Assembly: GCA_017461235.1 (NCBI GenBank)
Contig: JAFTYU010000005.1
Coordinates: 115,328 to 179,327, forward strand
From: Clostridia bacterium
GTDB taxonomy: Bacteria > Bacillota > Clostridia > Oscillospirales > Acutalibacteraceae
DNA length: 64,000 nucleotides
Direction of reading: 5' to 3'
The position numbers and the translations under genes were made by a program. The notes under the pieces are model-generated. The model saw only the letters and a program-made list of their open reading frames with translations, had not been told where the DNA came from and made no database searches. Shown here piece after piece: positions 1 through 64,000 of this stretch (position 1 is the stretch's first letter; each line of letters starts with the position of its first letter).

Positions 1-959
1 CTAAACTCAAAACTTCCGATTTCATTAACGAAAACGGTATTAACACCTTTACTGTCCGCTTTTTTATCGTGACGCAAGGCCGCTAACAATTCATCTGATT
101 CAAACTTCAAATCAAAGGGAAGATTATATTTACATAAAACCTTTTTCAATCTTTCTCGAACTGACGGTGACGAGAACGCCAACATACCTATTGCAACGCA
201 CTCACCGTGTAGATAATCACCTAAACCCGTTGCGGTTTCAATAGCGTGGGCAGCGGTATGACCGAAGTTAAGAACACGTCTCAAGCCAAGCTCTTTTTCA
301 TCTTCCTGAACAACTGCTCTTTTGATTTTGAGAGAACGCTCGATAACGGTATCAATTTTTTCAAAAGCATCTTCATTCTCAATAATATCAAAAAGAACCG
401 CATCAGACGTTGCCGCCATTTTAATACTCTCTGCAAGTCCGTTGTTAAACTGCCTGTCTGAAAGGGTTTTCAATACATCCGGGTCAATTATAACGGCTTT
501 AGGCTGATAAAATGCACCAACCGTATTTTTATATCCGCCGAAATCAATAGCGGTCTTGCCGCCGATAGATGAATCAACCTGCGAAAGCAACGTTGTAGGT
601 ATGTTGTAAAAATCAATACCACGCATATACGTGGAAGCCGTGAACCCTGACAAATCACCTACAACACCACCACCCACTGCAACAACACAGTCGGAACGGG
701 AAAATTCATTCTCACTCAAAACCTCAAGCAATTCTCTGTATGTATCAAAGTTCTTGCTTTTCTCCCCCTGCGGAATTGTTTTTATAATACAGTTTTCAAA
801 CTGGGCGCCGACAGTTTCGGCGTACTGTGCAGGAACACCGCTGTCAGTAACAATTAACGCACGTTTTTCGGTATTAATACATTCACCAACATTGCTTAAC
901 GCTCCGCGTCTCAAGGTAATATCATATGCTCCTGTTGATGTTTTTACCGTTAATATCAT
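1..959 (-). CDS. aroB: 3-dehydroquinate synthase (partial, C-terminus beyond window)
   Basis: Second step of the shikimate pathway: cytosolic, NAD- and metal-dependent conversion of DAHP to 3-dehydroquinate. The first 319 codons are present and the frame stays open through base 1; the family is usually about 350 residues, so only the C-terminal tail is missing. Visible motifs are the nucleotide-binding VAVGGGVVGDLSGF (around residues 97-110), IPTTLLSQVDSSIGGKTAID, and the metal-ligand segments RVLNFGHTAAHAIE and LHGECVAIGM. The ATG lies 14 nt after the pheA stop, so it is the third gene of an aromatic amino acid operon transcribed leftward and probably shares the leader-peptide attenuator at 3284-3428. 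Confidence 0.96.
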   Translation of the reverse strand, partial: MILTVKTSTGAYDITLRRGALSNVGECINTEKRALIVTDSGVPAQYAETVGAQFENCIIKTIPQGEKSKNFDTYRELLEVLSENEFSRSDCVVAVGGGVVGDLSGFTASTYMRGIDFYNIPTTLLSQVDSSIGGKTAIDFGGYKNTVGAFYQPKAVIIDPDVLKTLSDRQFNNGLAESIKMAATSDAVLFDIIENEDAFEKIDTVIERSLKIKRAVVQEDEKELGLRRVLNFGHTAAHAIETATGLGDYLHGECVAIGMLAFSSPSVRERLKKVLCKYNLPFDLKFESDELLAALRHDKKADSKGVNTVFVNEIGSFEF

Positions 960-973
960 AGAGCGTCAGCCTC

Positions 974-2074
974 CTAAATTATCTGCTCTTTGGGATATCT
1001 GCCTAAAAGACGGACATTGGTACAAACCTCCGAAAGTTCAGAAAGCATTTTTTCTTCTGCTTCATGGGTAAGATGTCCTTCACCTTCAAGGAAGAAATAA
1101 TAGTTCCAGATAACGTCTTTAGATGGTCTGCTCTTTAAGGCTTTAAGGTTATAGCCACATTCACCGAAAACAGAAATTGCTTTACCAAGCGAGCCTGCTT
1201 CATCACGAACGGTAAACAAAACAATAAAATTGCATCTGTCGGTTGTGTTATCGCGAGGCACACGCGAATAAACTGCAAAACGGGTTGTATTTGTACTGTC
1301 TTTGTTTATTTTTCTGTCAATAAGCTTCAAGCCGTATTCGTTGCCGGCTTCAAGACTGCATATAACGCCTAATGCGGGGTCATTATTTTCAGCAACAAGT
1401 GACGCCGCAACTGCTGTATTGACGGTTTCTTCCTTAATATAACCTTTTTCTTCGATAAAGTCGGCACACTGACCCAACGCCTGGGGATGACTTATTACCT
1501 TTTTTATGGTTTTGCCGTCGGCATCCTGAGTACCGAAAAGATGCTGCTCAACCGCCATATCGTAAACACCGTTAATAAACAACGAGCCGAAGTACGTCAG
1601 ATCCATAACTGGTGCTACATCACCTTCGTAACTGTTCTCAATAGGTAAAACTGCAACTTCGCACTCACCATTTTCAACGGCTTTGTATGCAGCTTTAAAA
1701 TTCGGGTACGGTACAGGGACTGCATCGGGGAAAATTCTTTTAACGGCTATTTCAGCGAAAGCACCTTTAACACCCGAAAAGGCAACGCGTGTTCCATCAA
1801 TTATCTTATGTTGATAATCCTTGGAAAGCTTCATTGTATTTTTCAGGAAATTGATGTAGTATGAACGGATTTCGTCATTTTCAATCAAACTGCTGTTTGC
1901 TTCTATAAGTTGGTTTTCGCGGACGAGATCTTCAATGGGTATTCCGTTTGCTTTTTTATATTGCGCAACGTGGACTGCCGCCTTCATACGTTTCTCAAAG
2001 AGTTTTGCAATTTCTTTGTCAATTTCGCTTATATCAGCCCTTGCCATGCGGAAATTTTTTTCGTAATCATTCAT
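974..2074 (-). CDS. pheA: bifunctional chorismate mutase / prephenate dehydratase (P-protein)
   Basis: Converts chorismate to prephenate and then phenylpyruvate, the committed steps of phenylalanine synthesis. At 366 residues it has the usual P-protein layout: an AroQ-type chorismate mutase helical domain (about 8-90), a prephenate dehydratase domain starting at GVKGAFAEIAVKRIFP (about 100-280) with the catalytic-region motif NTTRFAVYSR, and a C-terminal ACT domain (about 285-360) containing SRPSKDVIWNYYFFLEGEG, the normal site of feedback inhibition by phenylalanine. Its first codons overlap the end of the upstream aminotransferase by 8 nt, so the two are probably translationally coupled. 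Confidence 0.95.
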   Translation of the reverse strand: MNDYEKNFRMARADISEIDKEIAKLFEKRMKAAVHVAQYKKANGIPIEDLVRENQLIEANSSLIENDEIRSYYINFLKNTMKLSKDYQHKIIDGTRVAFSGVKGAFAEIAVKRIFPDAVPVPYPNFKAAYKAVENGECEVAVLPIENSYEGDVAPVMDLTYFGSLFINGVYDMAVEQHLFGTQDADGKTIKKVISHPQALGQCADFIEEKGYIKEETVNTAVAASLVAENNDPALGVICSLEAGNEYGLKLIDRKINKDSTNTTRFAVYSRVPRDNTTDRCNFIVLFTVRDEAGSLGKAISVFGECGYNLKALKSRPSKDVIWNYYFFLEGEGHLTHEAEEKMLSELSEVCTNVRLLGRYPKEQII

Positions 2075-3257
2075 TTTTATAATCCTCGTAAAGTTCTTTG
2101 AATGCTGAAAGAGAACGCTTGATTAAATCGGTATCAACGCAATATGCAATTCTCACAAAGCCGGGACAACCGAAATCATCACTAGGCACAAGAAGAAGCT
2201 CAAATTTTTTGGCTCTTTCATAAAATTTATAGGCGCTCTCATCGAGTGATTTTACAAACATATAAAATGCGCCATCCGGTTTTATAACGGTATAACCGAT
2301 ATCGGTAAGACCGTCATAAAGAATCCTTCTGTTTTCTTCATAAACTGAAACATCAGCAGTATCATCAAGACATTCTGCTACGGTATATTGCATAAGACTC
2401 GGAGCGCAAACATAACCTAATGCTCTACCCGAACCGCAAACGGCAGCAAAGACATCCCTGCACTCCTTCATAGTGGGTGAAACGAAAATATATCCGATTC
2501 TTTCACCCGGCAAAGAAAGCGCCTTAGAGTACGAATAACAAACGAAAGAATTGTCGTAGTATGCAGGAATATACGCAACCTTTTCACCTGTGAAAACAAG
2601 CTCTCTGTACGGTTCGTCGGAAATAAGAAAAATCTCTTTGCCGTATTCATTCTGCTTATCTTCAAGTAATTTCGCTAACTTTATAATATCGCTTTCGGGA
2701 ACGATAACGCCCGAAGGATTGTTAGGCGAATTAATAATGACCGCTTTAGTTGAAGGTGTTATGCTCTTTTCAAGAAGTTCAAAATCAATCTGTAAATCTT
2801 CAGTTTTGCAGCTTACAGGCACAAATTTCGCCCCTGCCTGTTCAACGAATACTCTGTATTCCGGAAAGAACGGCGCGAAAGCGATAACTTCATCACCGGC
2901 TTCGGTTATTGCGTTAAGAGTGACGGTAAGTGATGCCGCTGCACCGCAAGTCATATAAATAAGTCCTGCATCGGCATTAACGTTAAACCTGCTTTTAATA
3001 TATTCTGCAATAGCAGTTCTGACCTTTATATCGCCGGGACCGGATGTATAACCATGAAGGATCTCCGCAGGTGTTTCGGCAATAAGTCTGTTCATAACTT
3101 CAGTTACCTTCTGCGGTGCAGGTACGCTGGGGTTACCTAAACTGAAATCGAAAACATTTTCGGCTCCGATTTCCGCCTTACGGACTCTGCCATATTCAAA
3201 AATCTCACGGATAACTGAACTTTTTTTACCTAATTCGAGCATTTTTTCTGAAATCAT
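2067..3257 (-). CDS. class I/II PLP-dependent aminotransferase, probably aromatic
   Basis: Fold-type I aminotransferase of 396 residues. It has the substrate-loop motif NSPNNPSG and the PLP-lysine signature SYSKALSLPGERIGY. Sequence alone does not give substrate specificity. Its position as first gene ahead of pheA and aroB, behind a Tyr/Phe-rich leader peptide, suggests it makes phenylalanine and/or tyrosine from the corresponding keto acids; aspartate aminotransferase activity is the main alternative. A GGGAG ribosome binding site lies before the ATG. Expression is predicted to depend on readthrough of the terminator at 3284-3329. Confidence 0.88.
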   Translation of the reverse strand: MISEKMLELGKKSSVIREIFEYGRVRKAEIGAENVFDFSLGNPSVPAPQKVTEVMNRLIAETPAEILHGYTSGPGDIKVRTAIAEYIKSRFNVNADAGLIYMTCGAAASLTVTLNAITEAGDEVIAFAPFFPEYRVFVEQAGAKFVPVSCKTEDLQIDFELLEKSITPSTKAVIINSPNNPSGVIVPESDIIKLAKLLEDKQNEYGKEIFLISDEPYRELVFTGEKVAYIPAYYDNSFVCYSYSKALSLPGERIGYIFVSPTMKECRDVFAAVCGSGRALGYVCAPSLMQYTVAECLDDTADVSVYEENRRILYDGLTDIGYTVIKPDGAFYMFVKSLDESAYKFYERAKKFELLLVPSDDFGCPGFVRIAYCVDTDLIKRSLSAFKELYEDYKNE

Positions 3258-3283
3258 AATAATTCTCCCAATATATTCAAATG

Positions 3284-3329
3284 AAAAATCCGCAAACCGT
3301 TATACTTTTCAAGCATAGCAGAATGCGGA
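3284..3329 (-). terminator. attenuator-type intrinsic terminator in the aromatic operon leader
   Basis: On the minus strand TCCGCA pairs with TGCGGA, an inner CTG pairs with CGG, and a further 7-bp stem TATGCTT/AAGTATA (one G-T wobble) closes a GAA loop. TTTTTC follows directly. The hairpin sits between the leader-peptide stop codon and the aminotransferase start, so it can only act on transcripts entering this operon, which is the expected position for an attenuator. Confidence 0.8.
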
Positions 3330-3353
3330 CTGGCCATATACAATTCGTTGCAA

Positions 3354-3428
3354 TTACTTGCATGCACGAGCGGTACACAGACAATCCATAGTATAGTAAT
3401 AAAATCGTTGGCTAAAACTATAAAGCAT
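3354..3428 (-). CDS. Tyr/Phe-rich leader peptide (24 aa) of the aromatic amino acid operon
   Basis: A 24-codon frame starts at ATG 3428-3426 with a strong ribosome binding site (GAGAGGTG) 5 nt upstream and ends in TAA. It encodes a peptide with four tyrosines and two phenylalanines, including the run RFYYYT at codons 8-13. The intrinsic terminator at 3284-3329 follows 24 nt later, and the first structural gene after that makes phenylpyruvate or uses it. This layout matches ribosome-mediated attenuation as known for pheA and trp leaders in Proteobacteria. A small hairpin (TGCAA-GTAA-TTGCA) overlaps the stop codon. I could not define a unique antiterminator by eye. Confidence 0.72.
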   Translation of the reverse strand: MLYSFSQRFYYYTMDCLCTARACK

Positions 3429-3460
3429 CTGCTTCACCTCTCAAAAATATGATAGTTGGT

Positions 3461-3489
3461 ATTTTACTCCCACTATTATAGTTTGTCAA
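3461..3489 (-). promoter_or_regulatory. sigma-A type promoter of the aromatic operon leader
   Basis: TTGACA (3489-3484), a 17-nt spacer and TAAAAT (3466-3461) on the minus strand. The predicted start of transcription near 3454 gives a short untranslated stretch before the leader peptide's ribosome binding site. Confidence 0.75.
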
Positions 3490-3528
3490 GTAATTATTGT
3501 ATAAAAATTTAAAATAAATGAATAAAAA

Positions 3529-3888
3529 TTATTTTTCGGCTTTCTCAACAATCTCCGCAAAACCGTAAATAAGAGCAGAAACAAATCTCGCAAGAACAAT
3601 CAATATAATCAACAATGTCACAATTGGCAATGCAAGAAGCGAGAGAAGACTAAATCCTACATATACACCAAGAACAACAACGCCCACACCTACAAGACTG
3701 ACCGCAAGGAAAATGTTTATAACAAAAAGAAGAATTGAAAAACGCTTGAGTGATGCAGAGCAGTTTTTGAAAAACTTAATCTCATTACTCTTCTTTTCTT
3801 CTTTTTGAGACTTTTCCTTAATGTTTTCAACGTTTGTTGTTATTTCTTCCTGTTTTTCAACAGATGAAACAATATTATTTTCGCTCAT
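3529..3888 (-). CDS. small two-helix membrane protein, function unknown
   Basis: A 119-residue protein with a charged, Lys/Glu-rich cytoplasmic N-terminus (about residues 1-45) and two long hydrophobic segments (about 50-78 and 80-108). No motif I recognise. It begins 15 nt after the lipoprotein gene at 3904-4695 and is last in the run HAD phosphatase - lipoprotein - membrane protein, so an envelope role is possible but is inference only. Confidence 0.7.
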   Translation of the reverse strand: MSENNIVSSVEKQEEITTNVENIKEKSQKEEKKSNEIKFFKNCSASLKRFSILLFVINIFLAVSLVGVGVVVLGVYVGFSLLSLLALPIVTLLIILIVLARFVSALIYGFAEIVEKAEK

Positions 3889-3903
3889 TTTATCTCTCCT
3901 TTA

Positions 3904-4695
3904 TCAGAACCAACCATCGTCAATATCACCGGTAGCAATCTGAACACCATTGGTGTGGGGTTCGGTTGTCGTTGTATCAAGCGGCTTATCATTGACACGG
4001 GTTGTTGAAGTTGTACCTTTATCTTCAGATACTGTATTATCTTTATTACCCTGAGTTGTTTTTGTAGCTGCTGCAGTAGTTTTAGCAGGCTTGGTTACCG
4101 TACCGATTGCATTATCCTGTGCCGCCTGCGTAACATCTTCGGGGATAGTATCGTCTTCTGTATCGTAAACTTCTTTAAAAGTAAGCTGACCGTTTACCCA
4201 CACGTAACTTGCAATTTTAAACGTATCGCCCTGTTTGATTGATGAATAGATAACCTGATTTTCACTATCAACAGAGATATTGTTCAATCCGGAAAGCAAT
4301 ACGGCATAATCAAACTTCTGAGTTGTTGCATTGAAAAGCCAGCAATAGTAATAAATGACATCGCCGCTCGTAGAAACAGCTATATAAAAGTCGGGTTGAC
4401 CATCGAAGTTCATATCAATGAACTCATAGTGATTTTTTGCATATTCCAAATCAAAGGGATAGCCTGCATTAACAGGATACTTCAATGTCTGGTATTCTTC
4501 ATCATTATTTTTAATAACAGTGCTTTCCGCACCGATTTCAGCAGAGAAAACGAATTCGCCGTTAGTGACGGAAACAATGTTTGTTTCACCGGCGTTTGTA
4601 GTTTCTTCGTTATCATCCTTACCGCAGGAAACAAACACGGTCAATAACAAAGACACACAAAGAATAAGCGAACAAAAAGCAATTATCTTTTTCAT
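3904..4695 (-). CDS. secreted lipoprotein with a Thr-rich tail
   Basis: 263 residues. The N-terminus is a lipoprotein signal peptide ending in a lipobox (LTVFVSC, Cys 24), so the protein should be attached to the outer face of the membrane. The middle part carries MNFDGQPDFYIAVS, a D-x-N-x-D-G-x-x-D loop like the calcium loops of VCBS/FG-GAP repeat proteins. The last 80 residues are a low-complexity Thr/Lys/Asp linker. No enzymatic motif. It lies between the HAD phosphatase gene and the small membrane protein gene, on the same strand. Confidence 0.72.
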   Translation of the reverse strand: MKKIIAFCSLILCVSLLLTVFVSCGKDDNEETTNAGETNIVSVTNGEFVFSAEIGAESTVIKNNDEEYQTLKYPVNAGYPFDLEYAKNHYEFIDMNFDGQPDFYIAVSTSGDVIYYYCWLFNATTQKFDYAVLLSGLNNISVDSENQVIYSSIKQGDTFKIASYVWVNGQLTFKEVYDTEDDTIPEDVTQAAQDNAIGTVTKPAKTTAAATKTTQGNKDNTVSEDKGTTSTTRVNDKPLDTTTTEPHTNGVQIATGDIDDGWF

Positions 4696-4711
4696 AAAAA
4701 TCCTCCGATTT

Positions 4712-5317
4712 TTAAAATTCTACGCCATTTTCGCGCAGGGCATTTTCGAGAGCGTTTATATCCTTTTTAAATACAAAACCTCTCATACCGTAATCAACAG
4801 CACCCTGTATATTTTCAGGCATATCGTCAATAAAGAAACATTCATCCGCCTTAAGAGAAAATTTGTTACAAAAGGCTTCGTATATTTCACGTTGTGGTTT
4901 AAGAAGCTTGTAAAGGGCAGAAATAAAGTAACCATCCATTAACGTGATTGCAGGTATATCAAGATATCTGTCAAAGAAACGCGGCGTGGCGTTTGAAAGA
5001 AGATAGACCTTATACCCTGCCTTTTTGAGTTTTTTGACAAGGCTCTCCATTCCCTCAATGACAGGCATATAAGGATAAAAGTCCGATATCATGCTTGCTA
5101 TCGTATCGCGTATTTCAGGCGGAAGTTTAGGTAACACTTCCGGTATTACATCTTCAGAACGTTTTAGTCCACCGTCCATTTCACGCCAGACGGGATTCCT
5201 GAAAACATGTTCATTAACAACAGCATGGTGCTCGGGTAAAAAACACTCATTAAGTGTTCTGTCAAAGTCAAAATCAATCAGAACCTTACCCATATCAAAA
5301 ACAATATTTTTAATCAC
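4712..5317 (-). CDS. HAD-superfamily hydrolase (HAD-IA, YihX-like phosphatase)
   Basis: A 201-residue HAD phosphatase with motif I FDMGKVLIDFD at the N-terminus, motif II in YLLSNATPRFFDRY, a conserved lysine in KPQREIYEAF and motif III FFIDDMPENI. The likely substrate is a sugar phosphate or mononucleotide, but it cannot be read from the sequence. The start is taken as GTG at 5317 because AGGTGG lies upstream at good spacing; the in-frame ATG at 5350 overlaps the -10 box of the promoter and would lie before the transcript begins. Confidence 0.85.
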   Translation of the reverse strand: MIKNIVFDMGKVLIDFDFDRTLNECFLPEHHAVVNEHVFRNPVWREMDGGLKRSEDVIPEVLPKLPPEIRDTIASMISDFYPYMPVIEGMESLVKKLKKAGYKVYLLSNATPRFFDRYLDIPAITLMDGYFISALYKLLKPQREIYEAFCNKFSLKADECFFIDDMPENIQGAVDYGMRGFVFKKDINALENALRENGVEF

Positions 5318-5348
5318 AATATATCCACCTTGTGTTTGCTTTGCTCTC

Positions 5349-5376
5349 ATTATACCATTAATAAAAATTTTTTCAA
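5349..5376 (-). promoter_or_regulatory. promoter of the HAD/lipoprotein/membrane protein operon
   Basis: TTGAAA (5376-5371), 16-nt spacer, TATAAT (5354-5349) on the minus strand. The -10 hexamer overlaps an in-frame ATG, which excludes that ATG as the start of the HAD gene. Confidence 0.65.
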
Positions 5377-5423
5377 TATTTCTAAAAAAATTTTAAAAAT
5401 TTGCTTTAATTTCTTAATAAATA

Positions 5424-5432
5424 TGTTATACT
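5424..5432 (+). promoter_or_regulatory. extended -10 promoter for nagB
   Basis: TGTTATACT fits the extended -10 pattern TGnTATAMT and lies 31 nt before the nagB start codon. There is no good -35 match. The region is shared with the divergent promoter at 5349-5376. Confidence 0.5.
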
Positions 5433-5463
5433 GTAATCTCAAATAATAATTGGGGTGATACAA

Positions 5464-6192
5464 ATGAAAATTATTGTTTTAAAAACAGCGGAAGAAATCG
5501 GTATCGAAGCGGCAAAAATCTTTACCGACGAAGTAAAAAATAATCCTTCCTGCGTGCTTGGTCTTGCAACAGGTGCTACACCCGTTCCAACCTACAACAA
5601 AATCAAAGAAACATTCTCACAAGGCGGAATATCCTTTAAGGACGTTAAAACATACAACCTTGATGAATATTGCAATTTGCCAAAAAATGACAAAAACAGT
5701 TATTACACTTTTATGCACGAACAGTTGTTCAACGGTCTTGATATTCTTGAAGAAAACGTGCATTTCCTTGACGGTAATGCAACAGACTGTGATGCAGAAT
5801 GCAAGAGATATGATGATGAAATCAACAATGCCGGCGGCATTGATATCCAGCTTCTCGGTATCGGCAACAACGCTCACATAGGTTTCAACGAGCCTGCCGA
5901 CGAGTTCACAAGCGGTTCTTTCAAGGTTAAGCTTACAGAAAGCACCATTAATGCAAATAAAATTTACTTTGATGAAAATCCTATGCCCGAATATGCTTTG
6001 ACAATGGGTATCAGACAGATTATGTCCGCAAAGAAAATCGTTCTTATCGCTACCGGCCCTAAAAAGGCAGAAGCTGTACGCAATATGATTGAAGGTCCCG
6101 TTACAGCTCAGGTTCCCGCTTCTGTTTTACAGGAACACGATGACGTTGTTATCTTCCTTGATGAGGATGCCGCATCACTTTTAAAGAAATAA
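5464..6192 (+). CDS. nagB: glucosamine-6-phosphate deaminase
   Basis: Converts glucosamine-6-phosphate to fructose-6-phosphate plus ammonia, feeding amino-sugar carbon into glycolysis. 242 residues, normal for the short Gram-positive NagB form. Motifs are GLATGATPVPTY (phosphate loop), VKTYNLDEYCNLP (general-base Asp region) and GIGNNAHIGFNEP (catalytic His). The start is ATG 5464, preceded by GGGGTG; the GTG at 5455 overlaps that ribosome binding site. It is a single gene with its own promoter and terminator. It would be the downstream step for the GlcNAc cluster at 48.5-53 kb. No nagA was found in the window. Confidence 0.95.
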   Translation: MKIIVLKTAEEIGIEAAKIFTDEVKNNPSCVLGLATGATPVPTYNKIKETFSQGGISFKDVKTYNLDEYCNLPKNDKNSYYTFMHEQLFNGLDILEENVHFLDGNATDCDAECKRYDDEINNAGGIDIQLLGIGNNAHIGFNEPADEFTSGSFKVKLTESTINANKIYFDENPMPEYALTMGIRQIMSAKKIVLIATGPKKAEAVRNMIEGPVTAQVPASVLQEHDDVVIFLDEDAASLLKK

Positions 6193-6210
6193 TTATCCGC
6201 TTAACAAAAA

Positions 6211-6248
6211 GCAATGCACAAACCGTAAGGTCTGCGCATTGCTTTTTT
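6211..6248 (+). terminator. intrinsic terminator of nagB
   Basis: GCAATGC pairs with GCATTGC across an 18-nt loop, followed by TTTTTT. Confidence 0.75.
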
Positions 6249-6258
6249 GATGTGTTTT

Positions 6259-6753
6259 TCAGGTAATTACCAGTGTATATGATGTGTTTTCGTTGTGTTC
6301 ATAGACTTCAAATCTCACAAAACTATCCCCTACAGAGCGCGAAACATAACAGCATTGTTGCTCTGAATCATAATTTTCGGTAACAATCGTTTCATTAAAA
6401 CCATAAAAAAACTCATAAACCGTAACAGGTAAATAGTTTTCGGGAAGCTCTGAAGTGTTAAAGCTATAATTCAATCCCGACATGCTCACTTGACAGGAAT
6501 CAGGTGTAACTTTAAAATTCATACCGTCAAAAGCGGTCTCATTTGTACCAAAAGTTAAAGTCAACACGCTTCGGGAAAATTGAAGCTCTGTATCGTATAT
6601 ATTCTGTTTATAAGTCAACTGAAGACGTTTGATTTCATTTAAATTTACTTCCGCATAATCTTGATTTTTAAGAGAAATAGTACACGATGACAAAAAAGAC
6701 ATGCACAAAACGCATATAAAAATCAATTTCAGGGCAAATTTAATCAGCAACAC
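6259..6753 (-). CDS. small lipoprotein, function unknown
   Basis: About 164 residues with a hydrophobic N-terminus ending in a lipobox-like FLSSC, then a polar domain with no motif I recognise. The start is uncertain: the frame continues upstream inside nnrD, but the signal-peptide position and the AAAAGGG ribosome binding site favour GTG 6753, TTG 6750 or CTG 6747. That gives a short overlap with the end of nnrD and suggests translational coupling. A start further upstream would place charged residues ahead of the signal peptide. Confidence 0.6.
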   Translation of the reverse strand: MLLIKFALKLIFICVLCMSFLSSCTISLKNQDYAEVNLNEIKRLQLTYKQNIYDTELQFSRSVLTLTFGTNETAFDGMNFKVTPDSCQVSMSGLNYSFNTSELPENYLPVTVYEFFYGFNETIVTENYDSEQQCCYVSRSVGDSFVRFEVYEHNENTSYTLVIT

Positions 6754-7636
6754 CCTTTTCAATAATTGAATACACCTTTCCGAGAGAAGCTGCACAATCG
6801 GAAGGTAATATGGAATATTCTGAACACTCGTTTTTAAGAATATCGGCACTCATACCGTGAACAAAAGCCCCTAAAACAGCACTTCTGAATAAATCGCCGT
6901 TAAAAATCGGTGTAAGTCCGGCAATAATACCCGAAAGCAAATCACCTGCTCCCCCTTTGGAAAGTCCGGTATTCCCTGTTGTATTAACATAAACTTCAGT
7001 AGCATCAAGGTTACAAATAAGAGTGTTATGACCTTTAAGAAGAAGGCTTACATTATACTCTTTGCAAAATTCGGTTACAGCATTATAACGGTCTTTTTCT
7101 ATTTCATCAATAGTTTTTGATGTCAGACGTGCCATCTCACCGGGATGGGGTGTAAGTAAAATATTACCTTTTGCCTTTTTAAGAATTGCAGGGCAAAGCG
7201 ATAAACAATTAAGCGAGTCGGCATCAATAATAAGCGGTTTATCACAATGTTCAATAAGCGAAGTGGTTATAAGACTCGGTGCAAACCCCGTACCAAGACC
7301 GCAGCCAACCATAACTGCATCCGCATCATCTGCCGCATCAAGTACGGCCTGAAGTGCAGTATAATCCACAAAACCCCTTTCGTCCGTGGGCAATGGTAAA
7401 AATAAATTCTCTGTAAGTCTGCTCGTAAGTGAATTGTAAAGAATATCAGGGAAAGCAAGCTTCACAAGACCTGCGCCGCTGCGCAAAGCGCCCTGTGTTG
7501 CAAGAACGCAACATCCTACCATATTTCTGCTGCCGCAAACAAGTAACACCTTGCCGAAAGTGCCTTTATGTCCGTTTATATCTCTTTTCGGCAACATAGC
7601 ATTGGCAGAACCTAAATCCAGAGAATTACAAATCAT
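6740..7636 (-). CDS. nnrD: ADP-dependent NAD(P)H-hydrate dehydratase
   Basis: Metabolite-repair enzyme that converts the damaged cofactors NADHX and NADPHX back to NADH and NADPH using ADP. 298 residues of the ribokinase-like YjeF C-terminal domain, with HKGTFGKVLLVCGSRNMVGC, LLTPHPGEMARL and the catalytic GGAGDLLSGIIAGL. The fused N-terminal epimerase (NnrE) found in many bacteria is absent. AGGGGTGAG precedes the start. Confidence 0.92.
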   Translation of the reverse strand: MICNSLDLGSANAMLPKRDINGHKGTFGKVLLVCGSRNMVGCCVLATQGALRSGAGLVKLAFPDILYNSLTSRLTENLFLPLPTDERGFVDYTALQAVLDAADDADAVMVGCGLGTGFAPSLITTSLIEHCDKPLIIDADSLNCLSLCPAILKKAKGNILLTPHPGEMARLTSKTIDEIEKDRYNAVTEFCKEYNVSLLLKGHNTLICNLDATEVYVNTTGNTGLSKGGAGDLLSGIIAGLTPIFNGDLFRSAVLGAFVHGMSADILKNECSEYSILPSDCAASLGKVYSIIEKGVAD

Positions 7637-7684
7637 AAACTCACCCCTTGTAATTTATGATTATATTATCTTGAAACTTTTGTG

Positions 7685-7972
7685 TCAAGCCACGAGAACA
7701 TCATCAAGCTTAGAAGCTTTATTAAGACTCGCCAACATCTGCTCATATTCTTCATTATACTGTATTTTCTCAATATTAGAAGCTTGTGAAGTAACGGTAC
7801 TTTTGTTTTTCTTTTCCGTAACAGTCAGATAAAGTGCTTTAAAAAATGCCTTTACATACTTTTTAACTTTTCGTTCAAATCTTATAAGGTCCTTTTCTCT
7901 GAAAATAGCGTAAGAACCTATAAGAACGAGTGTTAACATAAAAACTATTTCTAATAATCCGAGTGTTGTCAT
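7685..7972 (-). CDS. small single-pass membrane protein, possibly damage-regulated
   Basis: 95 residues: an N-terminal hydrophobic helix (about 5-24), a basic stretch (REKDLIRFERKVKKYVK) and a polar C-terminal tail. The start is the ATG preceded by GGAGG at 7 nt; an upstream in-frame ATG has no ribosome binding site. Its promoter lies between two copies of GAACATTTGT in inverted orientation, resembling LexA half-sites. By analogy, small SOS-induced membrane proteins such as YneA inhibit division, but this protein has no LysM domain and no recognisable homology, so its function is unknown. Confidence 0.65.
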   Translation of the reverse strand: MTTLGLLEIVFMLTLVLIGSYAIFREKDLIRFERKVKKYVKAFFKALYLTVTEKKNKSTVTSQASNIEKIQYNEEYEQMLASLNKASKLDDVLVA

Positions 7973-7995
7973 AAATATACCTCCGAACAAATAAC

Positions 7996-8056
7996 GAACA
8001 TTTGTTTTAGTGATTTCATTATATCACCTTTTTCTCCAAAGTCAACACAAATGTTC
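7996..8056 (-). promoter_or_regulatory. promoter flanked by inverted GAACATTTGT operator-like sites
   Basis: On the minus strand: TTGACT (8045-8040), 16-nt spacer, TATAAT (8023-8018). GAACATTTGT (8056-8047) overlaps the -35 end, and its exact reverse complement ACAAATGTTC (8005-7996) lies just downstream of the -10. Each resembles the Firmicutes LexA box GAAC-N4-GTTC (6/8 and 7/8 conserved positions). Confidence 0.55.
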
Positions 8057-8240
8057 CGATTTTTTCGTATTTTCAGTCCCTTTTCAGGTACTTTATAGCG
8101 TTTTTTGTCGATTTTTTTGCTTTTTTATATAAAAAACTGAATTTTATATTAAATTTTCAACAAATTAAAATTATAGAAAACCGAACATATCTTCACAATA
8201 ACCGAACAAAAATTTCTTTTTAAAATTTATAAATAAGGTA
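8057..8240. other. intergenic region with further GAAC motifs
   Basis: AT-rich divergent region between the small membrane protein gene and obg. CCGAACATATCTTC (8181-8194) is one base from a LexA-type dyad, and CCGAACA recurs at 8203. I see no gene or clear RNA here. Confidence 0.3.
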
Positions 8241-8269
8241 TTTATCTTTTACAGTAAATAATGTATAAT
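8241..8269 (+). promoter_or_regulatory. promoter of obg
   Basis: TTTATC, 17-nt spacer, TATAAT (8264-8269). The -35 is weak and the -10 is perfect. Confidence 0.5.
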
Positions 8270-8310
8270 ATTAGAGATAATACGCAAATATGACTGTTTG
8301 AGGTAAAATT

Positions 8311-9582
8311 ATGTTTGTTGATAAAGCGAAAATACGAATAATTGCAGGTAACGGCGGCAACGGCGCCGTTGCTTTCCACCGTGAGAAATACATCAATGCC
8401 GGCGGTCCTGACGGCGGCGACGGTGGCAGAGGCGGAAATATAGTTTTCCAAGTTGATGACAATCTTTCCACACTTTCAGATTTCCGATACAAAAGAAAAT
8501 ACAAAGCTCAGAGTGGTGAAAACGGCAGAGGTTCGCACTGCAACGGTAAAAAAGGAGAAGACCTCATTATAAAAGTTCCGCGCGGTACTGTTATCAAGGA
8601 AGTTGAAACCGGCTTTGTTATGGCTGATATGAGTGTGGAAGAAACTTTTGTAGCTGCTAAAGGCGGTAAAGGCGGTTGGGGTAATTCCCACTTTAAAACC
8701 TCCACAAGGCAGACTCCGCGTTTTGCAAAAGACGGTGCTCCCGGTGAAGACTGGGAAGTTACGCTTGAACTCAAGCTTCTCGCAGACGTTGGTTTAATCG
8801 GCTTCCCTAACGTTGGTAAATCAACACTTATTTCAATCGTCAGTGAGGCAAAGCCGATTATTGCCGATTACCATTTCACTACTCTCATACCCGTTCCCGG
8901 CGTTGTCAGAATGGGACCTGAAAGCAGTTTCGTTATGGCAGATATCCCGGGTATTATTGAAGGTGCAAGTGACGGTGTAGGTCTTGGTCACGAATTTTTA
9001 AGACACATCGAGCGTTGCAGATTGCTTGTTCACGTTGTTGATGTTGCAGGTAGTGAGGGCAGAGATCCCATTGATGATTTTGAAGCCATCAATAATGAGC
9101 TTGCAAAGTATAACAATGAGCTGGTAAATTATCCACAGATCGTTGCAGGAAATAAAATAGACCTTGCAACAGACGAGCAAAGAGAAGCCTTCAAAGAATA
9201 TATACGCAGCAAAGGGCTTGACTATTACGAAATCATCGCCCCGATTGCAGAAGGCACTCAGGAACTCATCAACGCCGTTGCCGCACAGTTGCAGAAACTG
9301 CCCCCTGTGAAAATTTATGAAAAACAGGAAATCACACCGAAAGAGATTTTCAAATCCGCAAAGCAGGATTACAAAATCCGCGTAGAAGGTGACGTTTTCA
9401 TAATTGAAGCGGAGTGGCTTGCCAAAATTCTTATGAAAACAGACCTTAATGACTACGAATCCTTGCAGTATTTCCAGAATGTATTGCAGACCAGCGGTAT
9501 TATTCAATCTCTTATAGACCACGGCATTACCGAAGGTGATACAGTAAGTATTTATGACTTGGAGTTCGACTATGTTCCCTGA
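8311..9582 (+). CDS. obg: Obg/CgtA family GTPase
   Basis: Essential GTPase that binds the 50S ribosomal subunit and links ribosome maturation to growth state. 423 residues in the Gram-positive arrangement: glycine-rich Obg fold (about 1-157, with many GGNGG/GGDGG-type turns), G domain (GFPNVGKS, DIPGIIEGA, NKID) and a C-terminal OCT domain (about 345-423) as in Bacillus Obg. GAGGTAAAATT precedes the ATG. It is first in a plus-strand run with mrnC and lepA, and its end overlaps the mrnC start. Confidence 0.96.
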   Translation: MFVDKAKIRIIAGNGGNGAVAFHREKYINAGGPDGGDGGRGGNIVFQVDDNLSTLSDFRYKRKYKAQSGENGRGSHCNGKKGEDLIIKVPRGTVIKEVETGFVMADMSVEETFVAAKGGKGGWGNSHFKTSTRQTPRFAKDGAPGEDWEVTLELKLLADVGLIGFPNVGKSTLISIVSEAKPIIADYHFTTLIPVPGVVRMGPESSFVMADIPGIIEGASDGVGLGHEFLRHIERCRLLVHVVDVAGSEGRDPIDDFEAINNELAKYNNELVNYPQIVAGNKIDLATDEQREAFKEYIRSKGLDYYEIIAPIAEGTQELINAVAAQLQKLPPVKIYEKQEITPKEIFKSAKQDYKIRVEGDVFIIEAEWLAKILMKTDLNDYESLQYFQNVLQTSGIIQSLIDHGITEGDTVSIYDLEFDYVP

Positions 9583-10021
9583 TGAAGCAGATTTATTAAA
9601 TGGCTTATGCTCACCCTTGAGTGAACCGGAAGCAAGAATGTACAGTCCTTTGACTCTTGCGTTTTTAGGTGATGCGGTTTACAGCTTGCTTGTACGCAAT
9701 ATGTTGGCTAAAACCGCCAACAAGCCCACTGGCAAGTTACATAAGGAATCTATTATATATGTTAATGCGGCGTTTCAGGCGCGGATGATAAAAGAGCTGC
9801 TCCCCCACCTGTCTGAAAATGAAACTTATATTTTCAAACGCGGAAGGAATGCACACAGTGCGCATTCACCGAAAAACCAAAGCGATGCGGATTACCGCTA
9901 CGCAACAGGTCTGGAAACACTCTACGGATATTTATACCTTTGCGGTGAAACACAAAGGCTTATTGATATTTTTAACCTGAGCACATACAAGAATTATCTT
10001 GAAAATCAGGAAAACAAATAA
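9572..10021 (+). CDS. mrnC: Mini-ribonuclease III
   Basis: RNase III-type catalytic domain without a dsRNA-binding domain; in Bacillus this enzyme matures the ends of 23S rRNA. 149 residues with [17 protein letters not shown] (metal-binding Asp), FKRGRNA and [16 protein letters not shown] (catalytic Glu/Asp region). The ATG at 9572 lies inside the obg reading frame and has TTGGAG upstream at 7 nt, so translation is probably coupled to obg. Confidence 0.9.
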
Positions 10022-10049
10022 GAGATATTTATTGAAAGGAAAACCGGAA

Positions 10050-11864
10050 ATGTCCCTTGTAAAAAAAGAAGATATACGAAATTTTTCCATAATTGCCCAC
10101 ATAGACCACGGCAAATCAACCCTTGCTGACAGACTTCTTGAGCTTACAGATTCAGTTTCAAAACGTGACATGGAAGCCCAGATTCTTGATGATATGGATC
10201 TGGAAAGAGAGCGCGGTATAACAATCAAAGCACACGCAGTAAAACTTGACTATAAAGCAAAAGACGGCAACACATATCGTCTTAACCTTATAGACACTCC
10301 CGGTCACGTTGACTTTAACTATGAGGTTTCGCGTTCTTTAGCGGCTTGCGAAGGCGCAATACTTATAATTGATGCATCACAGGGCATTGAAGCCCAGACT
10401 CTCGGTAACACATATCTGGCACTTGACCACAATCTTGAGCTTGTGCCGGTCATTAATAAAATTGACCTTCCTTCCGCGGATCCGGACAGGGTTTCCGCAG
10501 AAGTTGAAGAAATCATTGGTTTACCTTGCGATACTGCACCCCGTGTTTCTGCTAAAACGGGACAGAATGTTGAGCAGGTACTTGAACAGATTGTTGAGCT
10601 TGTACCACCGCCCGAAGGAGACGATGATGCACCCTTAAGAGCACTTATTTTTGACTCTGTTTATGATAACTACAAGGGCGTTATCGTTTACGTTCGTATT
10701 GTTGACGGAACAATAAAACCCGGTGACACTATGAAAATGATGGCTACGGGCGCAGAATTCACCGTTGTTGAAACGGGTACAATGAAAGCTACGGGGCTTC
10801 AACCCACAGACAAACTCTGTGCAGGTGAGGTTGGCTACATTACCGCATCTATCAAAACCGTGCGTGATGCAGTTGTCGGTGATACTGTAACACTTACTTC
10901 AATGCCTGCTGCCGAGCCTTTACCCGGTTACAGAAAAGCTACGCCTATGGTTTACTGCGGTATCTACCCTGCAGACGGTGCAGACTACGAAAACTTACAT
11001 GAGGCGTTGGAAAAGCTTCAATTGAACGATGCTTCTCTTTCATATGAGCCTGAAACTTCAGGTGCATTGGGATTCGGTTTCCGATGCGGTTTCCTTGGTC
11101 TGTTACATCTTGAAATAATTCAGGAAAGACTTGAAAGAGAATATGACCTTGACCTTGTTACAACCGTTCCCAGCGTTGTATATAAAATTCATATGACTAA
11201 CGGGGAGATTCTGGAAATTGACAACCCCACTCACTACCCTGACCCTGCATTGATAGATTACAGCGAGGAGCCCGTTGCAGATGCGCATATTTACGCGCCG
11301 CAGGAATATGTCGGCTCGGTTATGGAGCTTTGTCAGGAGCGCCGCGGTACATTTAAAAATATGGATTATATTTCCGGAGACCGTGTTGAAATAAAATACG
11401 ATTTACCTCTTAACGAAATTATTTACGACTTCTTTGATGCTCTTAAATCAAGAACTCGCGGATACGCTTCACTTGACTATGAAATCTCTGAATACAAGCG
11501 TTCAAATCTCGTTAAGCTGGATGTTCTTTTAAATGGCGATGTTGTTGACGCTCTTTCTTTCATAGTTCATAGCGACAAAGCCTACGGAAGAGCCAGAAAA
11601 ATTGCAGAAAAACTCAAGGATAACATCCCGAGACAGATGTTTGAAATCCCTATCCAGATTGCTATCGGCGGTAAAGTTATTGCAAGAGAAACCGTTAAAG
11701 CTATGAGAAAAGACGTTCTGGCAAAATGTTACGGCGGTGACATCACCCGTAAAAAGAAGCTTCTTGAAAAGCAAAAAGAAGGTAAAAAGCGTATGCGTTC
11801 CTTCGGTACTGTTGAAGTACCCCAAGAGGCATTTATGGCTATTCTTAAACTTGATGAAGATTAA
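10050..11864 (+). CDS. lepA: elongation factor 4
   Basis: Ribosomal GTPase related to EF-G, involved in ribosome assembly and back-translocation. 604 residues, family-typical. The G domain shows [17 protein letters not shown] and NKIDLP; the C-terminal LepA-specific domain ends with the basic [19 protein letters not shown] segment. The start is ATG 10050, preceded by GAAAGG; an earlier ATG at 9999 lies inside mrnC with no ribosome binding site. Confidence 0.97.
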
Positions 11865-11869
11865 TATAA

Positions 11870-11893
11870 AGCCGAAAGAGTATTCTTTCGGCT
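11870..11893 (+). other. hairpin between lepA and the GH36 gene
   Basis: AGCCGAAAGA pairs with TCTTTCGGCT around a 4-nt loop. No T-run follows, so this is more likely an RNA-processing or stability hairpin, or a weak terminator, inside a polycistronic transcript. Confidence 0.45.
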
Positions 11894-11912
11894 GAATTTC
11901 AAGGTGAGCAAG

Positions 11913-14045
11913 ATGAAAAAAGACAGTTTTTTTGATATATACTGCCAACAAGGTGAGCCTTCCGTTTTCTGCTACAGAAGCGGTAATATGGTTTATGAAG
12001 AAGGTTTTGAAAAGGGCGCACTTATATCTTACGGATGGAATTCGGCAGGTTATCCCCTTAACGTTCTGACCAACTGCCCTACACGTATAAACCGCAAAAG
12101 ATACGCCGAGCCATTTTCCTTTAACATTGAAATAGACGGACAAAGTATTGACTTCGGGCTTGAATTTGAGAATTTTGAAACTGAAAAAACAGACAATAGA
12201 ATCACATCCGTTTTAAGTCTTAAGAGTACTATTAAACCCGTTAAAATCAAAATTTTCACTCTTCTTGACGGTACACAGATGTTTTCACGTTGGCTTGAAA
12301 TTGAAAATCTCTCCGATAATTACCTGAATATAAGCAGACTTTCTCTTATAAGCAGCGCTATGGAAAGTATGGATGTTTCGGACTATAACACCAATAAAGG
12401 TATTGAAGACTATTATTCAACAGGTTACTTCTGCGATGACCGTTGGGGTAACGAAGGTTTATTTAAATGGAACACCCTTTATCCCGGTAAAACCTGTATT
12501 GACGGACGTTTTACAAGAAACCGTTTCCGACATCCTTTGATTTTTATAAAAAACAATCTTTTGGGTAAAATATGGTTTGCTCAAATTGGTTGGAGCGGTG
12601 GTTTCAACTTCAGCGTTGATTACGATGCGAAAAAACATGAACCTGACACTCATTTATCCTTCAAAGCGGAATTGACCGGTCACAAGCCATTAGCTGTGCT
12701 GAAGCCACACGAAAAATTCACTTCACCTTGTGTACATATAGGACTCGTTGCAGGTGACCTTGATGATGCAGTCAATGAAATGCACGCCCATATCAGAAAA
12801 TCCGTTCTTAATACGCCTGAAGCAGACGGCAGAAACGCCCTTATAAACTGTGGTATGGGCGCCGAGCACACAATGAACGTAGAAGACAGCAAGGATTTTA
12901 TACTCCAATTCGCAGAAATGGGCGGTGAAATATTCACTATTGACGCTGGTTGGGAATGTCCTCCCGAAAAAGAAATGCAATGGGGTGATTTTAACGGCAG
13001 AAACAAGCCTGACCCTGATCGTTATCCCGACGGAATAAAAGTGTTATCCGATTTTGCTCACGAAAACGGTTTAAAATTCGGTTTATGGGTAGATATTGAA
13101 TGCTTAGGTAAATATTGTGACACATATGAAACTCACCCCGAGTGGCTTTCGGTTGACCCATTAGGCGAAAGAAGTTCAAAGTTTATGGATTTATCCGTTC
13201 CCGAATGTGCCGAGTGGTGCGAAAACGAATTATCACGGATAATAACAGAATATGAACTTGACCTTTTAAGGGTTGACCACAATGTTGACTATACCGAATA
13301 TTTCGGTATGCGTAAATGTGAAAGCGGTGCTCTTGAGTGCGTTAATTTCCGTCACAATATGGCGGTATATAAAATGTACGAAAACCTAAAAAAGAAGTTT
13401 CCGAAAGTTATTTTTGAGAACTGTGCAGGTGGCGGTGGAAGAACCGACCTTGGTATGATGAAAAGCTTTAACCATACATGGGTCTCTGACTGGCAGAAGG
13501 CACCCCGTTCGGTAATGATAACGAATGGTATGACAATGGCTCTGCCGCCCGAAAGAGTCGACAGACTCTTTGCAGGTATGGGCTGTCACACACTGGGGTC
13601 ACTTGATTTTCATTTAAGGAACACAATGCTCGGTCACATTTCACTTAATGTCATCTCCCCTGCGGGTGCTCGTCCGAACACCGAACAAATGGAATTCATT
13701 AAACATTCCGTCGGCATTTACAAAGACTTCATAAGACCGTTTTTAGGGGATTCAAATATTTATCACCACACTCCTGATTTAACGGATAGTGATGCTTGTG
13801 TTATTGAGCTTTCATCCCGGAACAAAGCTAAAGGCGTCATAGGCATCTTTACCCTTTGCGGTTCAGGTGAAAAGACAGTAAATATTATTCCTAAAGGCAT
13901 TGACACATCAGCAACCTACAAGATAACACTTGATAACAAAAGAGATAGCTATACTATTTCCGGCAGCGAGCTTAAAAACAAGGGAATAAACGCATACGTC
14001 CCTTGCTCGCTTTCATCCGAACTCGTTATTTATGAAACAATATAA
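11913..14045 (+). CDS. GH36-family alpha-galactosidase-like glycosidase
   Basis: Clan GH-D glycosidase of 710 residues with no signal peptide, so probably intracellular. Features are an N-terminal beta-sandwich, a TIM barrel starting around NCGMGAEHTMNVEDSKDF, the nucleophile strand DLLRVDHNVDY and the acid/base loop FENCAGGGGRTDLGMM followed by HTWVSDWQ. Canonical GH36 enzymes read LKWDMN at the nucleophile, so VDHN is a variant and the substrate (alpha-galactoside, alpha-GalNAc or other) is unclear. The start is ATG 11913 with AGGTGAG upstream. No dedicated transporter is adjacent. Confidence 0.87.
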   Translation: MKKDSFFDIYCQQGEPSVFCYRSGNMVYEEGFEKGALISYGWNSAGYPLNVLTNCPTRINRKRYAEPFSFNIEIDGQSIDFGLEFENFETEKTDNRITSVLSLKSTIKPVKIKIFTLLDGTQMFSRWLEIENLSDNYLNISRLSLISSAMESMDVSDYNTNKGIEDYYSTGYFCDDRWGNEGLFKWNTLYPGKTCIDGRFTRNRFRHPLIFIKNNLLGKIWFAQIGWSGGFNFSVDYDAKKHEPDTHLSFKAELTGHKPLAVLKPHEKFTSPCVHIGLVAGDLDDAVNEMHAHIRKSVLNTPEADGRNALINCGMGAEHTMNVEDSKDFILQFAEMGGEIFTIDAGWECPPEKEMQWGDFNGRNKPDPDRYPDGIKVLSDFAHENGLKFGLWVDIECLGKYCDTYETHPEWLSVDPLGERSSKFMDLSVPECAEWCENELSRIITEYELDLLRVDHNVDYTEYFGMRKCESGALECVNFRHNMAVYKMYENLKKKFPKVIFENCAGGGGRTDLGMMKSFNHTWVSDWQKAPRSVMITNGMTMALPPERVDRLFAGMGCHTLGSLDFHLRNTMLGHISLNVISPAGARPNTEQMEFIKHSVGIYKDFIRPFLGDSNIYHHTPDLTDSDACVIELSSRNKAKGVIGIFTLCGSGEKTVNIIPKGIDTSATYKITLDNKRDSYTISGSELKNKGINAYVPCSLSSELVIYETI

Positions 14046-14051
14046 ATAATT

Positions 14052-14090
14052 TGTACCCCACACTTTTCAATTTGAAAAATGCGGGGTACA
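14052..14090. terminator. bidirectional terminator between the GH36 gene and engB
   Basis: TGTACCCC pairs with GGGGTACA, with an inner CTTTTC/GAAAAA stem. AT-rich tails on both sides fit termination of the two converging genes. Confidence 0.6.
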
Positions 14091-14095
14091 TAATT

Positions 14096-14677
14096 TTATA
14101 TAACGCTTTCAATTATCTTTTTCAGTTCGTCCGTTCCTTCGCCTTTTTCAGAAGAGAAAGGAATAATCACCAAATTATCCCCGAACTCTGCTAACTCATC
14201 TTTAAGGGCGTTTTTACGCTCATTATACTGCGTTTTATTAAGTTTATCACTCTTGGTTGCGGCAACTATAAAGGGAAGACCTGCATCACTTAAAAAGCGC
14301 ATCATAACATAGTCATCCTCTGAGGGCTTATGCCGCATATCAACGAGTTGAACCACAAGTTTAATATTACGCGGACTTTGAAAATACCCTTCCATCATCT
14401 CTGCCCAACGGCGTTTTTCTCCTTTAGCCACTTTTGCGTAACCATAACCGGGCAGGTCAACGATACGCACGTCTTCCACTCGAAAAAAATTAATGGTTAT
14501 GGTTTTACCGGGTACAGAAGAAACTCTCGCAAGATTTTTTCTGTTGAAAAGTCTGTTTAGCATCGAAGATTTGCCTACGTTTGAACGACCTGCAAAAACG
14601 ATTTCGGGCAAATCAGATTCAGGTATCTGTTTTAATGTGCCGAAAGCGGCTTCAAACTGAACTTTATTGTAATTCAT
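14096..14677 (-). CDS. engB: ribosome biogenesis GTPase EngB/YsxC
   Basis: Small GTPase required for late assembly of the 50S subunit. 193 residues with G1 FAGRSNVGKSSMLNRL, G3 DLPGYGYAKV, G4 TKSDKL and the family segment KRRWAEMMEGYF. It begins one base after the lon stop and is last in the tig-clpP-clpX-lon-engB run, an order common in Firmicutes. Confidence 0.96.
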   Translation of the reverse strand: MNYNKVQFEAAFGTLKQIPESDLPEIVFAGRSNVGKSSMLNRLFNRKNLARVSSVPGKTITINFFRVEDVRIVDLPGYGYAKVAKGEKRRWAEMMEGYFQSPRNIKLVVQLVDMRHKPSEDDYVMMRFLSDAGLPFIVAATKSDKLNKTQYNERKNALKDELAEFGDNLVIIPFSSEKGEGTDELKKIIESVI

Positions 14678-14678
14678 T

Positions 14679-17114
14679 TTACACCTCTCTGCAATAAACG
14701 CCTGTTGATTTTTTCTCGGGTTCTCTGTTTTTCACAGCTTTTCTTTTTGGCGCTTCTGCCTTCTGAATTTTCCTGTGCTCAGTCTCTGCAAGCGCAACGC
14801 TCAAAACTTCATCAAGATTACTTACGGGTATAAACTCAATTGCATTTTTCACCGTGTCATTAACCTTATCAAGGTCTGCTTTATTTTCTTCGGGTATAAG
14901 AACTGTCTTCATACCGTTTTTAAAGGCGGCGGTTGATTTTTCGCGAAGTCCGCCGATAGCCAGCACCTTACCGCGAAGGGTTATCTCCCCTGTCATAGCA
15001 ACGGTTTTATTAACAGCTCTGCCCGTTAAGGCGGAGGCAAGGGCAGTTGTCATTGTAACACCGGCAGAAGGGCCGTCTTTCGGAACTGCACCTTCAGGTA
15101 CGTGGATATGTATGTCCTTGGTTTTATAAAAATCTCTTTCGATACCTAAAGCATCAGCTTTGCTTCGGATATAAGTAACGGCGGCTTTTGCCGATTCCTT
15201 CATAACATCTCCCAAAGAGCCTGTCAACTCGATTTTACCGCTACCGTCAAGGACAGCAACCTCAATCTGCATCATTTCGCCACCGACAGCGGTCCAGGCA
15301 AGCCCGTTAGCCGCACCAACCATATCGTCAAAATCAAGTTTACTTGACTTATAACGGGGAGCACCGAGATACTCTGCCAAGGATGCAGGGTCAACAGTTA
15401 TTTTACCATCAAAACCTTCTGCAAATTTAACTGCAACCTTACGGATAATCTTTGTTATGGTTCTGTCGAGAGTACGTACGCCCGCTTCCTTCGTATAGTC
15501 AGATATCATACATCTTATCGCGGTATCTGTAAACCTTATCATTTTTGCGTTCATACCGAAGTTTTTAATCTGCTTGGGTATAAGATGTTTTTTGGCAATA
15601 AGAAATTTATCTTCTGCGGTGTAGCTGTATAATTCTATTACTTCCATACGGTCATAAAGGGGCGCCGGAATCTGTGAAGCATCGTTAGCAGTAGTTATAA
15701 ATAAAGCCTTACTCAAATCGAACGGAACTTCAATATAGTGGTCTGTGAAGGTATTATTCTGTTCACCGTCAAGAACTTCAAGTAAAGCAGATGAAGGATC
15801 ACCTTTGTAATCACTGCCTAATTTGTCAATTTCATCAAGCAAAATCAACGGATTTGCAGTTTCAGCCTGCTCTATAGCTGTGATAATTCTGCCGGGCATA
15901 GAGCCTATGTATGTTTTTCTGTGACCTCTGATTTCAGCTTCATCGCGCACACCGCCAAGAGAAATACGCACATACCTTCTGCCCATTGCCTTCGCAAGAG
16001 ATTTTGCAACGGATGTTTTTCCGACCCCGGGAGGGCCAACAAGACACAAAATCTGTGCATTGGCATCGGGCGCAAGTTTTTTAACAGCGATAAGCTCAAT
16101 TATGCGCTCTTTAACTTCAGTAAGACCATAATGGTCCTTATCGAGTATTTTGCGAGCTGCGCAAACGTCTAAAGCATCTTCTGTATAAACACCCCAAGGT
16201 AAATTTGTAACCCTTTCAAGATACGTTCTTGTAACATTCGCTTCGGGACTGCCCTGTGAAGTTTTAATTAAACGGTCACATTCTTCATAAAGTTTCTTTT
16301 TAGACTTATCATCAATAGGAAGAAGAGCAATTTTATCTTTATATTTACGTGCTTCAGATATTGGTGAGTCATCGTCACCAAGCTCTTTTGATATTACCTT
16401 CATTTCTTCACGAAGATAATATTCCCTTTGATTTTTATCCATTTTTTCCTGAACCTTGTCGGATATCTCAAGTTCAAGCTTCAGAAGCTCTGTTTCTTTT
16501 GATAAGATACTACAGAGCTTTTCTGCACGCTTCATTACGTCAAGCTCATTCAACAAGCTCTGCTTATCAGAAACTTCAAAATGGAAATGTCCGGCTATGT
16601 CATCAGTAACATCCGCAAGATTTTCTTCTTCAAGAATTGCAAGAAAAATCTCGGGTGCTATTCTGGGACTGACGGAAATATATTCATCAAATTTTGACTT
16701 TAATGTTCTTAAAGTAGCAACGGTGAGATTATCGTTGTTATCAGGATAAGTCTCAGGAAGTTGCTCAATCACCGCACGCAAAGAAATACGCTCACGTGTA
16801 ATCTCTTTAACACACGCTCTGTAAAGACCTTCAACAACTATTTCAAAATTATTACTGTCGGACGAGCCTGAAATCTGTTTAATTTCAGCTACAACACCCA
16901 CTTCACTCAGTTCTGAAAACTTGGGATCTTCAACTTTTGCATCCTTTTGGGAAACGAGAAAAATCTTTCTGTTTTCTGTTTCCACAGCGGATTTTATGGC
17001 GCGTACGGATTTCAATCTGCCTACTTCAAAACTCATTGTCTGTTCAGGAAAAATAACAAGATTGCGAAGAGCAAGAACAGGCGAGGTTTCGGGCTGATAA
17101 ATTTTATCTGACAT
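14679..17114 (-). CDS. lon: ATP-dependent protease Lon (LonA)
   Basis: Soluble AAA+ serine protease that degrades misfolded and regulatory proteins. 811 residues: N-terminal substrate domain, coiled region (about 190-250), AAA+ module with Walker A LVGPPGVGKTSVAKSL near residue 355 and Walker B LILLDEIDKLG, and a C-terminal protease domain with the catalytic Ser in KDGPSAGVTM (about 683) and Lys in GGLREKSTAAFKNG (about 725). The last 40 residues are a basic tail. It is separated from clpX by 76 nt containing a hairpin. Confidence 0.97.
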   Translation of the reverse strand: MSDKIYQPETSPVLALRNLVIFPEQTMSFEVGRLKSVRAIKSAVETENRKIFLVSQKDAKVEDPKFSELSEVGVVAEIKQISGSSDSNNFEIVVEGLYRACVKEITRERISLRAVIEQLPETYPDNNDNLTVATLRTLKSKFDEYISVSPRIAPEIFLAILEEENLADVTDDIAGHFHFEVSDKQSLLNELDVMKRAEKLCSILSKETELLKLELEISDKVQEKMDKNQREYYLREEMKVISKELGDDDSPISEARKYKDKIALLPIDDKSKKKLYEECDRLIKTSQGSPEANVTRTYLERVTNLPWGVYTEDALDVCAARKILDKDHYGLTEVKERIIELIAVKKLAPDANAQILCLVGPPGVGKTSVAKSLAKAMGRRYVRISLGGVRDEAEIRGHRKTYIGSMPGRIITAIEQAETANPLILLDEIDKLGSDYKGDPSSALLEVLDGEQNNTFTDHYIEVPFDLSKALFITTANDASQIPAPLYDRMEVIELYSYTAEDKFLIAKKHLIPKQIKNFGMNAKMIRFTDTAIRCMISDYTKEAGVRTLDRTITKIIRKVAVKFAEGFDGKITVDPASLAEYLGAPRYKSSKLDFDDMVGAANGLAWTAVGGEMMQIEVAVLDGSGKIELTGSLGDVMKESAKAAVTYIRSKADALGIERDFYKTKDIHIHVPEGAVPKDGPSAGVTMTTALASALTGRAVNKTVAMTGEITLRGKVLAIGGLREKSTAAFKNGMKTVLIPEENKADLDKVNDTVKNAIEFIPVSNLDEVLSVALAETEHRKIQKAEAPKRKAVKNREPEKKSTGVYCREV

Positions 17115-17135
17115 ATTAACTCCTGTAATTTAACA

Positions 17136-17177
17136 CAGGGTGATGTTCATTTAAATAGAAAATGACAAATCACCCTG
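17136..17177 (-). other. inverted repeat between clpX and lon
   Basis: CAGGGTGAT and ATCACCCTG (9 bp) enclose a partly self-complementary AT-rich loop. No T-run follows in the direction of transcription, so this may be a processing or mRNA-stability hairpin rather than a terminator. Confidence 0.45.
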
Positions 17178-17190
17178 AATCAGTTCGGTA

Positions 17191-18453
17191 TTAAACCGCT
17201 TTATTGTTTTCTTTAGGTTTTTTCACATATACAGGCTCGCTCTTGCCGTCAACCACTTCTGCGGTGATTTTTACCGCTTCAACCGTGGGGTCGGAAGGCA
17301 CACTGTACATAATAGGTATAAGGATACTTTCCATAACGGAACGAAGACCACGAGCGCCCGTTTCTCTTTCAATAGTGAGCTCAGCAACTCTCCTGATGGC
17401 ATCATCCGTGAAATTAAGTTCAACCTTATCCATTTTAAGAAGACTCTTGTACTGCTTCAAAAGAGCGTTTTTAGGCTGAGTGATAATATTCACCAAACCG
17501 TCAACATCAAGTTCTTCAAGAGATGTGATAACAGGTATTCTGCCCACAAGCTCGGGAATAAGACCGAACTTAACAAGGTCCTGGGGAATAACTTGAGAGT
17601 ACATATCCATAGACTTGAGCTCGCTTTTTGAATGAAGTTCACCGCCAAAACCGAGAACGGTTTTGCCGAGTCTGTCTTCAACAAGCTTCTCGATACCGGA
17701 AAAAGCACCGCCACAGATAAACAATATCTTTGAAGTATCTATCTGTATAAATTCCTGTTGCGGATGCTTCCTTCCACCCTGTGGCGGAACATTTGCAACG
17801 GTACCTTCGATAATTTTAAGAAGTGCTTGTTGAACACCTTCGCCGCTAACGTCACGGGTGATAGATGTATTTTCGCTCTTTCTGCCGATTTTATCAATTT
17901 CATCAACGTAAATGATGCCGCGTTCAGCTTTTTCAACATCAAAATCCGCCGCCTGAATGAGCCTTAAGAGAATATTCTCAACATCTTCACCGACGTAACC
18001 TGCTTCTGTGAGAGTTGTGGCATCCGCAATGGCGAAAGGCACGTCAAGAATCTTCGCAAGTGTTGAAGCAAGTAAGGTTTTACCCACACCTGTAGGGCCG
18101 AGCATAAGCACGTTACTCTTGTTTATTTCAACATCATCGGGTGAATTAACGTATATTCTTTTGTAATGGTTATAAACCGCAACACTCAAAACCTGTTTTG
18201 CAGTCTCCTGACCGATAACATAATCGTCAAGCTGCTTTTTTATTTCAATAGGTTTCGGGAGCTTTTTTGCAGGTTTAGGTGTTACCTTCTTATTCTGCTT
18301 TGTAGGTACGCCATCAATAATATCTACGCACAAATCAACACAGGAATCACATATATAAACACCGGGACCCGATATCATACGTTCAACCTGATCCGATGTT
18401 TTACCGCAGAAGGAACACCTTACCTTTTTTTCTTTATCATCATCTCGTGCCAA
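17191..18453 (-). CDS. clpX: ClpXP unfoldase ATPase subunit ClpX
   Basis: AAA+ unfoldase that feeds substrates to ClpP. About 420 residues: an N-terminal C4 zinc domain ([14 protein letters not shown] then CDSCVDLC), Walker [13 protein letters not shown], Walker [12 protein letters not shown], and the ClpP-docking loop region [19 protein letters not shown]. The start is placed at TTG 18453, giving MARDDD, because GGAGG lies 8 nt upstream; a slightly longer start at 18462 has poorer spacing. It is 20 nt downstream of clpP. Confidence 0.96.
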
Positions 18454-18473
18454 AAAGAGCACCTCCGATTATA

Positions 18474-19055
18474 TTATCTTTTTTCGATAATTTTATCCGC
18501 AAGGCCGTATGCAACGGCTTCTTCGGCAGTAAGCCAATTATCACGCTCTGTATCGGCAAAAATTTCTTCAATGCTTTTGCCTGTGTTTTCTGCAAGGATT
18601 TTGTTTAAGCGTTCTTTAGTTCTTTTGATATGGTCTGCAGCAATAAGGATTTCGGTAGCCTGACCCTTTGCACCGCCGAGAGGCTGATGAATCATAACCT
18701 CTGCATTGGGGAGAATGTAACGTTTGCCCTTTGCACCTGAAGAGAAAAGGAATGCGCCCATAGATGCCGCTATACCCATACAGATTGTGGAAACATCACA
18801 TTTGATATACTGCATTGTATCGTAAATAGCAAGACCTGCAGTAACACTTCCGCCGGGACTGTTAATATAGAAATTAATGTCCTTTTCAGGGTCCTGACCT
18901 TCAAGGTAAAGCATCTGTGCAACTACGATGCTTGCAGTAGCATCGTTAACCTCATCAGAAAGAACAATAATTCTGTCATTGAGAAGTCTTGAAAAAATAT
19001 CGTATGAGCGTTCACCGCGATTGGTTTGCTCAACAACGTAAGGAACAAGTGCCAT
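18474..19055 (-). CDS. clpP: ATP-dependent Clp protease proteolytic subunit
   Basis: Tetradecameric serine protease, partner of ClpX encoded just downstream. 193 residues, the normal size. Catalytic Ser 98 sits in [14 protein letters not shown] and His 123 in [11 protein letters not shown]; the Asp lies in [12 protein letters not shown]. The N-terminus [16 protein letters not shown] is typical. GGAGGTTAATTTT precedes the ATG. Confidence 0.97.
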
Positions 19056-19138
19056 AAAATTAACCTCCTAACAATTGTAACAGGATGATTATTGGAGTAA
19101 ATTAAAGGTTTTAATCACTCCGTTAAAATATACATATA

Positions 19139-19162
19139 CCGCCGCAGTAATAACTGTGGCGG
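19139..19162 (-). terminator. hairpin after tig (possible weak terminator)
   Basis: CCGCCACAGT pairs with ACTGCGGCGG around a TATT loop on the minus strand, followed by an A/T-rich but imperfect T tract. It may partly separate tig from clpP transcription. Confidence 0.5.
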
Positions 19163-19173
19163 CATTGTTTTAA

Positions 19174-20592
19174 TTATTCAGCGTCTTCTGCTTTTTCGTC
19201 AGCTTTCTTTGCAGTTGTCTTTTTTGCAGTTGTTTTCTTTGCGGGAGCCTTTTTTGCCGCCGGCTTTTCTTCCGCATCGGCAGTGTCTGCCTTGGGAGCA
19301 GCTTTCTTCTTTGCGGTTGCAACTGCTGTATCTTTTACGATATCCATTGCTTTTCTGCAAGCAAGGTCAGCCTTAACATCGTCAGCAGAAACAAGGGTTT
19401 TGATTTTATCCATAGGCATACCGTATGCATCTGCGTATGTTTTAAGCTCTGTTTCAACATCTTCATCTGTGATTTCGATATTTTCGAGAGCAGCAACTTT
19501 CTCAAGAGCAAGACGGAGCTTAACCTGTTTTTCTGCGCCATCCTTGTAGCTTTCGCGGAGCGCTGCCATATCCATACCGAGATACTGAAGATACATTTCA
19601 AGCTGAAGACCCTGTGAACGAAGTCTGTATTCAAACTCGTTAACCTGACCGTCAATTTCTTTTTCAATCATAACTGCAGGGATCTCTGCAACAACGTTGT
19701 CAACAAGAGTATCCATTACTGCACTTTCAAATGCACGGTCAGCAGCGGCTTCTTTTCTTGCTTTGATTTCTTCTTCAAGATGTTTTTCGTATTCGGCAAT
19801 TGTGTCGAATTCGCTGACGTCTTTAACAAACTCGTCATCGTATTTGGGAAGCTCTTTCTTCATAATCTTATGAAGCTTGATTTTGAATACAACAGCTTTG
19901 CCTGCAAGCTCTTCTGAACCGTAATCCTCGGGGAAAGTAACGTCGATATCAAATTCTTCGTCAACCTTGTGACCGATAACCTGCTCTTCAAAACCGGGAA
20001 TAAAGCTACCTGAACCGAGCTCAAGATCGTAGTTTTCGCCTTTGCCGCCGTCGAATGCTACGCCGTCAAGGAAACCTTCAAAGTCGATTGTTGCAATGTC
20101 GCCTTTTTTGGCTGCCTTGCCTTCAACTGCAACAAGCTTGGAATCTTTTTCAAGAGCCTTTTCAACTTCTTCTTTGATTTCTGCTTTTTTAACTGTAACT
20201 TTTTCCTTTTCAGCCTTGATACCCTTGTATGCTTTAAGCTCAACTTCGGGTTTAACAGTTACTTTAAATTTGATTGTGAAGCCGTTTTCACTGATATCAA
20301 CGATTTCATCGTCATAAGGTGCTGCAACAGGTACAATACCTGCTTCTTTAACAGCTGCTTCGTAAAGAGCACCGTACTCTGCATCGATTGCATCGTACCA
20401 GAAAGTTTCTTTACCATAGTAAGTTTCAATAATGTGCTTGGGAGCCTTACCCTTGCGGAAACCGGGAACATTATATTTACCCCTTGTTTTTGCATAAGCC
20501 TTTGAAACTGCTGCTTTGAAAGCGTCACCTTCAAGAGAAATTTCAACTGCATATACGTTTGTTTCGATTTTTTCGCAAGACTTTAAACTCAT
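19174..20592 (-). CDS. tig: trigger factor chaperone with a Lys/Ala-rich C-terminal tail
   Basis: Ribosome-bound chaperone and peptidyl-prolyl isomerase. 472 residues: ribosome-docking motif GFRKGKAP at residues 44-51, a PPIase domain (about 155-245, GDIATIDFEGFLDGVAF) and a helical C-terminal domain. The last 45 residues form a repetitive Lys/Ala/Thr tail (PAKKTTAKKTTAKKADEK) that makes the protein longer than the usual 430 or so residues and resembles the basic tails of histone H1-like proteins. It heads the clpP-clpX-lon cluster, as is common in Firmicutes. Confidence 0.95.
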   Translation of the reverse strand: MSLKSCEKIETNVYAVEISLEGDAFKAAVSKAYAKTRGKYNVPGFRKGKAPKHIIETYYGKETFWYDAIDAEYGALYEAAVKEAGIVPVAAPYDDEIVDISENGFTIKFKVTVKPEVELKAYKGIKAEKEKVTVKKAEIKEEVEKALEKDSKLVAVEGKAAKKGDIATIDFEGFLDGVAFDGGKGENYDLELGSGSFIPGFEEQVIGHKVDEEFDIDVTFPEDYGSEELAGKAVVFKIKLHKIMKKELPKYDDEFVKDVSEFDTIAEYEKHLEEEIKARKEAAADRAFESAVMDTLVDNVVAEIPAVMIEKEIDGQVNEFEYRLRSQGLQLEMYLQYLGMDMAALRESYKDGAEKQVKLRLALEKVAALENIEITDEDVETELKTYADAYGMPMDKIKTLVSADDVKADLACRKAMDIVKDTAVATAKKKAAPKADTADAEEKPAAKKAPAKKTTAKKTTAKKADEKAEDAE

Positions 20593-20654
20593 TTGAATTA
20601 CATCCTTTCATTTGCGAACATATTTGCTTTTAATAAACATATATTAACTGCGAA

Positions 20655-20683
20655 ATTATATCATAATAATTCGCGAATTTCTA
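20655..20683 (-). promoter_or_regulatory. tig promoter with a palindrome in the spacer
   Basis: TATAAT (20660-20655) with a weak -35 TAGAAA (20683-20678) at 17 nt. The perfect palindrome AATTCGCGAATT (20668-20679) occupies the spacer and is a candidate repressor site. Confidence 0.45.
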
Positions 20684-20765
20684 CTGTTTTTTTAATAAAT
20701 TTCTAATATTTGGTAAAATAATGGAAATATTTTTGAAAAATCTTCTTATTTCCGAGTAAAACAAG

Positions 20766-21455
20766 TTACGGAACAATTAATTTAGGTGTAAAACCCAGAT
20801 AATCAGCCGAAACGAGATTGAAAGAAATACCTTCATATTCAACTCTGGCACAAGACGGTGCAACAAATCCGTGAAGATGACCGAAATAGCAACGTTTAAC
20901 TTCAAACTCTTTTAACACGTCAAGAAGCTCATCACAACGCTGAATTTCATTAACAGGCGGATAATGAAGGAAGGCTATTATTTCTCCCCCTGATTCGGAT
21001 GCAGCTTTTAACGATGTACGCAGACGTCCCGCCTCACGAAGAATGACCTTATGGACATCCCCTTCAGAATCATCATAAAACCATCCGCGAGTACCTGCAA
21101 GGGCGAACCCTTCAACAGAATATGAATTATTATGAATAATCTTTATCGAATCAAAACCGTTTTCATCTAAAAACCTTGTCATTTTAGACATTGTGTTCCA
21201 CCAATAGTCGTGGTTGCCTTTTAAAATATACTTTGTGCCGTTCAACGAATGAAGAAAAGCAAAATCTTTTTTTGCATCTTCAAAATTCATTGCCCATGAA
21301 ATATCTCCCGGTATAACAACGCTGTCTGTTTCACACACTACGCTGTTCCAGTTGTTTTCAAGTCGTTTGGTGTAATCCGTCCATCCGCGGAAAACGTCCA
21401 TCGGTTTATCTACAGATAAAGAAAGATGTGTGTCACCGATTGCAAATAAGGACAT
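20766..21455 (-). CDS. calcineurin-like metallophosphoesterase
   Basis: 229 residues with the full metal-binding set of the family: FAIGDTHLSL (DxH), VIPGDISWAM (GDxx), KGNHDYWW (GNHD), and GHLHGF (GHxH) near the C-terminus. A dinuclear metal centre and a cytosolic location are expected. The substrate is unknown; phosphodiesters or nucleotides are usual. It follows thrC by 16 nt. Confidence 0.88.
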   Translation of the reverse strand: MSLFAIGDTHLSLSVDKPMDVFRGWTDYTKRLENNWNSVVCETDSVVIPGDISWAMNFEDAKKDFAFLHSLNGTKYILKGNHDYWWNTMSKMTRFLDENGFDSIKIIHNNSYSVEGFALAGTRGWFYDDSEGDVHKVILREAGRLRTSLKAASESGGEIIAFLHYPPVNEIQRCDELLDVLKEFEVKRCYFGHLHGFVAPSCARVEYEGISFNLVSADYLGFTPKLIVP

Positions 21456-21471
21456 CGGAAACCCCTTTCCG

Positions 21472-22968
21472 TCAGATACCTAACATTCCGAACACAACGT
21501 CAGCCATATCCTCTTTTGAAGTTACCTGTGTAAATCTTACTGCTTTGCCTTTAAGGGCAGAAAGCTGTTCAGGTGCTTTCAAAGAAGATATTTCTTCAAG
21601 AGCGGCAACGGTGCTGAACTCGTCTTCATATTCTTTATCACTCTTTTCAACTGCAGAAAGAACGGCTTTTGAAAACTTGAAGGGTGATGCGGTTGAAGCA
21701 ACAACAACGGGTGTTTTATCCCCTGTTTTTTCAATATATGCATCGCACACATTAAGGGCAACGGAAGTATGAGTATCGGCAAGATAACCGTAGTCGCTAT
21801 ATGTTGAATTAATGGTCTTTGCGGTGTCAACATCATCACAACAACCTGCATAAAACAAGTCTTTAATCTGTGCTTTAACGCTGTCGCAAACCGTATATTT
21901 ACCATCAGCTTTGAGCTTCCCGAACCAGTCGTTTATAGTTCCATCATTTCTGCCGCAAAGGATATAAAGAAGTCTTTCAAGGTTGCTTGAAATAAGGATA
22001 TCCATTGAAGGAGAAACTGTTGTGAAGAAACTGCGGTTTCTGTCATAAACTCCTGTTTCAATAAAATCGGTGAGAACGTTATTGGCATTGGACGCGCAAA
22101 TAAGCTTATTAATGGGCAAGCCCATTTCTTTTGCAAAATAAGCCGCCAGAATATTACCGAAATTACCTGTGGGGACAACAACATTTATTTTATCGCCGAA
22201 GCTAACGGTACCGTTATTGACCATATCACAATAAGCGGAAACGTAGTAAACAATCTGAGGGGCAAGTCTGCCCCAGTTTATAGAGTTGGCTGATGAGAAG
22301 ACGAGATTGTTTTTCTCAAATCTGTCGAGAATTTCTTTATTGGTGAAGATATTTTTAACACCCGTCTGGCAATCATCGAAGTTGCCGTAAACCGCACACA
22401 CACCAACGTTGTCGCCATCCTGCGTAGTCATCTGAAGCTTCTGCATGGGGCTGACACCGTCGTTGGGATAGAAAACAAGAATCTTTGTGCCTTCAACATC
22501 CTTGAAGCCCTCGAGAGCAGCTTTACCCGTATCACCTGAAGTAGCAACAAGAATTACGATTTCTTTATCTTTAAGATTCTTTTTAGCAGAAACCGTAAGA
22601 AGATAAGGGAGAATCTGCAAAGCCATATCCTTGAAAGCGCAGGTAGGACCCTTGAAAAGCTCAAGAATATTAACGTTATCGTGAAGCTTAACCACGGGTG
22701 CAACAAATTCGGAGTCAAATTTGCCGTCTTTGTATGCACCTTCGACACAATAATCAAGCTCATCCGCAGTAAAATCGGTAAGGTAAAGACCCAAAACCTT
22801 CTTTGCGCGTTCTTTATAATTAACACCGCAAAGAGCCTTGATTTCATCGGCACTCATTTGGGGAATTGACTCGGGAATATATAAACCGCCGTCGGGTGAA
22901 ATACCGTCTGTAATGGCTTTTGAAGCCGTAACTTTTACACTGTTATCTCTTGTTGAAGTATAGAACAC
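21472..22968 (-). CDS. thrC: threonine synthase
   Basis: PLP enzyme that makes threonine from O-phosphohomoserine. About 498 residues, the long threonine synthase form. The N-terminus FYTSTRDNSVKVTASKAI and the PLP-lysine segment FKGPTCAFKDMALQ identify it, with the phosphate loop ATSGDTGKAALEGF. The start is set at GTG 22968 by homology to family N-termini and a nearby AAGGA; an upstream ATG has no ribosome binding site. A promoter lies at 23016-23044. Confidence 0.94.
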   Translation of the reverse strand: MFYTSTRDNSVKVTASKAITDGISPDGGLYIPESIPQMSADEIKALCGVNYKERAKKVLGLYLTDFTADELDYCVEGAYKDGKFDSEFVAPVVKLHDNVNILELFKGPTCAFKDMALQILPYLLTVSAKKNLKDKEIVILVATSGDTGKAALEGFKDVEGTKILVFYPNDGVSPMQKLQMTTQDGDNVGVCAVYGNFDDCQTGVKNIFTNKEILDRFEKNNLVFSSANSINWGRLAPQIVYYVSAYCDMVNNGTVSFGDKINVVVPTGNFGNILAAYFAKEMGLPINKLICASNANNVLTDFIETGVYDRNRSFFTTVSPSMDILISSNLERLLYILCGRNDGTINDWFGKLKADGKYTVCDSVKAQIKDLFYAGCCDDVDTAKTINSTYSDYGYLADTHTSVALNVCDAYIEKTGDKTPVVVASTASPFKFSKAVLSAVEKSDKEYEDEFSTVAALEEISSLKAPEQLSALKGKAVRFTQVTSKEDMADVVFGMLGI

Positions 22969-23015
22969 AACAAACACATCCTTAGATTTTAATCGCACTT
23001 ATGCATTATCAATTT

Positions 23016-23044
23016 ATTTTACCAAAGGGTGTAAAAATTGTCAA
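23016..23044 (-). promoter_or_regulatory. thrC promoter
   Basis: TTGACA (23044-23039), 17-nt spacer, TAAAAT (23021-23016). It overlaps the stop codon of the upstream dacF-like gene. Confidence 0.7.
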
Positions 23045-24294
23045 GCATTTGTGAAGGGATATGCTGTTTTTCCATTGGAAATAAAATTAAAAACTTTTAA
23101 CAGACAATCAAAATATGTGAGTTTGAGAGCTTCTGTTTGCGACGTTATTTTATACTGACAAATCTCATCTTCACCCACAGTTATTTTGACACTGCCTAAA
23201 GTCTGATTTTCATACACGGGTGCATTTACACTTTCACACAAATCCACGGTAACCTTTACCTTTTCTTCATCGCCTTTTTTTATAAGAACAGGAGAAATTT
23301 GCGGTGCTTTAACAGTAACACTATTAACTCTGCCTCCATTGACAATTACGCTTTTAAGAAGTTTCATATCAATTTCGGGAGCATAACAGGTGTAATTCGA
23401 AAAGCCCCAACTGAGCATTGCTTTAGCAGTTTCGAAACGGTCGGTACTGTTTTCACTACCCATAACAACGGCAACAAGATGCAGATTATCACGCTTTGCA
23501 CTGGCAGAAACGCAACACCCTGCTTTAGCAGTAGTTCCTGTTTTAAGACCCGTTGTGCCTTCATAAAATCGCACAAGCTTATTGGTGTTGACAAGTTCTG
23601 TTTCGCCGTTTCTCAAAGAGTCCATCCACACGGTTGTGTACTCAGTTATAAACTCGTGTTTAAGTAATTCACAGGACATAAGTGCAATATCCCGTGAAGT
23701 AGTCAGATGTTCGTCTGTAGCGTCATCAAGACCCGTTGCATTCACAAAATGAGTATTTTTCATACCCAACTCCTTAGCCCTTGCATTCATCAGATTTATA
23801 AAGGCTTCTTCACTACCTGATATATACTCACCTAAAAGCGTTGCCGCATCATTTGCGCTACCTATAACCGTAGCACGAAGAAGCTCATCAACACTCATCT
23901 GCTCCCCTTCTTCAAGCCAGATCTGCGAGCCACCTTTAGAAGCGGCGTTCTGCGAACAGGGAACTTTATCTGCAAGGGTTATACGTTTGGTAGTTATGGC
24001 CTCGGCAACGAGAAGAATCGTCATAATTTTAGTTACTGATGCAGGGAAAAGTTTCACGTCAGCATTATATTCCATCAACACTTTACCTGTCGCCACATCC
24101 ATAAGCACCGCTGACTTCGCCTTGACATCAACCGGTAGCTTACTGACATCATCGCCGTCAGGAACGCTCGACGTAAAAGTTGACGGCAATTCTATATCTT
24201 CATTCTCCTTAGCTACTCTATCTGCCGCAAAACCTATAACGGATAACTGAAAAAATATTGCCACACACAATAATACGCCTAAAAACTTTTTCAT
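23041..24294 (-). CDS. D-alanyl-D-alanine carboxypeptidase (PBP5/DacF family)
   Basis: Secreted, membrane-associated penicillin-binding protein that trims the terminal D-Ala of peptidoglycan stem peptides. 417 residues with signal peptide (MKKFLGVLLCVAIFFQLSV...), active-site Ser in PASVTKIMTILLV (SxxK), SAND (SxN) and LKTGTTAKAG (KTG). A PBP5-type beta-rich C-terminal domain follows. The start is the ATG preceded by AAAGGTG; the longer frame upstream is not needed and would disrupt the signal peptide. Confidence 0.93.
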   Translation of the reverse strand: MKKFLGVLLCVAIFFQLSVIGFAADRVAKENEDIELPSTFTSSVPDGDDVSKLPVDVKAKSAVLMDVATGKVLMEYNADVKLFPASVTKIMTILLVAEAITTKRITLADKVPCSQNAASKGGSQIWLEEGEQMSVDELLRATVIGSANDAATLLGEYISGSEEAFINLMNARAKELGMKNTHFVNATGLDDATDEHLTTSRDIALMSCELLKHEFITEYTTVWMDSLRNGETELVNTNKLVRFYEGTTGLKTGTTAKAGCCVSASAKRDNLHLVAVVMGSENSTDRFETAKAMLSWGFSNYTCYAPEIDMKLLKSVIVNGGRVNSVTVKAPQISPVLIKKGDEEKVKVTVDLCESVNAPVYENQTLGSVKITVGEDEICQYKITSQTEALKLTYFDCLLKVFNFISNGKTAYPFTNA

Positions 24295-24354
24295 AATATT
24301 CACCTTTTCATATAATATTTGTTTCGTAAATATATATGACAGGATGAAATGCAA

Positions 24355-24451
24355 AATTCAATATGCAGAATGCAAAATTATCGGGGCAAAGCCGATTGTA
24401 ATGCCAAACGCAGGTCTCGAAATTATTCATTAATGATCATTCATTATTCAT
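24355..24451. other. repeat-like intergenic stretch
   Basis: Contains ATGCAAAATTCAATATGCAGAATGCAAAATT-type short repeats (split here: ATGCAAAATTCAATATGC, then AGAATGCAAAATTAT) and an ATTCATT-rich tract. It resembles a decayed non-coding repeat. No gene seen. Confidence 0.3.
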
Positions 24452-24485
24452 AAAAAAAGCCTTCCGCCGAAACGGAAGGCTTTTT
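24452..24485. terminator. terminator after prmA
   Basis: AAAGCCTTCCG / CGGAAGGCTTTTT hairpin with A-run and T-run on opposite sides, so it can act in both directions. It terminates the tcdA-yhaM-DUF2804-prmA run. Confidence 0.8.
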
Positions 24486-24491
24486 ATATCA

Positions 24492-25409
24492 TTACTCACA
24501 CACAAGGCACACCCAGCCGCCGTTTTCTATGCGACGTACTATTTTAAGCCCTGCATTTTCAAGGGAAGCACATACTTCATCTGCTCTTGTATCGATAATA
24601 CCCGATGCTATGAACCTTGCTCCCGGGAGCATAAAGTCACGGACTTGTGTACTGAAAAGTTTTATAATATCCGCAACAATATTAGCCACTACGATACTGT
24701 ATTTTTCTGTAACTTTATCGGCAAGATCACCGCATACGAACTGTAAATCCGACTCATTTATTGAGTTCATTTTTGCATTTTCGTTTGCGGTTTTAACTGC
24801 CACTTCGTCAATATCCACACCAAATCCCTTTTGCGCTCCCAAAAGCATTGCGGCTATTGCTAAAATACCGCTACCACAACCGATATCCAGAACGGTATCT
24901 TCATCTGTCACTATTTCATCGAGCACTTCGAGACAAAGTCTTGTCGTATCATGGGTGCCTGTTCCGAAAGCTGCACCCGGTTCAATGTTCAGAACAGCTC
25001 TGTCACCGCTATCATAATCATCTATCCACGTAGGACGGATAAAAAGTCTTTCACCGATAGGTGTGGGTTTGAAATAAGCTTTCCATTTATCTGCCCAATC
25101 CTCCTCGGAGCAACCGTCGGTTTCGATTTTATAAGTAATATTTTCCGCGTCAAGTCTTTCGGATATGAAAGAGACTGCCTCCTGAGGATTCATACCTTCT
25201 TCAAGGTAGATGTGAATTATAGATTCTTCCCTGTTTTTCTTGAGCAAATCTTCGTCAATAAGATCTATGTGAGCTATTTCCCACGCCTCATTTTCAAGAT
25301 TACTGTAATCTTCGATATAAATACCGTAAGGTACGGTCATAACTGCGATACCCGAAGCTCTTTCGGTATGCTCTGTGGGGATAGATATTTTAACTTCAGT
25401 ATATTCCAT
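24492..25409 (-). CDS. prmA: ribosomal protein L11 methyltransferase
   Basis: SAM-dependent methyltransferase that trimethylates ribosomal protein L11. 305 residues: an N-terminal substrate-recognition domain, then the catalytic domain with GTGTHDTTRLCLEVL, VLDIGCGSGILAIAA (SAM-binding motif I) and the NIVADI acceptor motif. The ATG at 25409 has GAGGTG upstream. Last gene of a four-gene minus-strand run. Confidence 0.94.
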   Translation of the reverse strand: MEYTEVKISIPTEHTERASGIAVMTVPYGIYIEDYSNLENEAWEIAHIDLIDEDLLKKNREESIIHIYLEEGMNPQEAVSFISERLDAENITYKIETDGCSEEDWADKWKAYFKPTPIGERLFIRPTWIDDYDSGDRAVLNIEPGAAFGTGTHDTTRLCLEVLDEIVTDEDTVLDIGCGSGILAIAAMLLGAQKGFGVDIDEVAVKTANENAKMNSINESDLQFVCGDLADKVTEKYSIVVANIVADIIKLFSTQVRDFMLPGARFIASGIIDTRADEVCASLENAGLKIVRRIENGGWVCLVCE

Positions 25410-25417
25410 TACACACC

Positions 25418-26449
25418 TCAATATTTGTTATGTACATCTTCCGCAAAGCAAAGGCAATCTTTGATTTCAAGTACTGTGCCGTCATCAAGCACAGCTTTAC
25501 CGCTGAGTCTGCCGAAAACCTGATGCTGGTCGGTAATGATAAACTTAACATCAATCTTTGCGGCACGGTCAAGAATTGGTATAAATTCCATTTCAAATCT
25601 TCCGTCGCTTGAAGTGAATGTCCACGGGTCGGTATAACCGCTTTCAGGTATATTAAAAGTAACATCATCAAGTTTATGGCACTTGCCGTCATAAAAAAGC
25701 ATATTTTCGCTTGCTGCGGTAGTGTCACCGAAGCCGTAACCGATATTGAAGCCGAATGGCTTGCCGTTAACGGTCATATTGCCCGAGCCCCAATACCACG
25801 TATTGTCGTAAGTCCATACACCCCTGCCCCAATCGAGAGTACCGTAATCTGTTTCGGGGTTGAGCTCATAGACTACGCCGTCATACTCAATAGTACCGCT
25901 TGCGCGCATACAGTTGATTTTCTGATTATAATAAAACGCTGTTTTCTTTTCCTTCCAAGGGGTTGCGATAACCATTGTATCCATAGGCGGTTGAGAAAGC
26001 GTAATATTGCATTTAAGGTCTTTTTCTTTGTTAAATTTCTTATAATCACAACGGAGAACTCTTTTTTGCTCTGCCGCGGTAAAAGACATATCAAGGCGTT
26101 TATCTTTGTATTTTGTAACGCCGCAAGCACTTGATACAGGGAGCCTGAGCTTACCCATAGGGAATGCATTGAGTATAGTTTCGGTGTGCTCCCAGGGCTT
26201 CTCTCCCAAATCAAGGAAGGAAGCAGACTGCAAGCCGATATATCCGTCATCGGAAATGGTAAATGCAACGGCAATATCGTGTTCTTCGGAAACTACGAGA
26301 TAGTAATCCCATTCTTTAATTCTGAATTTAGGTGCTTTTATATCATCGCGCGAGTATTCCTGAACCAGTTGTTTTGACCAACCGGGTTCACGCAAAGAGC
26401 CATCTTCTTTTAAAAGTTTTTGTACATTAGTTACTTCGTGATTTCTCAT
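25418..26449 (-). CDS. DUF2804 family protein
   Basis: 343 residues matching my recollection of the DUF2804 family: the N-terminal KEDGSLREPGWS motif, a beta-rich body, and the Trp-rich centre DYGTLDWGRGVWTYDNTWYW. No signal peptide or membrane segment. The biochemical role of the family is not established. It is embedded between yhaM and prmA with short gaps, so it is co-transcribed with RNA-related genes, which does not prove a shared role. Confidence 0.8.
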   Translation of the reverse strand: MRNHEVTNVQKLLKEDGSLREPGWSKQLVQEYSRDDIKAPKFRIKEWDYYLVVSEEHDIAVAFTISDDGYIGLQSASFLDLGEKPWEHTETILNAFPMGKLRLPVSSACGVTKYKDKRLDMSFTAAEQKRVLRCDYKKFNKEKDLKCNITLSQPPMDTMVIATPWKEKKTAFYYNQKINCMRASGTIEYDGVVYELNPETDYGTLDWGRGVWTYDNTWYWGSGNMTVNGKPFGFNIGYGFGDTTAASENMLFYDGKCHKLDDVTFNIPESGYTDPWTFTSSDGRFEMEFIPILDRAAKIDVKFIITDQHQVFGRLSGKAVLDDGTVLEIKDCLCFAEDVHNKY

Positions 26450-26464
26450 TTTGCTCTCTCCCTA

Positions 26465-27448
26465 TTATTCATCAATAATGTTTGCCTGAGGCTGAACATC
26501 GATTCTGCCATGGTTATAAAAACGTCTGTTATCCAACATCCACAGACGGTTTGTAAAGCCGCCTTTTTCAACATCTTTAATCGCATCTGCCATTTCATAA
26601 ATGTTTGCATCAAACATATCAAGTTGAGAAAGAACCTCCGCTTCAATGAATCCGGGACGAACTGCCGCACCAAACTCAAGCTGACCGTGATGAGAAATCA
26701 GCATATGCTGAAGTAAAAATTTCTTTTCACTTGTTACGTTCAACTCGTCACATTTTCTGCCTACGTCTTCTGCACCCATCACAAGATGACCGAGAAGCAT
26801 TCCCTCAAGAGTGTGACCATCAATGACACCGGCATCATTCACGCTGTATTCGCGAATTTTTGCGATATCGTGAAGAATCGCACCGGATACAAGCAACTCG
26901 CGATCAATACAGGGATAAATATCACACACGCATTGCGCAAGCCGCACAATGGAAAGCGTATGATAAAGAAGTCCGCCAACCATTGCATGGTGAAGTTTTT
27001 CCGCCGCAGGGAAAGTGAGCAACGCCTTTTTATTGTCACCAATCATCCCCAATACTACCGCTTTGAGTTCATTGTCATTAAAGTCGTTAACAATATCAAG
27101 AATTGTATTTAACATATCGTCACCGGTACAATCGGCAGATTTAACGTAATCCGAAACATTAACATTATCCTGCTCCGTTACAGAGCGGATACGTTGAACA
27201 ATAAACTGGTCATTACCGTTATACTGTTGCAATGTACCGCGCACTTTAACAAGTGTATTAGCTTGTGGTAACGGTGTTATTTCTTCACGATAATCCCATA
27301 ATTTTGCGAAGATTTCACCATCTTTATCTCCAAGAATCATATCAAGATAAAAAGTTCCGTTTTTCGCAGATTTTTTATCACAACTTTTTACAAGAGCAAA
27401 TCCTTCATAAAGACCTGCTTTTTCACACTGTGTAAAATTCATAAGCAC
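26465..27448 (-). CDS. yhaM: 3'-5' exoribonuclease YhaM family
   Basis: 327 residues: an N-terminal OB-fold nucleic-acid-binding domain (about 10-90, with AKLWDYREEITP) and a C-terminal HD hydrolase domain (HAMVGGLLYHTLSIVRLA, AILHDIAKIREY, HMLISHHGQLEFG). This arrangement is that of Bacillus YhaM/CBF1 exonucleases that degrade RNA and possibly DNA. A GTG start with GAGG upstream is used; an ATG two codons later is an alternative. Confidence 0.87.
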   Translation of the reverse strand: MLMNFTQCEKAGLYEGFALVKSCDKKSAKNGTFYLDMILGDKDGEIFAKLWDYREEITPLPQANTLVKVRGTLQQYNGNDQFIVQRIRSVTEQDNVNVSDYVKSADCTGDDMLNTILDIVNDFNDNELKAVVLGMIGDNKKALLTFPAAEKLHHAMVGGLLYHTLSIVRLAQCVCDIYPCIDRELLVSGAILHDIAKIREYSVNDAGVIDGHTLEGMLLGHLVMGAEDVGRKCDELNVTSEKKFLLQHMLISHHGQLEFGAAVRPGFIEAEVLSQLDMFDANIYEMADAIKDVEKGGFTNRLWMLDNRRFYNHGRIDVQPQANIIDE

Positions 27449-27456
27449 ATGTCACC

Positions 27457-28143
27457 TCATTTTATATCCGCTATACAACGTATAACGTAAGAACTGATTA
27501 AATACCCTGCCACAGGCGGAGTAAAGGACATAGAACCCGGTACGGACGAATCGGTTTTCACGGGCTCTTCTTCAGAATAAACGACAGTCAGCTTATCGAT
27601 ACCGCGTTTTCTTAATTCTCTGCGCATAACCCGAGCCAACGGACAAACACTTGTTTTGGTGATATCAGCAATTTTAAGCATCTCGGGATGAAGCTTATTA
27701 CCCGTACCCATTGATGAAATAACAGGCACGCCCGCGTCTTTTGCGCGCACCGCAAGCTCAAGCTTTGCAGTAACATTATCTATACAATCAACTATAAAAT
27801 CATATTTTCTTAAATCAATCTCACAAGCAGTTTCAGGAAGATAGAACAAATCATATTTGTGTATAACCATATCCGGATTTATTGTCATAAGACGTTCTGC
27901 CGCAGCGTCAGTCTTTTTCATACCCACGGTATTATCCGTTGCTATAATCTGCCTGTTTATGTTAGTTATATCAACCACGTCTTTATCGACTATACCCATT
28001 GTTCCTACACCTGCGCGGGCAAGGGCTTCCGCCGCGGCACCGCCCACGCCGCCCAGACCAAAAATTATTACGGAAGAATTTTTAATTAATTCCATCTTTT
28101 CGTTACCGATAACACGAACGGTACGGGAAAATCTTTCATCCAT
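27457..28143 (-). CDS. tcdA: tRNA threonylcarbamoyladenosine dehydratase
   Basis: ThiF/E1-like ATP-dependent enzyme that cyclises t6A37 to ct6A in tRNAs reading ANN codons. 228 residues with nucleotide-binding VIIFGLGGVGGAAAEALARAG, conserved DITNINRQI and DCIDNVTAKLEL; a Cys-containing loop TSVCPLARVMRREL follows. The start at 28143 is set by GGCGGTGAG and by the family N-terminus (FSRTVRVIG). The frame extends further upstream but that part is non-homologous. Confidence 0.9.
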   Translation of the reverse strand: MDERFSRTVRVIGNEKMELIKNSSVIIFGLGGVGGAAAEALARAGVGTMGIVDKDVVDITNINRQIIATDNTVGMKKTDAAAERLMTINPDMVIHKYDLFYLPETACEIDLRKYDFIVDCIDNVTAKLELAVRAKDAGVPVISSMGTGNKLHPEMLKIADITKTSVCPLARVMRRELRKRGIDKLTVVYSEEEPVKTDSSVPGSMSFTPPVAGYLISSYVIRCIADIK

Positions 28144-28253
28144 AAACTCACCGCCTGCAGAGTGAATGTATCCGAACCAAATATTCCTTGAATATCCGGA
28201 CGCACGCACCCCTGTAATTCTTTGCCTTGCAAAATATGACTGTATATGAATAT

Positions 28254-28281
28254 TGTATAATATTATCAATAAGAATGTCAA
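28254..28281 (-). promoter_or_regulatory. promoter of the tcdA operon
   Basis: TTGACA (28281-28276), 16-nt spacer, TATACA (28259-28254) on the minus strand, in the divergent region shared with the PBP gene. Confidence 0.6.
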
Positions 28282-28329
28282 ATAATAAATAAAAAAACCT
28301 ACCACATTTTTACGGAAGGTGCGTCATCA

Positions 28330-29928
28330 TTGAAAAAACGGATTTTATCATTCATTTTAACAATCAACATTCTCTTTCTTTGTTTATGCGGCAGGCTTTA
28401 TTATATCTCATCCGCACCCCGAGCGGCCTCAAGCCAGCCAAGCACCCGTATAAAAGAAATAAGTTCAACACGCGGAATAATATACGACTGCAATCTGAAG
28501 CCTTTGGTAAACGGCACATATACCTACACCTTCTGCGTAAAGCCGACGTTAAAATCGATTGAAATTCTAACCAAAAGCGGTGTTGATGAAAATAACATCA
28601 ACAAACTAAAAAAAGGTAATTTTCTCTTTTTACAAAGTAATAACAAGGATTATTTACCCCAAAGCAATGATTTAAAGGCATTGACTGTGTATGAACGATA
28701 TACAGACAATGTTGCTCTGCATATCATCGGTTATACCGACTCTGAGGAAAACGGTGTTTGCGGAATTGAGAAATATTACAACGATGAGCTCTTGAACAGC
28801 GGCGGAAAGTTAAGCGTGGCATACTCCGCCGATGCCAACGGAAGAATGTTATCCGGCGAAGCAGTTGAAATACGTAACGAGAGTTATTATGACAGCGACG
28901 GCATTGTTTTAACTATCGATAAGGACATACAGATTATTGCAGAAAACGCATTAAAAAACGCAGATATACAAAAAGGTGCCGCCGTTGTACTTGATACAGC
29001 AACTTCTGCAATACTCGCCTGTGCCTGTGTACCCTGTTATAACAGAAATAATCTGGCAGAGTATATAGACGATGAAGATTCACCGTTTTTAAACCGAGCC
29101 TTCTGTGCATATCCCGTAGGCTCGGTTTTTAAGCTCGTTACAGCCGCAGCGGCACTGGAAAACGGCGTAAAGCTGCCAACATATAACTGTTCAGGAAGCA
29201 CTATAAAAAGCGGTAATGTTTTCAACTGCAACAACACTGACGGTCACGGAAAAATGACTTTAGAAACCGCAACGGCTAACTCCTGCAACCCGTATTTTAT
29301 AGAACTGGGCGTTATGACAGGTGCAAAAAATCTGTTATTTACCGCAGATGTCGCAGGTTTCGGCAAAAGTACGGATTTAGGTAACGGCAATTTTACGCAA
29401 AGCGGTGTTTTGCCCGATTCGGACGACTTAAACAGCGATGCCGCCGTAGGTAATTTTGCTTTCGGACAAGGCAAGCTCACAGCCACACCCTTACAGATAG
29501 CCGCTTTTTGTAACACAATTGCCAACAGAGGTGTTTATAACGAGCCGTATCTTATTAAAGGTTTTTCAGATGAAAAAGGTGCATTTTCGCCTGAAATAAA
29601 AAATGACGGAATAAAAATCTTAAATGAAAGCACTTGCAAAACGCTAAAAGATGCTATGCTACAGACAACCGAAACAGGAACCGGAAAAATTGCTTTCACT
29701 TCCCTTTTCGACTCCTGTACTAAAACAGCAACGGCACAAAGCGGACAATACAACAAAAAGGGCGAAGAAATTAAATATTGCTGGTTCACGGGTTTTTTCC
29801 CTTATGAAAAACCTGAGTACACAATATGTATCATAAAAGAAGACGGTGTTTCGGGCGGTGCTGACTGTGGTCCTGTATTCAAAGAAATCAGCGAAAACAT
29901 CTATATAAAAAGCAAAACCCTGCCATAA
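28330..29928 (+). CDS. class B penicillin-binding protein (transpeptidase)
   Basis: Membrane-anchored peptidoglycan transpeptidase of 532 residues. One N-terminal transmembrane helix is followed by a short dimerisation domain and the transpeptidase domain with SxxK (YPVGSVFKLVTAAAAL), SxN (ANSCNPYFIELG) and, at the expected place of KTG, TKTATAQSG, so the glycine is replaced by alanine. The start is TTG 28330 with GGAAGGTG upstream. It could act in elongation, division or sporulation; no neighbour decides this. Confidence 0.88.
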   Translation: MKKRILSFILTINILFLCLCGRLYYISSAPRAASSQPSTRIKEISSTRGIIYDCNLKPLVNGTYTYTFCVKPTLKSIEILTKSGVDENNINKLKKGNFLFLQSNNKDYLPQSNDLKALTVYERYTDNVALHIIGYTDSEENGVCGIEKYYNDELLNSGGKLSVAYSADANGRMLSGEAVEIRNESYYDSDGIVLTIDKDIQIIAENALKNADIQKGAAVVLDTATSAILACACVPCYNRNNLAEYIDDEDSPFLNRAFCAYPVGSVFKLVTAAAALENGVKLPTYNCSGSTIKSGNVFNCNNTDGHGKMTLETATANSCNPYFIELGVMTGAKNLLFTADVAGFGKSTDLGNGNFTQSGVLPDSDDLNSDAAVGNFAFGQGKLTATPLQIAAFCNTIANRGVYNEPYLIKGFSDEKGAFSPEIKNDGIKILNESTCKTLKDAMLQTTETGTGKIAFTSLFDSCTKTATAQSGQYNKKGEEIKYCWFTGFFPYEKPEYTICIIKEDGVSGGADCGPVFKEISENIYIKSKTLP

Positions 29929-29947
29929 AGGCAGGGTGAAACTTTTT
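29917..29947 (+). terminator. terminator of the PBP gene
   Basis: CCCTGCC pairs with GGCAGGG, with the TAA stop codon in the loop, followed by a CTTTTT tract. Confidence 0.65.
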
Positions 29948-29969
29948 ACATAGCTATTTTATTATGTAA

Positions 29970-30251
29970 TCAAGCCTCTGCTTCTTTTTTCTTTTTGAAG
30001 CAATCGCTGCAGTAAACAGGGCGATCCTCACGGGGTTTAAAGGGAACTTCAGCAACACCGCCGCACTCTGCACATACTGCTGTGAATTTTTCACGCTCGC
30101 CTCTCATTGCCTGCTTACGTGCATCACGGCATGCTTTGCAGCTTTTGGGCTCGTTAACTAAGCCTTTTTCAGCGTAAAATTCCTGTTCGCCGGCTGTGAA
30201 AATAAATTCGTTGCCGCACTCTTTACAGATGAGTGTCTTGTCTTCGTACAT
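29970..30251 (-). CDS. zinc-ribbon protein
   Basis: 93 residues with three CxxC-type pairs: CKECGNEF, CKACRDAR, CAECGG and CSDCFKKKK, consistent with one or two zinc ribbons and a basic C-terminus. The conserved core YEDKTLICKECGNEF followed by a Glu/Phe-rich strand resembles the probable-zinc-ribbon family common in Clostridia, of unknown role. It lies downstream of a structured leader (30280-30367) and of a sigma factor gene, with GAGGTAG before the ATG. Confidence 0.82.
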   Translation of the reverse strand: MYEDKTLICKECGNEFIFTAGEQEFYAEKGLVNEPKSCKACRDARKQAMRGEREKFTAVCAECGGVAEVPFKPREDRPVYCSDCFKKKKEAEA

Positions 30252-30279
30252 TTTTGCTACCTCGCTTGTATATGATGTT

Positions 30280-30367
30280 GTCCTCTAACGGAATTGCACC
30301 GCCACCTTTTGTGAGTTTCGGATAAATTCCGCAACCTAACAACGCTCTGCTTTTAAGCTAAGAGGAC
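30280..30367 (-). ncRNA. candidate structured RNA / leader of the zinc-ribbon gene
   Basis: On the minus strand GTCCTCT (30367-30361) pairs with AGAGGAC (30286-30280), closing an 88-nt element. Inside, GCGGAATT can pair with AATTCCGT, and CGGA/TCCG forms an alternative small hairpin, so two mutually exclusive folds exist. It lies between the sigma factor stop and the zinc-ribbon start. It resembles no riboswitch, tRNA or SRP RNA that I recognise. A cis-regulatory or independent RNA is inferred from structure only. Confidence 0.45.
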
Positions 30368-30384
30368 ATATATGTAATTCCGAA

Positions 30385-30948
30385 TTATTCGGAAAATACA
30401 TCTTTTAATTTGCGCCGTGCACGTTGAACTGCATTATCAACGGATTTAGGCGCCATACCTAATTTTTCGCCAATCTCTGCGTAGGACATACCGCCTGCCC
30501 TGAAAAAAACAACTGTTTTTTCGACTTCAGAAAGTGTGACCTCACACGCGTTAAGAACTTCATTAAGGCGTTCAGTGGTTATAATCTGTTTTAAGGGGTC
30601 ATCCGTACTCTCCAGCCCCCGAAAAACTTCTTCACTATCGTCAACAGTAACATCAGCACTTACACTACCTGCGGCAGTATTGATGCTGTTGCGCATACAC
30701 ACAAAGGCATACGCTTCAAAAGGAACGCCCTTTTCAGCATCGTACGTTCTGACGGCATTCAGAAAGCCAAACATACTCTCCTGAACGAAATCATCGCTAT
30801 CAAGATACGCAGCACTCGAATTACTGTAACGTGTATTCAAAAAACGCCTTGCAAGAACATCAAAGGCGTACTCGTCACCCTTATGGGTTAACTGCACGAG
30901 CTCCTCGTTAGTTAAGGCGGAGTACTCGGAATATCTTTTACTACCCAA
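30385..30948 (-). CDS. RNA polymerase sigma factor, SigH-like
   Basis: 187-residue sigma-70 family protein. Region 2 is visible in DSDDFVQESMFGFLNAVRTYD and KGVPFEAYAFVCMRNSI, and region 4 in TLSEVEKTVVFFRAGGMSYAEIGEKLG with a helix-turn-helix. Region 3 is lacking or very short, as in SigH. This fits stage-0 or stress-type sigma factors of Clostridia. The start is TTG with GAGGTGG upstream, and a good promoter lies at 30988-31016. Confidence 0.85.
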   Translation of the reverse strand: MGSKRYSEYSALTNEELVQLTHKGDEYAFDVLARRFLNTRYSNSSAAYLDSDDFVQESMFGFLNAVRTYDAEKGVPFEAYAFVCMRNSINTAAGSVSADVTVDDSEEVFRGLESTDDPLKQIITTERLNEVLNACEVTLSEVEKTVVFFRAGGMSYAEIGEKLGMAPKSVDNAVQRARRKLKDVFSE

Positions 30949-30987
30949 ACTACCACCTCATACTGTTGCTTGTACATTTATAAAGGA

Positions 30988-31016
30988 ATAATACCATAGT
31001 TTTGTTATTTTGTCAA
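30988..31016 (-). promoter_or_regulatory. promoter of the SigH-like sigma gene
   Basis: TTGACA (31016-31011), 17-nt spacer, TATTAT (30993-30988). Confidence 0.65.
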
Positions 31017-31076
31017 ATAATTTTTATAAATACCCTGATTTTTTTGTGTAAAATACAGAATATTTCCAAATTCGAC

Positions 31077-31110
31077 AAAAAAATACCCCTGATTCACAAA
31101 ATCAAGGGTA
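31077..31110 (-). terminator. terminator overlapping the stop of the zinc-ribbon membrane protein gene
   Basis: TACCCTTGATT pairs with AATCAGGGGTA followed by seven Ts on the minus strand. The TGA stop codon of the gene at 31102-31788 lies inside the stem. Confidence 0.7.
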
Positions 31111-31788
31111 ATTTTCAGTATTCATATATTCGGTATAAATATTTTTATCAACTTTATACCATTTGCCTTTAATTTTCATACACCAGAAGTCATTATATTG
31201 ACTTGTATATGTACCTTTATCGCCCTTGGCAATAACATCAACACAAATCACGTCCACGCGGGATGCAAATTCAATGTAGGAAAAATTGCTTTCAAGCACA
31301 TCGTTAAAAACAGCGGTTTGCTCCTCGGTCAAAGTACTGCTTGACTTAATATTATATGTCAATTTATATTCTTCACCGCACTTCTGAGTATAAAACGCAT
31401 CACTGTTTTTCATCGGAAGAATCATCTGTTCATAGGTTTCATCTTCAGCAAAATAACGGTTATTAAGTTTATACTTTTTAACGTTATCATCATAAAGAGA
31501 ATAATACAAATCACCGTCGGCGCTCTGTGTTGCTTTTACAAAATTTTTGATTACCCTTTCAGGTTTTATGGCGGTAAAGAGAGATGTAAACAACGCCGTA
31601 ACAACAAGTACAACCGCAAAGCAGACTAATATAGCCAGCAGATTTTTTAATGATAATCTGCTTCTTACGCCTTGTTTTTTCACAAACTTTGACGGAGCTT
31701 TCTTTTTCTGTGGTGAAAGTTCAGCACCGCAATAAGCACATGTTATAAAATTTTCAGGACTCTGTTTATGACATTTATCGCAATACAA
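31102..31788 (-). CDS. zinc-ribbon membrane protein
   Basis: About 228 residues. The N-terminus is a zinc ribbon (CDKCHKQSPENFITCAYCG), followed by a basic linker, one transmembrane helix (about 47-70) and an outside domain with no motif I recognise, similar in plan to the zinc-ribbon-plus-membrane proteins common in Firmicutes. The start is TTG 31788 with GGGGTG at 6 nt. The longer frame to 31830 runs into the terminator at 31811-31844, so it is rejected. Confidence 0.75.
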   Translation of the reverse strand: MYCDKCHKQSPENFITCAYCGAELSPQKKKAPSKFVKKQGVRSRLSLKNLLAILVCFAVVLVVTALFTSLFTAIKPERVIKNFVKATQSADGDLYYSLYDDNVKKYKLNNRYFAEDETYEQMILPMKNSDAFYTQKCGEEYKLTYNIKSSSTLTEEQTAVFNDVLESNFSYIEFASRVDVICVDVIAKGDKGTYTSQYNDFWCMKIKGKWYKVDKNIYTEYMNTENYP

Positions 31789-31810
31789 AACAATCACCCC
31801 TTTTTCTAAA

Positions 31811-31844
31811 CAAAAACCGTAGAAAGACAATGCCTTCTACGGTT
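31811..31844 (-). terminator. terminator after ispH-rpsA
   Basis: AACCGTAGAA pairs with TTCTACGGTT, followed by TTTTG on the minus strand. It separates the ispH-rpsA operon from the zinc-ribbon membrane protein gene. Confidence 0.7.
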
Positions 31845-31889
31845 ATATTTGTGTCACGGTTGAACCGTATAAATTCAAAAAGAATCTAA

Positions 31890-33917
31890 TTATTCTTCAG
31901 TTGCTTCTTCTGCAACTTCTTCAGCTGCTTCTTCAGTAGCTTCTGCAACAACCTCTTCGGGAAGAAGTGCGCGGATTGAAAGGCTTACTCTCTTTCTTTC
32001 ATCGTCGATGTCGGTAATCTTTACATTTACCTTGTCACCGATTTTAAGAACGTCTGCAGGTTTGGAAATGTGCTTGTTAGCAATCTGTGAAATGTGGATA
32101 AGACCATCAATACCGGGCATAATGTGTGCAAATGCACCAAAGTCGGTAAAGTTAGCAATCTCAACTTCAACTTCTGAATCAACTGCATAAGTTCTCTTGA
32201 AGATTTCCCAAGGATTGTCTTCAAGCTTCTTGTAGCCGAGAGCAATCTGTTTCTTTTCGGGGTTGAGAGATTTGATAGTAACCTCAACTTCGTCGCCAAC
32301 ACTGACAACCTCTGAAGGGTCTTTAATTCTGTTCCAGGAAAGTTCTGAAACGTGAATCATACCGTCAACGCCGCCGATGTCAACAAAAGCACCGAATTTC
32401 ATAATAGATTTAACAACGCCTTTGCGAACTTCGCCTTCCTGAACTTCTGCCCAGAATTTTTCTTCATTAGCCTTTCTTTCTTCCTTAAGAACGGCACGGA
32501 TAGAGCCAACTGCTCTTCTTCTCTGTTTGTTAACTTCAATAACTTTGAATTTAACAGTTTTCTTGAGAAGATCTTCGAGTTTGTCGTTACGACTTGCAGT
32601 AGCAAGAGATGCAGGAACGAAAAGACGAGCATTCTTTGAAACTACGATAATACCGCCGCGAACGATTTCGGTAACAACACCTTCAAGGATTGTGTCGGTG
32701 CCTTCTGCCTTAACGATTTCATCCCATGCGGCAATAGCGTCATAACGCTTTTTGGAAAGCATTGTAACGCCTTCCTGGTCGTTTGTTTTCATGATGATGA
32801 GATTAAGTGTGTCGCCGATTTTGAGTTCAGCTTTGGGATCTGCGTTCGGGTCGTTGCTGTATTCGCCATAGGGAACATAGCCTGTCTGCTTCCTGCCGAT
32901 ATCAACCTGTATCTCTGTGGGAGATACACTCAATACTGTACCAACAACCTTCTGGTCGCTGTTCATACTGTTGAGTGATTCCTCTAAAGCTGCTTCAAAA
33001 TCGAATTCTTCAGTAGCTGCTGCAGAGTCCAGCACTTTCTCCTCCTCAATCATTTTGTTTTCGTTTACAATTTCGGACATGGTTTCAAGTACCTCCTTTA
33101 TAATACCGGCGGGAGTAGATGCACCCGCAGTAAGACCGATTGAGTCATAACCCTTCAGAGGGATACCATAAAGCTCTGAAGCAGTTTCAACAAGAAAAGC
33201 AGGACAATTGCTCTCGCACACACTAAGGAGCTTGCGGGTGTTGGAAGAATGTTTACCACCCACTATAACCATAGCATCGTTTGAGCGTGACAACTCAGCT
33301 GCCTCGTTCTGTCTTTCTTCGGTCGCACTGCATATTGTATCAAATATTTTCGCATTTGTACATAGTAAATTTATTTTTTTTACACTTTTTTGCCATTCTT
33401 TTATACTAAAAGTTGTTTGAGAAACAAAAATTAGTGATTTTTCCGAAAAAGAAGGATGATTTTTGAGAAGTTCATCGATTTCTTCCGAATTATTAATAAC
33501 GTAAGACTCGCCTTTGGCGCAACTTTTTATACCTTTTACTTCAGGATGATTTTCATCGCCTGCTATAAGAGTTACAACATCATCGGAAGAATTATCAAGA
33601 ACAATCTTATGAATTTTTTTAACAAAAGGACAAGCGGCATCAATAAATTCGCAACCACTTTCTTCAACCTCTTTAAGAACTTCCTGTGTAACACCGTGAG
33701 TACGCAGTACAAGTATTGCATCCGGCTCAACCTCCGAAGGAGATTCTACCACCTTGACTCCCCTGCTTGCCAGATCATCAATAACCTGACTATTGTGAAT
33801 AATCGGGCCCAAAGTCGCAACCTTGCGACCTTCCCCGGCCAGCTTTTCAATAAGTTTTATTGCACGGTCAACGCCGAAACAGAAGCCCGCTTTTTTTGCC
33901 AAAATAATTTCAGCCAT
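31890..33917 (-). CDS. ispH-rpsA: fused HMBPP reductase (IspH) and ribosomal protein S1
   Basis: 675 residues. Residues 1-285 are IspH, the 4Fe-4S enzyme of the last MEP-pathway step, with cluster cysteines in KKAGFCFGVDRAI, DAACPFVKKIH and TICSATEERQ. After an acidic linker come four S1 RNA-binding domains (about 325-660), for example VKSIMKFGAFVDIGGVDGMIHVSEL. The C-terminus is Glu/Ala-rich. This fusion is known in Clostridia. The ATG overlaps the cmk stop by one base. The S1 part probably acts in translation; the reason for the fusion is unknown. Confidence 0.95.
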   Translation of the reverse strand: MAEIILAKKAGFCFGVDRAIKLIEKLAGEGRKVATLGPIIHNSQVIDDLASRGVKVVESPSEVEPDAILVLRTHGVTQEVLKEVEESGCEFIDAACPFVKKIHKIVLDNSSDDVVTLIAGDENHPEVKGIKSCAKGESYVINNSEEIDELLKNHPSFSEKSLIFVSQTTFSIKEWQKSVKKINLLCTNAKIFDTICSATEERQNEAAELSRSNDAMVIVGGKHSSNTRKLLSVCESNCPAFLVETASELYGIPLKGYDSIGLTAGASTPAGIIKEVLETMSEIVNENKMIEEEKVLDSAAATEEFDFEAALEESLNSMNSDQKVVGTVLSVSPTEIQVDIGRKQTGYVPYGEYSNDPNADPKAELKIGDTLNLIIMKTNDQEGVTMLSKKRYDAIAAWDEIVKAEGTDTILEGVVTEIVRGGIIVVSKNARLFVPASLATASRNDKLEDLLKKTVKFKVIEVNKQRRRAVGSIRAVLKEERKANEEKFWAEVQEGEVRKGVVKSIMKFGAFVDIGGVDGMIHVSELSWNRIKDPSEVVSVGDEVEVTIKSLNPEKKQIALGYKKLEDNPWEIFKRTYAVDSEVEVEIANFTDFGAFAHIMPGIDGLIHISQIANKHISKPADVLKIGDKVNVKITDIDDERKRVSLSIRALLPEEVVAEATEEAAEEVAEEATEE

Positions 33918-34582
33918 CAAAGACGCTCCTTTATAACCTTAAGCATATATTCAACAGAACCCTCAAGGTCAAGCTCGGTTGTATCAACAAGAACTGCATC
34001 ATCTGCTTTTTTAAGCGGTGCAATTTCACGGTGTGTATCCTGATAATCGCGGAGCTCAATCTCCTTGAGAATATCATCAAAGACTACTTCCTGACCTTTC
34101 TCAACGAGTTCTTTATATCTTCTCTGTGCCCTTGCTTCTGCAGAAGCGGTAAGGTAAATTTTAATGCGTGCATCAGGAAGAACGACTGTACCTATATCTC
34201 TGCCATCCATAATGCAATTGTTTTCTGCGGCAATATTTCTCTGCAAAGAGAAAAGAAATTCACGCACTTTCGGTATTGCAGAAACATTGGATGCTGCCAT
34301 AGAAACTTCATTCTGCCTTATTGCTTCGGAAACGTCCTCTTCGCCTAAAAAAACTCTTTGTTCGCCGTTTACAAAACGCAAAGAAACCCGGAGCCCATCA
34401 AGTGTGGGCACAACGTCATCGGCACTTCTTGTGTCTTTACCCTGTCTTAAAACATTAAGTCCAACGGTTCTGTAGAGTGCCCCCGTATCAACATAAATAA
34501 ATCCTAATTCCTTTGAAACCTTTTTTGCAATTGTGCTTTTGCCTGCACCTGCAGGTCCGTCGATTGCTATGTTAACTGCCAT
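33917..34582 (-). CDS. cmk: cytidylate kinase
   Basis: Phosphorylates CMP and dCMP. 221 residues with P-loop IAIDGPAGAGKSTIAKKVSKELG, the CMP-binding YVDTGALYRTVGL and DGRDIGTVVLPDA, and the lid region around RRYKELVEKG. It is coupled to ispH-rpsA through a TGATG overlap; the cmk-ispH-rpsA order is common in Clostridia. Confidence 0.96.
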   Translation of the reverse strand: MAVNIAIDGPAGAGKSTIAKKVSKELGFIYVDTGALYRTVGLNVLRQGKDTRSADDVVPTLDGLRVSLRFVNGEQRVFLGEEDVSEAIRQNEVSMAASNVSAIPKVREFLFSLQRNIAAENNCIMDGRDIGTVVLPDARIKIYLTASAEARAQRRYKELVEKGQEVVFDDILKEIELRDYQDTHREIAPLKKADDAVLVDTTELDLEGSVEYMLKVIKERL

Positions 34583-34649
34583 AAATTTATTCTCCTTTAT
34601 CTATAATCAGTTTTTCCCCATTATTATGCTTTTTGAATTTTGTATTCGA

Positions 34650-35879
34650 TCAGGAAACAGAATTTCCGACAAGCCTTCCTGTAGAGAAAGCAATCTGCAG
34701 ATTGAAACCGCCTGTATATGCATCAACGTCAATTACTTCGCCTGCGAAATACAAACCCTTGACAATTTTACTCTGCATGGTTTTCGGGTCAATTTCCGAA
34801 ACACTGACACCACCCGAAGTTATAATTGCTTCGTCAATAGGTCTGAAATCCGTGACTGTAAGACGGATATCCTTAAGCAGCTCAACTAATGTACCGCGCA
34901 TCTCTTTGGTAACCTGATTCGACTTGATATTACCGTTAAGTCCCGACAGTTTAACTATAACGGGAATCATTTTGCGCGGCAACATAAGTGCCAGAGTGTT
35001 ATAAAGATTTTTGTTGGAACATTCAAGTAAATCACGCTGCAGTCTTTTATCAAGCTGCTCATAAGTGAGCGCCGGTTTAAAATCAATATGTATTGTGTAT
35101 CTTCCGCGCTCCATATTTCTCATATGCGATGATGCGGACAGAATCATGGGTCCCGACACACCGAAATGTGTAAAAAGCATTTCGCCAAAATCTTTATAAA
35201 CTTCCTTGTAGGTCTGATTATCTTCAACCCGAATTTCCACATTGCGCAAAGAAAGACCCTGTGCATCGGTGCACCAACCTTCGTGACATTCAAGCGGAAC
35301 AAGTGACGGTTTAAGAGCAGTAATTGTGTGACCTGCTTGTTTTGCGAGAGTATAACCATCACCTGTAGAGCCTGTTGCAGGGTACGACATACCGCCCGTT
35401 GCAATAAGTACATTATCAGCCAAAAACTCTTTGCCGTCATCGGTACGACATCCTTTAACAGCACCCTCTTCAATAATCAGTTCACTTACTCTGCCCTGTT
35501 TTCTTTTGACACCGTTAACGGTTATAAATTTATTTAAAGCATCCACTATATCCAGAGCCCTGTCCGACACGGGAAAAACCCTGTTACCACGTTCAATCTT
35601 CAGTGGCACGCCCATTTCTTCAAAGAAATCTATGGTATCATCCGTAGTGAATCTCGAAAATGCACCGTAAAGAAATCTTCCGTTTACGGGAACATTACTT
35701 ATAAGGTCGTTCAATAACGGACAGGAATTTGTCACGTTGCACCTTCCCTTACCGGTTATCGCAACCTTGCGTGCCAATTTATCGTTACGTTCAATAAGTG
35801 TTACCTTTAAACCGTTCTTTGCGGCGGTACCTGCCGCCATAAGACCTGCGGCTCCGCCGCCGATTACTATTAAATCCAT
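34650..35879 (-). CDS. HI0933/BaiN-family FAD-dependent oxidoreductase
   Basis: 409 residues with an N-terminal Rossmann FAD motif (DLIVIGGGAAGLMAAGTAAKNG), the family motif KVAITGKGRCNVTNSCP, ATGGMSYPATGSTGDGY, and a C-terminal FAD-closing segment GLYFAGEVIDVDAYTGGFNLQ. Members of this flavoprotein family include BaiN, but the physiological substrate here is unknown. It is in line with tmcAL and cmk, 11 and 67 nt away. Confidence 0.9.
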   Translation of the reverse strand: MDLIVIGGGAAGLMAAGTAAKNGLKVTLIERNDKLARKVAITGKGRCNVTNSCPLLNDLISNVPVNGRFLYGAFSRFTTDDTIDFFEEMGVPLKIERGNRVFPVSDRALDIVDALNKFITVNGVKRKQGRVSELIIEEGAVKGCRTDDGKEFLADNVLIATGGMSYPATGSTGDGYTLAKQAGHTITALKPSLVPLECHEGWCTDAQGLSLRNVEIRVEDNQTYKEVYKDFGEMLFTHFGVSGPMILSASSHMRNMERGRYTIHIDFKPALTYEQLDKRLQRDLLECSNKNLYNTLALMLPRKMIPVIVKLSGLNGNIKSNQVTKEMRGTLVELLKDIRLTVTDFRPIDEAIITSGGVSVSEIDPKTMQSKIVKGLYFAGEVIDVDAYTGGFNLQIAFSTGRLVGNSVS

Positions 35880-35890
35880 AAATATATCCT

Positions 35891-37078
35891 TTATAAAACA
35901 ATGAGTTTATCTGTCATCTCTTTACCGCAAGCCTGGGCTTCGGGAAGACAAAGTGAAAATATATCTCGTGCCCTGCATTCAAGACTGAACGCCTTTTCGG
36001 CATTTTCACCCAGCGCTTTGATATCCGATGACTTTGTTACTATCGGAAGAATCGCCGTGCTTTTCGCCTGTTTCAGAATCTCCGCGCCTTTAGCATTAAA
36101 GCCCAGAACACGTATATACGGAACATCAAACCGGGTATCCTGTTTCGTTATACCTAACAACGCGCACAGAACTATTCTTCTGAGTCTTGAATGAGTATAA
36201 CGCTTTGTTTTAACTTTTTCAAGTATTTCAGAAAGTGTCACAGAAGTTCTTATTGCTTCCGAAAATCTGTATTCAAGACCTTCACTCACATCGGGAATGT
36301 TTTTGAAGTCTTCAACGCTCATGGTGCGCAATCTATAAAGAATTGCCGTTTCAAGCTTTGAAAAATCGGCAGGGGCTTTTCCTGATAACACCGCACCGTT
36401 CAATACTCCGAAAGCTTCTTTCGGCATATAGTCTTCGTAGCTTTCTCCTTTTTGTAGAAAACCACGTATAGCGGAAGCTGAACAAAACTGAGCGGAAACA
36501 TCACAAGAATCGTGTAAAACGCCTATTCTTTTTACAGCAACAGGTTTTATTGCGTATTTATTTCTTTCAATAGCCTTTATATACTCGACGCCCAACAAAT
36601 CATTTGGTGAAGAAAGCGCATCGGCAAAAGCATCACCGTACATATCACGAAGAGCTCTCTGCCTTGCCGTCGGGAAAGAAAGCCCCTCACTCAATCTGTT
36701 TTCAAGAAGCGGTGAAAATTCTTCTGCGGTAATGGCACGGGCACATTGCGTAAGCACGTCAACATCACCACATTCCGAACCGAAACCAAGTGCATCAATA
36801 CATCCCAAAGAGCCTAAAACGCTCACGCCCCCTTGTGCAAAACGCTCTGCCGAAGCGGTGGCATAGGCAACAGGTAAAGAAAGAATCAAATCCACACCGC
36901 TTGAAAGTGCGGCTAAAGTTCTCTCGTACGGTGATATACACGCGCACTCACCACGTTGAACGAAGCTTTCGGACATTACCGCGGTAACGGTATCCGACTC
37001 ATCGGACTTCAACGCATCAACTATATACTTGTGACCGTTGTGAAAAGGATTGAACTCCGCCACAATGCCGTAATTCAC
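35891..37078 (-). CDS. tmcAL: tRNA(Met) cytidine acetate ligase
   Basis: Forms N4-acetylcytidine at the wobble position of elongator tRNA-Met using acetate and ATP. 395 residues. The nucleotidyltransferase-like N-terminus has GIVAEFNPFHNGHKYIVDAL (HxGH motif), SESFVQRGE and PYERTLAALSSGVDLILSLPV, all diagnostic. It is divergent from ackA, so tRNA acetylation and acetate activation genes sit back to back, but this may be coincidence. Confidence 0.93.
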   Translation of the reverse strand: MNYGIVAEFNPFHNGHKYIVDALKSDESDTVTAVMSESFVQRGECACISPYERTLAALSSGVDLILSLPVAYATASAERFAQGGVSVLGSLGCIDALGFGSECGDVDVLTQCARAITAEEFSPLLENRLSEGLSFPTARQRALRDMYGDAFADALSSPNDLLGVEYIKAIERNKYAIKPVAVKRIGVLHDSCDVSAQFCSASAIRGFLQKGESYEDYMPKEAFGVLNGAVLSGKAPADFSKLETAILYRLRTMSVEDFKNIPDVSEGLEYRFSEAIRTSVTLSEILEKVKTKRYTHSRLRRIVLCALLGITKQDTRFDVPYIRVLGFNAKGAEILKQAKSTAILPIVTKSSDIKALGENAEKAFSLECRARDIFSLCLPEAQACGKEMTDKLIVL

Positions 37079-37121
37079 GGTAACACCCCCTAAATTACAT
37101 TGATATATTTAATATTTTCTC

Positions 37122-37149
37122 TTGAAAAACAAAATATTAGTGGTATAAT
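37122..37149 (+). promoter_or_regulatory. ackA promoter
   Basis: TTGAAA, 16-nt spacer, TATAAT (37144-37149). The untranslated leader of about 78 nt holds no obvious riboswitch. Confidence 0.65.
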
Positions 37150-37233
37150 TATTACTTGGTAATTATTTTACACAATTAATGTGCGTTTTATTTTCTAAAA
37201 AAGAATTATACGCTTTTTATTGGAGGTTTATTA

Positions 37234-38436
37234 ATGAAAATTCTTGTAATTAACTGCGGTAGCTCCTCTTTAAAGTACCAACTTTTTGATATGGAGGGTG
37301 AAAAAGTTCTCGCAAAAGGTATCTGTGAATCAATTGCAACAGATATGAGCCACACAAAAGGCTCCACTTTCGACAACAGAAGTTTTGACAAGTATGTTGA
37401 TATTCCCGACCACAAGGTTGCATTCAACATTGTTAAAGAAGCTCTCGTTTCAGGTGACTGCAAGGTTATTGACGATCTTTCTGAAATCACAGCTATCGGT
37501 CACAGAGTTGTTCAGGGCGGCGATCTTTTCACAGAAAGTGTTCTTATTGATGACGGTGTTCTCAAGGCAATTGACGAGCTCAGTGCTCTTGCCCCCCTTC
37601 ACAACCCTGCTCACGTTGTAGGTATTGAATGTTGTAATGAAGTTTTCGGTGACAGCGTTCCTCAGGTAGCTGTTTTCGATAACGCTTTCCACAGCACAAT
37701 GCCCGAAACATCTTATATGTTCGGTATCCCCTACAAATACTATGAAGAAGACCATATCCGCCGTTATGGCGCACACGGTACATCTCACCGTTTTGTTGCT
37801 TTCAGAACTGCAGAAATCGTAGGCAAGGACCTTAAAGACATTAAGCTTATCACTTGCCATCTCGGCAACGGTTGTTCAATTACCGCTATCAAAGACGGTA
37901 AAGTTCTTGATACAAGCATGGGTCTTACACCCCTTGACGGCTTCGTTATGGGTACACGTTGCGGTGCTATTGACCCTTCGGTTGTTACATACATTATGAA
38001 GAAACACAATATTTCTCCCGATGAAATGGATAAGATTATGAACAAGCAGAGTGGCGTTCTTGGTATTTCAGGCGTTCACAGCGACGACCGAGCAGTTCGC
38101 GCTGCTGCTGAAGAAGGCAACAAGAGAGCAAAACTCGCTCGTGATATGCAGTGGTATCAAATCCGTAAATGCATCGGTTCTTACATCGCCGCTATGGACG
38201 GTGTTGACGTAATAGCATTCACAGGCGGTATCGGTGAAAACTGTACAGATCTTCGTGAAGATGTACTTAATAATCTTTCATACCTTGGCATTAAGCTCAA
38301 CCCCGAAGCTAACGCTGTACGCGGTGAAGAAATCGAACTCACTCAACCCGGTTGCCCCGTAAGAGCATTCTGCGTTCCTACAAATGAAGAGCTTGCTATT
38401 GCAAGAGATACAAAGGAAATCGTAGAAAAACTTTAA
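37234..38436 (+). CDS. ackA: acetate kinase
   Basis: Makes ATP from acetyl phosphate at the end of acetate fermentation. 400 residues with NCGSSSLKYQLFDM, the ASKHA motifs HRVVQGG, ITCHLGNGCSI, and FTGGIGEN. GGAGG precedes the ATG at good spacing. No phosphotransacetylase gene is adjacent, although pta and ackA are often paired. It has its own terminator. Confidence 0.96.
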   Translation: MKILVINCGSSSLKYQLFDMEGEKVLAKGICESIATDMSHTKGSTFDNRSFDKYVDIPDHKVAFNIVKEALVSGDCKVIDDLSEITAIGHRVVQGGDLFTESVLIDDGVLKAIDELSALAPLHNPAHVVGIECCNEVFGDSVPQVAVFDNAFHSTMPETSYMFGIPYKYYEEDHIRRYGAHGTSHRFVAFRTAEIVGKDLKDIKLITCHLGNGCSITAIKDGKVLDTSMGLTPLDGFVMGTRCGAIDPSVVTYIMKKHNISPDEMDKIMNKQSGVLGISGVHSDDRAVRAAAEEGNKRAKLARDMQWYQIRKCIGSYIAAMDGVDVIAFTGGIGENCTDLREDVLNNLSYLGIKLNPEANAVRGEEIELTQPGCPVRAFCVPTNEELAIARDTKEIVEKL

Positions 38437-38449
38437 TAGTACTTAAAAC

Positions 38450-38486
38450 CATCTGCAGATTTACACAAATCTGCAGATGATTTTTT
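38450..38486 (+). terminator. terminator of ackA
   Basis: CATCTGCAGATTT pairs with AAATCTGCAGATG, followed by ATTTTTT. Confidence 0.8.
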
Positions 38487-38530
38487 ATATTCTGAAATCA
38501 ATTGTTATCAACACTATGTGCAGTTCATAT

Positions 38531-38547
38531 TCCGCCAAGGTCTTTTT
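38531..38547 (+). repeat. copy of the right half of the protease-gene terminator
   Basis: TCCGCCAAGGTCTTTTT is identical to 41032-41048, the 3' half of the terminator behind the protease gene. The left half of the hairpin is missing here, so this looks like the remnant of a lost upstream gene with the same terminator or of a recombination event. Confidence 0.6.
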
Positions 38548-38567
38548 ATTAATTTTTAATTTTAATA

Positions 38568-38595
38568 TTGATAATTTTTTTATCAGTGATAAAAT
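38568..38595 (+). promoter_or_regulatory. promoter and dyad of the cysteine protease gene
   Basis: TTGATA, 16-nt spacer, TAAAAT. The dyad TTATCAGTGATAA (38580-38592) overlaps the -10 and is a candidate operator. Confidence 0.5.
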
Positions 38596-38654
38596 ATAAG
38601 TGTAATCTTTTATTATAACTGTATTATATAGATTAATACTAAGAAGGGGTAAAA

Positions 38655-40997
38655 ATGAAAAAAGCAAGTTCACTTTTATTAATACTCGGTCTTTTATTTC
38701 AGCTTTCCGTTCCTACCGATGCTGCATTCAGTCCTTCTCCCGAGCTTTATCATTTTGAAAGTCTTGGTGTCGGGGAATACGGTTACGAAGACTACATACT
38801 CGTTGACGAAAACGGAAACGAAGTTGAATCCCCTGAAACGAGCTCTGCGAGAGACGACCTTATGTACTCTGTAAACCTGCCTTCATCTTACGATTCAAGG
38901 GATTACGGCTATATTACATCCGTTAAAGACCAAGGCAGCACAGGCAACTGTTGGGCTTTCGGTACTATAAGCGCATTGGAAACAGACAGTATTGTCCAGG
39001 GCATCGACGATCTCGAAACCGCCGACTATTCCGAAGCTCACCTTGTATGGTTTGGTAAAAACAGCGCCACAACTGATGAATCTCATCCTACCTACGGCGA
39101 AGGCTCTACTAACACTGACCCTTACACAGGTTCTTCCGCAGGCGGTAACTGGAAAATCAGTACAAATGCGCTCGCCCGTTGGTCAGGTCTTGCGGAAGAT
39201 AGTGACTATCCGTTTTATCCTTATAACGCAACCGCAATGGGTAATTATGATGAGAGTGAACGTTATAACACCGGTAGCGGTTTAATAATTAATTCCACCC
39301 AAATGATGCTTGACAGTAGCGATATGAAGCAATGGATTATGGAGCATGGTTCGGTTACGGCAGGATATTTTCATGCAAGCGGATATCTTAATACACAAAC
39401 CTACGCCTACAACTGCACAACAAAATTCACATCAAACCATATGATTACCATCGTTGGTTGGGACGATAATTATTCGGCGGATAATTTCTTATCAAGCTAC
39501 AAACCATCTTCCGACGGTGCTTGGCTTGTAAAAAACAGCTGGGGCTCCGATTGGGGTCTTGACGGTTACTTCTGGTTATCCTACGAAAACGCAACCCTGA
39601 CACAATTAGCAGGCTTCACCAGTCAGAGCGCAGAAGGTCTGAAAAACAACTATACATATACCGCTGAAGGTTGGGTATATACAGTAAGCTTATCAGGTCT
39701 TTTCAAATACTCTAACGTTTTTACGGCAAAGGATTATGAAGTAATTTCTCACGTATCCACATATGCCTGTAACCCCAACACCGACCTTACAATAAGCATT
39801 TACACGGGACTTCCGTCAAGCTACACTAACCCTGCTCAGGGAACGCTTGCAACAAGCTGGAGTACTCATGTTGACAGGGAAGGTTATCACACTTTCGCGG
39901 TACCTGAAGATGTATTACTTGAACCGGGTATGATTTATTCCGTTGTAATTCAGACAAGCTGTACAGATGTTGAAAAGAATCAGGCGCCTATGGAACACAT
40001 TAACTATCCTGCAAGTGAAGGCGAAAGCTTCTTCGGCAGCAAATATGCTTGGTATGACAACACCCAATATGATTACGGCAATTACTGCATACAGGCTTTC
40101 ACTACCGAGCACGAACACACGTACAGTTTGATTTCATCGGATACCGATCATCCGCACACAACTGTGAATGCTTGTACAATTTGCGGTGATGAAATCTCAC
40201 AAAACGGATTCGACAGTTCTTGCCCATACTGCAACTTTACACTGACCGACACTGACAATAACACTTATACTATCAGCGAATATATCGGTCAATGGGACAG
40301 CGTTACCGTTCCTTCGCAGATTGACGGAAAGACCGTTCAGTCCATTGGCACAAGCAGCTTCCGCGATGCAGAGAACATTAAAACTGTTGAAATCAAAGAC
40401 GGTGTAACTGAAATAGGCGCAACATCCTTTATGAACTGCACATCACTTAAAGGTATATTTATCCCTTCAAGCGTTACAACAATCGGTTCACAGGCATTTT
40501 ACGGTTGTAACGAAAATCTTATTATATATTGTCAGAGCGGCAGTACAGCACATCAGTACGCTATTGACAACAATATAAAATTCTTCCTTATTGATGTTAC
40601 AGATTCAGAAGACACAACACTTGATTTCAACAACAAAATCATAATTACAAAGCTTACAACCTGTTCAGAATCAGATAATCTTATAAAATTTTCCGAAAAT
40701 ACTGAGATTGTAGCAAACGCCAGTTATATTAAAGGTAATGTTGAATATTACGGCACGGGCACAACCCTTACCCTTTTTGAAAACGGTGTTCACATCGGTG
40801 ACTACACAGTTGTAGTTGTTGGTGACCTTAATGGTGACAGCGTGTGCGATGCTCTGGACGTTGCAAATACAGAGAAAATTGCAAACGGCCACGCAACAGC
40901 CAAAATTCTTGAAGCATACGCCGCCAACGGTGAAATCTCTGACACGATTGATGTAAGTTCATATCAATACGTGGTTAATATGGCGTTGGCTGTTTAA
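38655..40997 (+). CDS. secreted papain-like (C1A) protease with LRR and dockerin-like modules
   Basis: 780 residues, extracellular. Signal peptide (MKKASSLLLILGLLFQLSV), C1A peptidase domain with Cys 99 in DQGSTGNCWAFG, His 262 in SNHMITIVGWDD and Asn 294 in WLVKNSWGSDWG, then a domain typical of such clostridial proteases. A CxxC pair occurs near 505-525, followed by BspA-type leucine-rich repeats (GVTEIGATSFMNCTSLKGIF). The C-terminus GDLNGDSVCDALDVANTEKI matches a dockerin calcium loop, with a degenerate second copy. It may dock to a cohesin scaffold or the cell surface. No scaffoldin lies in the window. AGAAGGGG precedes the ATG. Confidence 0.88.
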   Translation: MKKASSLLLILGLLFQLSVPTDAAFSPSPELYHFESLGVGEYGYEDYILVDENGNEVESPETSSARDDLMYSVNLPSSYDSRDYGYITSVKDQGSTGNCWAFGTISALETDSIVQGIDDLETADYSEAHLVWFGKNSATTDESHPTYGEGSTNTDPYTGSSAGGNWKISTNALARWSGLAEDSDYPFYPYNATAMGNYDESERYNTGSGLIINSTQMMLDSSDMKQWIMEHGSVTAGYFHASGYLNTQTYAYNCTTKFTSNHMITIVGWDDNYSADNFLSSYKPSSDGAWLVKNSWGSDWGLDGYFWLSYENATLTQLAGFTSQSAEGLKNNYTYTAEGWVYTVSLSGLFKYSNVFTAKDYEVISHVSTYACNPNTDLTISIYTGLPSSYTNPAQGTLATSWSTHVDREGYHTFAVPEDVLLEPGMIYSVVIQTSCTDVEKNQAPMEHINYPASEGESFFGSKYAWYDNTQYDYGNYCIQAFTTEHEHTYSLISSDTDHPHTTVNACTICGDEISQNGFDSSCPYCNFTLTDTDNNTYTISEYIGQWDSVTVPSQIDGKTVQSIGTSSFRDAENIKTVEIKDGVTEIGATSFMNCTSLKGIFIPSSVTTIGSQAFYGCNENLIIYCQSGSTAHQYAIDNNIKFFLIDVTDSEDTTLDFNNKIIITKLTTCSESDNLIKFSENTEIVANASYIKGNVEYYGTGTTLTLFENGVHIGDYTVVVVGDLNGDSVCDALDVANTEKIANGHATAKILEAYAANGEISDTIDVSSYQYVVNMALAV

Positions 40998-41010
40998 AAT
41001 TAATAACACT

Positions 41011-41050
41011 AAAAGACCTTGACGGAATATATCCGCCAAGGTCTTTTTTT
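41011..41050. terminator. terminator after the cysteine protease gene
   Basis: AAAGACCTTGACGG pairs with CCGCCAAGGTCTTT followed by a T-run. Its right half is duplicated at 38531-38547. Confidence 0.8.
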
Positions 41051-41079
41051 ACATTATACAAAATAATTTGACTGTATAT

Positions 41080-42024
41080 TTATCTCTTTTTTCTGAACAT
41101 CGCTTTAAAAAAATCTTCTACCGGCAACTGCGCAAGAATTATTGCAATAAACACAAGCACACAACCGAAAATTTCATTACGACTGAGTCTTTCGCCGAAG
41201 AATGCTCCTGCCAATGCAGCAAAAACAGATTCAAGACTCATAAGAAGACTTGCAACCGTAGGGTTAAGATTCTTTTGAGCCACAACCTGCAAGGTAAATG
41301 CCACTCCCGAAGAAAGCACACCTGCATAGAATATTGAAAACCATGCGTCCCCTATTGCCACAGGGTCAACTTCCTCGAAGGCAAACATACCGACGGTTGA
41401 TATTACAGCAGATACGGCAAACTGAACAAGAGAAAGACGCACTCCGTCAAGGGTAGCCACAAAGTGGTCAACAAACATTATCTGAACTGCAAAAAGAAAT
41501 GCACAAAGTATAAGAAGCACGTCGCCTATATTAATGCCGCCTGCCTGTGTTACACAGAGAAAATACATACCAACAGTTGCAATAACTATGCATACCCATA
41601 GTATCGGCTTGACTTTTTTTCTGAAAATAAGACCGATAAGCGGCACCATCAAAATGTAAAGCGTGGTTAAAAAACCCGATTTACCGACACCTGAAAGTAT
41701 TATTCCGTACTGTTGCACAAGAGAAGCAAGACACACGGATGCACCGCAGAGCAGACCACCAATAAACAATCTTTTTGAAAAGAAGGTTTTGTTCTCTCCA
41801 TGGGCGCCATCACCTATTTTCTTTTTATTATTCTTATAAATAAACAATGAGACAGGGGTCAACACAACCACCGCAAGGTACGACCTAAACGCAAGGAAAG
41901 TGAAATTGCCGATTTGTTCGAGTCCCTTGCTCTGTGCAACGAACGCCGTACCCCATATAAACGCCGCCAACATCAACAACATTGATGCAACTAATGATTT
42001 TGATCTTTTATTATTTACTGACAT
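41080..42024 (-). CDS. EamA/DMT-superfamily transporter
   Basis: 314 residues with about ten hydrophobic helices in two EamA repeats (first about 12-150, second about 160-300), for example AFIWGTAFVAQSKGLEQ and the second-half motif SLLMSLESVFAALAGAFFGE. Predicted metabolite exporter or permease of the inner membrane; substrate unknown. It starts 2 nt after mcsB on the same strand. Confidence 0.88.
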   Translation of the reverse strand: MSVNNKRSKSLVASMLLMLAAFIWGTAFVAQSKGLEQIGNFTFLAFRSYLAVVVLTPVSLFIYKNNKKKIGDGAHGENKTFFSKRLFIGGLLCGASVCLASLVQQYGIILSGVGKSGFLTTLYILMVPLIGLIFRKKVKPILWVCIVIATVGMYFLCVTQAGGINIGDVLLILCAFLFAVQIMFVDHFVATLDGVRLSLVQFAVSAVISTVGMFAFEEVDPVAIGDAWFSIFYAGVLSSGVAFTLQVVAQKNLNPTVASLLMSLESVFAALAGAFFGERLSRNEIFGCVLVFIAIILAQLPVEDFFKAMFRKKR

Positions 42025-42026
42025 TT

Positions 42027-43040
42027 TTAATCCTTAAGAGCCCTTCTCACCATCATTGCACGTAATTTGTCGCGCTCGATTCTGTCAAGCGGTCTGTCAA
42101 CAGACAAGGATATTGTGGCAGGCTGCATATGAATCATAAGAGCCTCAATCTGCGCACAATCCATATTTATTATGCCCTTAACCGCACCAAGTCGCACAAG
42201 TGACATCAATTCCATAAACTCGTTTGTATCAATAAGTCGTGCATATTTCAGAACGCCGTACGCTCTGTAAATACGGTCTTCCGTAACAGGGGCTTTAAAA
42301 AGCTCTTCACGAGCGGTTCGTTCCTGAGCGGCAATCTGCAACGCAATTGACTTAAGGTTCTCAATAGCCGCTTTTTCGGAAATACCAAGGGTTATGGTGT
42401 TACTCAACCTGAACATATCCCCTTTTGCCGCCGCACCTTCACCGTATGACCCGCGAAGAGACAGTCCGAGCTTTGACACGGTAGTAATAAGTTTTGTAAT
42501 CTGTGATGTTGAGACAAGAGCAGGAAGATGCAATACTACCGATGCCTTCATACCGGTGCCGAGCGCCGTAGGGTCCTGAGTAAGATAGCCTAATTTATCA
42601 TCAAACGCAAAATCCAGCTTACCTGAAAGCTCTCTGTCAATGCTTCTCGCTGTCCTGTAGGCATCATCAAGAGCAAAGCCTGCGTACATAACCTGGAGTC
42701 TGATATGGTCTTCTTCATTCAGCATAATGCTGACCGCTTCATCCTCGGTCAGGAGCAATGCCCTGCCGTCCCGGGATGATGCAAACTCGGGGCTTACAAG
42801 GTGACGTTCCGCAAGTGAAACAACTTCGGATTGAGAAAGGGTCTTCATCTCATAATGATTAAAAGAATACTCGTCCATTGTGTCTGCGGCATTTTTTATA
42901 ACAGCATTGACCTTTAATTTTTCAGGTAAAGAAAGCCTTGCGGGGAACGGATATGTTCTTATATTACGCGCAAGATGTATGCTTGTGTTTATAACAACAT
43001 CGTTCTGCGCACCGGTACCGAGATACCACTTTGCACACAT
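42027..43040 (-). CDS. mcsB: protein-arginine kinase
   Basis: Phosphagen-kinase-like enzyme that phosphorylates arginines to mark proteins for ClpCP degradation and inactivates CtsR in Bacillus. 337 residues with TSIHLARNIRTYPFP, the EDHIRLQ loop, the KLGYLTQDPTALGTGMKASV segment and a C-terminal RDKLR-type pArg-binding region. The start overlaps the mcsA stop by one base (coupled). ctsR and clpC, its usual neighbours, are not in the window. Confidence 0.94.
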   Translation of the reverse strand: MCAKWYLGTGAQNDVVINTSIHLARNIRTYPFPARLSLPEKLKVNAVIKNAADTMDEYSFNHYEMKTLSQSEVVSLAERHLVSPEFASSRDGRALLLTEDEAVSIMLNEEDHIRLQVMYAGFALDDAYRTARSIDRELSGKLDFAFDDKLGYLTQDPTALGTGMKASVVLHLPALVSTSQITKLITTVSKLGLSLRGSYGEGAAAKGDMFRLSNTITLGISEKAAIENLKSIALQIAAQERTAREELFKAPVTEDRIYRAYGVLKYARLIDTNEFMELMSLVRLGAVKGIINMDCAQIEALMIHMQPATISLSVDRPLDRIERDKLRAMMVRRALKD

Positions 43041-43537
43041 TACGCATCCCCTCCCATCGTGCTTATTGCAATTATTTCATCACGGATTTGTGCGGCAAGC
43101 TCAAAATTCTGTTCTTCAATGGCGGCTGACAGTTGTTTTTTCAACTGTTCAACACGTTCACCGTCGGAAATCTCACCGTTTTTAACAGGCTTGCTGCCGA
43201 TATAAGTTGCTTTACCGTGAATACGGCGCAAAGACGGCAGAAGTTTATCATAAAAAACCCCGTAGCACTCTGCACAACCCATTTTGCCGTCCGAAACAAT
43301 TTCGTCAAAAAGCTTACCGCAACCGGGACACTGAGCACCCGTAACGGCACTTCCGTCACTTTTTCCCAATAATTCGCCAAACAACTCACCAAGACCTAAA
43401 CCGAAACCTGAAAAAGCCTCGCCGTAACCCAAGGAACGGGCGCAATCCGAACACAGGTGAACCTCAGCGGCTCTGCCGTTTATGATACGTTTCATGTGCA
43501 TATTTGCTTCGTTTTTATTACAATTCTGACAAATCAA
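43040..43537 (-). CDS. mcsA: McsA, activator of the McsB arginine kinase
   Basis: 165 residues with two zinc-binding CxxC pairs near the N-terminus (ICQNCNKNEAN, HLCSDCARSLG) and a second pair set (CPGCGK, CAECYG), and a C-terminal UvrB/UvrC-type motif LKKQLSAAIEEQNFELAAQIRDEI. In Bacillus it activates McsB and responds to heat and oxidative stress. The start is placed at TTG 43537 with GAGGTG at 6 nt. No GGTCAAA-type CtsR operator is visible in the promoter. Confidence 0.88.
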   Translation of the reverse strand: MICQNCNKNEANMHMKRIINGRAAEVHLCSDCARSLGYGEAFSGFGLGLGELFGELLGKSDGSAVTGAQCPGCGKLFDEIVSDGKMGCAECYGVFYDKLLPSLRRIHGKATYIGSKPVKNGEISDGERVEQLKKQLSAAIEEQNFELAAQIRDEIIAISTMGGDA

Positions 43538-43577
43538 AACACTCACCTCAATCAGATAATGCACAGATATATATTGT

Positions 43578-43606
43578 ATTATACGATAAAAAGGAAATTA
43601 ATTCAA
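43578..43606 (-). promoter_or_regulatory. mcsA-mcsB promoter
   Basis: TTGAAT (43606-43601), 17-nt spacer, TATAAT (43583-43578) on the minus strand. The expected CtsR direct repeat GGTCAAA is not seen here. Confidence 0.6.
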
Positions 43607-43656
43607 GATGTAAAGAAATCAGTTTTATTGTTCCCGAATTAAAACGGATTACATAC

Positions 43657-43767
43657 ATGACAATACGTGATTTTTTGTTGTTCTATCTAACCAAACACCT
43701 ATGGTACCACTACTACCGCGAACCCACGGAAAACCGCAAGAGAACTACCCACCACCGCTCCGATTAA
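43657..43767 (+). CDS. possible 36-residue basic peptide (doubtful)
   Basis: ATG to TAA frame encoding MTIRDFLLFYLTKHLWYHYY followed by a basic Arg/Lys/His tail. An aromatic amphipathic helix plus basic tail is plausible for a small membrane-active protein, but the ribosome binding site (GGAT) is weak and there is no promoter I trust. It may be a chance frame or part of a decayed repeat. Confidence 0.25.
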   Translation: MTIRDFLLFYLTKHLWYHYYREPTENRKRTTHHRSD

Positions 43768-43948
43768 AGTTTTTCGCACACAAAAAAATTCACACGTTTT
43801 TAACTTTTTTTACAATAAGTTGTTTCAAGGCGGTCCCCATCCCTATCCGCCAAGGCGGACAGGGATCATAAGCTATCGCGTTTCATCTACTTAATTATAA
43901 TCGGCTTGCCACGAAACTCCTCACCCCTAACTCCGCACTCCTAATTAT
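43768..43948. other. non-coding, repeat-rich stretch
   Basis: Contains a perfect nested palindrome at 43839-43866 (ATCCCT-a-TCCGCC-aa-GGCGGA-c-AGGGAT) without a T-run, and a degenerate repeat of CTCCTnAnCC/CTAACTCCGCACTCC type at 43918-43942. This looks like a decayed interspersed repeat. No gene seen. Confidence 0.4.
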
Positions 43949-43978
43949 AAAAGCCATCTGCAATTGCAGATGGCTTTT
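43949..43978 (-). terminator. terminator of the 46-residue acidic gene
   Basis: Perfect palindrome of 30 nt, AAAAGCCATCTGCAA and its complement TTGCAGATGGCTTTT, just downstream of the stop codon at 43981. Confidence 0.75.
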
Positions 43979-43980
43979 CA

Positions 43981-44121
43981 TTAAAGCAAATCATCAATGT
44001 CATACTCATCGTCGTAAAAGAATTCTTCAGAATACTCGTAATCAAATTCTTCGTCCTCGTAATCTACGTTGTAACGGGACTCGTTCTTTCTGAACTTATC
44101 AAAATCAAACACAAAACCCAT
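43981..44121 (-). CDS. small acidic protein of 46 residues
   Basis: A short gene with a good ribosome binding site (GAGGGAG, 7 nt before ATG) and its own strong terminator. The product begins MGFVFDFDKFRKNESRY and is then extremely acidic and Tyr/Phe-rich (DYEDEEFDYEYSEEFFYDDE). Nothing similar comes to mind. The ribosome binding site plus terminator make it a convincing gene; the function is unknown. Confidence 0.68.
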   Translation of the reverse strand: MGFVFDFDKFRKNESRYNVDYEDEEFDYEYSEEFFYDDEYDIDDLL

Positions 44122-44233
44122 AATATCACTCCCTCTTAATTTGTTCACACTTATTCTGTTCGTAAATTTTATATATATTCATTGTAACAAAAACAGTTCA
44201 ATTACATATTATGCATTGAAAGGGGGATTAAGA

Positions 44234-44386
44234 ATGGGTTGCTTCTTCAATAACGGTAATAATTGCTCATGGATTATTATCCTTATCATCATCTTCTTGA
44301 TTTGCGGCAACGGCAATGGTTGCGGTAACGGTTGCCTCACAAACGACTGCGGTCGTAGCAACGACTGTGACTGTGGCTGCTGCTAA
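44234..44386 (+). CDS. small Gly/Cys/Asn-rich membrane peptide of 50 residues
   Basis: AGGGGG lies 8 nt before the ATG. The product has a short N-terminus (MGCFFNNGNNCSW), one hydrophobic helix IIILIIIFLICG, and a tail of Gly/Asn/Cys repeats ending CDCGCC. Similar short proteins with a hydrophobic core and GC-repeat tail occur in Clostridia, and spore-associated peptides such as YjcZ are loosely alike, but homology cannot be claimed. A strong terminator follows. Confidence 0.65.
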   Translation: MGCFFNNGNNCSWIIILIIIFLICGNGNGCGNGCLTNDCGRSNDCDCGCC

Positions 44387-44398
44387 GCTTCATTAAAA

Positions 44399-44436
44399 TA
44401 ACAAAGACACCCACACGGGTGTCTTTGTTATTTTTT
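44399..44436. terminator. bidirectional terminator between the Gly/Cys peptide gene and pgm
   Basis: AACAAAGACACCC pairs with GGGTGTCTTTGTT, followed by TTTTTT; it overlaps the pgm stop codon. Confidence 0.8.
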
Positions 44437-46138
44437 ATTCAATACCTAAAAGCTCTTTAACGCTTGAAGAAACCTTTGCGAGTTTAGCCTCTGCTTCTTC
44501 TCTGGAAGCGGCTTTGGCTGTAATATAAATTTTAATTTTCGGTTCTGTACCTGAAGGTCTTACAATAACGGTATCGCCGCTTTCCATTCTGTATGAAAGT
44601 ACATTTGATTTAGGAAGACCTGTTTCACCGTCAGTTGTTTTACCTGTTTTGTAGTCCCCTACCCATACTACTTTGCTGCCACAAATTTCCTTAGGTGGTT
44701 CATTTCGCAATGACTCCATCATATCCGCCATTTTCTGCATACCTGCGGCACCTTCAAAAGCGTAGTTATCAAGCTGATTGAAGAAATAACCGTATTTTTC
44801 ATAAATACTGTTCATAAACTGCCACAAGGTTATACCCTTTGACTTATAGAATGCTGCCATTTCACATATAATCATAGCACCGTTAACAGCATCCTTATCA
44901 CGTGCGTGGATACCTGTAAGATAACCGTAGCTTTCTTCAAGACCGAGAATATAACGGTTTTCTTCACCTGCGGCTTCAAGCTCGGTGATACATTCGCCGA
45001 TATATTTGAAGCCTGTGAGAAGGTCACGCATATCTGCATTATATTCTTTACAAATCTCGCTGATAAGAGGCGTTGTAACAATAGTCTTAACAATAACGGG
45101 ATTTTCAGGAAGTGTACCCTTCGCCTTAAGCTCCGAAAGAATATATTCACAGAGCATTGCGCCCACTTCATTACCCGTCATAAGCTTATATTCACCGTTA
45201 TCACGTACTGCAATACCAACGCGGTCGCAGTCGGGGTCGGTTGCAATCATAAGGTCCGCAGGGAATTCATCGGTCATTTTGAGACCTTCTTCAAATACCT
45301 GACGAATTTCAGGGTTCGGGTAAGGACAAGTGGGGAAATTGCCGTCGGGCTTTTCCTGTGACTTTACAACCTGCAGCTCTTTAACGCCCAACTTTTTAAG
45401 AACGCGGCGAACAGGCTTGTTACCTGTACCGTTAAGGGGTGTATAAAGAATTTTGATACCGGATTTTTTAACAACATCCTTGTTGATAGAGCAAGCAAGA
45501 ACACAATCAAGGAACTCTTCCTTAAGCCAATCTTCGATATAATCAACCATATCTGCGGCAAGAGCATCTTCAAAGGTCATACGTTTGATGCCGTCAAACA
45601 TATCAACATTCTTCATATAACCGTATATTTTAGCTGCCGCCTCATCAGTTATCTGGTAACCTGTGGGATCATAGCACTTAAAGCCGTTGTATTTAGAAGG
45701 GTTGTGGCTCGCGGTGAGCACAATACCCGATGAACAATGCAATCTTCTGACTGCAAAAGAAAGCATAGGTGTCGGCATAAGCTCAGGGTAAATATACACC
45801 TTAACGCCGTTAGCGGCAAGAACACTTGCGGCACATTCGGCAAAAACGTCTGATTTAATACGTGAATCGTATGCAATGGCAACGGTAGGCTCATCGAAGG
45901 CTTCGTTAAGATAATCCGCAATACCCTGTGTTGCCTGAGCAACTGTATAAACGTTCATACGGTTAGTACCTGCGCCGATAACGCCTCGCAAACCACCTGT
46001 ACCAAATTCAAGATTTTTATAAAAACGGTCGAGAATCTCATCCTCATTACCTTCAACGGAGATTAACTCATCCTGCAAATCCTTATCAAGAACTGCTTTT
46101 TCTCTCCAGAGCTTATAAAGTGAATGAATATCGTTCAT
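44435..46138 (-). CDS. phosphoglucomutase / phosphomannomutase
   Basis: Alpha-D-phosphohexomutase of 567 residues, close in length to Bacillus PgcA. Active-site Ser in VLTASHNPSKYNGFKCY, metal loop ATDPDCDRVGIAV, sugar loop GLEESYGYLTG and phosphate loop RPSGTEPKIKIYI. It interconverts glucose-1-P and glucose-6-P (or mannose forms). The start is the ATG at 46138 with AAAGGATG upstream. Confidence 0.94.
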   Translation of the reverse strand: MNDIHSLYKLWREKAVLDKDLQDELISVEGNEDEILDRFYKNLEFGTGGLRGVIGAGTNRMNVYTVAQATQGIADYLNEAFDEPTVAIAYDSRIKSDVFAECAASVLAANGVKVYIYPELMPTPMLSFAVRRLHCSSGIVLTASHNPSKYNGFKCYDPTGYQITDEAAAKIYGYMKNVDMFDGIKRMTFEDALAADMVDYIEDWLKEEFLDCVLACSINKDVVKKSGIKILYTPLNGTGNKPVRRVLKKLGVKELQVVKSQEKPDGNFPTCPYPNPEIRQVFEEGLKMTDEFPADLMIATDPDCDRVGIAVRDNGEYKLMTGNEVGAMLCEYILSELKAKGTLPENPVIVKTIVTTPLISEICKEYNADMRDLLTGFKYIGECITELEAAGEENRYILGLEESYGYLTGIHARDKDAVNGAMIICEMAAFYKSKGITLWQFMNSIYEKYGYFFNQLDNYAFEGAAGMQKMADMMESLRNEPPKEICGSKVVWVGDYKTGKTTDGETGLPKSNVLSYRMESGDTVIVRPSGTEPKIKIYITAKAASREEAEAKLAKVSSSVKELLGIE

Positions 46139-46211
46139 TACTATCATCCTTTCATTTCATCGTAAGGGTAACTTACTAAAAAATTATATCACTAACCTTT
46201 TGCAAAATCAA

Positions 46212-46838
46212 TTATCTTATAAAATTAGTGCGTATTTTATGTTCATCAGCCGGTCTTTCGACACCTTTATTTTTACCCATTTCAATACATTTAAGAAGCC
46301 AAGCCATATTTTTTCCGAGAACGCGCATAACCTGCAGACCCTCTTCATCCTTAAGAACATCTTCTGCCTTAGAGCCGTGAACCATATTCCAGTAGCCTGA
46401 TGAAACTATGGGCATATTGCTGATAGTAAAGTATTTATTGAGAACATCAAAAGCGGCGGTTGAACCTGCACGACGACAGCTTAGCACCGCTGCACCGGGT
46501 TTGTACTTGAAGTTTTTGCCGCCTGCGTAAAATGCTCTGTCAAGAACGGCGCAAACAGTACCTGACGGTGCGGCATAGTGAACAGGTGAACCGAAAACAA
46601 AGCCATCTGCACTTTCCGCTTTATCTATAAATATATTTGCCACATCATCATTAAAAACACAATGGCCATCATTCTTTGCACAAGCACCACAACCTATGCA
46701 ACCCCTGACAGGTTTATTGCCAAGCCAGAAAATTTCGGTATCAATGCCCGCATTGTTTAACTCTTTTTCCACTTCGCAAAGAGCTGTGTAGGTACAACCC
46801 CTTTCATGTGGGCCGCCGTTTACAAGTAAAACCTTCAT
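46212..46838 (-). CDS. flavodoxin-fold NAD(P)H-dependent reductase with a Cys-rich motif
   Basis: 208 residues. The FMN-binding start MKVLLVNGGPHERGCTYTAL and GSPVHYAAPSGTVCAVLDR are of the flavodoxin/NADPH-dependent FMN reductase family. GCIGCGACAKNDGHC is the cluster motif of iron-sulfur flavoproteins. It probably carries electrons in an oxygen-sensitive reduction; substrate unknown. It lies 10 nt after the HAD gene. Confidence 0.85.
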   Translation of the reverse strand: MKVLLVNGGPHERGCTYTALCEVEKELNNAGIDTEIFWLGNKPVRGCIGCGACAKNDGHCVFNDDVANIFIDKAESADGFVFGSPVHYAAPSGTVCAVLDRAFYAGGKNFKYKPGAAVLSCRRAGSTAAFDVLNKYFTISNMPIVSSGYWNMVHGSKAEDVLKDEEGLQVMRVLGKNMAWLLKCIEMGKNKGVERPADEHKIRTNFIR

Positions 46839-46847
46839 ACTAAAACC

Positions 46848-47495
46848 TCATTTCATAATTTCTGTAATTTGTTCAGGTGTATCAACTATATATTCAGGGT
46901 TCAAGCCTATCAAAATATCCTTATCTCTGAACCCCCAGGTGACTGCAACACACGCAATCCTGCTGTTTTTTGAAGTTTCAATATCCACTTCAGAATCACC
47001 TATATATACAGTATTATTTCTGTCAGAACCCAAATATTCCATAGCCGCAAAAACAGAGTCAGGACAGGGCTTGCGCCTTATATTATCCTTCTCCCCCGTT
47101 ACAAAACCGAAAATATCGGGAAAATATTTATTAACAAGACCCTGAACGGCAAAATCTGCTTTATTGGAAACCAAAGCGAGCTTAATTCCTGATTTTTTCA
47201 GTTCTTTCAATAATTCCGTAACACCGTTATACGGTTTGGTTTTGTTGTCGGAATTGAATTTATAATGCTCCTTAAAATCGAGAAAGCATTTATCAACAAC
47301 ATCACACTCTGTACTTTCGGGCACAGCTCGCTCAATAAGAAGTCTGATTCCGTTACCCACAAAAGAGCGTATTTCTTCCGTACTGCGTTCGGGTAAACCA
47401 TTTTTCACAAGAGCAAAGTTAACACTGTCGCGCAAATCCGCAAGAGTATTGAGGATAGTTCCGTCAAGGTCAAAAATCGCGGTATCAAACTTCAT
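46848..47495 (-). CDS. HAD-superfamily phosphatase, phosphoglycolate phosphatase-like
   Basis: 215 residues with motif I FDTAIFDLDGTILNTL, motif II LALVSNKADFAVQG and motif III YIGDSEVDIETSKNS, typical of Gph/PpaX. The substrate may be phosphoglycolate or pyrophosphate. The start is ATG 47495, which overlaps the end of the upstream proX-like gene by 11 nt. Confidence 0.88.
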   Translation of the reverse strand: MKFDTAIFDLDGTILNTLADLRDSVNFALVKNGLPERSTEEIRSFVGNGIRLLIERAVPESTECDVVDKCFLDFKEHYKFNSDNKTKPYNGVTELLKELKKSGIKLALVSNKADFAVQGLVNKYFPDIFGFVTGEKDNIRRKPCPDSVFAAMEYLGSDRNNTVYIGDSEVDIETSKNSRIACVAVTWGFRDKDILIGLNPEYIVDTPEQITEIMK

Positions 47496-48045
47496 CTTCG
47501 GGTATCTCCAAGTCAACAACTGTGTATTCTCTGCCCAGTGCGGGAAGTACCTTTTCCTTTAAATCGGCTGTACTGAATTTAACAGTTGCTGTATTTACAC
47601 AAGGATGGCAGGCAAAATACTCATCCTTGAACACATTCTTTTCAATAAGCAACTCAACATTTTGCTCTTTATCAAACATAAGTGAAAGCACCGTCAGAGA
47701 ACCGGGTGAAACGTTGAGAAGCTTTTCCATCTGTTCTCCGCTTGCGAAAGACAAACGCGAAGAATTAATCTGCGCCGAAAGATACTTGGTTTTAAAGGGC
47801 ATATCACCCGGAATAAGAAGCATATAGAACTTCGTTTGCTGACGGTTGCAAAGAAGAAGATTTTTGCAGATTTTAGCATCAATTATCTTCTCAACACCTT
47901 CGCAGAGTTCAATAGTTGCCGCCTCATCGTGTTCGGCACGGACATACCCCACCCCGTTATCTTCAAGAAAAAGATAACTTTGCATCTCCTTCTCTGTGGC
48001 GGTTGTTTCAGGGTGTGTTGTAAATGTTTTTTCGTTTATGTACAT
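47485..48045 (-). CDS. prolyl-tRNA editing protein (YbaK/ProX family)
   Basis: 186 residues with the YbaK/EbsC editing fold: CEGVEKIIDAKICKNLLLC, the KFYMLLIPGDMPFKTKYL strand and SPGSLTVLSLMFD, which match ProXp-ala/PrdX proteins that hydrolyse Ala-tRNA-Pro. It frees mischarged tRNA in the cytosol. It is in a close minus-strand run with the HAD and flavoprotein genes. Confidence 0.9.
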   Translation of the reverse strand: MYINEKTFTTHPETTATEKEMQSYLFLEDNGVGYVRAEHDEAATIELCEGVEKIIDAKICKNLLLCNRQQTKFYMLLIPGDMPFKTKYLSAQINSSRLSFASGEQMEKLLNVSPGSLTVLSLMFDKEQNVELLIEKNVFKDEYFACHPCVNTATVKFSTADLKEKVLPALGREYTVVDLEIPEDEV

Positions 48046-48058
48046 AAGTTTTTCTCCG

Positions 48059-48517
48059 TTAATATTTACACTTTATTTTAGGCGCGTTACTGATTGCGTT
48101 AAACTGTTCCTCGGTGCCTGCATAAAAACCACAAGGATCTTGCCCATACATATCGTATGTGTAACTAACCGAATTTTCGCTCATTTCCACAACACTGACA
48201 GGAAGTTTGATATCTCTGTAGTTGCCGAAAATGGCGTTTGAACCTATACTTGTTACCCCTTCTTCGATAACGATATCATATAAGTCATATCCTATAGAAT
48301 ACCAAGGAGCAACACCTTCGTCACCGGTCATATCAATAGTAACAAAATCCCACATATCACCTGTACCACTGATAGTAAGGGTGTTATTCTCATAAGTCCA
48401 GGTAAGGTTATCACCGCATTTTTGGCTTGCCGCGTTTGAAATAACGGACAAGGGCATACTTGTGCATATACCGATTACCATTATTAATGAAAGCATAAGG
48501 CTTACTGTACGTTTCAT
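48059..48517 (-). CDS. short secreted BspA-like leucine-rich protein
   Basis: 152 residues with a clear signal peptide (MKRTVSLMLSLIMVIGIC...). The mature part begins CGDNLTWTYENNTLTISGTG, the hallmark of BspA-type surface proteins, and carries one LRR unit VIEEGVTSIGSNAIFGNY. Much shorter than usual members, with no anchor, so it may be a truncated or single-unit version. It lies 17 nt downstream of the GH84 gene. Confidence 0.75.
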   Translation of the reverse strand: MKRTVSLMLSLIMVIGICTSMPLSVISNAASQKCGDNLTWTYENNTLTISGTGDMWDFVTIDMTGDEGVAPWYSIGYDLYDIVIEEGVTSIGSNAIFGNYRDIKLPVSVVEMSENSVSYTYDMYGQDPCGFYAGTEEQFNAISNAPKIKCKY

Positions 48518-48534
48518 AAAATCTTCTCCTGTTG

Positions 48535-50178
48535 TTAGTAAAGATTAAGTGTCTTTTCCGCCGCTTCACGCAGGCAGAAGCCTGTTAAAATTGTACCGTC
48601 AGAATTGTATTTTTCGGTAAGAACGGCAAGACTATTCATATTCTCCTGCGTCGGCTTTGTGCGCGCAACTAATATTGCATCGAGCAAATCGCAACACATC
48701 GAAAATTTATTTACCCATTTTTTGAGTTCTTTAAACATCGGTACACTTTCGTCCTGAAGCATTTCAAGGCAGGCGCGCATATTGGAATTATACTGTGTAA
48801 ATTCTTCAACAGCCTTTTCGCTCTCACCGCGTGATAAAAGGAAGTTTATATGCGCCAGAGTATCACTCATAAGTGCCGAACTGTATTTTGAAAGACAGGA
48901 AACGCCCAGATGGTCTGCGAAATATCCGAACAACTCCGCTTTTTCACCCAAAAGCTCTTTATGCGCGTTTCTGAGTGAATCATCGGGATTATAGGAAACG
49001 GGATTCCAAAGATAATCTGCAACGGTCATAAGCGGAATTTTACTGCACTCGGCATACTCCATAACATTAGAAATAAGTCCTTCACAATGCTTATACAGGT
49101 CCTTATCCCTGCCGATTAGTGCACCAAGATGCATCTCCTGAAACATTTCACAATCGTTCACAGGGTAATTATCCCAGAAAAGCGGTCTGTGGTCCGTAGA
49201 ACGCAGGAGTTCACGTGACTCACGGGATGTGAGAACTCTTGAACAGATTTCTTCACCCGTCCAGAACATTCTTACATCGGAAGGAATTCCTTTACCGAAC
49301 TTTGATATATAATATCCGTTCTCATCACCGCTGTACTGTGTGGGACAAACTGTAAGCTTAATATCATTGTCGATATTTTTCAGGGCGTTGTAGGTTCTGT
49401 TTATTAGCGCTACGTGGGCATCGACTATACTGTCGTATTCCTTTGCATCGTCTTCGTACTGAAATTCCCACGGAATATCGTCAAGAAGAAGACCGAAGCC
49501 CTTAACACCCATATTATAAATACTCTTTATTTTCTCAATAAGAAGGTTAAAATCTTCGTCAGAAGTATATTTATAGGTAAGTCCGGGGCCAATACACCAA
49601 TTGAAATCAAGATAATTTTCTTTCGCCTCGTTAAAAAGGACTCTGAGATTTTCATAATCACTTTCGGGATATATTTCACGCCACTTCTCACGATGGTAAG
49701 CATCGTCTTTCGGTGCGTAAAAATATGTATTCATTCCGTTTTTTGCCATAAGACGCATAACGGAAAGTCTTTTATCATTCGCCCAGGTTTTACCGTAAAA
49801 GCCTTCAATATAACCACGCGTTGCAAACAGTGGGTAATCTTCACAGTAACCCGTTTTAAGCTCACCTTGTTTTATTAATTTACACAAGGTGTTAAGAGCT
49901 CTGAAAGCACCCTTTTCGCAGGATGCTTCAATAACAGCCTTATTATCAGAAATCCCGATAATATATTTTTCATCTGTTATTTTTGAAATTTCATCTATAT
50001 AGGTTGTTCTTTTTGAATTAACGATATTAATTCCAACGTCAAAAACACCGTCTGTGTTAATATTGCAGGAAGAAAATATTCTTTCGGCAAGAGCACGGCA
50101 ATCACCCGATAAATTAACGGCTTTCACAAAAACGTTATCACCGTTCAGGTTGTTTTTCTGTATCTGCGGATATATCAT
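48535..50178 (-). CDS. GH84 beta-N-acetylglucosaminidase
   Basis: 547 residues matching the NagJ/O-GlcNAcase family. Motifs are RGYIEGFYGKTWANDKRL, MNTYFYAPKDDAYHR, and the catalytic Asp pair LLLDDIPWEF at residues 233-234. The N-terminal alpha/beta domain and a helical C-terminal domain are present. No signal peptide is visible, so it probably acts on imported GlcNAc-conjugates rather than on intact mucin. Its start overlaps the SIS protein gene by 4 nt, tying it to the amino-sugar cluster. Confidence 0.9.
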   Translation of the reverse strand: MIYPQIQKNNLNGDNVFVKAVNLSGDCRALAERIFSSCNINTDGVFDVGINIVNSKRTTYIDEISKITDEKYIIGISDNKAVIEASCEKGAFRALNTLCKLIKQGELKTGYCEDYPLFATRGYIEGFYGKTWANDKRLSVMRLMAKNGMNTYFYAPKDDAYHREKWREIYPESDYENLRVLFNEAKENYLDFNWCIGPGLTYKYTSDEDFNLLIEKIKSIYNMGVKGFGLLLDDIPWEFQYEDDAKEYDSIVDAHVALINRTYNALKNIDNDIKLTVCPTQYSGDENGYYISKFGKGIPSDVRMFWTGEEICSRVLTSRESRELLRSTDHRPLFWDNYPVNDCEMFQEMHLGALIGRDKDLYKHCEGLISNVMEYAECSKIPLMTVADYLWNPVSYNPDDSLRNAHKELLGEKAELFGYFADHLGVSCLSKYSSALMSDTLAHINFLLSRGESEKAVEEFTQYNSNMRACLEMLQDESVPMFKELKKWVNKFSMCCDLLDAILVARTKPTQENMNSLAVLTEKYNSDGTILTGFCLREAAEKTLNLY

Positions 50179-50912
50179 AAATGCTTAATTTCCTTTTTAT
50201 ATTTTTCAACAAGCCTGCTGTTTATTTCATCGCCGCCATCAATGTTTGCACTCGCAAAATGCTCGGGTACAAAACCTTCGTCAACACACAATTCAACAGT
50301 CTGCGCCACAACGGCATTAAGTATCAACGCCCCTGACACGGTGGACGTGGGGCACACTTTACCGTCAACGCCGTCAATATCGAGACAGGCATCACCCACA
50401 CAACCGAAGTTATCAAGAGTTATGTCAGCAAGCTCACAGAGCCTTTTGCCGCTTTTATGTCGCGACTCACCCGAATATGTGTGGTTAAGATTAGTAAGGG
50501 CAATAACCGTAACCATCTTTTCTTTACATAAAAGCGCCATATCAACTATAACGCCGTTTCTTCCCGAATTTGAGATTATAACAATAACATCATCTTTTTT
50601 TATTTTATAATCATCAAAAAGATTTTCAGCAAGACCTTCACAACGTTCTTTCTCGGTGCTCTCAAACGCGGATTGGTGCAACATAAGCGGTTCATTAAGA
50701 ATGGGGTGAATTTTCACCAAGCCCCCTGCTCTGTAAAAAAGCTCTTCCGCAAGCATATGGGAGTGACCCGTGCCGAAAAGGTAGATATTATTGCCGTTTT
50801 TTAATGCATTTTTAAAACATTCGGCAGCTTTTGCAATGCTGTCTGCACCATCGTTTTTTATTTTTTCAATAATGCTCTGTACATTTTCTATGTACTCTTT
50901 ATATTTACTCAT
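50175..50912 (-). CDS. SIS-domain phosphosugar-binding protein
   Basis: 245 residues with the sugar isomerase fold: NIYLFGTGHSHMLAEELFYRAGG and DVIVIISNSGRNGVIVDMAL. Members of this uncharacterised subfamily (UPF0309-like) bind phosphosugars as isomerases, etherases or sensors. It overlaps the NagK-like gene by 4 nt and the GH84 gene by 4 nt, so a role in GlcNAc/MurNAc-phosphate use is likely but the reaction cannot be assigned. It is not a MurQ of normal length. Confidence 0.82.
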   Translation of the reverse strand: MSKYKEYIENVQSIIEKIKNDGADSIAKAAECFKNALKNGNNIYLFGTGHSHMLAEELFYRAGGLVKIHPILNEPLMLHQSAFESTEKERCEGLAENLFDDYKIKKDDVIVIISNSGRNGVIVDMALLCKEKMVTVIALTNLNHTYSGESRHKSGKRLCELADITLDNFGCVGDACLDIDGVDGKVCPTSTVSGALILNAVVAQTVELCVDEGFVPEHFASANIDGGDEINSRLVEKYKKEIKHL

Positions 50913-51808
50913 AAATTCATCGCCAGCTTCAGCGCACCTTCATCGGGCGGCATTTTAAGTAATTCTGCTTTCAAATGGGGGTATTTTTCATTTAACAAGA
51001 CGACAAAACACTCTTTAAACGTCTCGTTATTCTGAAAGACACCGCCATAAAGATACACAATCTCGCAATTATTCATATCATCGAGCAACGAAAAAACTGT
51101 TCGTGCAAGTTTCTTACACTCTTTTTTTAAAATCGCCATAGCGTCAGTGTCACCGGCAAGGGCGTCGCGCGATACAAATTTTGCAAAATCCGCAACAATA
51201 TCTTTAGTTGTATTTTGCGAATAAACTGTTTCAATAATCTCTCTTAAATCGTCAGTTCCGAAAAATTCACAAGCACTTTTAACAAGCGGGGCGCATAATC
51301 TATTTTCATCAAACAGATTCACCGCTTCACTCAATCCGTTTACGGCAATAGAATACCCTGAGCCACCGTCACCTATAATATGGCCCCAGCCGCCTTTTGT
51401 ATAAATTCTGTTGTTCTCGTCAACGCCCGTAACCATTGACCCCGTTCCGCATATAACAACTGCACGGGAAACGGAGCAATCACCCGAAAAAAGCGCAACG
51501 TACGTGTCGCTGTTCATTGTGATTTTTTCGCTGTTGATTACACCGTCACAAAGGGTATGTGTCAGCTCATCGCCGGCACAATTATCAAGGGCAGAGCAAC
51601 CGATAAAAGTGCCTTTGAACGTGACGTCGCCGATTTTTTCGTGAATCTGAGTCATTATTTCAGCAAGGTTTTCACGTGCTTTTTCCATTCCGACAGAATA
51701 GAAATTGACGGTGTTACCTACGGCCTTTAAAATAAGTGTACCATTCCCGTCGGAGACCGCCGCTGTTGTGCGCGTACCGCCGCCGTCAATACCCAGATAG
51801 TAAACCAT
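50909..51808 (-). CDS. BadF/BadG-type ATPase, N-acetylglucosamine kinase-like
   Basis: 299 residues of the ASKHA superfamily with phosphate-1 YLGIDGGGTRTTAAVSDGNG, phosphate-2 RAVVICGTGSMVTGV, GGWGHIIGDGGSGYSIAV and the adenosine loop YLYGGVFQN. This is the family of mammalian NAGK and bacterial MurK/NagK-like kinases. GlcNAc or MurNAc is the expected substrate given the neighbours. Confidence 0.87.
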   Translation of the reverse strand: MVYYLGIDGGGTRTTAAVSDGNGTLILKAVGNTVNFYSVGMEKARENLAEIMTQIHEKIGDVTFKGTFIGCSALDNCAGDELTHTLCDGVINSEKITMNSDTYVALFSGDCSVSRAVVICGTGSMVTGVDENNRIYTKGGWGHIIGDGGSGYSIAVNGLSEAVNLFDENRLCAPLVKSACEFFGTDDLREIIETVYSQNTTKDIVADFAKFVSRDALAGDTDAMAILKKECKKLARTVFSLLDDMNNCEIVYLYGGVFQNNETFKECFVVLLNEKYPHLKAELLKMPPDEGALKLAMNL

Positions 51809-51840
51809 AAGTACCTCCCGTCAATTTCAGAAAGCTTTTT

Positions 51841-53268
51841 TTATTTTACACGCTTCATAATGTCTGCTACGTTTTCTGCGATGGTTTCATTAGTAAGATA
51901 ACCTAAAGAGTTTGTTTCGTGATAATGTCTTCTGTCGAAAACATCCTTACCCTGTTCGATGTAAGGCTGAGTTTCGTGAAGAATAAAATCGTTAGGCGCT
52001 ACACAATAGCCTGTCATATCGTTCGTTACGCAGTAAACAAGCAAATCCTTGTCACCCACAATATCAATAATGGGAGTGGGGTTAATTTCAATACCCTTTC
52101 CTGTTGCAGATTCTTCCGCAGGAGCAGAGCCGCCGTAAATAACTTCGGGGAAGGGCTCGCCCGGAAGAAGTAAAATCTGCTGTGTACCGAGCTTTATGTA
52201 AACCATTTCGGTAAGAAGTGCAAGACCCAAATCACCTTTATCACAAGGATAACGCTGTGATGAACAAGCATTGATAGTTGCCATAAGTGCAAGAAGTCCG
52301 TTATCTACGGGTGAATAATATTTTTGTTGAAGAACTGTAATCTCAACGGGCATTTCTTTATCGTTATCAATTGCCAATGCGGCTTTACCCAAAGTTTCAC
52401 CCTGGATACGTGTTCTTTCGGGTTTATCTTCGCAGAAATCGCCGGGGTCAACCGCACCGATTGCGCCCACACCGAAAAGAACGTTGATTTTCTTTGCGTC
52501 ATTGATTGTTTTTCTTACCCAGTAGGGATAGTCCGCGCTACAATCACGGTTATCGCCGCCAAGTGTATTGGGATGAGCCTCATAGTTAAGGAACCAGATT
52601 TCTGTTGAACCGTCATCCGGAACAAAGCGTGTTCTTGTAAGAACATCGTGCATTGCATTGGGCTCACGCTTGCAGTACTGTGCCTCGGGAACGTGAACAG
52701 TACCAATGTAAAGCTTGCCGGGTTTGCGGTTTTCATAGGCTTCAACGGCAACCTCTTCAAGTGATTTAAGAAGGAGAGCCATATACTCAGGATCTTTACC
52801 GCTCTGCAGCTTCATAAGCTGACCCCAATAGCCGACAGTATCAAAGCCTGCGTGAGTGTGTGTACAGGAAACGAAAACACCTGCGCAATTACTCTTTTCA
52901 ATCAGACCTTTAAGCTGCGCACGAACAAGGTTAAGTTCGTAATTTGTGAGACCGATAATATCCGCGCTGATATGTATATAGCCGCCGTTATCATCTGCAC
53001 CGACCCACATGGCGCTGACAGTTATAGGGTCGTGTACGCGCTCGATAACGTGACCCATACCGTGACCTGCAATCCAGTATTTTTTAGCATTGATATCTTC
53101 GGGCATAACCTCCCTTACGGCATAACCGCACACATAGCTTTCGCCCTTAATAACGGTAGGCTCAGGTCTGGGTAACGGCTCCGCCTTAACGCCTTTTCTT
53201 ATAAGTTTTTTAGAACCCATTCTGCCGATTTTTCTGACGGCCTTTGCGGCAAATTCATTAACGCCCAT
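51841..53268 (-). CDS. neutral/alkaline ceramidase N-terminal domain-like protein
   Basis: 475 residues resembling the N-terminal catalytic domain of non-lysosomal ceramidases: the zinc-loop GHGMGHVIERVHDPI, the active-site-type VFVSCTHTHAGFDT, NYEAHPNTLGGDNRDCSADY and a later LPGEPFPEVIYGG. No signal peptide is visible, unlike secreted ceramidases, and the C-terminal domain is absent. Firmicute members sit in carbohydrate clusters and their substrates are unknown. It is the first gene of the GlcNAc cluster. Confidence 0.8.
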   Translation of the reverse strand: MGVNEFAAKAVRKIGRMGSKKLIRKGVKAEPLPRPEPTVIKGESYVCGYAVREVMPEDINAKKYWIAGHGMGHVIERVHDPITVSAMWVGADDNGGYIHISADIIGLTNYELNLVRAQLKGLIEKSNCAGVFVSCTHTHAGFDTVGYWGQLMKLQSGKDPEYMALLLKSLEEVAVEAYENRKPGKLYIGTVHVPEAQYCKREPNAMHDVLTRTRFVPDDGSTEIWFLNYEAHPNTLGGDNRDCSADYPYWVRKTINDAKKINVLFGVGAIGAVDPGDFCEDKPERTRIQGETLGKAALAIDNDKEMPVEITVLQQKYYSPVDNGLLALMATINACSSQRYPCDKGDLGLALLTEMVYIKLGTQQILLLPGEPFPEVIYGGSAPAEESATGKGIEINPTPIIDIVGDKDLLVYCVTNDMTGYCVAPNDFILHETQPYIEQGKDVFDRRHYHETNSLGYLTNETIAENVADIMKRVK

Positions 53269-53380
53269 ATAGCAAATTCTCCTTAAAACGATAATAATAT
53301 TTCATAATATAATATTTTACCAATAATACAATATAATGTCAATTAAACAACTGACCAAATACACGGTTAAGAAATTGTTA

Positions 53381-53420
53381 AAAAAACATAAAAGGGACGG
53401 TGCTTTTACTCACCGTCCCT
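53381..53420 (-). terminator. rubrerythrin terminator
   Basis: AGGGACGGTG pairs with CACCGTCCCT, followed on the minus strand by TTTTATGTTTTTTT. Confidence 0.75.
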
Positions 53421-53425
53421 GAAAA

Positions 53426-53959
53426 TCAATAATTTTCTTTTCTTACTTCAAAATATGCCTGTGGATGTTTGCAAACGGGGCAAATCTCGGGAGCTTTTTT
53501 ACCCATAACAAGATGACCGCAGTTGCGGCATTCCCACATTGTTTCTTCAGCCTTTGCAAAAACTGCCTGCATTTCAACGTTATTGAGAAGAGCTCTGTAC
53601 CGCTCCTCGTGAGATTTTTCAATCTCGGCTACCATACGGAAACGCTGTGCAATCTCGGTGAAGCCTTCTTCTTCAGCTTCTTCCGCAAAATGAGCATACA
53701 TATCTGTCCACTCGTAGTTTTCGCCTTCGGCGGCAGAAAGAAGATTATCCGCAGTAGTGCCGATACCCTGGAGTTCTTTGAACCACATTTTAGCATGTTC
53801 TTTTTCGTTATTTGCAGTCTGCTCGAAAATGGCAGCTATCTGTTGATAACCTTCCTTTTTAGCAACAGATGCAAAGTAGGTGTATTTATTTCTTGCTTCA
53901 CTTTCGCCTGAAAATGCTTCGCGAAGATTCTGTTCTGTTTTTGAGCCTTTAAGTTCCAT
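53426..53959 (-). CDS. rbr: rubrerythrin
   Basis: Non-haem diiron peroxidase protecting anaerobes from hydrogen peroxide. 177 residues: an N-terminal four-helix ferritin-like domain with ExxH motifs ([40 protein letters not shown]) and a C-terminal rubredoxin domain with [10 protein letters not shown] and [11 protein letters not shown]. The start is ATG 53959 with GAAAGGATG upstream. It has its own promoter at 54018-54046. Confidence 0.96.
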
Positions 53960-54017
53960 AAAATAACATCCTTTCATTTTTTCTGTTAGCAATTATTCCC
54001 TTTTGGGTTACAAATAT

Positions 54018-54046
54018 ACTATAAGTCACTTTTTTATTTTTGTCAA
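54018..54046 (-). promoter_or_regulatory. rubrerythrin promoter
   Basis: TTGACA (54046-54041), 17-nt spacer, TATAGT (54023-54018) on the minus strand. No PerR box is obvious by eye. Confidence 0.7.
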
Positions 54047-54064
54047 AGGCTTTTTAAATTAAAC

Positions 54065-54171
54065 GGAACGGTAAAGAAGCGAAGGAGAGAAAAAGTTTAT
54101 ATAAACTTAAAACCGCGCATCATAAAACAACCAAAGAAATGCAGGGTTTATAAAGCTATCTCTACCGTTCC
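54065..54171 (-). ncRNA. possible leftward structured transcript
   Basis: GGAACGGTA (minus strand, 54171-54163) pairs with TACCGTTCC (54073-54065), enclosing about 90 nt with an internal AAGTTTATATAAACTT palindrome. It lies immediately downstream of the promoter-like box at 54174-54211. No convincing open frame. It could be a small RNA or a long 5' leader of the rubrerythrin mRNA; speculative. Confidence 0.3.
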
Positions 54172-54173
54172 TG

Positions 54174-54211
54174 TTTATTTATGACCGCAAAACCGAAAAA
54201 GTCACAAAAAA
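54174..54211 (-). promoter_or_regulatory. alternative-sigma-like promoter, leftward copy
   Basis: Minus strand: TTTTTTGTGACTTTTT, 10 nt, then GTCATAAATAAA. The same sequence layout occurs on the plus strand at 54893-54930, with the sigma gene between them. GTGAC with a GTCAT 15 nt later fits an ECF-type -35/-10 pair. Confidence 0.5.
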
Positions 54212-54262
54212 CTTAAAAATCTTGCATTTTTCCTTGTTTTTGTAGAAAAAACAGGAAATTTG

Positions 54263-54271
54263 TGGTAATAT
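54263..54271 (+). promoter_or_regulatory. extended -10 promoter for the sigma gene
   Basis: TGGTAATAT (TGnTAATAT) lies 45 nt before the sigma ATG, without a clear -35. Confidence 0.35.
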
Positions 54272-54315
54272 GTAGGTTAATAATTGATTTTTCAGGTAAC
54301 AGGGTGTTAAAAGAA

Positions 54316-54867
54316 ATGATAACAAAAGAAAGAGCAGAAGAAATCTCAAAAACATATTACAGAAAAATTTTTGATTTTTGTTTTTCTCACGCAAATAACA
54401 ATTATAATGACGCTGTAGATATTACGCAGGAAGTGTTTCTGGTTTTTTCTAAAAAGCTGAACGTTCTGGAAGATATTGAAATTGAGCATTGGTTATATTC
54501 TGTTGCGAAGAAGAAAACACTTGAATATTACCGCCGTGTCAGGAATGATGAAATTGTTACTTCTCTCGAAGATTCTTTCACATCGCCTGATGAAATTCTC
54601 TCCACCATCAGCAGGTATTACAGCGTAAGTGATGCTGATATAAAAATGACACTTGAAGCAATCACAAAATTGTTAACAAAAAACGAATATGAGCTTTATA
54701 TCAAAAAATTTGTTGAAAACAAATCCCAAGCGGAAATAGCAAACGAATTGAACATATCAGTCTCCTCCGTGAGCACCAGAACTGCAAGATTAAGGAGCAA
54801 AATCGAAAAACTTGGATTTTTGTGCCTTACTTTTGTGGGTCAGATTATCATCATAAATTTATTTTAA
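54316..54867 (+). CDS. ECF-like RNA polymerase sigma factor with a hydrophobic C-terminus
   Basis: 183 residues. Region 2 shows FDFCFSHANNNYNDAVDITQEVFLVF and WLYSVAKKKTLEYYRR; region 4 has LLTKNEYELYIKKFVENKSQ then AEIANELNISVSSVSTRTAR, a helix-turn-helix. There is no region 3, as in ECF sigma factors. Unusually the protein ends in a hydrophobic stretch (LCLTFVGQIIIINLF) that could contact the membrane or the anti-sigma factor. The ATG at 54316 is preceded by CAGGGTG. The next two genes encode a membrane protein and a secreted protein. Confidence 0.8.
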   Translation: MITKERAEEISKTYYRKIFDFCFSHANNNYNDAVDITQEVFLVFSKKLNVLEDIEIEHWLYSVAKKKTLEYYRRVRNDEIVTSLEDSFTSPDEILSTISRYYSVSDADIKMTLEAITKLLTKNEYELYIKKFVENKSQAEIANELNISVSSVSTRTARLRSKIEKLGFLCLTFVGQIIIINLF

Positions 54868-54892
54868 AAAATTATTTTAAAAATTTTCAAAA

Positions 54893-54930
54893 TTTTTTGT
54901 GACTTTTTTATTTCTCCCGTCATATATAAA
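54893..54930 (+). promoter_or_regulatory. alternative-sigma-like promoter upstream of the anti-sigma gene
   Basis: TTTTTTGTGACTTTTT, 10 nt, then GTCATATATAAA. It matches 54174-54211 (minus strand) in 16 + 11 of 12 positions at identical spacing. An ECF promoter of the type GTGAC-N15-GTCAT is proposed. A TTCTCCC/GGGAGAA inverted repeat overlaps its downstream half. Confidence 0.55.
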
Positions 54931-54972
54931 TGAAGGGAGAAAAAAATTTTTTTCGGGAACGGAGTTGTTTTT

Positions 54973-55800
54973 ATGGAATTGACAATACAGGAAAAGCTTA
55001 AATTAATAGAATTTTTCGAATTTCAACGTGACAGAGAAGTATCAAAACCCATAGGCGAAATGGATGTTGATACAATTGATGCTTATGTTAAAATTCTTCT
55101 GGACCTGCAGGACAAGCACCATCAACTCAGCTCTGATTTTATTAATGAACAGGTCAGAAAAGTCTTCCGTACGGAAGAAAATAAAACAGCCGCACCCGAA
55201 ACGGTAAAAACAACCAAAAAACGTTATAACAAAAAAATGGTATGGCTTATTGCCGCTTGTATCGCTCTGTTGGTGGCATTATTCAGTATTGTTTCAAGTG
55301 CAACGGAATGGAGCTTCTTTGATTTCCTTACGGAAAAGTTCGGCTCTGTTCACTCCACACCTATTGGAGAAAGAATTGATTTTAACGGCGAAACCATAAT
55401 ATTGGCGGGTAGTTCCACAACATATTCATCTGTTGAAGAAGCTCTTGAAGCCGAAAAAATTGACGTTCTTTACCCATCTGTTTTACCGGAGAGTATTGAA
55501 ATCAAAGAACTATTATTCCATCAAAACGATAGCACAAAAACGATGACATATATATTTAATGATACTGCATTGTCATTAGAAGTATATTTCAACACAAGTA
55601 TACCCGAAGAAGAAAAGCAAGTATCAACTGAAATCCGTGAAATCAACTCCATTACCTGCTACATCTGTGATATGCCGGATATTTCCAACACACAGATAAC
55701 CTTTGAATATGAAGGCAATACATATACATTCAGCCATACCGAAAAAGATGCTTTAATTGAAATTATTGAAAATCTGAAGGAGATTGATTATGAAAACTAA
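54973..55800 (+). CDS. membrane protein, probable anti-sigma factor
   Basis: 275 residues: a helical cytoplasmic domain (about 1-85, MELTIQEKLKLIEFFEFQRD...), one transmembrane helix (about 92-112, VWLIAACIALLVALFSIVSS) and an extracytoplasmic domain with repeated beta-strand-like segments (ITFEYEGNTYTFSHTE). This topology right after a sigma factor gene is that of RsgI/RsiV/DUF4367-type anti-sigma factors. No HxxxCxxC zinc anti-sigma motif is present. CGGAG precedes the ATG. The assignment rests on context and topology. Confidence 0.68.
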   Translation: MELTIQEKLKLIEFFEFQRDREVSKPIGEMDVDTIDAYVKILLDLQDKHHQLSSDFINEQVRKVFRTEENKTAAPETVKTTKKRYNKKMVWLIAACIALLVALFSIVSSATEWSFFDFLTEKFGSVHSTPIGERIDFNGETIILAGSSTTYSSVEEALEAEKIDVLYPSVLPESIEIKELLFHQNDSTKTMTYIFNDTALSLEVYFNTSIPEEEKQVSTEIREINSITCYICDMPDISNTQITFEYEGNTYTFSHTEKDALIEIIENLKEIDYEN

Positions 55801-56185
55801 AAGAATACTTTCACTTATATTAGCTTTAACAACCTTACTCTGTATGGCGATAATCCCCACAAACGCTGCGGAAGCAGACACAGAAACACACGAACATGTT
55901 GAAATAATAATCGAAAACGAAGATATTTCAGCAGAAACAAAAGAAAAGATTATGGCATTCTATTCCAACGGTGGTGAAGAACAGGAAGGCATTGCAACCT
56001 ACGGTCTCACCTGCACACTTCTCGGTCACAAGCTCGAAAGTTCAGTTGTTTACAAAATCACACACAAGGTTCGTACTACTTCTCCCAGATGTTTGAAAAA
56101 AACATACAACTACGAAAGCTGCACACGCTGTGATTATGAAGAATCCACTCTTGCCTCACAAAAATATATCGTTTGTTGTTCATAA
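55790..56185 (+). CDS. secreted small Cys-rich protein of the sigma/anti-sigma module
   Basis: 131 residues with a signal peptide (MKTKRILSLILALTTLLCMA...NAA), an acidic linker (about 27-65), and a C-terminal domain of about 55 residues with six cysteines (LTCTLLGHKLESS, SPRCLKKTYNYESCTRCDYE, KYIVCCS) and two His, which could form disulfides or bind zinc. I recognise no named family. AAGGAG lies 7 nt before the ATG, and the start overlaps the anti-sigma stop by 11 nt, so the two are co-translated. It may be the signal or the effector of the module. Confidence 0.75.
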   Translation: MKTKRILSLILALTTLLCMAIIPTNAAEADTETHEHVEIIIENEDISAETKEKIMAFYSNGGEEQEGIATYGLTCTLLGHKLESSVVYKITHKVRTTSPRCLKKTYNYESCTRCDYEESTLASQKYIVCCS

Positions 56186-56200
56186 ATAAACTAAGCCCCC

Positions 56201-56245
56201 AAGGGAGACACTTCATAAAGAAGTGTTCTCCCTTTGTTCTTTTTA
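56201..56245 (+). terminator. terminator after the secreted Cys-rich gene
   Basis: AAGGGAGACACTTC pairs with GAAGTGTTCTCCCTTT, followed by GTTCTTTTT. AAGCCCCC just upstream (56193-56200) could pair with GGGGGCTT at 56562-56569 on the far side of a repeat-rich insertion. Confidence 0.65.
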
Positions 56246-56267
56246 TATAAAAATTGACACTTTTGGT

Positions 56268-56299
56268 TTGAAAGTGTCATAGTGTGTTACATACTTTGA
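56268..56299 (+). repeat. 32-nt interspersed repeat, copy 1
   Basis: TTGAAAGTGTCATAGTG followed by TGTTACATACTTTGA; 30 of 32 bases match copy 2 at 62989-63020. The preceding TGACACTTT forms a hairpin with AAAGTGTCA. Confidence 0.75.
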
Positions 56300-56348
56300 G
56301 AAATGTAAATGCTTCCGAAAATAAACAATCGTTTTTTCGGTGCGTAAA

Positions 56349-56520
56349 GCGATATTGCAAACTGTCGTTTGCAGCGATATTTTTGACCTACGGCAAAAGC
56401 GATATAAAAGCCTTTGGCTTTTGCGATATTATATTCGTGCTTTTCACACGGCAAAGCCGTATATCGCGCGGTTATACCGCATATCTCAACTTTTGTTATA
56501 TCGCTCGTGCAAAGCACGAA
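56349..56520. repeat. mini-hairpin array with GCGATAT spacers
   Basis: Four copies of GCGATAT (56349, 56374, 56399, 56423) separate or flank small stem-loops such as TGCAAACTGTCGTTTGCA and AAAAGCCTTTGGCTTTT. In the right half the spacer appears as its reverse complement ATATCGC (56461, 56498), with stems such as ACGGCAAAGCCGT and CGTGCAAAGCACG. The whole is palindrome-rich and non-coding, probably an immobile element or a non-autonomous transposon relative. Confidence 0.7.
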
Positions 56521-56740
56521 TATAGCTGAGGTACACTTCCTTACGGAGTGTGCCTCAACCCGGGGGCTTTTTTGTTGCCGAGAAGAATAAATATGCGGCA
56601 GGTTACGAAACATATCATACTCTTGCAAGGGACAGATATCCGTCCCGAAATAAGTCCACATCTCAACTGTACACAATCGGGAAACTCACATTTAAGACGC
56701 TATGTTGCCAAACACCGAAGAAAATAGTCAACTGCTGTTA
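56521..56740. other. non-coding stretch with a hairpin and a T-run
   Basis: TGAGGTACACTTCC pairs with GGAGTGTGCCTCA (56527-56557), followed by GGGGGCTTTTTTG, which looks like the right half of a terminator. From about 56575 to 56740 I see no gene I trust and no clear motif. Confidence 0.4.
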
Positions 56741-56769
56741 TTGACTTATAAAGCCAAATATGTTAATAT
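56741..56769 (+). promoter_or_regulatory. promoter of the GtrA-like gene
   Basis: TTGACT, 17-nt spacer, TAATAT (56764-56769). Confidence 0.6.
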
Positions 56770-56805
56770 TTCTCTATATTATGTTAACAAAGGAGATTTT
56801 TTGTT

Positions 56806-57336
56806 ATGGCAAAATTAAAAGATGTGGACAAAGCCGCAGAAAATAAAGGCTCTGTTCTCGTTACTATCTGGCAGTTCGTTAAATTTATCTTTGTAAGTCT
56901 TCTTGCGATGATAGTTCAGTTCGTGCTTCTCAACACACTTCAGCTTATCCCCGCAGTTAAAGAGCTTTACACACAACCTTTTGATTGGTGGTTCTTCGTT
57001 TACCCCGTAGCTGTTGGTGGTCTCGGTTATTTCATCGTCAGCAACGTAGCAAACATCGTTGCACAGATTGTTGCTTTCTTTGTAAACAAAGAAAAAACCT
57101 TCAACTCAGGTGCAAATATTGCAGTTGCTCTTCCCATTTACATTATTTTCACTATCGGTCTCATATTCTTCTCAGCTTGGCTTAACCCCACTCTTAAAGA
57201 AGTATTTGTTGGTTTCGATTGGTGTAGTGAAGCTCTCGCAAAGAACATTGCAACTATGATATGCTCTGCACTTCAGTTCTTCCTTTACTTCCCCGTTGAT
57301 AAAATTCTTTTCCACAAGAAGAAAGAAGACAAATAA
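56806..57336 (+). CDS. GtrA-like membrane protein
   Basis: 176 residues with four hydrophobic segments (about 22-42, 62-90, 103-126, 140-160). IVAQIVAFFVNKEKTFNS is the signature of the GtrA family, small membrane proteins that assist transfer or flipping of lipid-linked sugars for surface polysaccharides or teichoic acids. No glycosyltransferase gene is adjacent, so the pathway is unknown. AAAGGAG precedes the ATG, and it has its own promoter and terminator. Confidence 0.82.
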   Translation: MAKLKDVDKAAENKGSVLVTIWQFVKFIFVSLLAMIVQFVLLNTLQLIPAVKELYTQPFDWWFFVYPVAVGGLGYFIVSNVANIVAQIVAFFVNKEKTFNSGANIAVALPIYIIFTIGLIFFSAWLNPTLKEVFVGFDWCSEALAKNIATMICSALQFFLYFPVDKILFHKKKEDK

Positions 57337-57348
57337 GAATTAACAAAT

Positions 57349-57390
57349 ATTGCATCCGAAAGTTAAAAACTTTCGGATGCAATTATTTTT
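57349..57390 (+). terminator. terminator of the GtrA-like gene
   Basis: TTGCATCCGAAAGTT pairs with AACTTTCGGATGCAA, followed by TTATTTTT. Confidence 0.8.
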
Positions 57391-57397
57391 ACTCACT

Positions 57398-57742
57398 CTA
57401 AAAATTCATATTATTCCAACCCCAGTCAGCGTAACCTTTGTATTTAACATAGACTCTGTCGGGGGAAATGCCAAGCTCTTTCTGAAGAATATTGCATACT
57501 TTAACAGTCATTGTCTCGCTACTCTCTTTTGAAACATTGCCGAGAAGCTCAACGTCAACGATTGCGCTATCCTGTGATGCATCACCCTTAAACCAGAGCC
57601 TTGCACCGTCTTCGAGACCCACCATAAGCCAGTTCTCCGTTTTACCCGGGAAACACTCAATAGCCTTACCAAAAGCGGATTTTAAATTCTCGCAATTTTC
57701 GGGTGTGAGCATTTTTGTTGTTTTAAGATTAATGTACGGCAT
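57398..57742 (-). CDS. MIF-like tautomerase superfamily protein
   Basis: 114 residues, the normal size of macrophage migration inhibitory factor-like phenylpyruvate tautomerases. The catalytic Pro follows the initiator Met (MPYINLKTTKM). The core LMVGLEDGARLWFKG, a central beta strand (SAIVDVELLG) and the C-terminal YVKYKGYADWGWNNM are MIF-like. Bacterial members trimerise; substrate unknown. It stands alone between two terminators or gaps. Confidence 0.87.
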   Translation of the reverse strand: MPYINLKTTKMLTPENCENLKSAFGKAIECFPGKTENWLMVGLEDGARLWFKGDASQDSAIVDVELLGNVSKESSETMTVKVCNILQKELGISPDRVYVKYKGYADWGWNNMNF

Positions 57743-57761
57743 AAAGCATTCTCCTTAAATT

Positions 57762-58415
57762 TTAATTTACCATATTATATATGACGTAATAATGAAAAGC
57801 ACTGCCTATAAGCACAACCACGTGAAAAACAGGGTGAAATTTTTCGTTTTTCTTACCCAATCCCAACAAAACTATGCTTAAAAGATAAAATATGCACCCC
57901 ACCAGAATAAGAAGGAATTCGGTAATATTGAGTTTATCCAAAAGTGGTACTGCAACAAGAAGCATCAACGAGCAGCAGGCAATATAAACGCCCAGAGTTA
58001 CGGCTTTCAGCTTTTCAAAGAAAAAAATCTTTGAAATAAAACCAAAAATCGTGCAAATCCACGCAAGGGCAAAAACTATTATCCCGTGCGGCATACTGAC
58101 CCTGAATAAGGTTATAAGAGCACAGGGCGTTGCCGTGCCCGCAATAAGTACGGGAATAGTTGAATGGTCAACTATTCGTGCTATGCGTTTAGCTTCACCG
58201 TTTTTTAATTTATGATAAACGGTTGAAACTATATAAACCGCCGAAAGGGACAAACCGTAAACCACCATAGCAAAGGTTTCACGAAGACCTTCGGCTTTTA
58301 ATAACAGAAGAACGGCGCCGACAACACTTAAGAGCGCACCGACTCCGTGGGTCAGATAATTAAGAGTATCGACGCCTTTGGAATATTCAATTAAGCGGAC
58401 ATCTTTGCCTACCAT
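57762..58415 (-). CDS. hemolysin III / PAQR-family membrane protein (YqfA-like)
   Basis: 217 residues with seven hydrophobic helices. Family motifs are LNYLTHGVGALLSVVG near the N-terminus, the metal-binding region SAVYIVSTVYHKL and DHSTIPVLIAGTATP, and the C-terminal FHPVFHVVVLIGSAFHYYVIY. YqfA-like proteins are integral membrane proteins possibly acting in lipid or stress response. The ATG at 58415 has GGTGAG upstream; the earlier frame start is weaker. Confidence 0.88.
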   Translation of the reverse strand: MVGKDVRLIEYSKGVDTLNYLTHGVGALLSVVGAVLLLLKAEGLRETFAMVVYGLSLSAVYIVSTVYHKLKNGEAKRIARIVDHSTIPVLIAGTATPCALITLFRVSMPHGIIVFALAWICTIFGFISKIFFFEKLKAVTLGVYIACCSLMLLVAVPLLDKLNITEFLLILVGCIFYLLSIVLLGLGKKNEKFHPVFHVVVLIGSAFHYYVIYNMVN

Positions 58416-58476
58416 AATACTCACCAATGAAATAATATCACACAGTTATGAATTTTTAAAGAACTTTTTGTGAATT

Positions 58477-59685
58477 TCAGGTGTTTTCAAGCCATTTAAA
58501 GGCGTTGAAAGCAAGCACCGCACTACCGATTTTTAAAACCGACTCATCAAAAACAACCTTCGGGTGATGTTGGTGGTACTGAAAGCCTTTTTCGGGCTCC
58601 CCTGCCGCAAGCGCCAGCATTACAGACGGAATTTCTTTACTGATATATGCAAAATCTTCCGAACCACCCTTGTGGGTATTTTCTGCACCGAAAGCTGATG
58701 CGTTAATAACACCGTCTTCTCCCAAAAGTTCAACCAGAGCTTTTTCGGTAAAACTGACCAACTCCTTATCATTGGTAAGTGTAGGACAACCGCTACCGAA
58801 GGTAATTGTCACCTTTGTTCTTAAGGCACAACCTATACCTTCGGCAATCTCGCTTATACGTTTTTTTATTTTATCGCGAATAACATCATCAAAGGCGCGT
58901 AAAGTGCCTTGTAAAACCGCACTATCGGCAATAACATTGCCTGCCGTGCCACCGTGGAATGAGCCAACTGTGACAAGTGCTTCATCGGTTACGCCCATTT
59001 CCCTTGCGGAAATCTCCTGCAGGCCGAGCAGAATATGCGCCGCCGCAGTAACGGGATCTATGCCTAACTGTGGTGTAGAGCCATGGCACCCTTTCCCCTG
59101 AACATTAATTGTAAAATAATCTGCTGCAGGTGCACCTACACCCGACACGGGGACAATAACCGTACCTGATTTTAATGGAAAACCTGCCATAACGTGCAGC
59201 ATCATTGCGGCACTAACATCGGGATTCTTTAAAACACCGTTATCAATCATATTCTTGGCTCCCGATAAAGTTTCTTCCGCAGGCTGAAACATAAGTTTTA
59301 TGGTGCCGTTTATTTCGTTTTCAAATTTTTTCAGTATTTTTGCCGCACCCAAAAGCATTGCTGTATGCATATCGTGACCGCAGGCGTGCATATTACCCTT
59401 CTCGCAGGAAAACGGTAATTTGGTCTCTTCCTTTACGGGCAAAGCATCCATATCCGCACGCAACAAAAACGTTTTTCCGCTTGCACCGTTACCGACAGTG
59501 GCGGTCACTCCGCATTTGCCGCAATCGTGGTACTCATACCCCATTTCCTGCAGCTTTTCTTTTACAAAAGACACAGTCTCACAAAGATTAAACTCCGTTT
59601 CCGCGTGTGCGTGAAGCCATCGGCGGTTTTCAACAATTTCATTTTCAACAGATTCGGCACAGTTCAAAAAATCTTTTGCAGTCAT
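58477..59685 (-). CDS. M20-family amidohydrolase
   Basis: 402-residue metallo-aminoacylase with metal-binding HACGHDMHTAMLLGAAKIL and FQPAEETLSGAKNMIDNGVL, and TLRADMDALPVKEETKLPF. The M20D subgroup (HipO/AbgB-like) removes acyl groups from N-acyl amino acids or peptides. No signal peptide, so it is cytosolic. Substrate unknown. Confidence 0.9.
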   Translation of the reverse strand: MTAKDFLNCAESVENEIVENRRWLHAHAETEFNLCETVSFVKEKLQEMGYEYHDCGKCGVTATVGNGASGKTFLLRADMDALPVKEETKLPFSCEKGNMHACGHDMHTAMLLGAAKILKKFENEINGTIKLMFQPAEETLSGAKNMIDNGVLKNPDVSAAMMLHVMAGFPLKSGTVIVPVSGVGAPAADYFTINVQGKGCHGSTPQLGIDPVTAAAHILLGLQEISAREMGVTDEALVTVGSFHGGTAGNVIADSAVLQGTLRAFDDVIRDKIKKRISEIAEGIGCALRTKVTITFGSGCPTLTNDKELVSFTEKALVELLGEDGVINASAFGAENTHKGGSEDFAYISKEIPSVMLALAAGEPEKGFQYHQHHPKVVFDESVLKIGSAVLAFNAFKWLENT

Positions 59686-59710
59686 TTTTTCACCCCGACA
59701 CGTTCATTTT

Positions 59711-60145
59711 TTATAAAAACTTTCGGATATCAACGGCGAGCTTTTCTTCAAGATTTATAAGGCGTTTTGCCACATCCTTTGACTTTTCATCAGCGGCTTT
59801 GTACTGATTAAGATATTTGTTAAGGGATTTTACACCCATATTGCAACCGTCGGTCATAAGGTCAGCAATAACTTTGTCTGACTGCTCCATACCCAGCTTG
59901 AAATTTGTCTTCATCCATGACATACCCTTGGCAATGGGGTTAGGCTCTTTGCCTGCATCCTTATAATCTGCAAGAAGCAACTGAATTTCCGTATCAAGCT
60001 TGTGGTGCTCATCCTTGTTTTCAATAAGGAATTTCTTTAAATTCTCGCTTTTTACGTAACCTAAAACATCATCAATTGATGAAACGCCCATTTTTACGCC
60101 TGCATCGCATTCGCGAAGAAGCTTGATTGTATCCTGTTGTACCAT
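59711..60145 (-). CDS. helical protein of unknown function, ferritin-like fold possible
   Basis: 144 residues, highly helical by composition, with internal Lys/Glu heptad-like patterns (NLKKFLIENKDEHHKLDTEI). The sequence EHHKLDTEIQLLLADY contains a His/Glu cluster as in ferritin-like or DUF2383-type proteins, but the ExxH pairs needed for a diiron site are not obvious. No known family claimed. The ATG at 60145 has AAAGGATG upstream. Confidence 0.65.
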   Translation of the reverse strand: MVQQDTIKLLRECDAGVKMGVSSIDDVLGYVKSENLKKFLIENKDEHHKLDTEIQLLLADYKDAGKEPNPIAKGMSWMKTNFKLGMEQSDKVIADLMTDGCNMGVKSLNKYLNQYKAADEKSKDVAKRLINLEEKLAVDIRKFL

Positions 60146-60209
60146 AAATATCATCCTTTCAAATTCATAAAAACATTATTCCCTGAAATGACAAAATTTA
60201 TGTAAATAA

Positions 60210-60256
60210 AAAATGCATCGGACTTTAAATTTCAATTTAAGTCCGATGCATTTTTA
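60210..60256. terminator. terminator between glycerate kinase and the helical protein gene
   Basis: AATGCATCGGACTT pairs with AAGTCCGATGCATT, flanked by A- and T-runs, so it works in either direction. Confidence 0.8.
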
Positions 60257-61387
60257 TTATTTGATTGAACTGAAAACACTCTGTGCCGTTTTACACAGAT
60301 TATCATATGCAACTTCTTTTTTCATTGCTTCGTGAAGTTCCGTATCCTTTGGGGTTATCCGATAAATTTCATCTATTCCGTAATCGCGCAAAATAACTGC
60401 ATCGTCGGAAACCGAGCCTGCGAAAGCAATAACCTTTTTATTATGTTTTTTTGCAATTTTTGCTACCCCCACAGGAGCCTTCCCCATAGCCGTTTGGGCA
60501 TCAAGGCGACCTTCACCCGTTATGATTAAATCTGCGCTTTTTGCATAATTTTCAAAGCCTGTTTCCTGAAGAACTATATTTATACCCGACTCCAATTTAC
60601 CGTTTAAAAAGGATGAAAATGCAAAGCCCATACCCCCTGCCGCACCTGCACCGGGAAAATCCGGATCGGCATCGGATGAAATATCACGGGAGAGTTCAGC
60701 GTAATTACGGAGCCACTCATCCATTTTTCTTATATCTTCGTCGGTTGCGCCCTTCTGCGGCGCAAAGACCGCACTGCACCCTTTAACTCCGCATAAAGGA
60801 TTTGTAACATCACAAGCCACACGGAACGAACATTCTTTAAGTTCAGGCAAAACGTCGGACGATGATATGCTTTTTAAATTTTCAAGACCTTTAGCGCCAA
60901 GGACAATTTCCACACCGTTTTTATCGTAAAACTTGTATCCTAACGCCGCGAGCATACCTACACCGCCATCATTGGTTGCACTACCGCCAATGCCGACTAT
61001 AAAGCGCCTGCATCCTTTGTTAACGGCATCTTTTATTATTTCACCAACACCGTAAGTGGTTGTATTTAAAGGATTACGTTCGTTTTCCGATACAAGGGTC
61101 AGCCCCGCTGCCGAAGCCATTTCGACAACTGCGGTTTTGCCATCATTCAATATACAATAGGTTGCGTTGACCTGCTTTCGCAAAGGTCCTGTAACGGTAA
61201 CATCAATAAGTTTACCGCCCAAACCGCTATAAAGCGCCTGCACCGTGCCTTCGCCGCCATCGGCTAAAGGCAGAACAACAACTTCAACATCTTTAAAAAT
61301 TTTGAGAGCCGCCGCCTTAACCGCAGAACCTGCCTCAAGAGAAGAAAGACTGCCCTTGAAAGAATCAACGGCAACAACAATACGCAT
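60257..61387 (-). CDS. glycerate 2-kinase
   Basis: 376 residues of the GlxK/GarK family, which phosphorylates D-glycerate to 2-phosphoglycerate. Motifs are DSFKGSLSSLEAGSAVKAA at the N-terminus, ADGGEGTVQAL, the glycine-rich RFIVGIGGSATNDGGVGML, LIITGEGRLDAQTAMGKAP and VIAFAGSV. It probably feeds glycerate into glycolysis; no glycerate-producing gene lies next to it. Confidence 0.93.
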   Translation of the reverse strand: MRIVVAVDSFKGSLSSLEAGSAVKAAALKIFKDVEVVVLPLADGGEGTVQALYSGLGGKLIDVTVTGPLRKQVNATYCILNDGKTAVVEMASAAGLTLVSENERNPLNTTTYGVGEIIKDAVNKGCRRFIVGIGGSATNDGGVGMLAALGYKFYDKNGVEIVLGAKGLENLKSISSSDVLPELKECSFRVACDVTNPLCGVKGCSAVFAPQKGATDEDIRKMDEWLRNYAELSRDISSDADPDFPGAGAAGGMGFAFSSFLNGKLESGINIVLQETGFENYAKSADLIITGEGRLDAQTAMGKAPVGVAKIAKKHNKKVIAFAGSVSDDAVILRDYGIDEIYRITPKDTELHEAMKKEVAYDNLCKTAQSVFSSIK

Positions 61388-61467
61388 AGAATCACCGCCT
61401 GGTATAAAAGTAAAATATCCTGTATTTACAGCCCAAGTTGAAACAATTTGATAAATTGAATTTTTCT

Positions 61468-61983
61468 TTATAAATCAATATTGATTTCGCACTTATCTTC
61501 AATAAGTATATAGTTCACATTATGGTTTTGTGCGAGAGCTAACATTTCTGCATTGTCTGCCAATACACTCTCTATTGTACACCATTCATCATTCAAACGA
61601 TTTTCAATGGCATTTGCATATTTCTTTATGTCAGCAAAGCTGTTTCTGATATATTTCTCACTCATTACAAGACAGTAATATTTTATGTTTTCAAGATAAT
61701 TAGAGTCAAAGTCCTTCTGCCAATCGAATGGAATATAACAACCTTCGACAATTAAGTTCTGCTTGTTCTCAATTGCAGTTTTAATCATCTCACGAACAAC
61801 GGGCCATAAGTATGCGGTCAAGTCCTTATCGTCGCTCATTGGAGTGAGTTCCGTATTTCCGCTACGGATTAATCCCATTTTCAAATGGTCAATGGACAGA
61901 TACGGATATTTAAATTTTTCCAGCAGCTTTTGTGCAAGTGCAGTTTTGCCTGTATGCGATGCTCCGGTAATTAAAATAATCAT
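61468..61983 (-). CDS. small P-loop kinase-like NTPase
   Basis: 171 residues with Walker A GASHTGKTALAQKLL and a second acidic strand QNLIVEGCY, resembling adenylate/shikimate-type or zeta-toxin-like small kinases. SIDHLKMGLIRSG suggests a substrate-binding loop. No antitoxin or partner gene is adjacent. Function unknown. Confidence 0.7.
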   Translation of the reverse strand: MIILITGASHTGKTALAQKLLEKFKYPYLSIDHLKMGLIRSGNTELTPMSDDKDLTAYLWPVVREMIKTAIENKQNLIVEGCYIPFDWQKDFDSNYLENIKYYCLVMSEKYIRNSFADIKKYANAIENRLNDEWCTIESVLADNAEMLALAQNHNVNYILIEDKCEINIDL

Positions 61984-62043
61984 CTCATTATCCCTACAAA
62001 TTCTTACTTGTATATCTAATTATATCACTCTTAACATGAATAA

Positions 62044-62230
62044 TCAAGGCGGAGCCTTGTATGTAATCCGTCGCAGACGGAATGTAATCACAACAACGTT
62101 GTGGATGTAATCCTTTCGCAGAAAGGTATGTTATCAATCCGAAAGAGAAATGGCACCTGTGGTGATAACATACACGCTGCGCATGATTACATACGCCTTG
62201 CGGCGATTACACACCAATCCTTCGGATTGG
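62044..62230. repeat. mini-hairpin array with ATGTAATC spacers
   Basis: Stem-loops with 3-nt loops in series: CAAGGCGGAGCCTTG, CGTCGCAGACG, ACAACAACGTTGT, CTTTCGCAGAAAG. They are separated by ATGTAATC-type 8-mers. After a centre of about 30 nt the order reverses: GATAACAT, GATTACAT, then CGCCTTGCGGCG, GATTACAC, and a final hairpin CCAATCCTTCGGATTGG. It has the same architecture as 56349-56520 but an unrelated spacer sequence. Non-coding. Confidence 0.75.
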
Positions 62231-62232
62231 AT

Positions 62233-62269
62233 AAAAAAATAAGGACTTCCGAAGAAGTCCTTATTTTTT
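62233..62269 (-). terminator. terminator of tRNA-Arg
   Basis: AAAATAAGGACTTC pairs with GAAGTCCTTATTTT, with A/T runs on both sides. Confidence 0.8.
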
Positions 62270-62346
62270 TGGCCCGCCCAAAGGGATTCGAACCCCCGTT
62301 CTTCAGAATCGGAATCTGCTGCGTTATCCAACTGCGCCATGGACGG
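62270..62346 (-). tRNA. tRNA-Arg(CCG)
   Basis: 77 nt on the minus strand, folded by eye: acceptor CCGTCCA pairs with TGGGCGG (one G-T wobble), D-stem GCGC, anticodon loop TTCCGAT with anticodon CCG, T-loop TTCGAAT, discriminator G and encoded CCA. It reads CGG arginine codons. The hairpin array and terminator lie immediately downstream. Confidence 0.9.
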
Positions 62347-62390
62347 ATTTTATACGGATTTATATATTATATGCAAATCCTTAAACTTTT

Positions 62391-62461
62391 TCAAGTCCTT
62401 TTTCTTTCACTAAAACAAAAACAGAGAATCTACACTAATGTGTAAATTCTCTATTTGGTGC
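62391..62461 (-). repeat. 71-nt direct repeat, copy 1 (recombinase 3' end)
   Basis: Identical in 70 of 71 bases to 63170-63240. On the minus strand it encodes the last residues of the serine recombinase (GAPNREFTH, stop) and its terminator hairpin. It is therefore a detached copy of the recombinase gene end, 45 nt upstream of tRNA-Arg. Confidence 0.85.
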
Positions 62462-62479
62462 GAGTGTTCATAAGGGATT
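62462..62479 (+). repeat. 18-nt inverted repeat, left copy
   Basis: GAGTGTTCATAAGGGATT; its reverse complement (17/18) lies at 63054-63071, so the two flank the DUF5071 gene. Confidence 0.6.
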
Positions 62480-62489
62480 ATGCTTTATA

Positions 62490-62518
62490 TTTACTTTTGT
62501 TTTCGGTTATGTTATACT
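62490..62518 (+). promoter_or_regulatory. promoter of the DUF5071 gene
   Basis: TTTACT, 17-nt spacer, TATACT (62513-62518) with TG one base upstream. Confidence 0.6.
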
Positions 62519-62541
62519 TAATATAAAGCGAGGTGTTTTAT

Positions 62542-62949
62542 ATGACATTAGACGAAATTTATGAATCATTTATTTGGGATACATCATACACTGATGAAGA
62601 ATATGAATCTAAGATTGCTGTTGGTATAAATGAGGCCCAAAATTATAAATACCTTTATCCTTTTATTCAACCAGTAATTCCCGAAAAATCAAAATGCATA
62701 TGGGAACCGTGTGCAAGGATTGTTGCATTAAAATCAGATGAAGAACTCAAGCCATATTTGTATTTATTATTTGAGTGGTTACAAGATTTGAATTGGCCTG
62801 GCGCTTATGTGATTTTTGAGAGATTATTAAAAATGCCTTTTTCATTATTGGAAAATGAATTAAATCATTGTAAACGGCGAGCCAAAAGAGAAAACGATGA
62901 GTTGTGGTTGATGGCTCTTGAAGATTTTAGCAAACAAATAAATTTGTAA
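62542..62949 (+). CDS. DUF5071-like protein, possible immunity or cargo protein
   Basis: 135 residues, soluble, with the WLQDLNWPGAYVIFERLL segment I associate with DUF5071 domains. The start is ATG 62542 with GAGGTG 9 nt upstream; GTG 62533 is a weaker option. It sits between two copies of the recombinase 3' end and an 18-nt inverted repeat, so it appears to be cargo of a mobile element. DUF5071 and SMI1/KNR4-like small domains sometimes act as toxin immunity proteins; no toxin is visible. Confidence 0.6.
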   Translation: MTLDEIYESFIWDTSYTDEEYESKIAVGINEAQNYKYLYPFIQPVIPEKSKCIWEPCARIVALKSDEELKPYLYLLFEWLQDLNWPGAYVIFERLLKMPFSLLENELNHCKRRAKRENDELWLMALEDFSKQINL

Positions 62950-62988
62950 TTTTAAAACAAAACCCACTTTGACATCTTTGCAGTAAAG

Positions 62989-63020
62989 TTGAAAGTGTCA
63001 TAGTGGGTTATATACTTTGA
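62989..63020 (+). repeat. 32-nt interspersed repeat, copy 2
   Basis: 30/32 identical to 56268-56299. Here the surrounding CCACT...AGTGG and TGACA/TGTCA arms form a hairpin just downstream of the DUF5071 gene, which may act as its terminator. Confidence 0.75.
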
Positions 63021-63034
63021 TATGAATATAAAAA

Positions 63035-63074
63035 ATTGAGTATTCACAGGTCAAATCCCTTATGAATACTCAAT
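63035..63074. other. hairpin containing the right copy of the 18-nt inverted repeat
   Basis: ATTGAGTATTCA pairs perfectly with TGAATACTCAAT around a 16-nt loop. The right copy of the inverted repeat (63054-63071) overlaps it. Confidence 0.5.
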
Positions 63075-63075
63075 A

Positions 63076-63097
63076 TGGTGCCGGTGACCGGACTTGA
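63076..63097 (-). pseudogene. tRNA-Leu 3' end fragment
   Basis: On the minus strand TCAAGTCCGGTCACCGGCAC followed by CA is the 3' half of a leucine tRNA (T-loop, acceptor CACCGGC, A, CCA). The rest of the tRNA is absent. Such fragments mark integration sites of elements that target tRNA genes. Confidence 0.4.
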
Positions 63098-63169
63098 TGG
63101 GCTCTGCCCATCATTCGCTGCGTTACACTTGCGAACACCCGATTATGTTCGCCTTCGGCGAGAACCGGT
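63098..63169. other. hairpin-rich spacer between GGACTTGA and TCAAGTCC
   Basis: The flanking 8-mers GGACTTGA (63090-63097) and TCAAGTCC (63170-63177) are inverted repeats. Between them lie TGGGCTCTGCCCA, a TTCGC/GCGAA pair and GCCTTCGGC, reminiscent of the mini-hairpin arrays. Non-coding. Confidence 0.4.
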
Positions 63170-63240
63170 TCAAGTCCTTTTTCTTTCACTAAAACAAAAA
63201 TAGAGAATCTACACTAATGTGTAAATTCTCTATTTGGTGC
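63170..63240 (-). repeat. 71-nt direct repeat, copy 2
   Basis: Overlaps the last codons of the recombinase and its terminator hairpin (AGAGAATTTACAC pairing with GTGTAGATTCTCT on the minus strand, then TTTTTGTTTT). See 62391-62461. Confidence 0.85.
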
Positions 63241-64000
63241 ACCTGACACCTTGAAATCCGAACCCAATGCCGACTTTTCGAGGTCGGCAAAGGTTATGGT
63301 TTCAGTACCGTCTTTGAAGTTAAAGGTAATAACCATTCTGTCTTCAAATAAGAATACTGAATTTACAAAGTTGTTGATTAATGTTCTTCTGTGGTCAAAC
63401 TTCTTTGGATTAAGTTTACGGAACTTATAGAACCAATATAAAATCTCCTCACGGGTAAGTTTTGGTCTTGACTTTTCTTCTTTCATAATCCTGATTGAAA
63501 GCTCACTCTTTTCAGCCTCAAGCTCTTCCATTCGTTCTTTGGTTGTAGGTGTAATGATACCTTTCTCCATGGCAGTAATGAGATTGTTGATAGCTGTCAG
63601 AGTCTGTGCATATTGCTTTTGAAGTATGGGTAGAACTGTGCTTTCCTTGTTAAAGGTTTCAAGAGCTTGGTCAGTTAAAAATTCTATGGTTTCATCGTTC
63701 ATGATTAATCTGCGGATACTGTCAACAACAATGTCCTCAATCCAAGCCTTTTTGACTGTTTTCTTGTCACAGCCTTTGTGATTCTTTACACTTACGCACT
63801 TGTAATAACGGTGTACAAACTTTGTTCTGCTTGTACCGCTTTCACCTACCATAAGGCATTGACACTTGCCGCAATAGAGCTTTGTAGTTAAAAGATATTC
63901 ATCTTCCGCTTTGTGCTTTGCAGGGGCTTTCTTATTCTGCTTCATTTTTTCCTGTACCAATTCAAACAACTCCTTATCAACTATTGCGGGAATTCCTCCC
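63214..64000 (-). CDS. large serine recombinase, C-terminal part (partial)
   Basis: The frame is open to the right edge, so only the last 262 codons are in the window. They begin in GGIPAIVDKELFELVQEKM, the family's conserved recombinase-domain end, then a zinc beta-ribbon with Cys pairs (LYCGKCQCLMVGES, YYKCVSVKNHKGCDKK), a long coiled coil (about 120-185) and a C-terminal arm. Large serine recombinases integrate phages, ICEs and other elements at specific att sites without host factors. Its 3' end is duplicated at 62391-62461. The catalytic N-terminus lies outside the window. Confidence 0.9.
   Translation of the reverse strand, partial: GGIPAIVDKELFELVQEKMKQNKKAPAKHKAEDEYLLTTKLYCGKCQCLMVGESGTSRTKFVHRYYKCVSVKNHKGCDKKTVKKAWIEDIVVDSIRRLIMNDETIEFLTDQALETFNKESTVLPILQKQYAQTLTAINNLITAMEKGIITPTTKERMEELEAEKSELSIRIMKEEKSRPKLTREEILYWFYKFRKLNPKKFDHRRTLINNFVNSVFLFEDRMVITFNFKDGTETITFADLEKSALGSDFKVSGAPNREFTH

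Follow-up and report, generated by a model that had tools for sequence, protein, structure and literature searches.

Introduction

Ribosome-mediated attenuation has long been known from Proteobacteria and Actinobacteria (PMC2965389). In Escherichia coli, pheA and trpE are preceded by attenuators with consecutive Phe and Trp codons in their leader mRNAs (PMC11878033), and in Corynebacterium glutamicum the AroR leader, which contains Phe-Tyr-Phe and precedes the aroF (DAHP synthase) operon, is reported to respond to limitation of Phe and not of Tyr (PMC11802643). Two candidate Phe/Tyr upstream ORFs (uORFs) located before shikimate genes have been described (Stav et al. 2019, PMC6429828, Fig. 6b); they stem from at least one of HIMB5, Clostridium novyi, Thermovirga lienii, Arcobacter, and Baumannia. 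In addition, uORFC-13-1 lies before aroF in Acholeplasma together with a terminator (PMC8632094). Leader-peptide attenuators described in Firmicutes include the Leu attenuator of Staphylococcus aureus ilv-leu (PMC5794164) and the His leader-peptide attenuation of hisZ/hisS paralogs in Bacillus (PMC2965389).

Here, we analyze a leader in the window, by which we mean the whole 64,000-nucleotide stretch of DNA examined, where a first-pass annotation had proposed an attenuator with a Tyr/Phe leader peptide. As far as sequence comparison can tell, this Phe/Tyr leader very probably lets stalled ribosomes switch on aromatic amino acid genes when the amino acids are short.

The Leader Element and Its Gene Cluster

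All parts of the element lie on the minus strand. A sigma-A type promoter, TTGACA-17-TAAAAT, is predicted at 3461..3489, with the -35 hexamer TTGACA at 3489-3484 and the -10 hexamer TAAAAT at 3466-3461 separated by a 17-nt spacer (11 of 12 positions match). The Shine-Dalgarno sequence GAGAGGTG (3435..3442), the AGGT of which is invariant in A1, an alignment of 14 sequences from the genus, precedes a leader ORF that starts with ATG at 3428-3426 and spans 3354..3428 including the stop codon. Its translation, MLYSFSQRFYYYTMDCLCTARACK, bears out the earlier count of four Tyr and two Phe codons among 24, and the putative regulatory codons 9–12, Phe-Tyr-Tyr-Tyr, occupy 3393..3404. The Shine-Dalgarno and start region forms arm 1 (3417..3438), which pairs with arm 2 in a 1:2 hairpin (a predicted anti-antiterminator); arm 2, GGATTGTCTGTGTAC (3373..3387), lies within the leader ORF and is the 5′ arm of the antiterminator; and arm 3, in its antiterminator form GTATATGGCCAGTCC, occupies 3327..3341. 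The intrinsic terminator hairpin AGUCCGCA...UGCGGAUU, consisting of arms 3 and 4, lies at 3287..3331 with a T-run that extends to 3284, and the first gene of the cluster starts 26 nt downstream of this T-run. The promoter, ribosome binding site, 24-codon frame, and hairpin with T-run described in the first-pass annotation upstream of an aromatic operon are thus all in place. Elsewhere in the window, a sigma-70-type promoter, TTGACA-17-TATAAT, that matches at 12 of 12 positions is found at 7688-7660 on the minus strand, upstream of an ORF at 7636-6740 that we presume to resemble NAD(P)H-hydrate dehydratase.

The cluster downstream begins, also on the minus strand, with a pyridoxal-phosphate aminotransferase (NF005305; 2067..3257), hereafter AAT, followed by pheA, which encodes chorismate mutase and prephenate dehydratase (974..2074; its ACT match is below cut-off), and aroB, which encodes 3-dehydroquinate synthase (1..959) and extends past the window edge. 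These three genes stand in the order first noted, but the operon does not end with them: on the same contig beyond the window, aroB is followed by aroC, an aroE/aroK fusion, aroQ, aroA, and a DAHP synthase gene, resulting in a cluster of eight closely packed genes that leads from DAHP synthesis to phenylalanine. The tight packing suggests that all eight are co-transcribed, and AAT presumably acts on a substrate of the phenylalanine pathway. The sole prephenate dehydrogenase (tyrA) match of the genome is on a different contig, and a search of this genome, which is 94% complete, for chorismate-binding enzymes of the trpE, pabB, or menF type gave none; Phe and Tyr therefore look like the main outputs.

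We estimated how often such a leader arises by chance by scanning for a Shine-Dalgarno sequence followed by an ORF of 9–45 codons with three consecutive aromatic codons. The scan was positive in 48 of 79 AAT-upstream regions of relatives (from the best 80 of 540 loci described below; the count includes L108, a locus judged to be a chance match), compared with 189 of 3,950 dinucleotide shuffles (4.8%), 15 of 1,056 forward and 18 of 1,056 reverse windows elsewhere in the same loci (1.4 to 1.7%; these background windows are mostly coding sequence), and none of 78 reverse strands of the AAT-upstream regions.

Conservation of the Phe/Tyr Codons

The genus set, which counts the window's own genome, consisted of 22 genomes. 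An AAT match at E ≤ 1e-60 is present in 15 of them; the remaining seven, some of them 95% complete, fall outside the AAT set. The same leader layout is found upstream of AAT in 14 of the 15 loci, the window's included, and the one exception is a GC-rich locus (L016) without the leader. Leader peptides in the genus include MFRSLYNRFYYSSMDCLCATRSCK, MYQSFNRFYYFIKDCLYTAQNCN, and MIRNFSYRFFYFINADCLCAE. The promoter is conserved as TTGACA-17-TAnnnT in 14 of 14 leader loci, which places the predicted transcription start upstream of the leader frame, as initially proposed. When only the leader served as a DNA query, four of the 14 loci (G005, G006, G010, and G015) escaped detection and were recovered by the protein-anchored search, demonstrating that DNA similarity underestimates the conservation of the leader. 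One genome (G007; loci L007 and L150) has approximately 300 nt extra between the attenuator terminator and AAT, possibly an insertion.

For a wider set, public genomes were scanned with the AAT alignment and the best 80 of 540 loci were taken, mostly metagenome-assembled genomes labeled Oscillospiraceae or Clostridia and many of them from ruminants. Among these 80 loci, three were not evaluable for the association of leader and pheA. A leader ORF with at least three consecutive Phe/Tyr codons is present in 48 of the 54 loci with pheA downstream and a Phe/Tyr leader ORF in one of the 23 loci without it (Fisher p 7.6e-13, and 4.1e-11 when the 11 same-genus loci are omitted; the loci are related, and both p values are indicative). 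The six pheA loci that on inspection have no comparable leader ORF are L051, L052, L075, L080, L086, and L088, and the leader-like ORF in the locus without pheA, L108, was rejected as a chance occurrence. Conservation of the Tyr/Phe codons in relatives, on which the first-pass annotation had made its reading depend, is therefore seen both in the genus (14 of 15 loci) and in the wider AAT-pheA loci (48 of 54 among the best 80 of 540).

Of the 1,069 residues that follow the initial Met in the 48 leaders from the best 80 of 540 loci, 171 are Tyr, 163 are Phe, and none is Trp. Tyr is encoded by TAT and TAC 122 and 49 times and Phe by TTT and TTC 138 and 25 times, respectively; because both synonymous codons are used, the constraint is not on a single codon. 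The runs in these relatives include FYYY, FYYF, FYY, FFYF, YYY, and YYYYYF and extend up to YFFYYFYFF. The distance from the start of the run to arm 2 is 17 or 20 nt in 31 of the 48 loci and 23, 26, or 35 nt in six, all of which have longer runs, and in the other 11 no arm-2 motif was found nearby.

This variation bears on whether the peptide itself could be the sensor. TnaC and the erm leaders work by nascent-peptide arrest, and a comparable arrest here would mean that free Phe or Tyr, or another small molecule, is sensed in the exit tunnel in place of tRNA charging. Residues resembling RF[YF]Y and DCL do recur in many leaders, as such a peptide might require, but arrest peptides normally conserve specific residues, and here the residues upstream of the run vary, the runs themselves range from FYY to YFFYYFYFF and YYYYYF, DCL is encoded by arm 2, the bases of which are held by pairing, and in the tyrA group described below codon content tracks the downstream genes. 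We therefore consider nascent-peptide arrest very unlikely and sensing through tRNA charging the better reading.

Mutually Exclusive RNA Structures

In the genus, RNAalifold predicts the 1:2 hairpin together with the terminator with 95.6% of alignment cells paired. Four pairs are changed on both sides, a number matched by 134 of 500 shuffles, and the covariation score was reached by none of 500. The antiterminator is likewise compatible with the genus sequences (96.4% of cells paired), and its covariation within the genus alone is not beyond that of shuffles, 103 of 500 of which reach the score. To represent more diverse sequences, we used alignment A3, which holds 31 of the 48 leader loci from the best 80 of 540, all of them AAT-first; 11 loci with divergent layout and six close relatives of retained sequences were dropped. 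In A3, the antiterminator comprises 12 pairs, with pairing in 85.2% of cells, whereas slid versions do not exceed 42.2%, and its covariation score was reached by none of 500 shuffles. Eight of the 12 pairs are changed on both sides; 30 of 500 shuffles attain this count. Two pairs do not form in 15 and 14 of the 31 sequences, respectively. The A3 terminator is 97.2% paired. A terminator was found in all 48 leader loci of the best 80 of 540 (a count without a shuffled control), and in 31 of the 48 the antiterminator of the single locus beats shuffled arms (at most 10 of 200 reach it; median z -2.3). The 1:2 hairpin is present in the genus and not conserved outside it, and it was consequently rejected as a family-wide feature. 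An antiterminator that competes with the terminator, which the earlier reading needed, thus exists and covaries over 31 diverse sequences, and folding shows the alternative structures.

Reading Register and Other RNA Families

Is the leader translated? The distance from the start codon to arm 2 leaves an identical remainder modulo three in 30 of 30 scorable A3 sequences; one start was not found, and because the starts had been selected to share the frame of the run, the test shows the run and arm 2 to be in register. The distance from arm 2 to arm 3 spreads 14/9/8 over the three remainders in the same alignment. The register is therefore held only where the ribosome reads.

Rfam contains Phe, Trp, and other leader families. 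At gathering score, nothing in the window matches Rfam except a tRNA, and at E ≤ 10 the region 3230-3520 gives only two unrelated sRNA matches at chance level, with no T-box and no leader family; a T-box or riboswitch at the leader site was rejected on these grounds. More generally, an RNA element that works without translation (a T-box, a riboswitch, or a protein-bound attenuator), in which the ORF is accidental, could account for how strongly the primary sequence of arms 2 and 3 is conserved within the genus. It would leave unexplained the in-frame spacing of run and arm 2 beside the unregistered spacing of arm 2 and arm 3, as well as gaps within the ORF upstream of arm 2 that, by eye in the alignments, are multiples of three, and together with the Rfam result this makes it highly improbable compared with a translated leader.

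The absence of a T-box at the leader, as first noted, does not extend to the rest of the genome, which has 12 T-box (RF00230) matches, five of them over the cut-off. For six of eight fetched T-boxes the next protein was scanned: matches to pheS, thrS, and trpB are over their cut-offs, and a 2-isopropylmalate synthase and two acyl-CoA ligase-like proteins are under them. The T-boxes before pheS and trpB are L027 and L032, the latter scoring 91.2 bits and so narrowly missing the family cut-off of 93; since the genome yielded no chorismate-binding enzyme, trpB may function in indole salvage. Two further matches on contig C4 (L030 and L034), one under the cut-off, lie before the acyl-CoA ligase-like genes less than 3 kb apart, and L028, before the 2-isopropylmalate synthase-like gene, is divergent from both. 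A leader-peptide attenuator and T-boxes therefore stand side by side in one genome, and given the pheS T-box, Phe charging is probably read by two devices, a T-box at pheS and a leader peptide at the AAT operon.

A Model of Ribosome Stalling

We folded the window's leader with the ribosome footprint masked, assuming that the footprint measures 12 nt, counted from the first base of the codon in the A-site. The naked leader RNA folds as the 1:2 hairpin plus terminator. With codon 9 or 10 in the A-site, the antiterminator is the best structure, and for codon 10 it has -36.4 versus -35.3 kcal/mol for the forced terminator, a gap of approximately 1.1 kcal/mol in the full RNA. With the A-site at codon 11 or 12, arm 2 is covered in part; the antiterminator still forms with the polymerase at the end of arm 3, and in the full RNA the best fold holds the terminator beside a shortened antiterminator. 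With the ribosome at the stop codon, the terminator forms. Because the gap at codon 10 is small and the terminator appears at codons 11–12, the model leans on co-transcriptional order, and because codons 9 and 10 free arm 2 wholly and codons 11–12 only partly, stalling at Phe9 or Tyr10 should be most effective.

These results fit the following scheme. With ample charged tRNA, the ribosome would reach the stop codon and cover arm 2, leaving arm 3 free for arm 4, and transcription would terminate. If charged Phe- or Tyr-tRNA is lacking, the ribosome would stall within codons 9–12, having reached arm 2 or halted slightly before it; arm 2 would then pair with arm 3 before arm 4 is synthesized, allowing the polymerase to read through. 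If the leader is not translated, the 1:2 hairpin would sequester arm 2 and the terminator would form. We are highly confident in reading the element as a ribosome-mediated transcription attenuator run by charging of Phe- and/or Tyr-tRNA and governing the whole shikimate-to-phenylalanine operon, with Phe and/or Tyr as the amino acid that is presumably sensed. The attenuator proposed in the first-pass annotation is in this way supported by sequence tests of codon conservation, antiterminator, and promoter position.

Distribution of the Probable Attenuator

R1, a covariance model of the attenuator trained on AAT-first loci, matched 23 of 300 genomes drawn from the taxonomic family, 39 of 394 from the order, and seven of 391 from the class, with one match per matched genome; the three draws overlap, and nine weaker order matches (E 2.3e-7 to 5.4e-4) lie outside the set of loci examined below. 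AAT, pheA, or DAHP synthase is at the front downstream of 22 of the 23 family matches, all 26 newly fetched order matches, and all four class matches outside the order. Of the 53 R1 loci examined, 52 therefore have pathway genes downstream, and a family match at E 3.7e-4 (L170) was judged false. The first gene is pheA at 16 loci and DAHP synthase at 13, and because these 29 loci were absent from the AAT-first training set, they provide an independent link to the pathway. Some family and order matches of R1 are not independent, as they come from genomes that supplied A3; L148, L151, L152, L153, L155, L157, L160, L174, L177, and L190, for example, have the leaders of training loci.

At one class-level match (L200), upstream of pheA, the leader MFFNRFSSFTFTTDCLCSVDTSRN identified by eye has five Phe and no Tyr codons; without a run of three, it is a possible Phe-only version.

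The constancy of the downstream genes also speaks to a further reading, in which the ORF is a gene for a small functional peptide with its own terminator and the AAT operon has another promoter. The ORF is short and a terminator follows it, just as such a gene would have. By eye, though, the peptide shows little conservation beyond the aromatic run and the codons of arm 2, and pathway genes follow nearly every R1 locus; together with the covarying, competing antiterminator and the mere 26 nt between T-run and AAT start, this renders a peptide gene extremely improbable and favors the attenuator.

A Sister Element Upstream of tyrA

The tyrA gene of the window genome (L117:552-1382) is preceded by an element at L117:388-540 (contig C4) consisting of a promoter, an ORF, MKNVIVATYYYYYYLGE, with six consecutive Tyr codons, and a terminator. 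The later Tyr codons form part of arm 1 in a 1:2 hairpin, and here, too, terminator and antiterminator are mutually exclusive. From 30 tyrA loci taken, such leaders were found in nine of 14 same-genus loci judged (L141, an incomplete locus, is left out) and in none of 15 more distant loci fetched. Seven of the nine have six Tyr codons in a row, L124 has five, and L125 has YYYCYY.

R2, a model of the tyrA element, matched 14 of 398 genomes of the family: five belong to the training set, six are leaders with mixed Phe/Tyr runs that precede ORF-tyrA pairs, and three (L210, L213, and L214; E 5.9e-5 to 6e-4) were judged false. The six mixed leaders (L206–L209, L211, and L212) belong to other genera of the family and precede DAHP synthase-tyrA pairs; the DAHP synthase (TIGR01361 type) was identified by profile in L206 and L209, and the other four ORFs start alike. 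Tyr and Phe codons number 52:12 in the nine tyrA-first leaders versus 27:26 in the six DAHP synthase-tyrA leaders (p 7e-4, which is indicative given that the sequences are related).

These leaders help to weigh whether the AAT attenuator might sense phenylalanine only, its Tyr codons being passengers, a narrower version of the attenuator reading that is not exclusive of it. The first-pass annotation had called a Tyr-sensing leader unusual in any group; Tyr codons need not mean Tyr sensing, however, as AroR contains Phe-Tyr-Phe and yet is reported not to respond to Tyr availability (PMC11802643). The folding results, in which arm 2 is fully freed by a stall at Phe codon 9 or Tyr codon 10 and partly by one at Tyr codons 11–12, the Phe codon with which most runs among the best 80 of 540 loci begin, and the L200 leader read by eye agree with sensing of Phe only. 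On the other hand, Tyr is as frequent as Phe in the leaders from the best 80 of 540 loci (171 vs. 163), some of those runs consist entirely or almost entirely of Tyr (YYY and YYYYYF), and the related tyrA leader carries runs of Tyr that contain no Phe, which argues that Tyr codons carry signal in this lineage. We accordingly regard sensing of Phe only as rather unlikely.

On balance, it is likely that gut Clostridia possess a set of codon-programmed attenuators, with mixed Phe/Tyr runs before AAT-pheA-aro, pheA, DAHP synthase-pheA, and DAHP synthase-tyrA and a Tyr-only run, mostly of six codons, before tyrA alone. If so, the tyrA leader would act as an attenuator dedicated to tyrosine, in cells with a T-box for pheS.

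Comparison with Known Systems

The mechanism is classical, and the family of AAT leaders is apparently undescribed; neither it nor a Tyr-run leader before tyrA was found in the open-licence papers searched, and an earlier description may exist. The Tyr-only tyrA branch is the most novel part and offers a natural test of tyrosine-specific attenuation. What the family adds is that, across a broad range of T-box-bearing gut Clostridia, classical ribosome-mediated attenuation is placed over the Phe/Tyr pathway. As codon content matches the downstream genes, the evolution of attenuator specificity by exchange of Phe and Tyr codons becomes directly testable.

The T-box (RF00230) and the AAT leader are alike in that, on our reading of the leader, tRNA charging is sensed and a terminator is controlled, with the difference that the T-box binds tRNA directly, without a ribosome. 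S. aureus ilv-leu and Bacillus hisZ/hisS resemble the AAT leader in that ribosome-mediated attenuation is used at sites where one could have expected a T-box, but they involve other amino acids and other genes. The uORFs of Stav et al. and uORFC-13-1 similarly are Phe/Tyr-containing uORFs upstream of aromatic genes; the AAT-leader family may overlap with them. AroR shares with the AAT leader a Phe/Tyr leader before an aromatic pathway operon, but it is from an actinobacterium, C. glutamicum. Finally, the AAT leader resembles the E. coli pheL/pheA and trp attenuators in having a leader ORF with codons for the product of the pathway, a terminator, a competing antiterminator, and pheA as a target, whereas it differs from pheL and trp in that it matches no Rfam family, mixes Phe and Tyr codons, and stands before the whole shikimate pathway.
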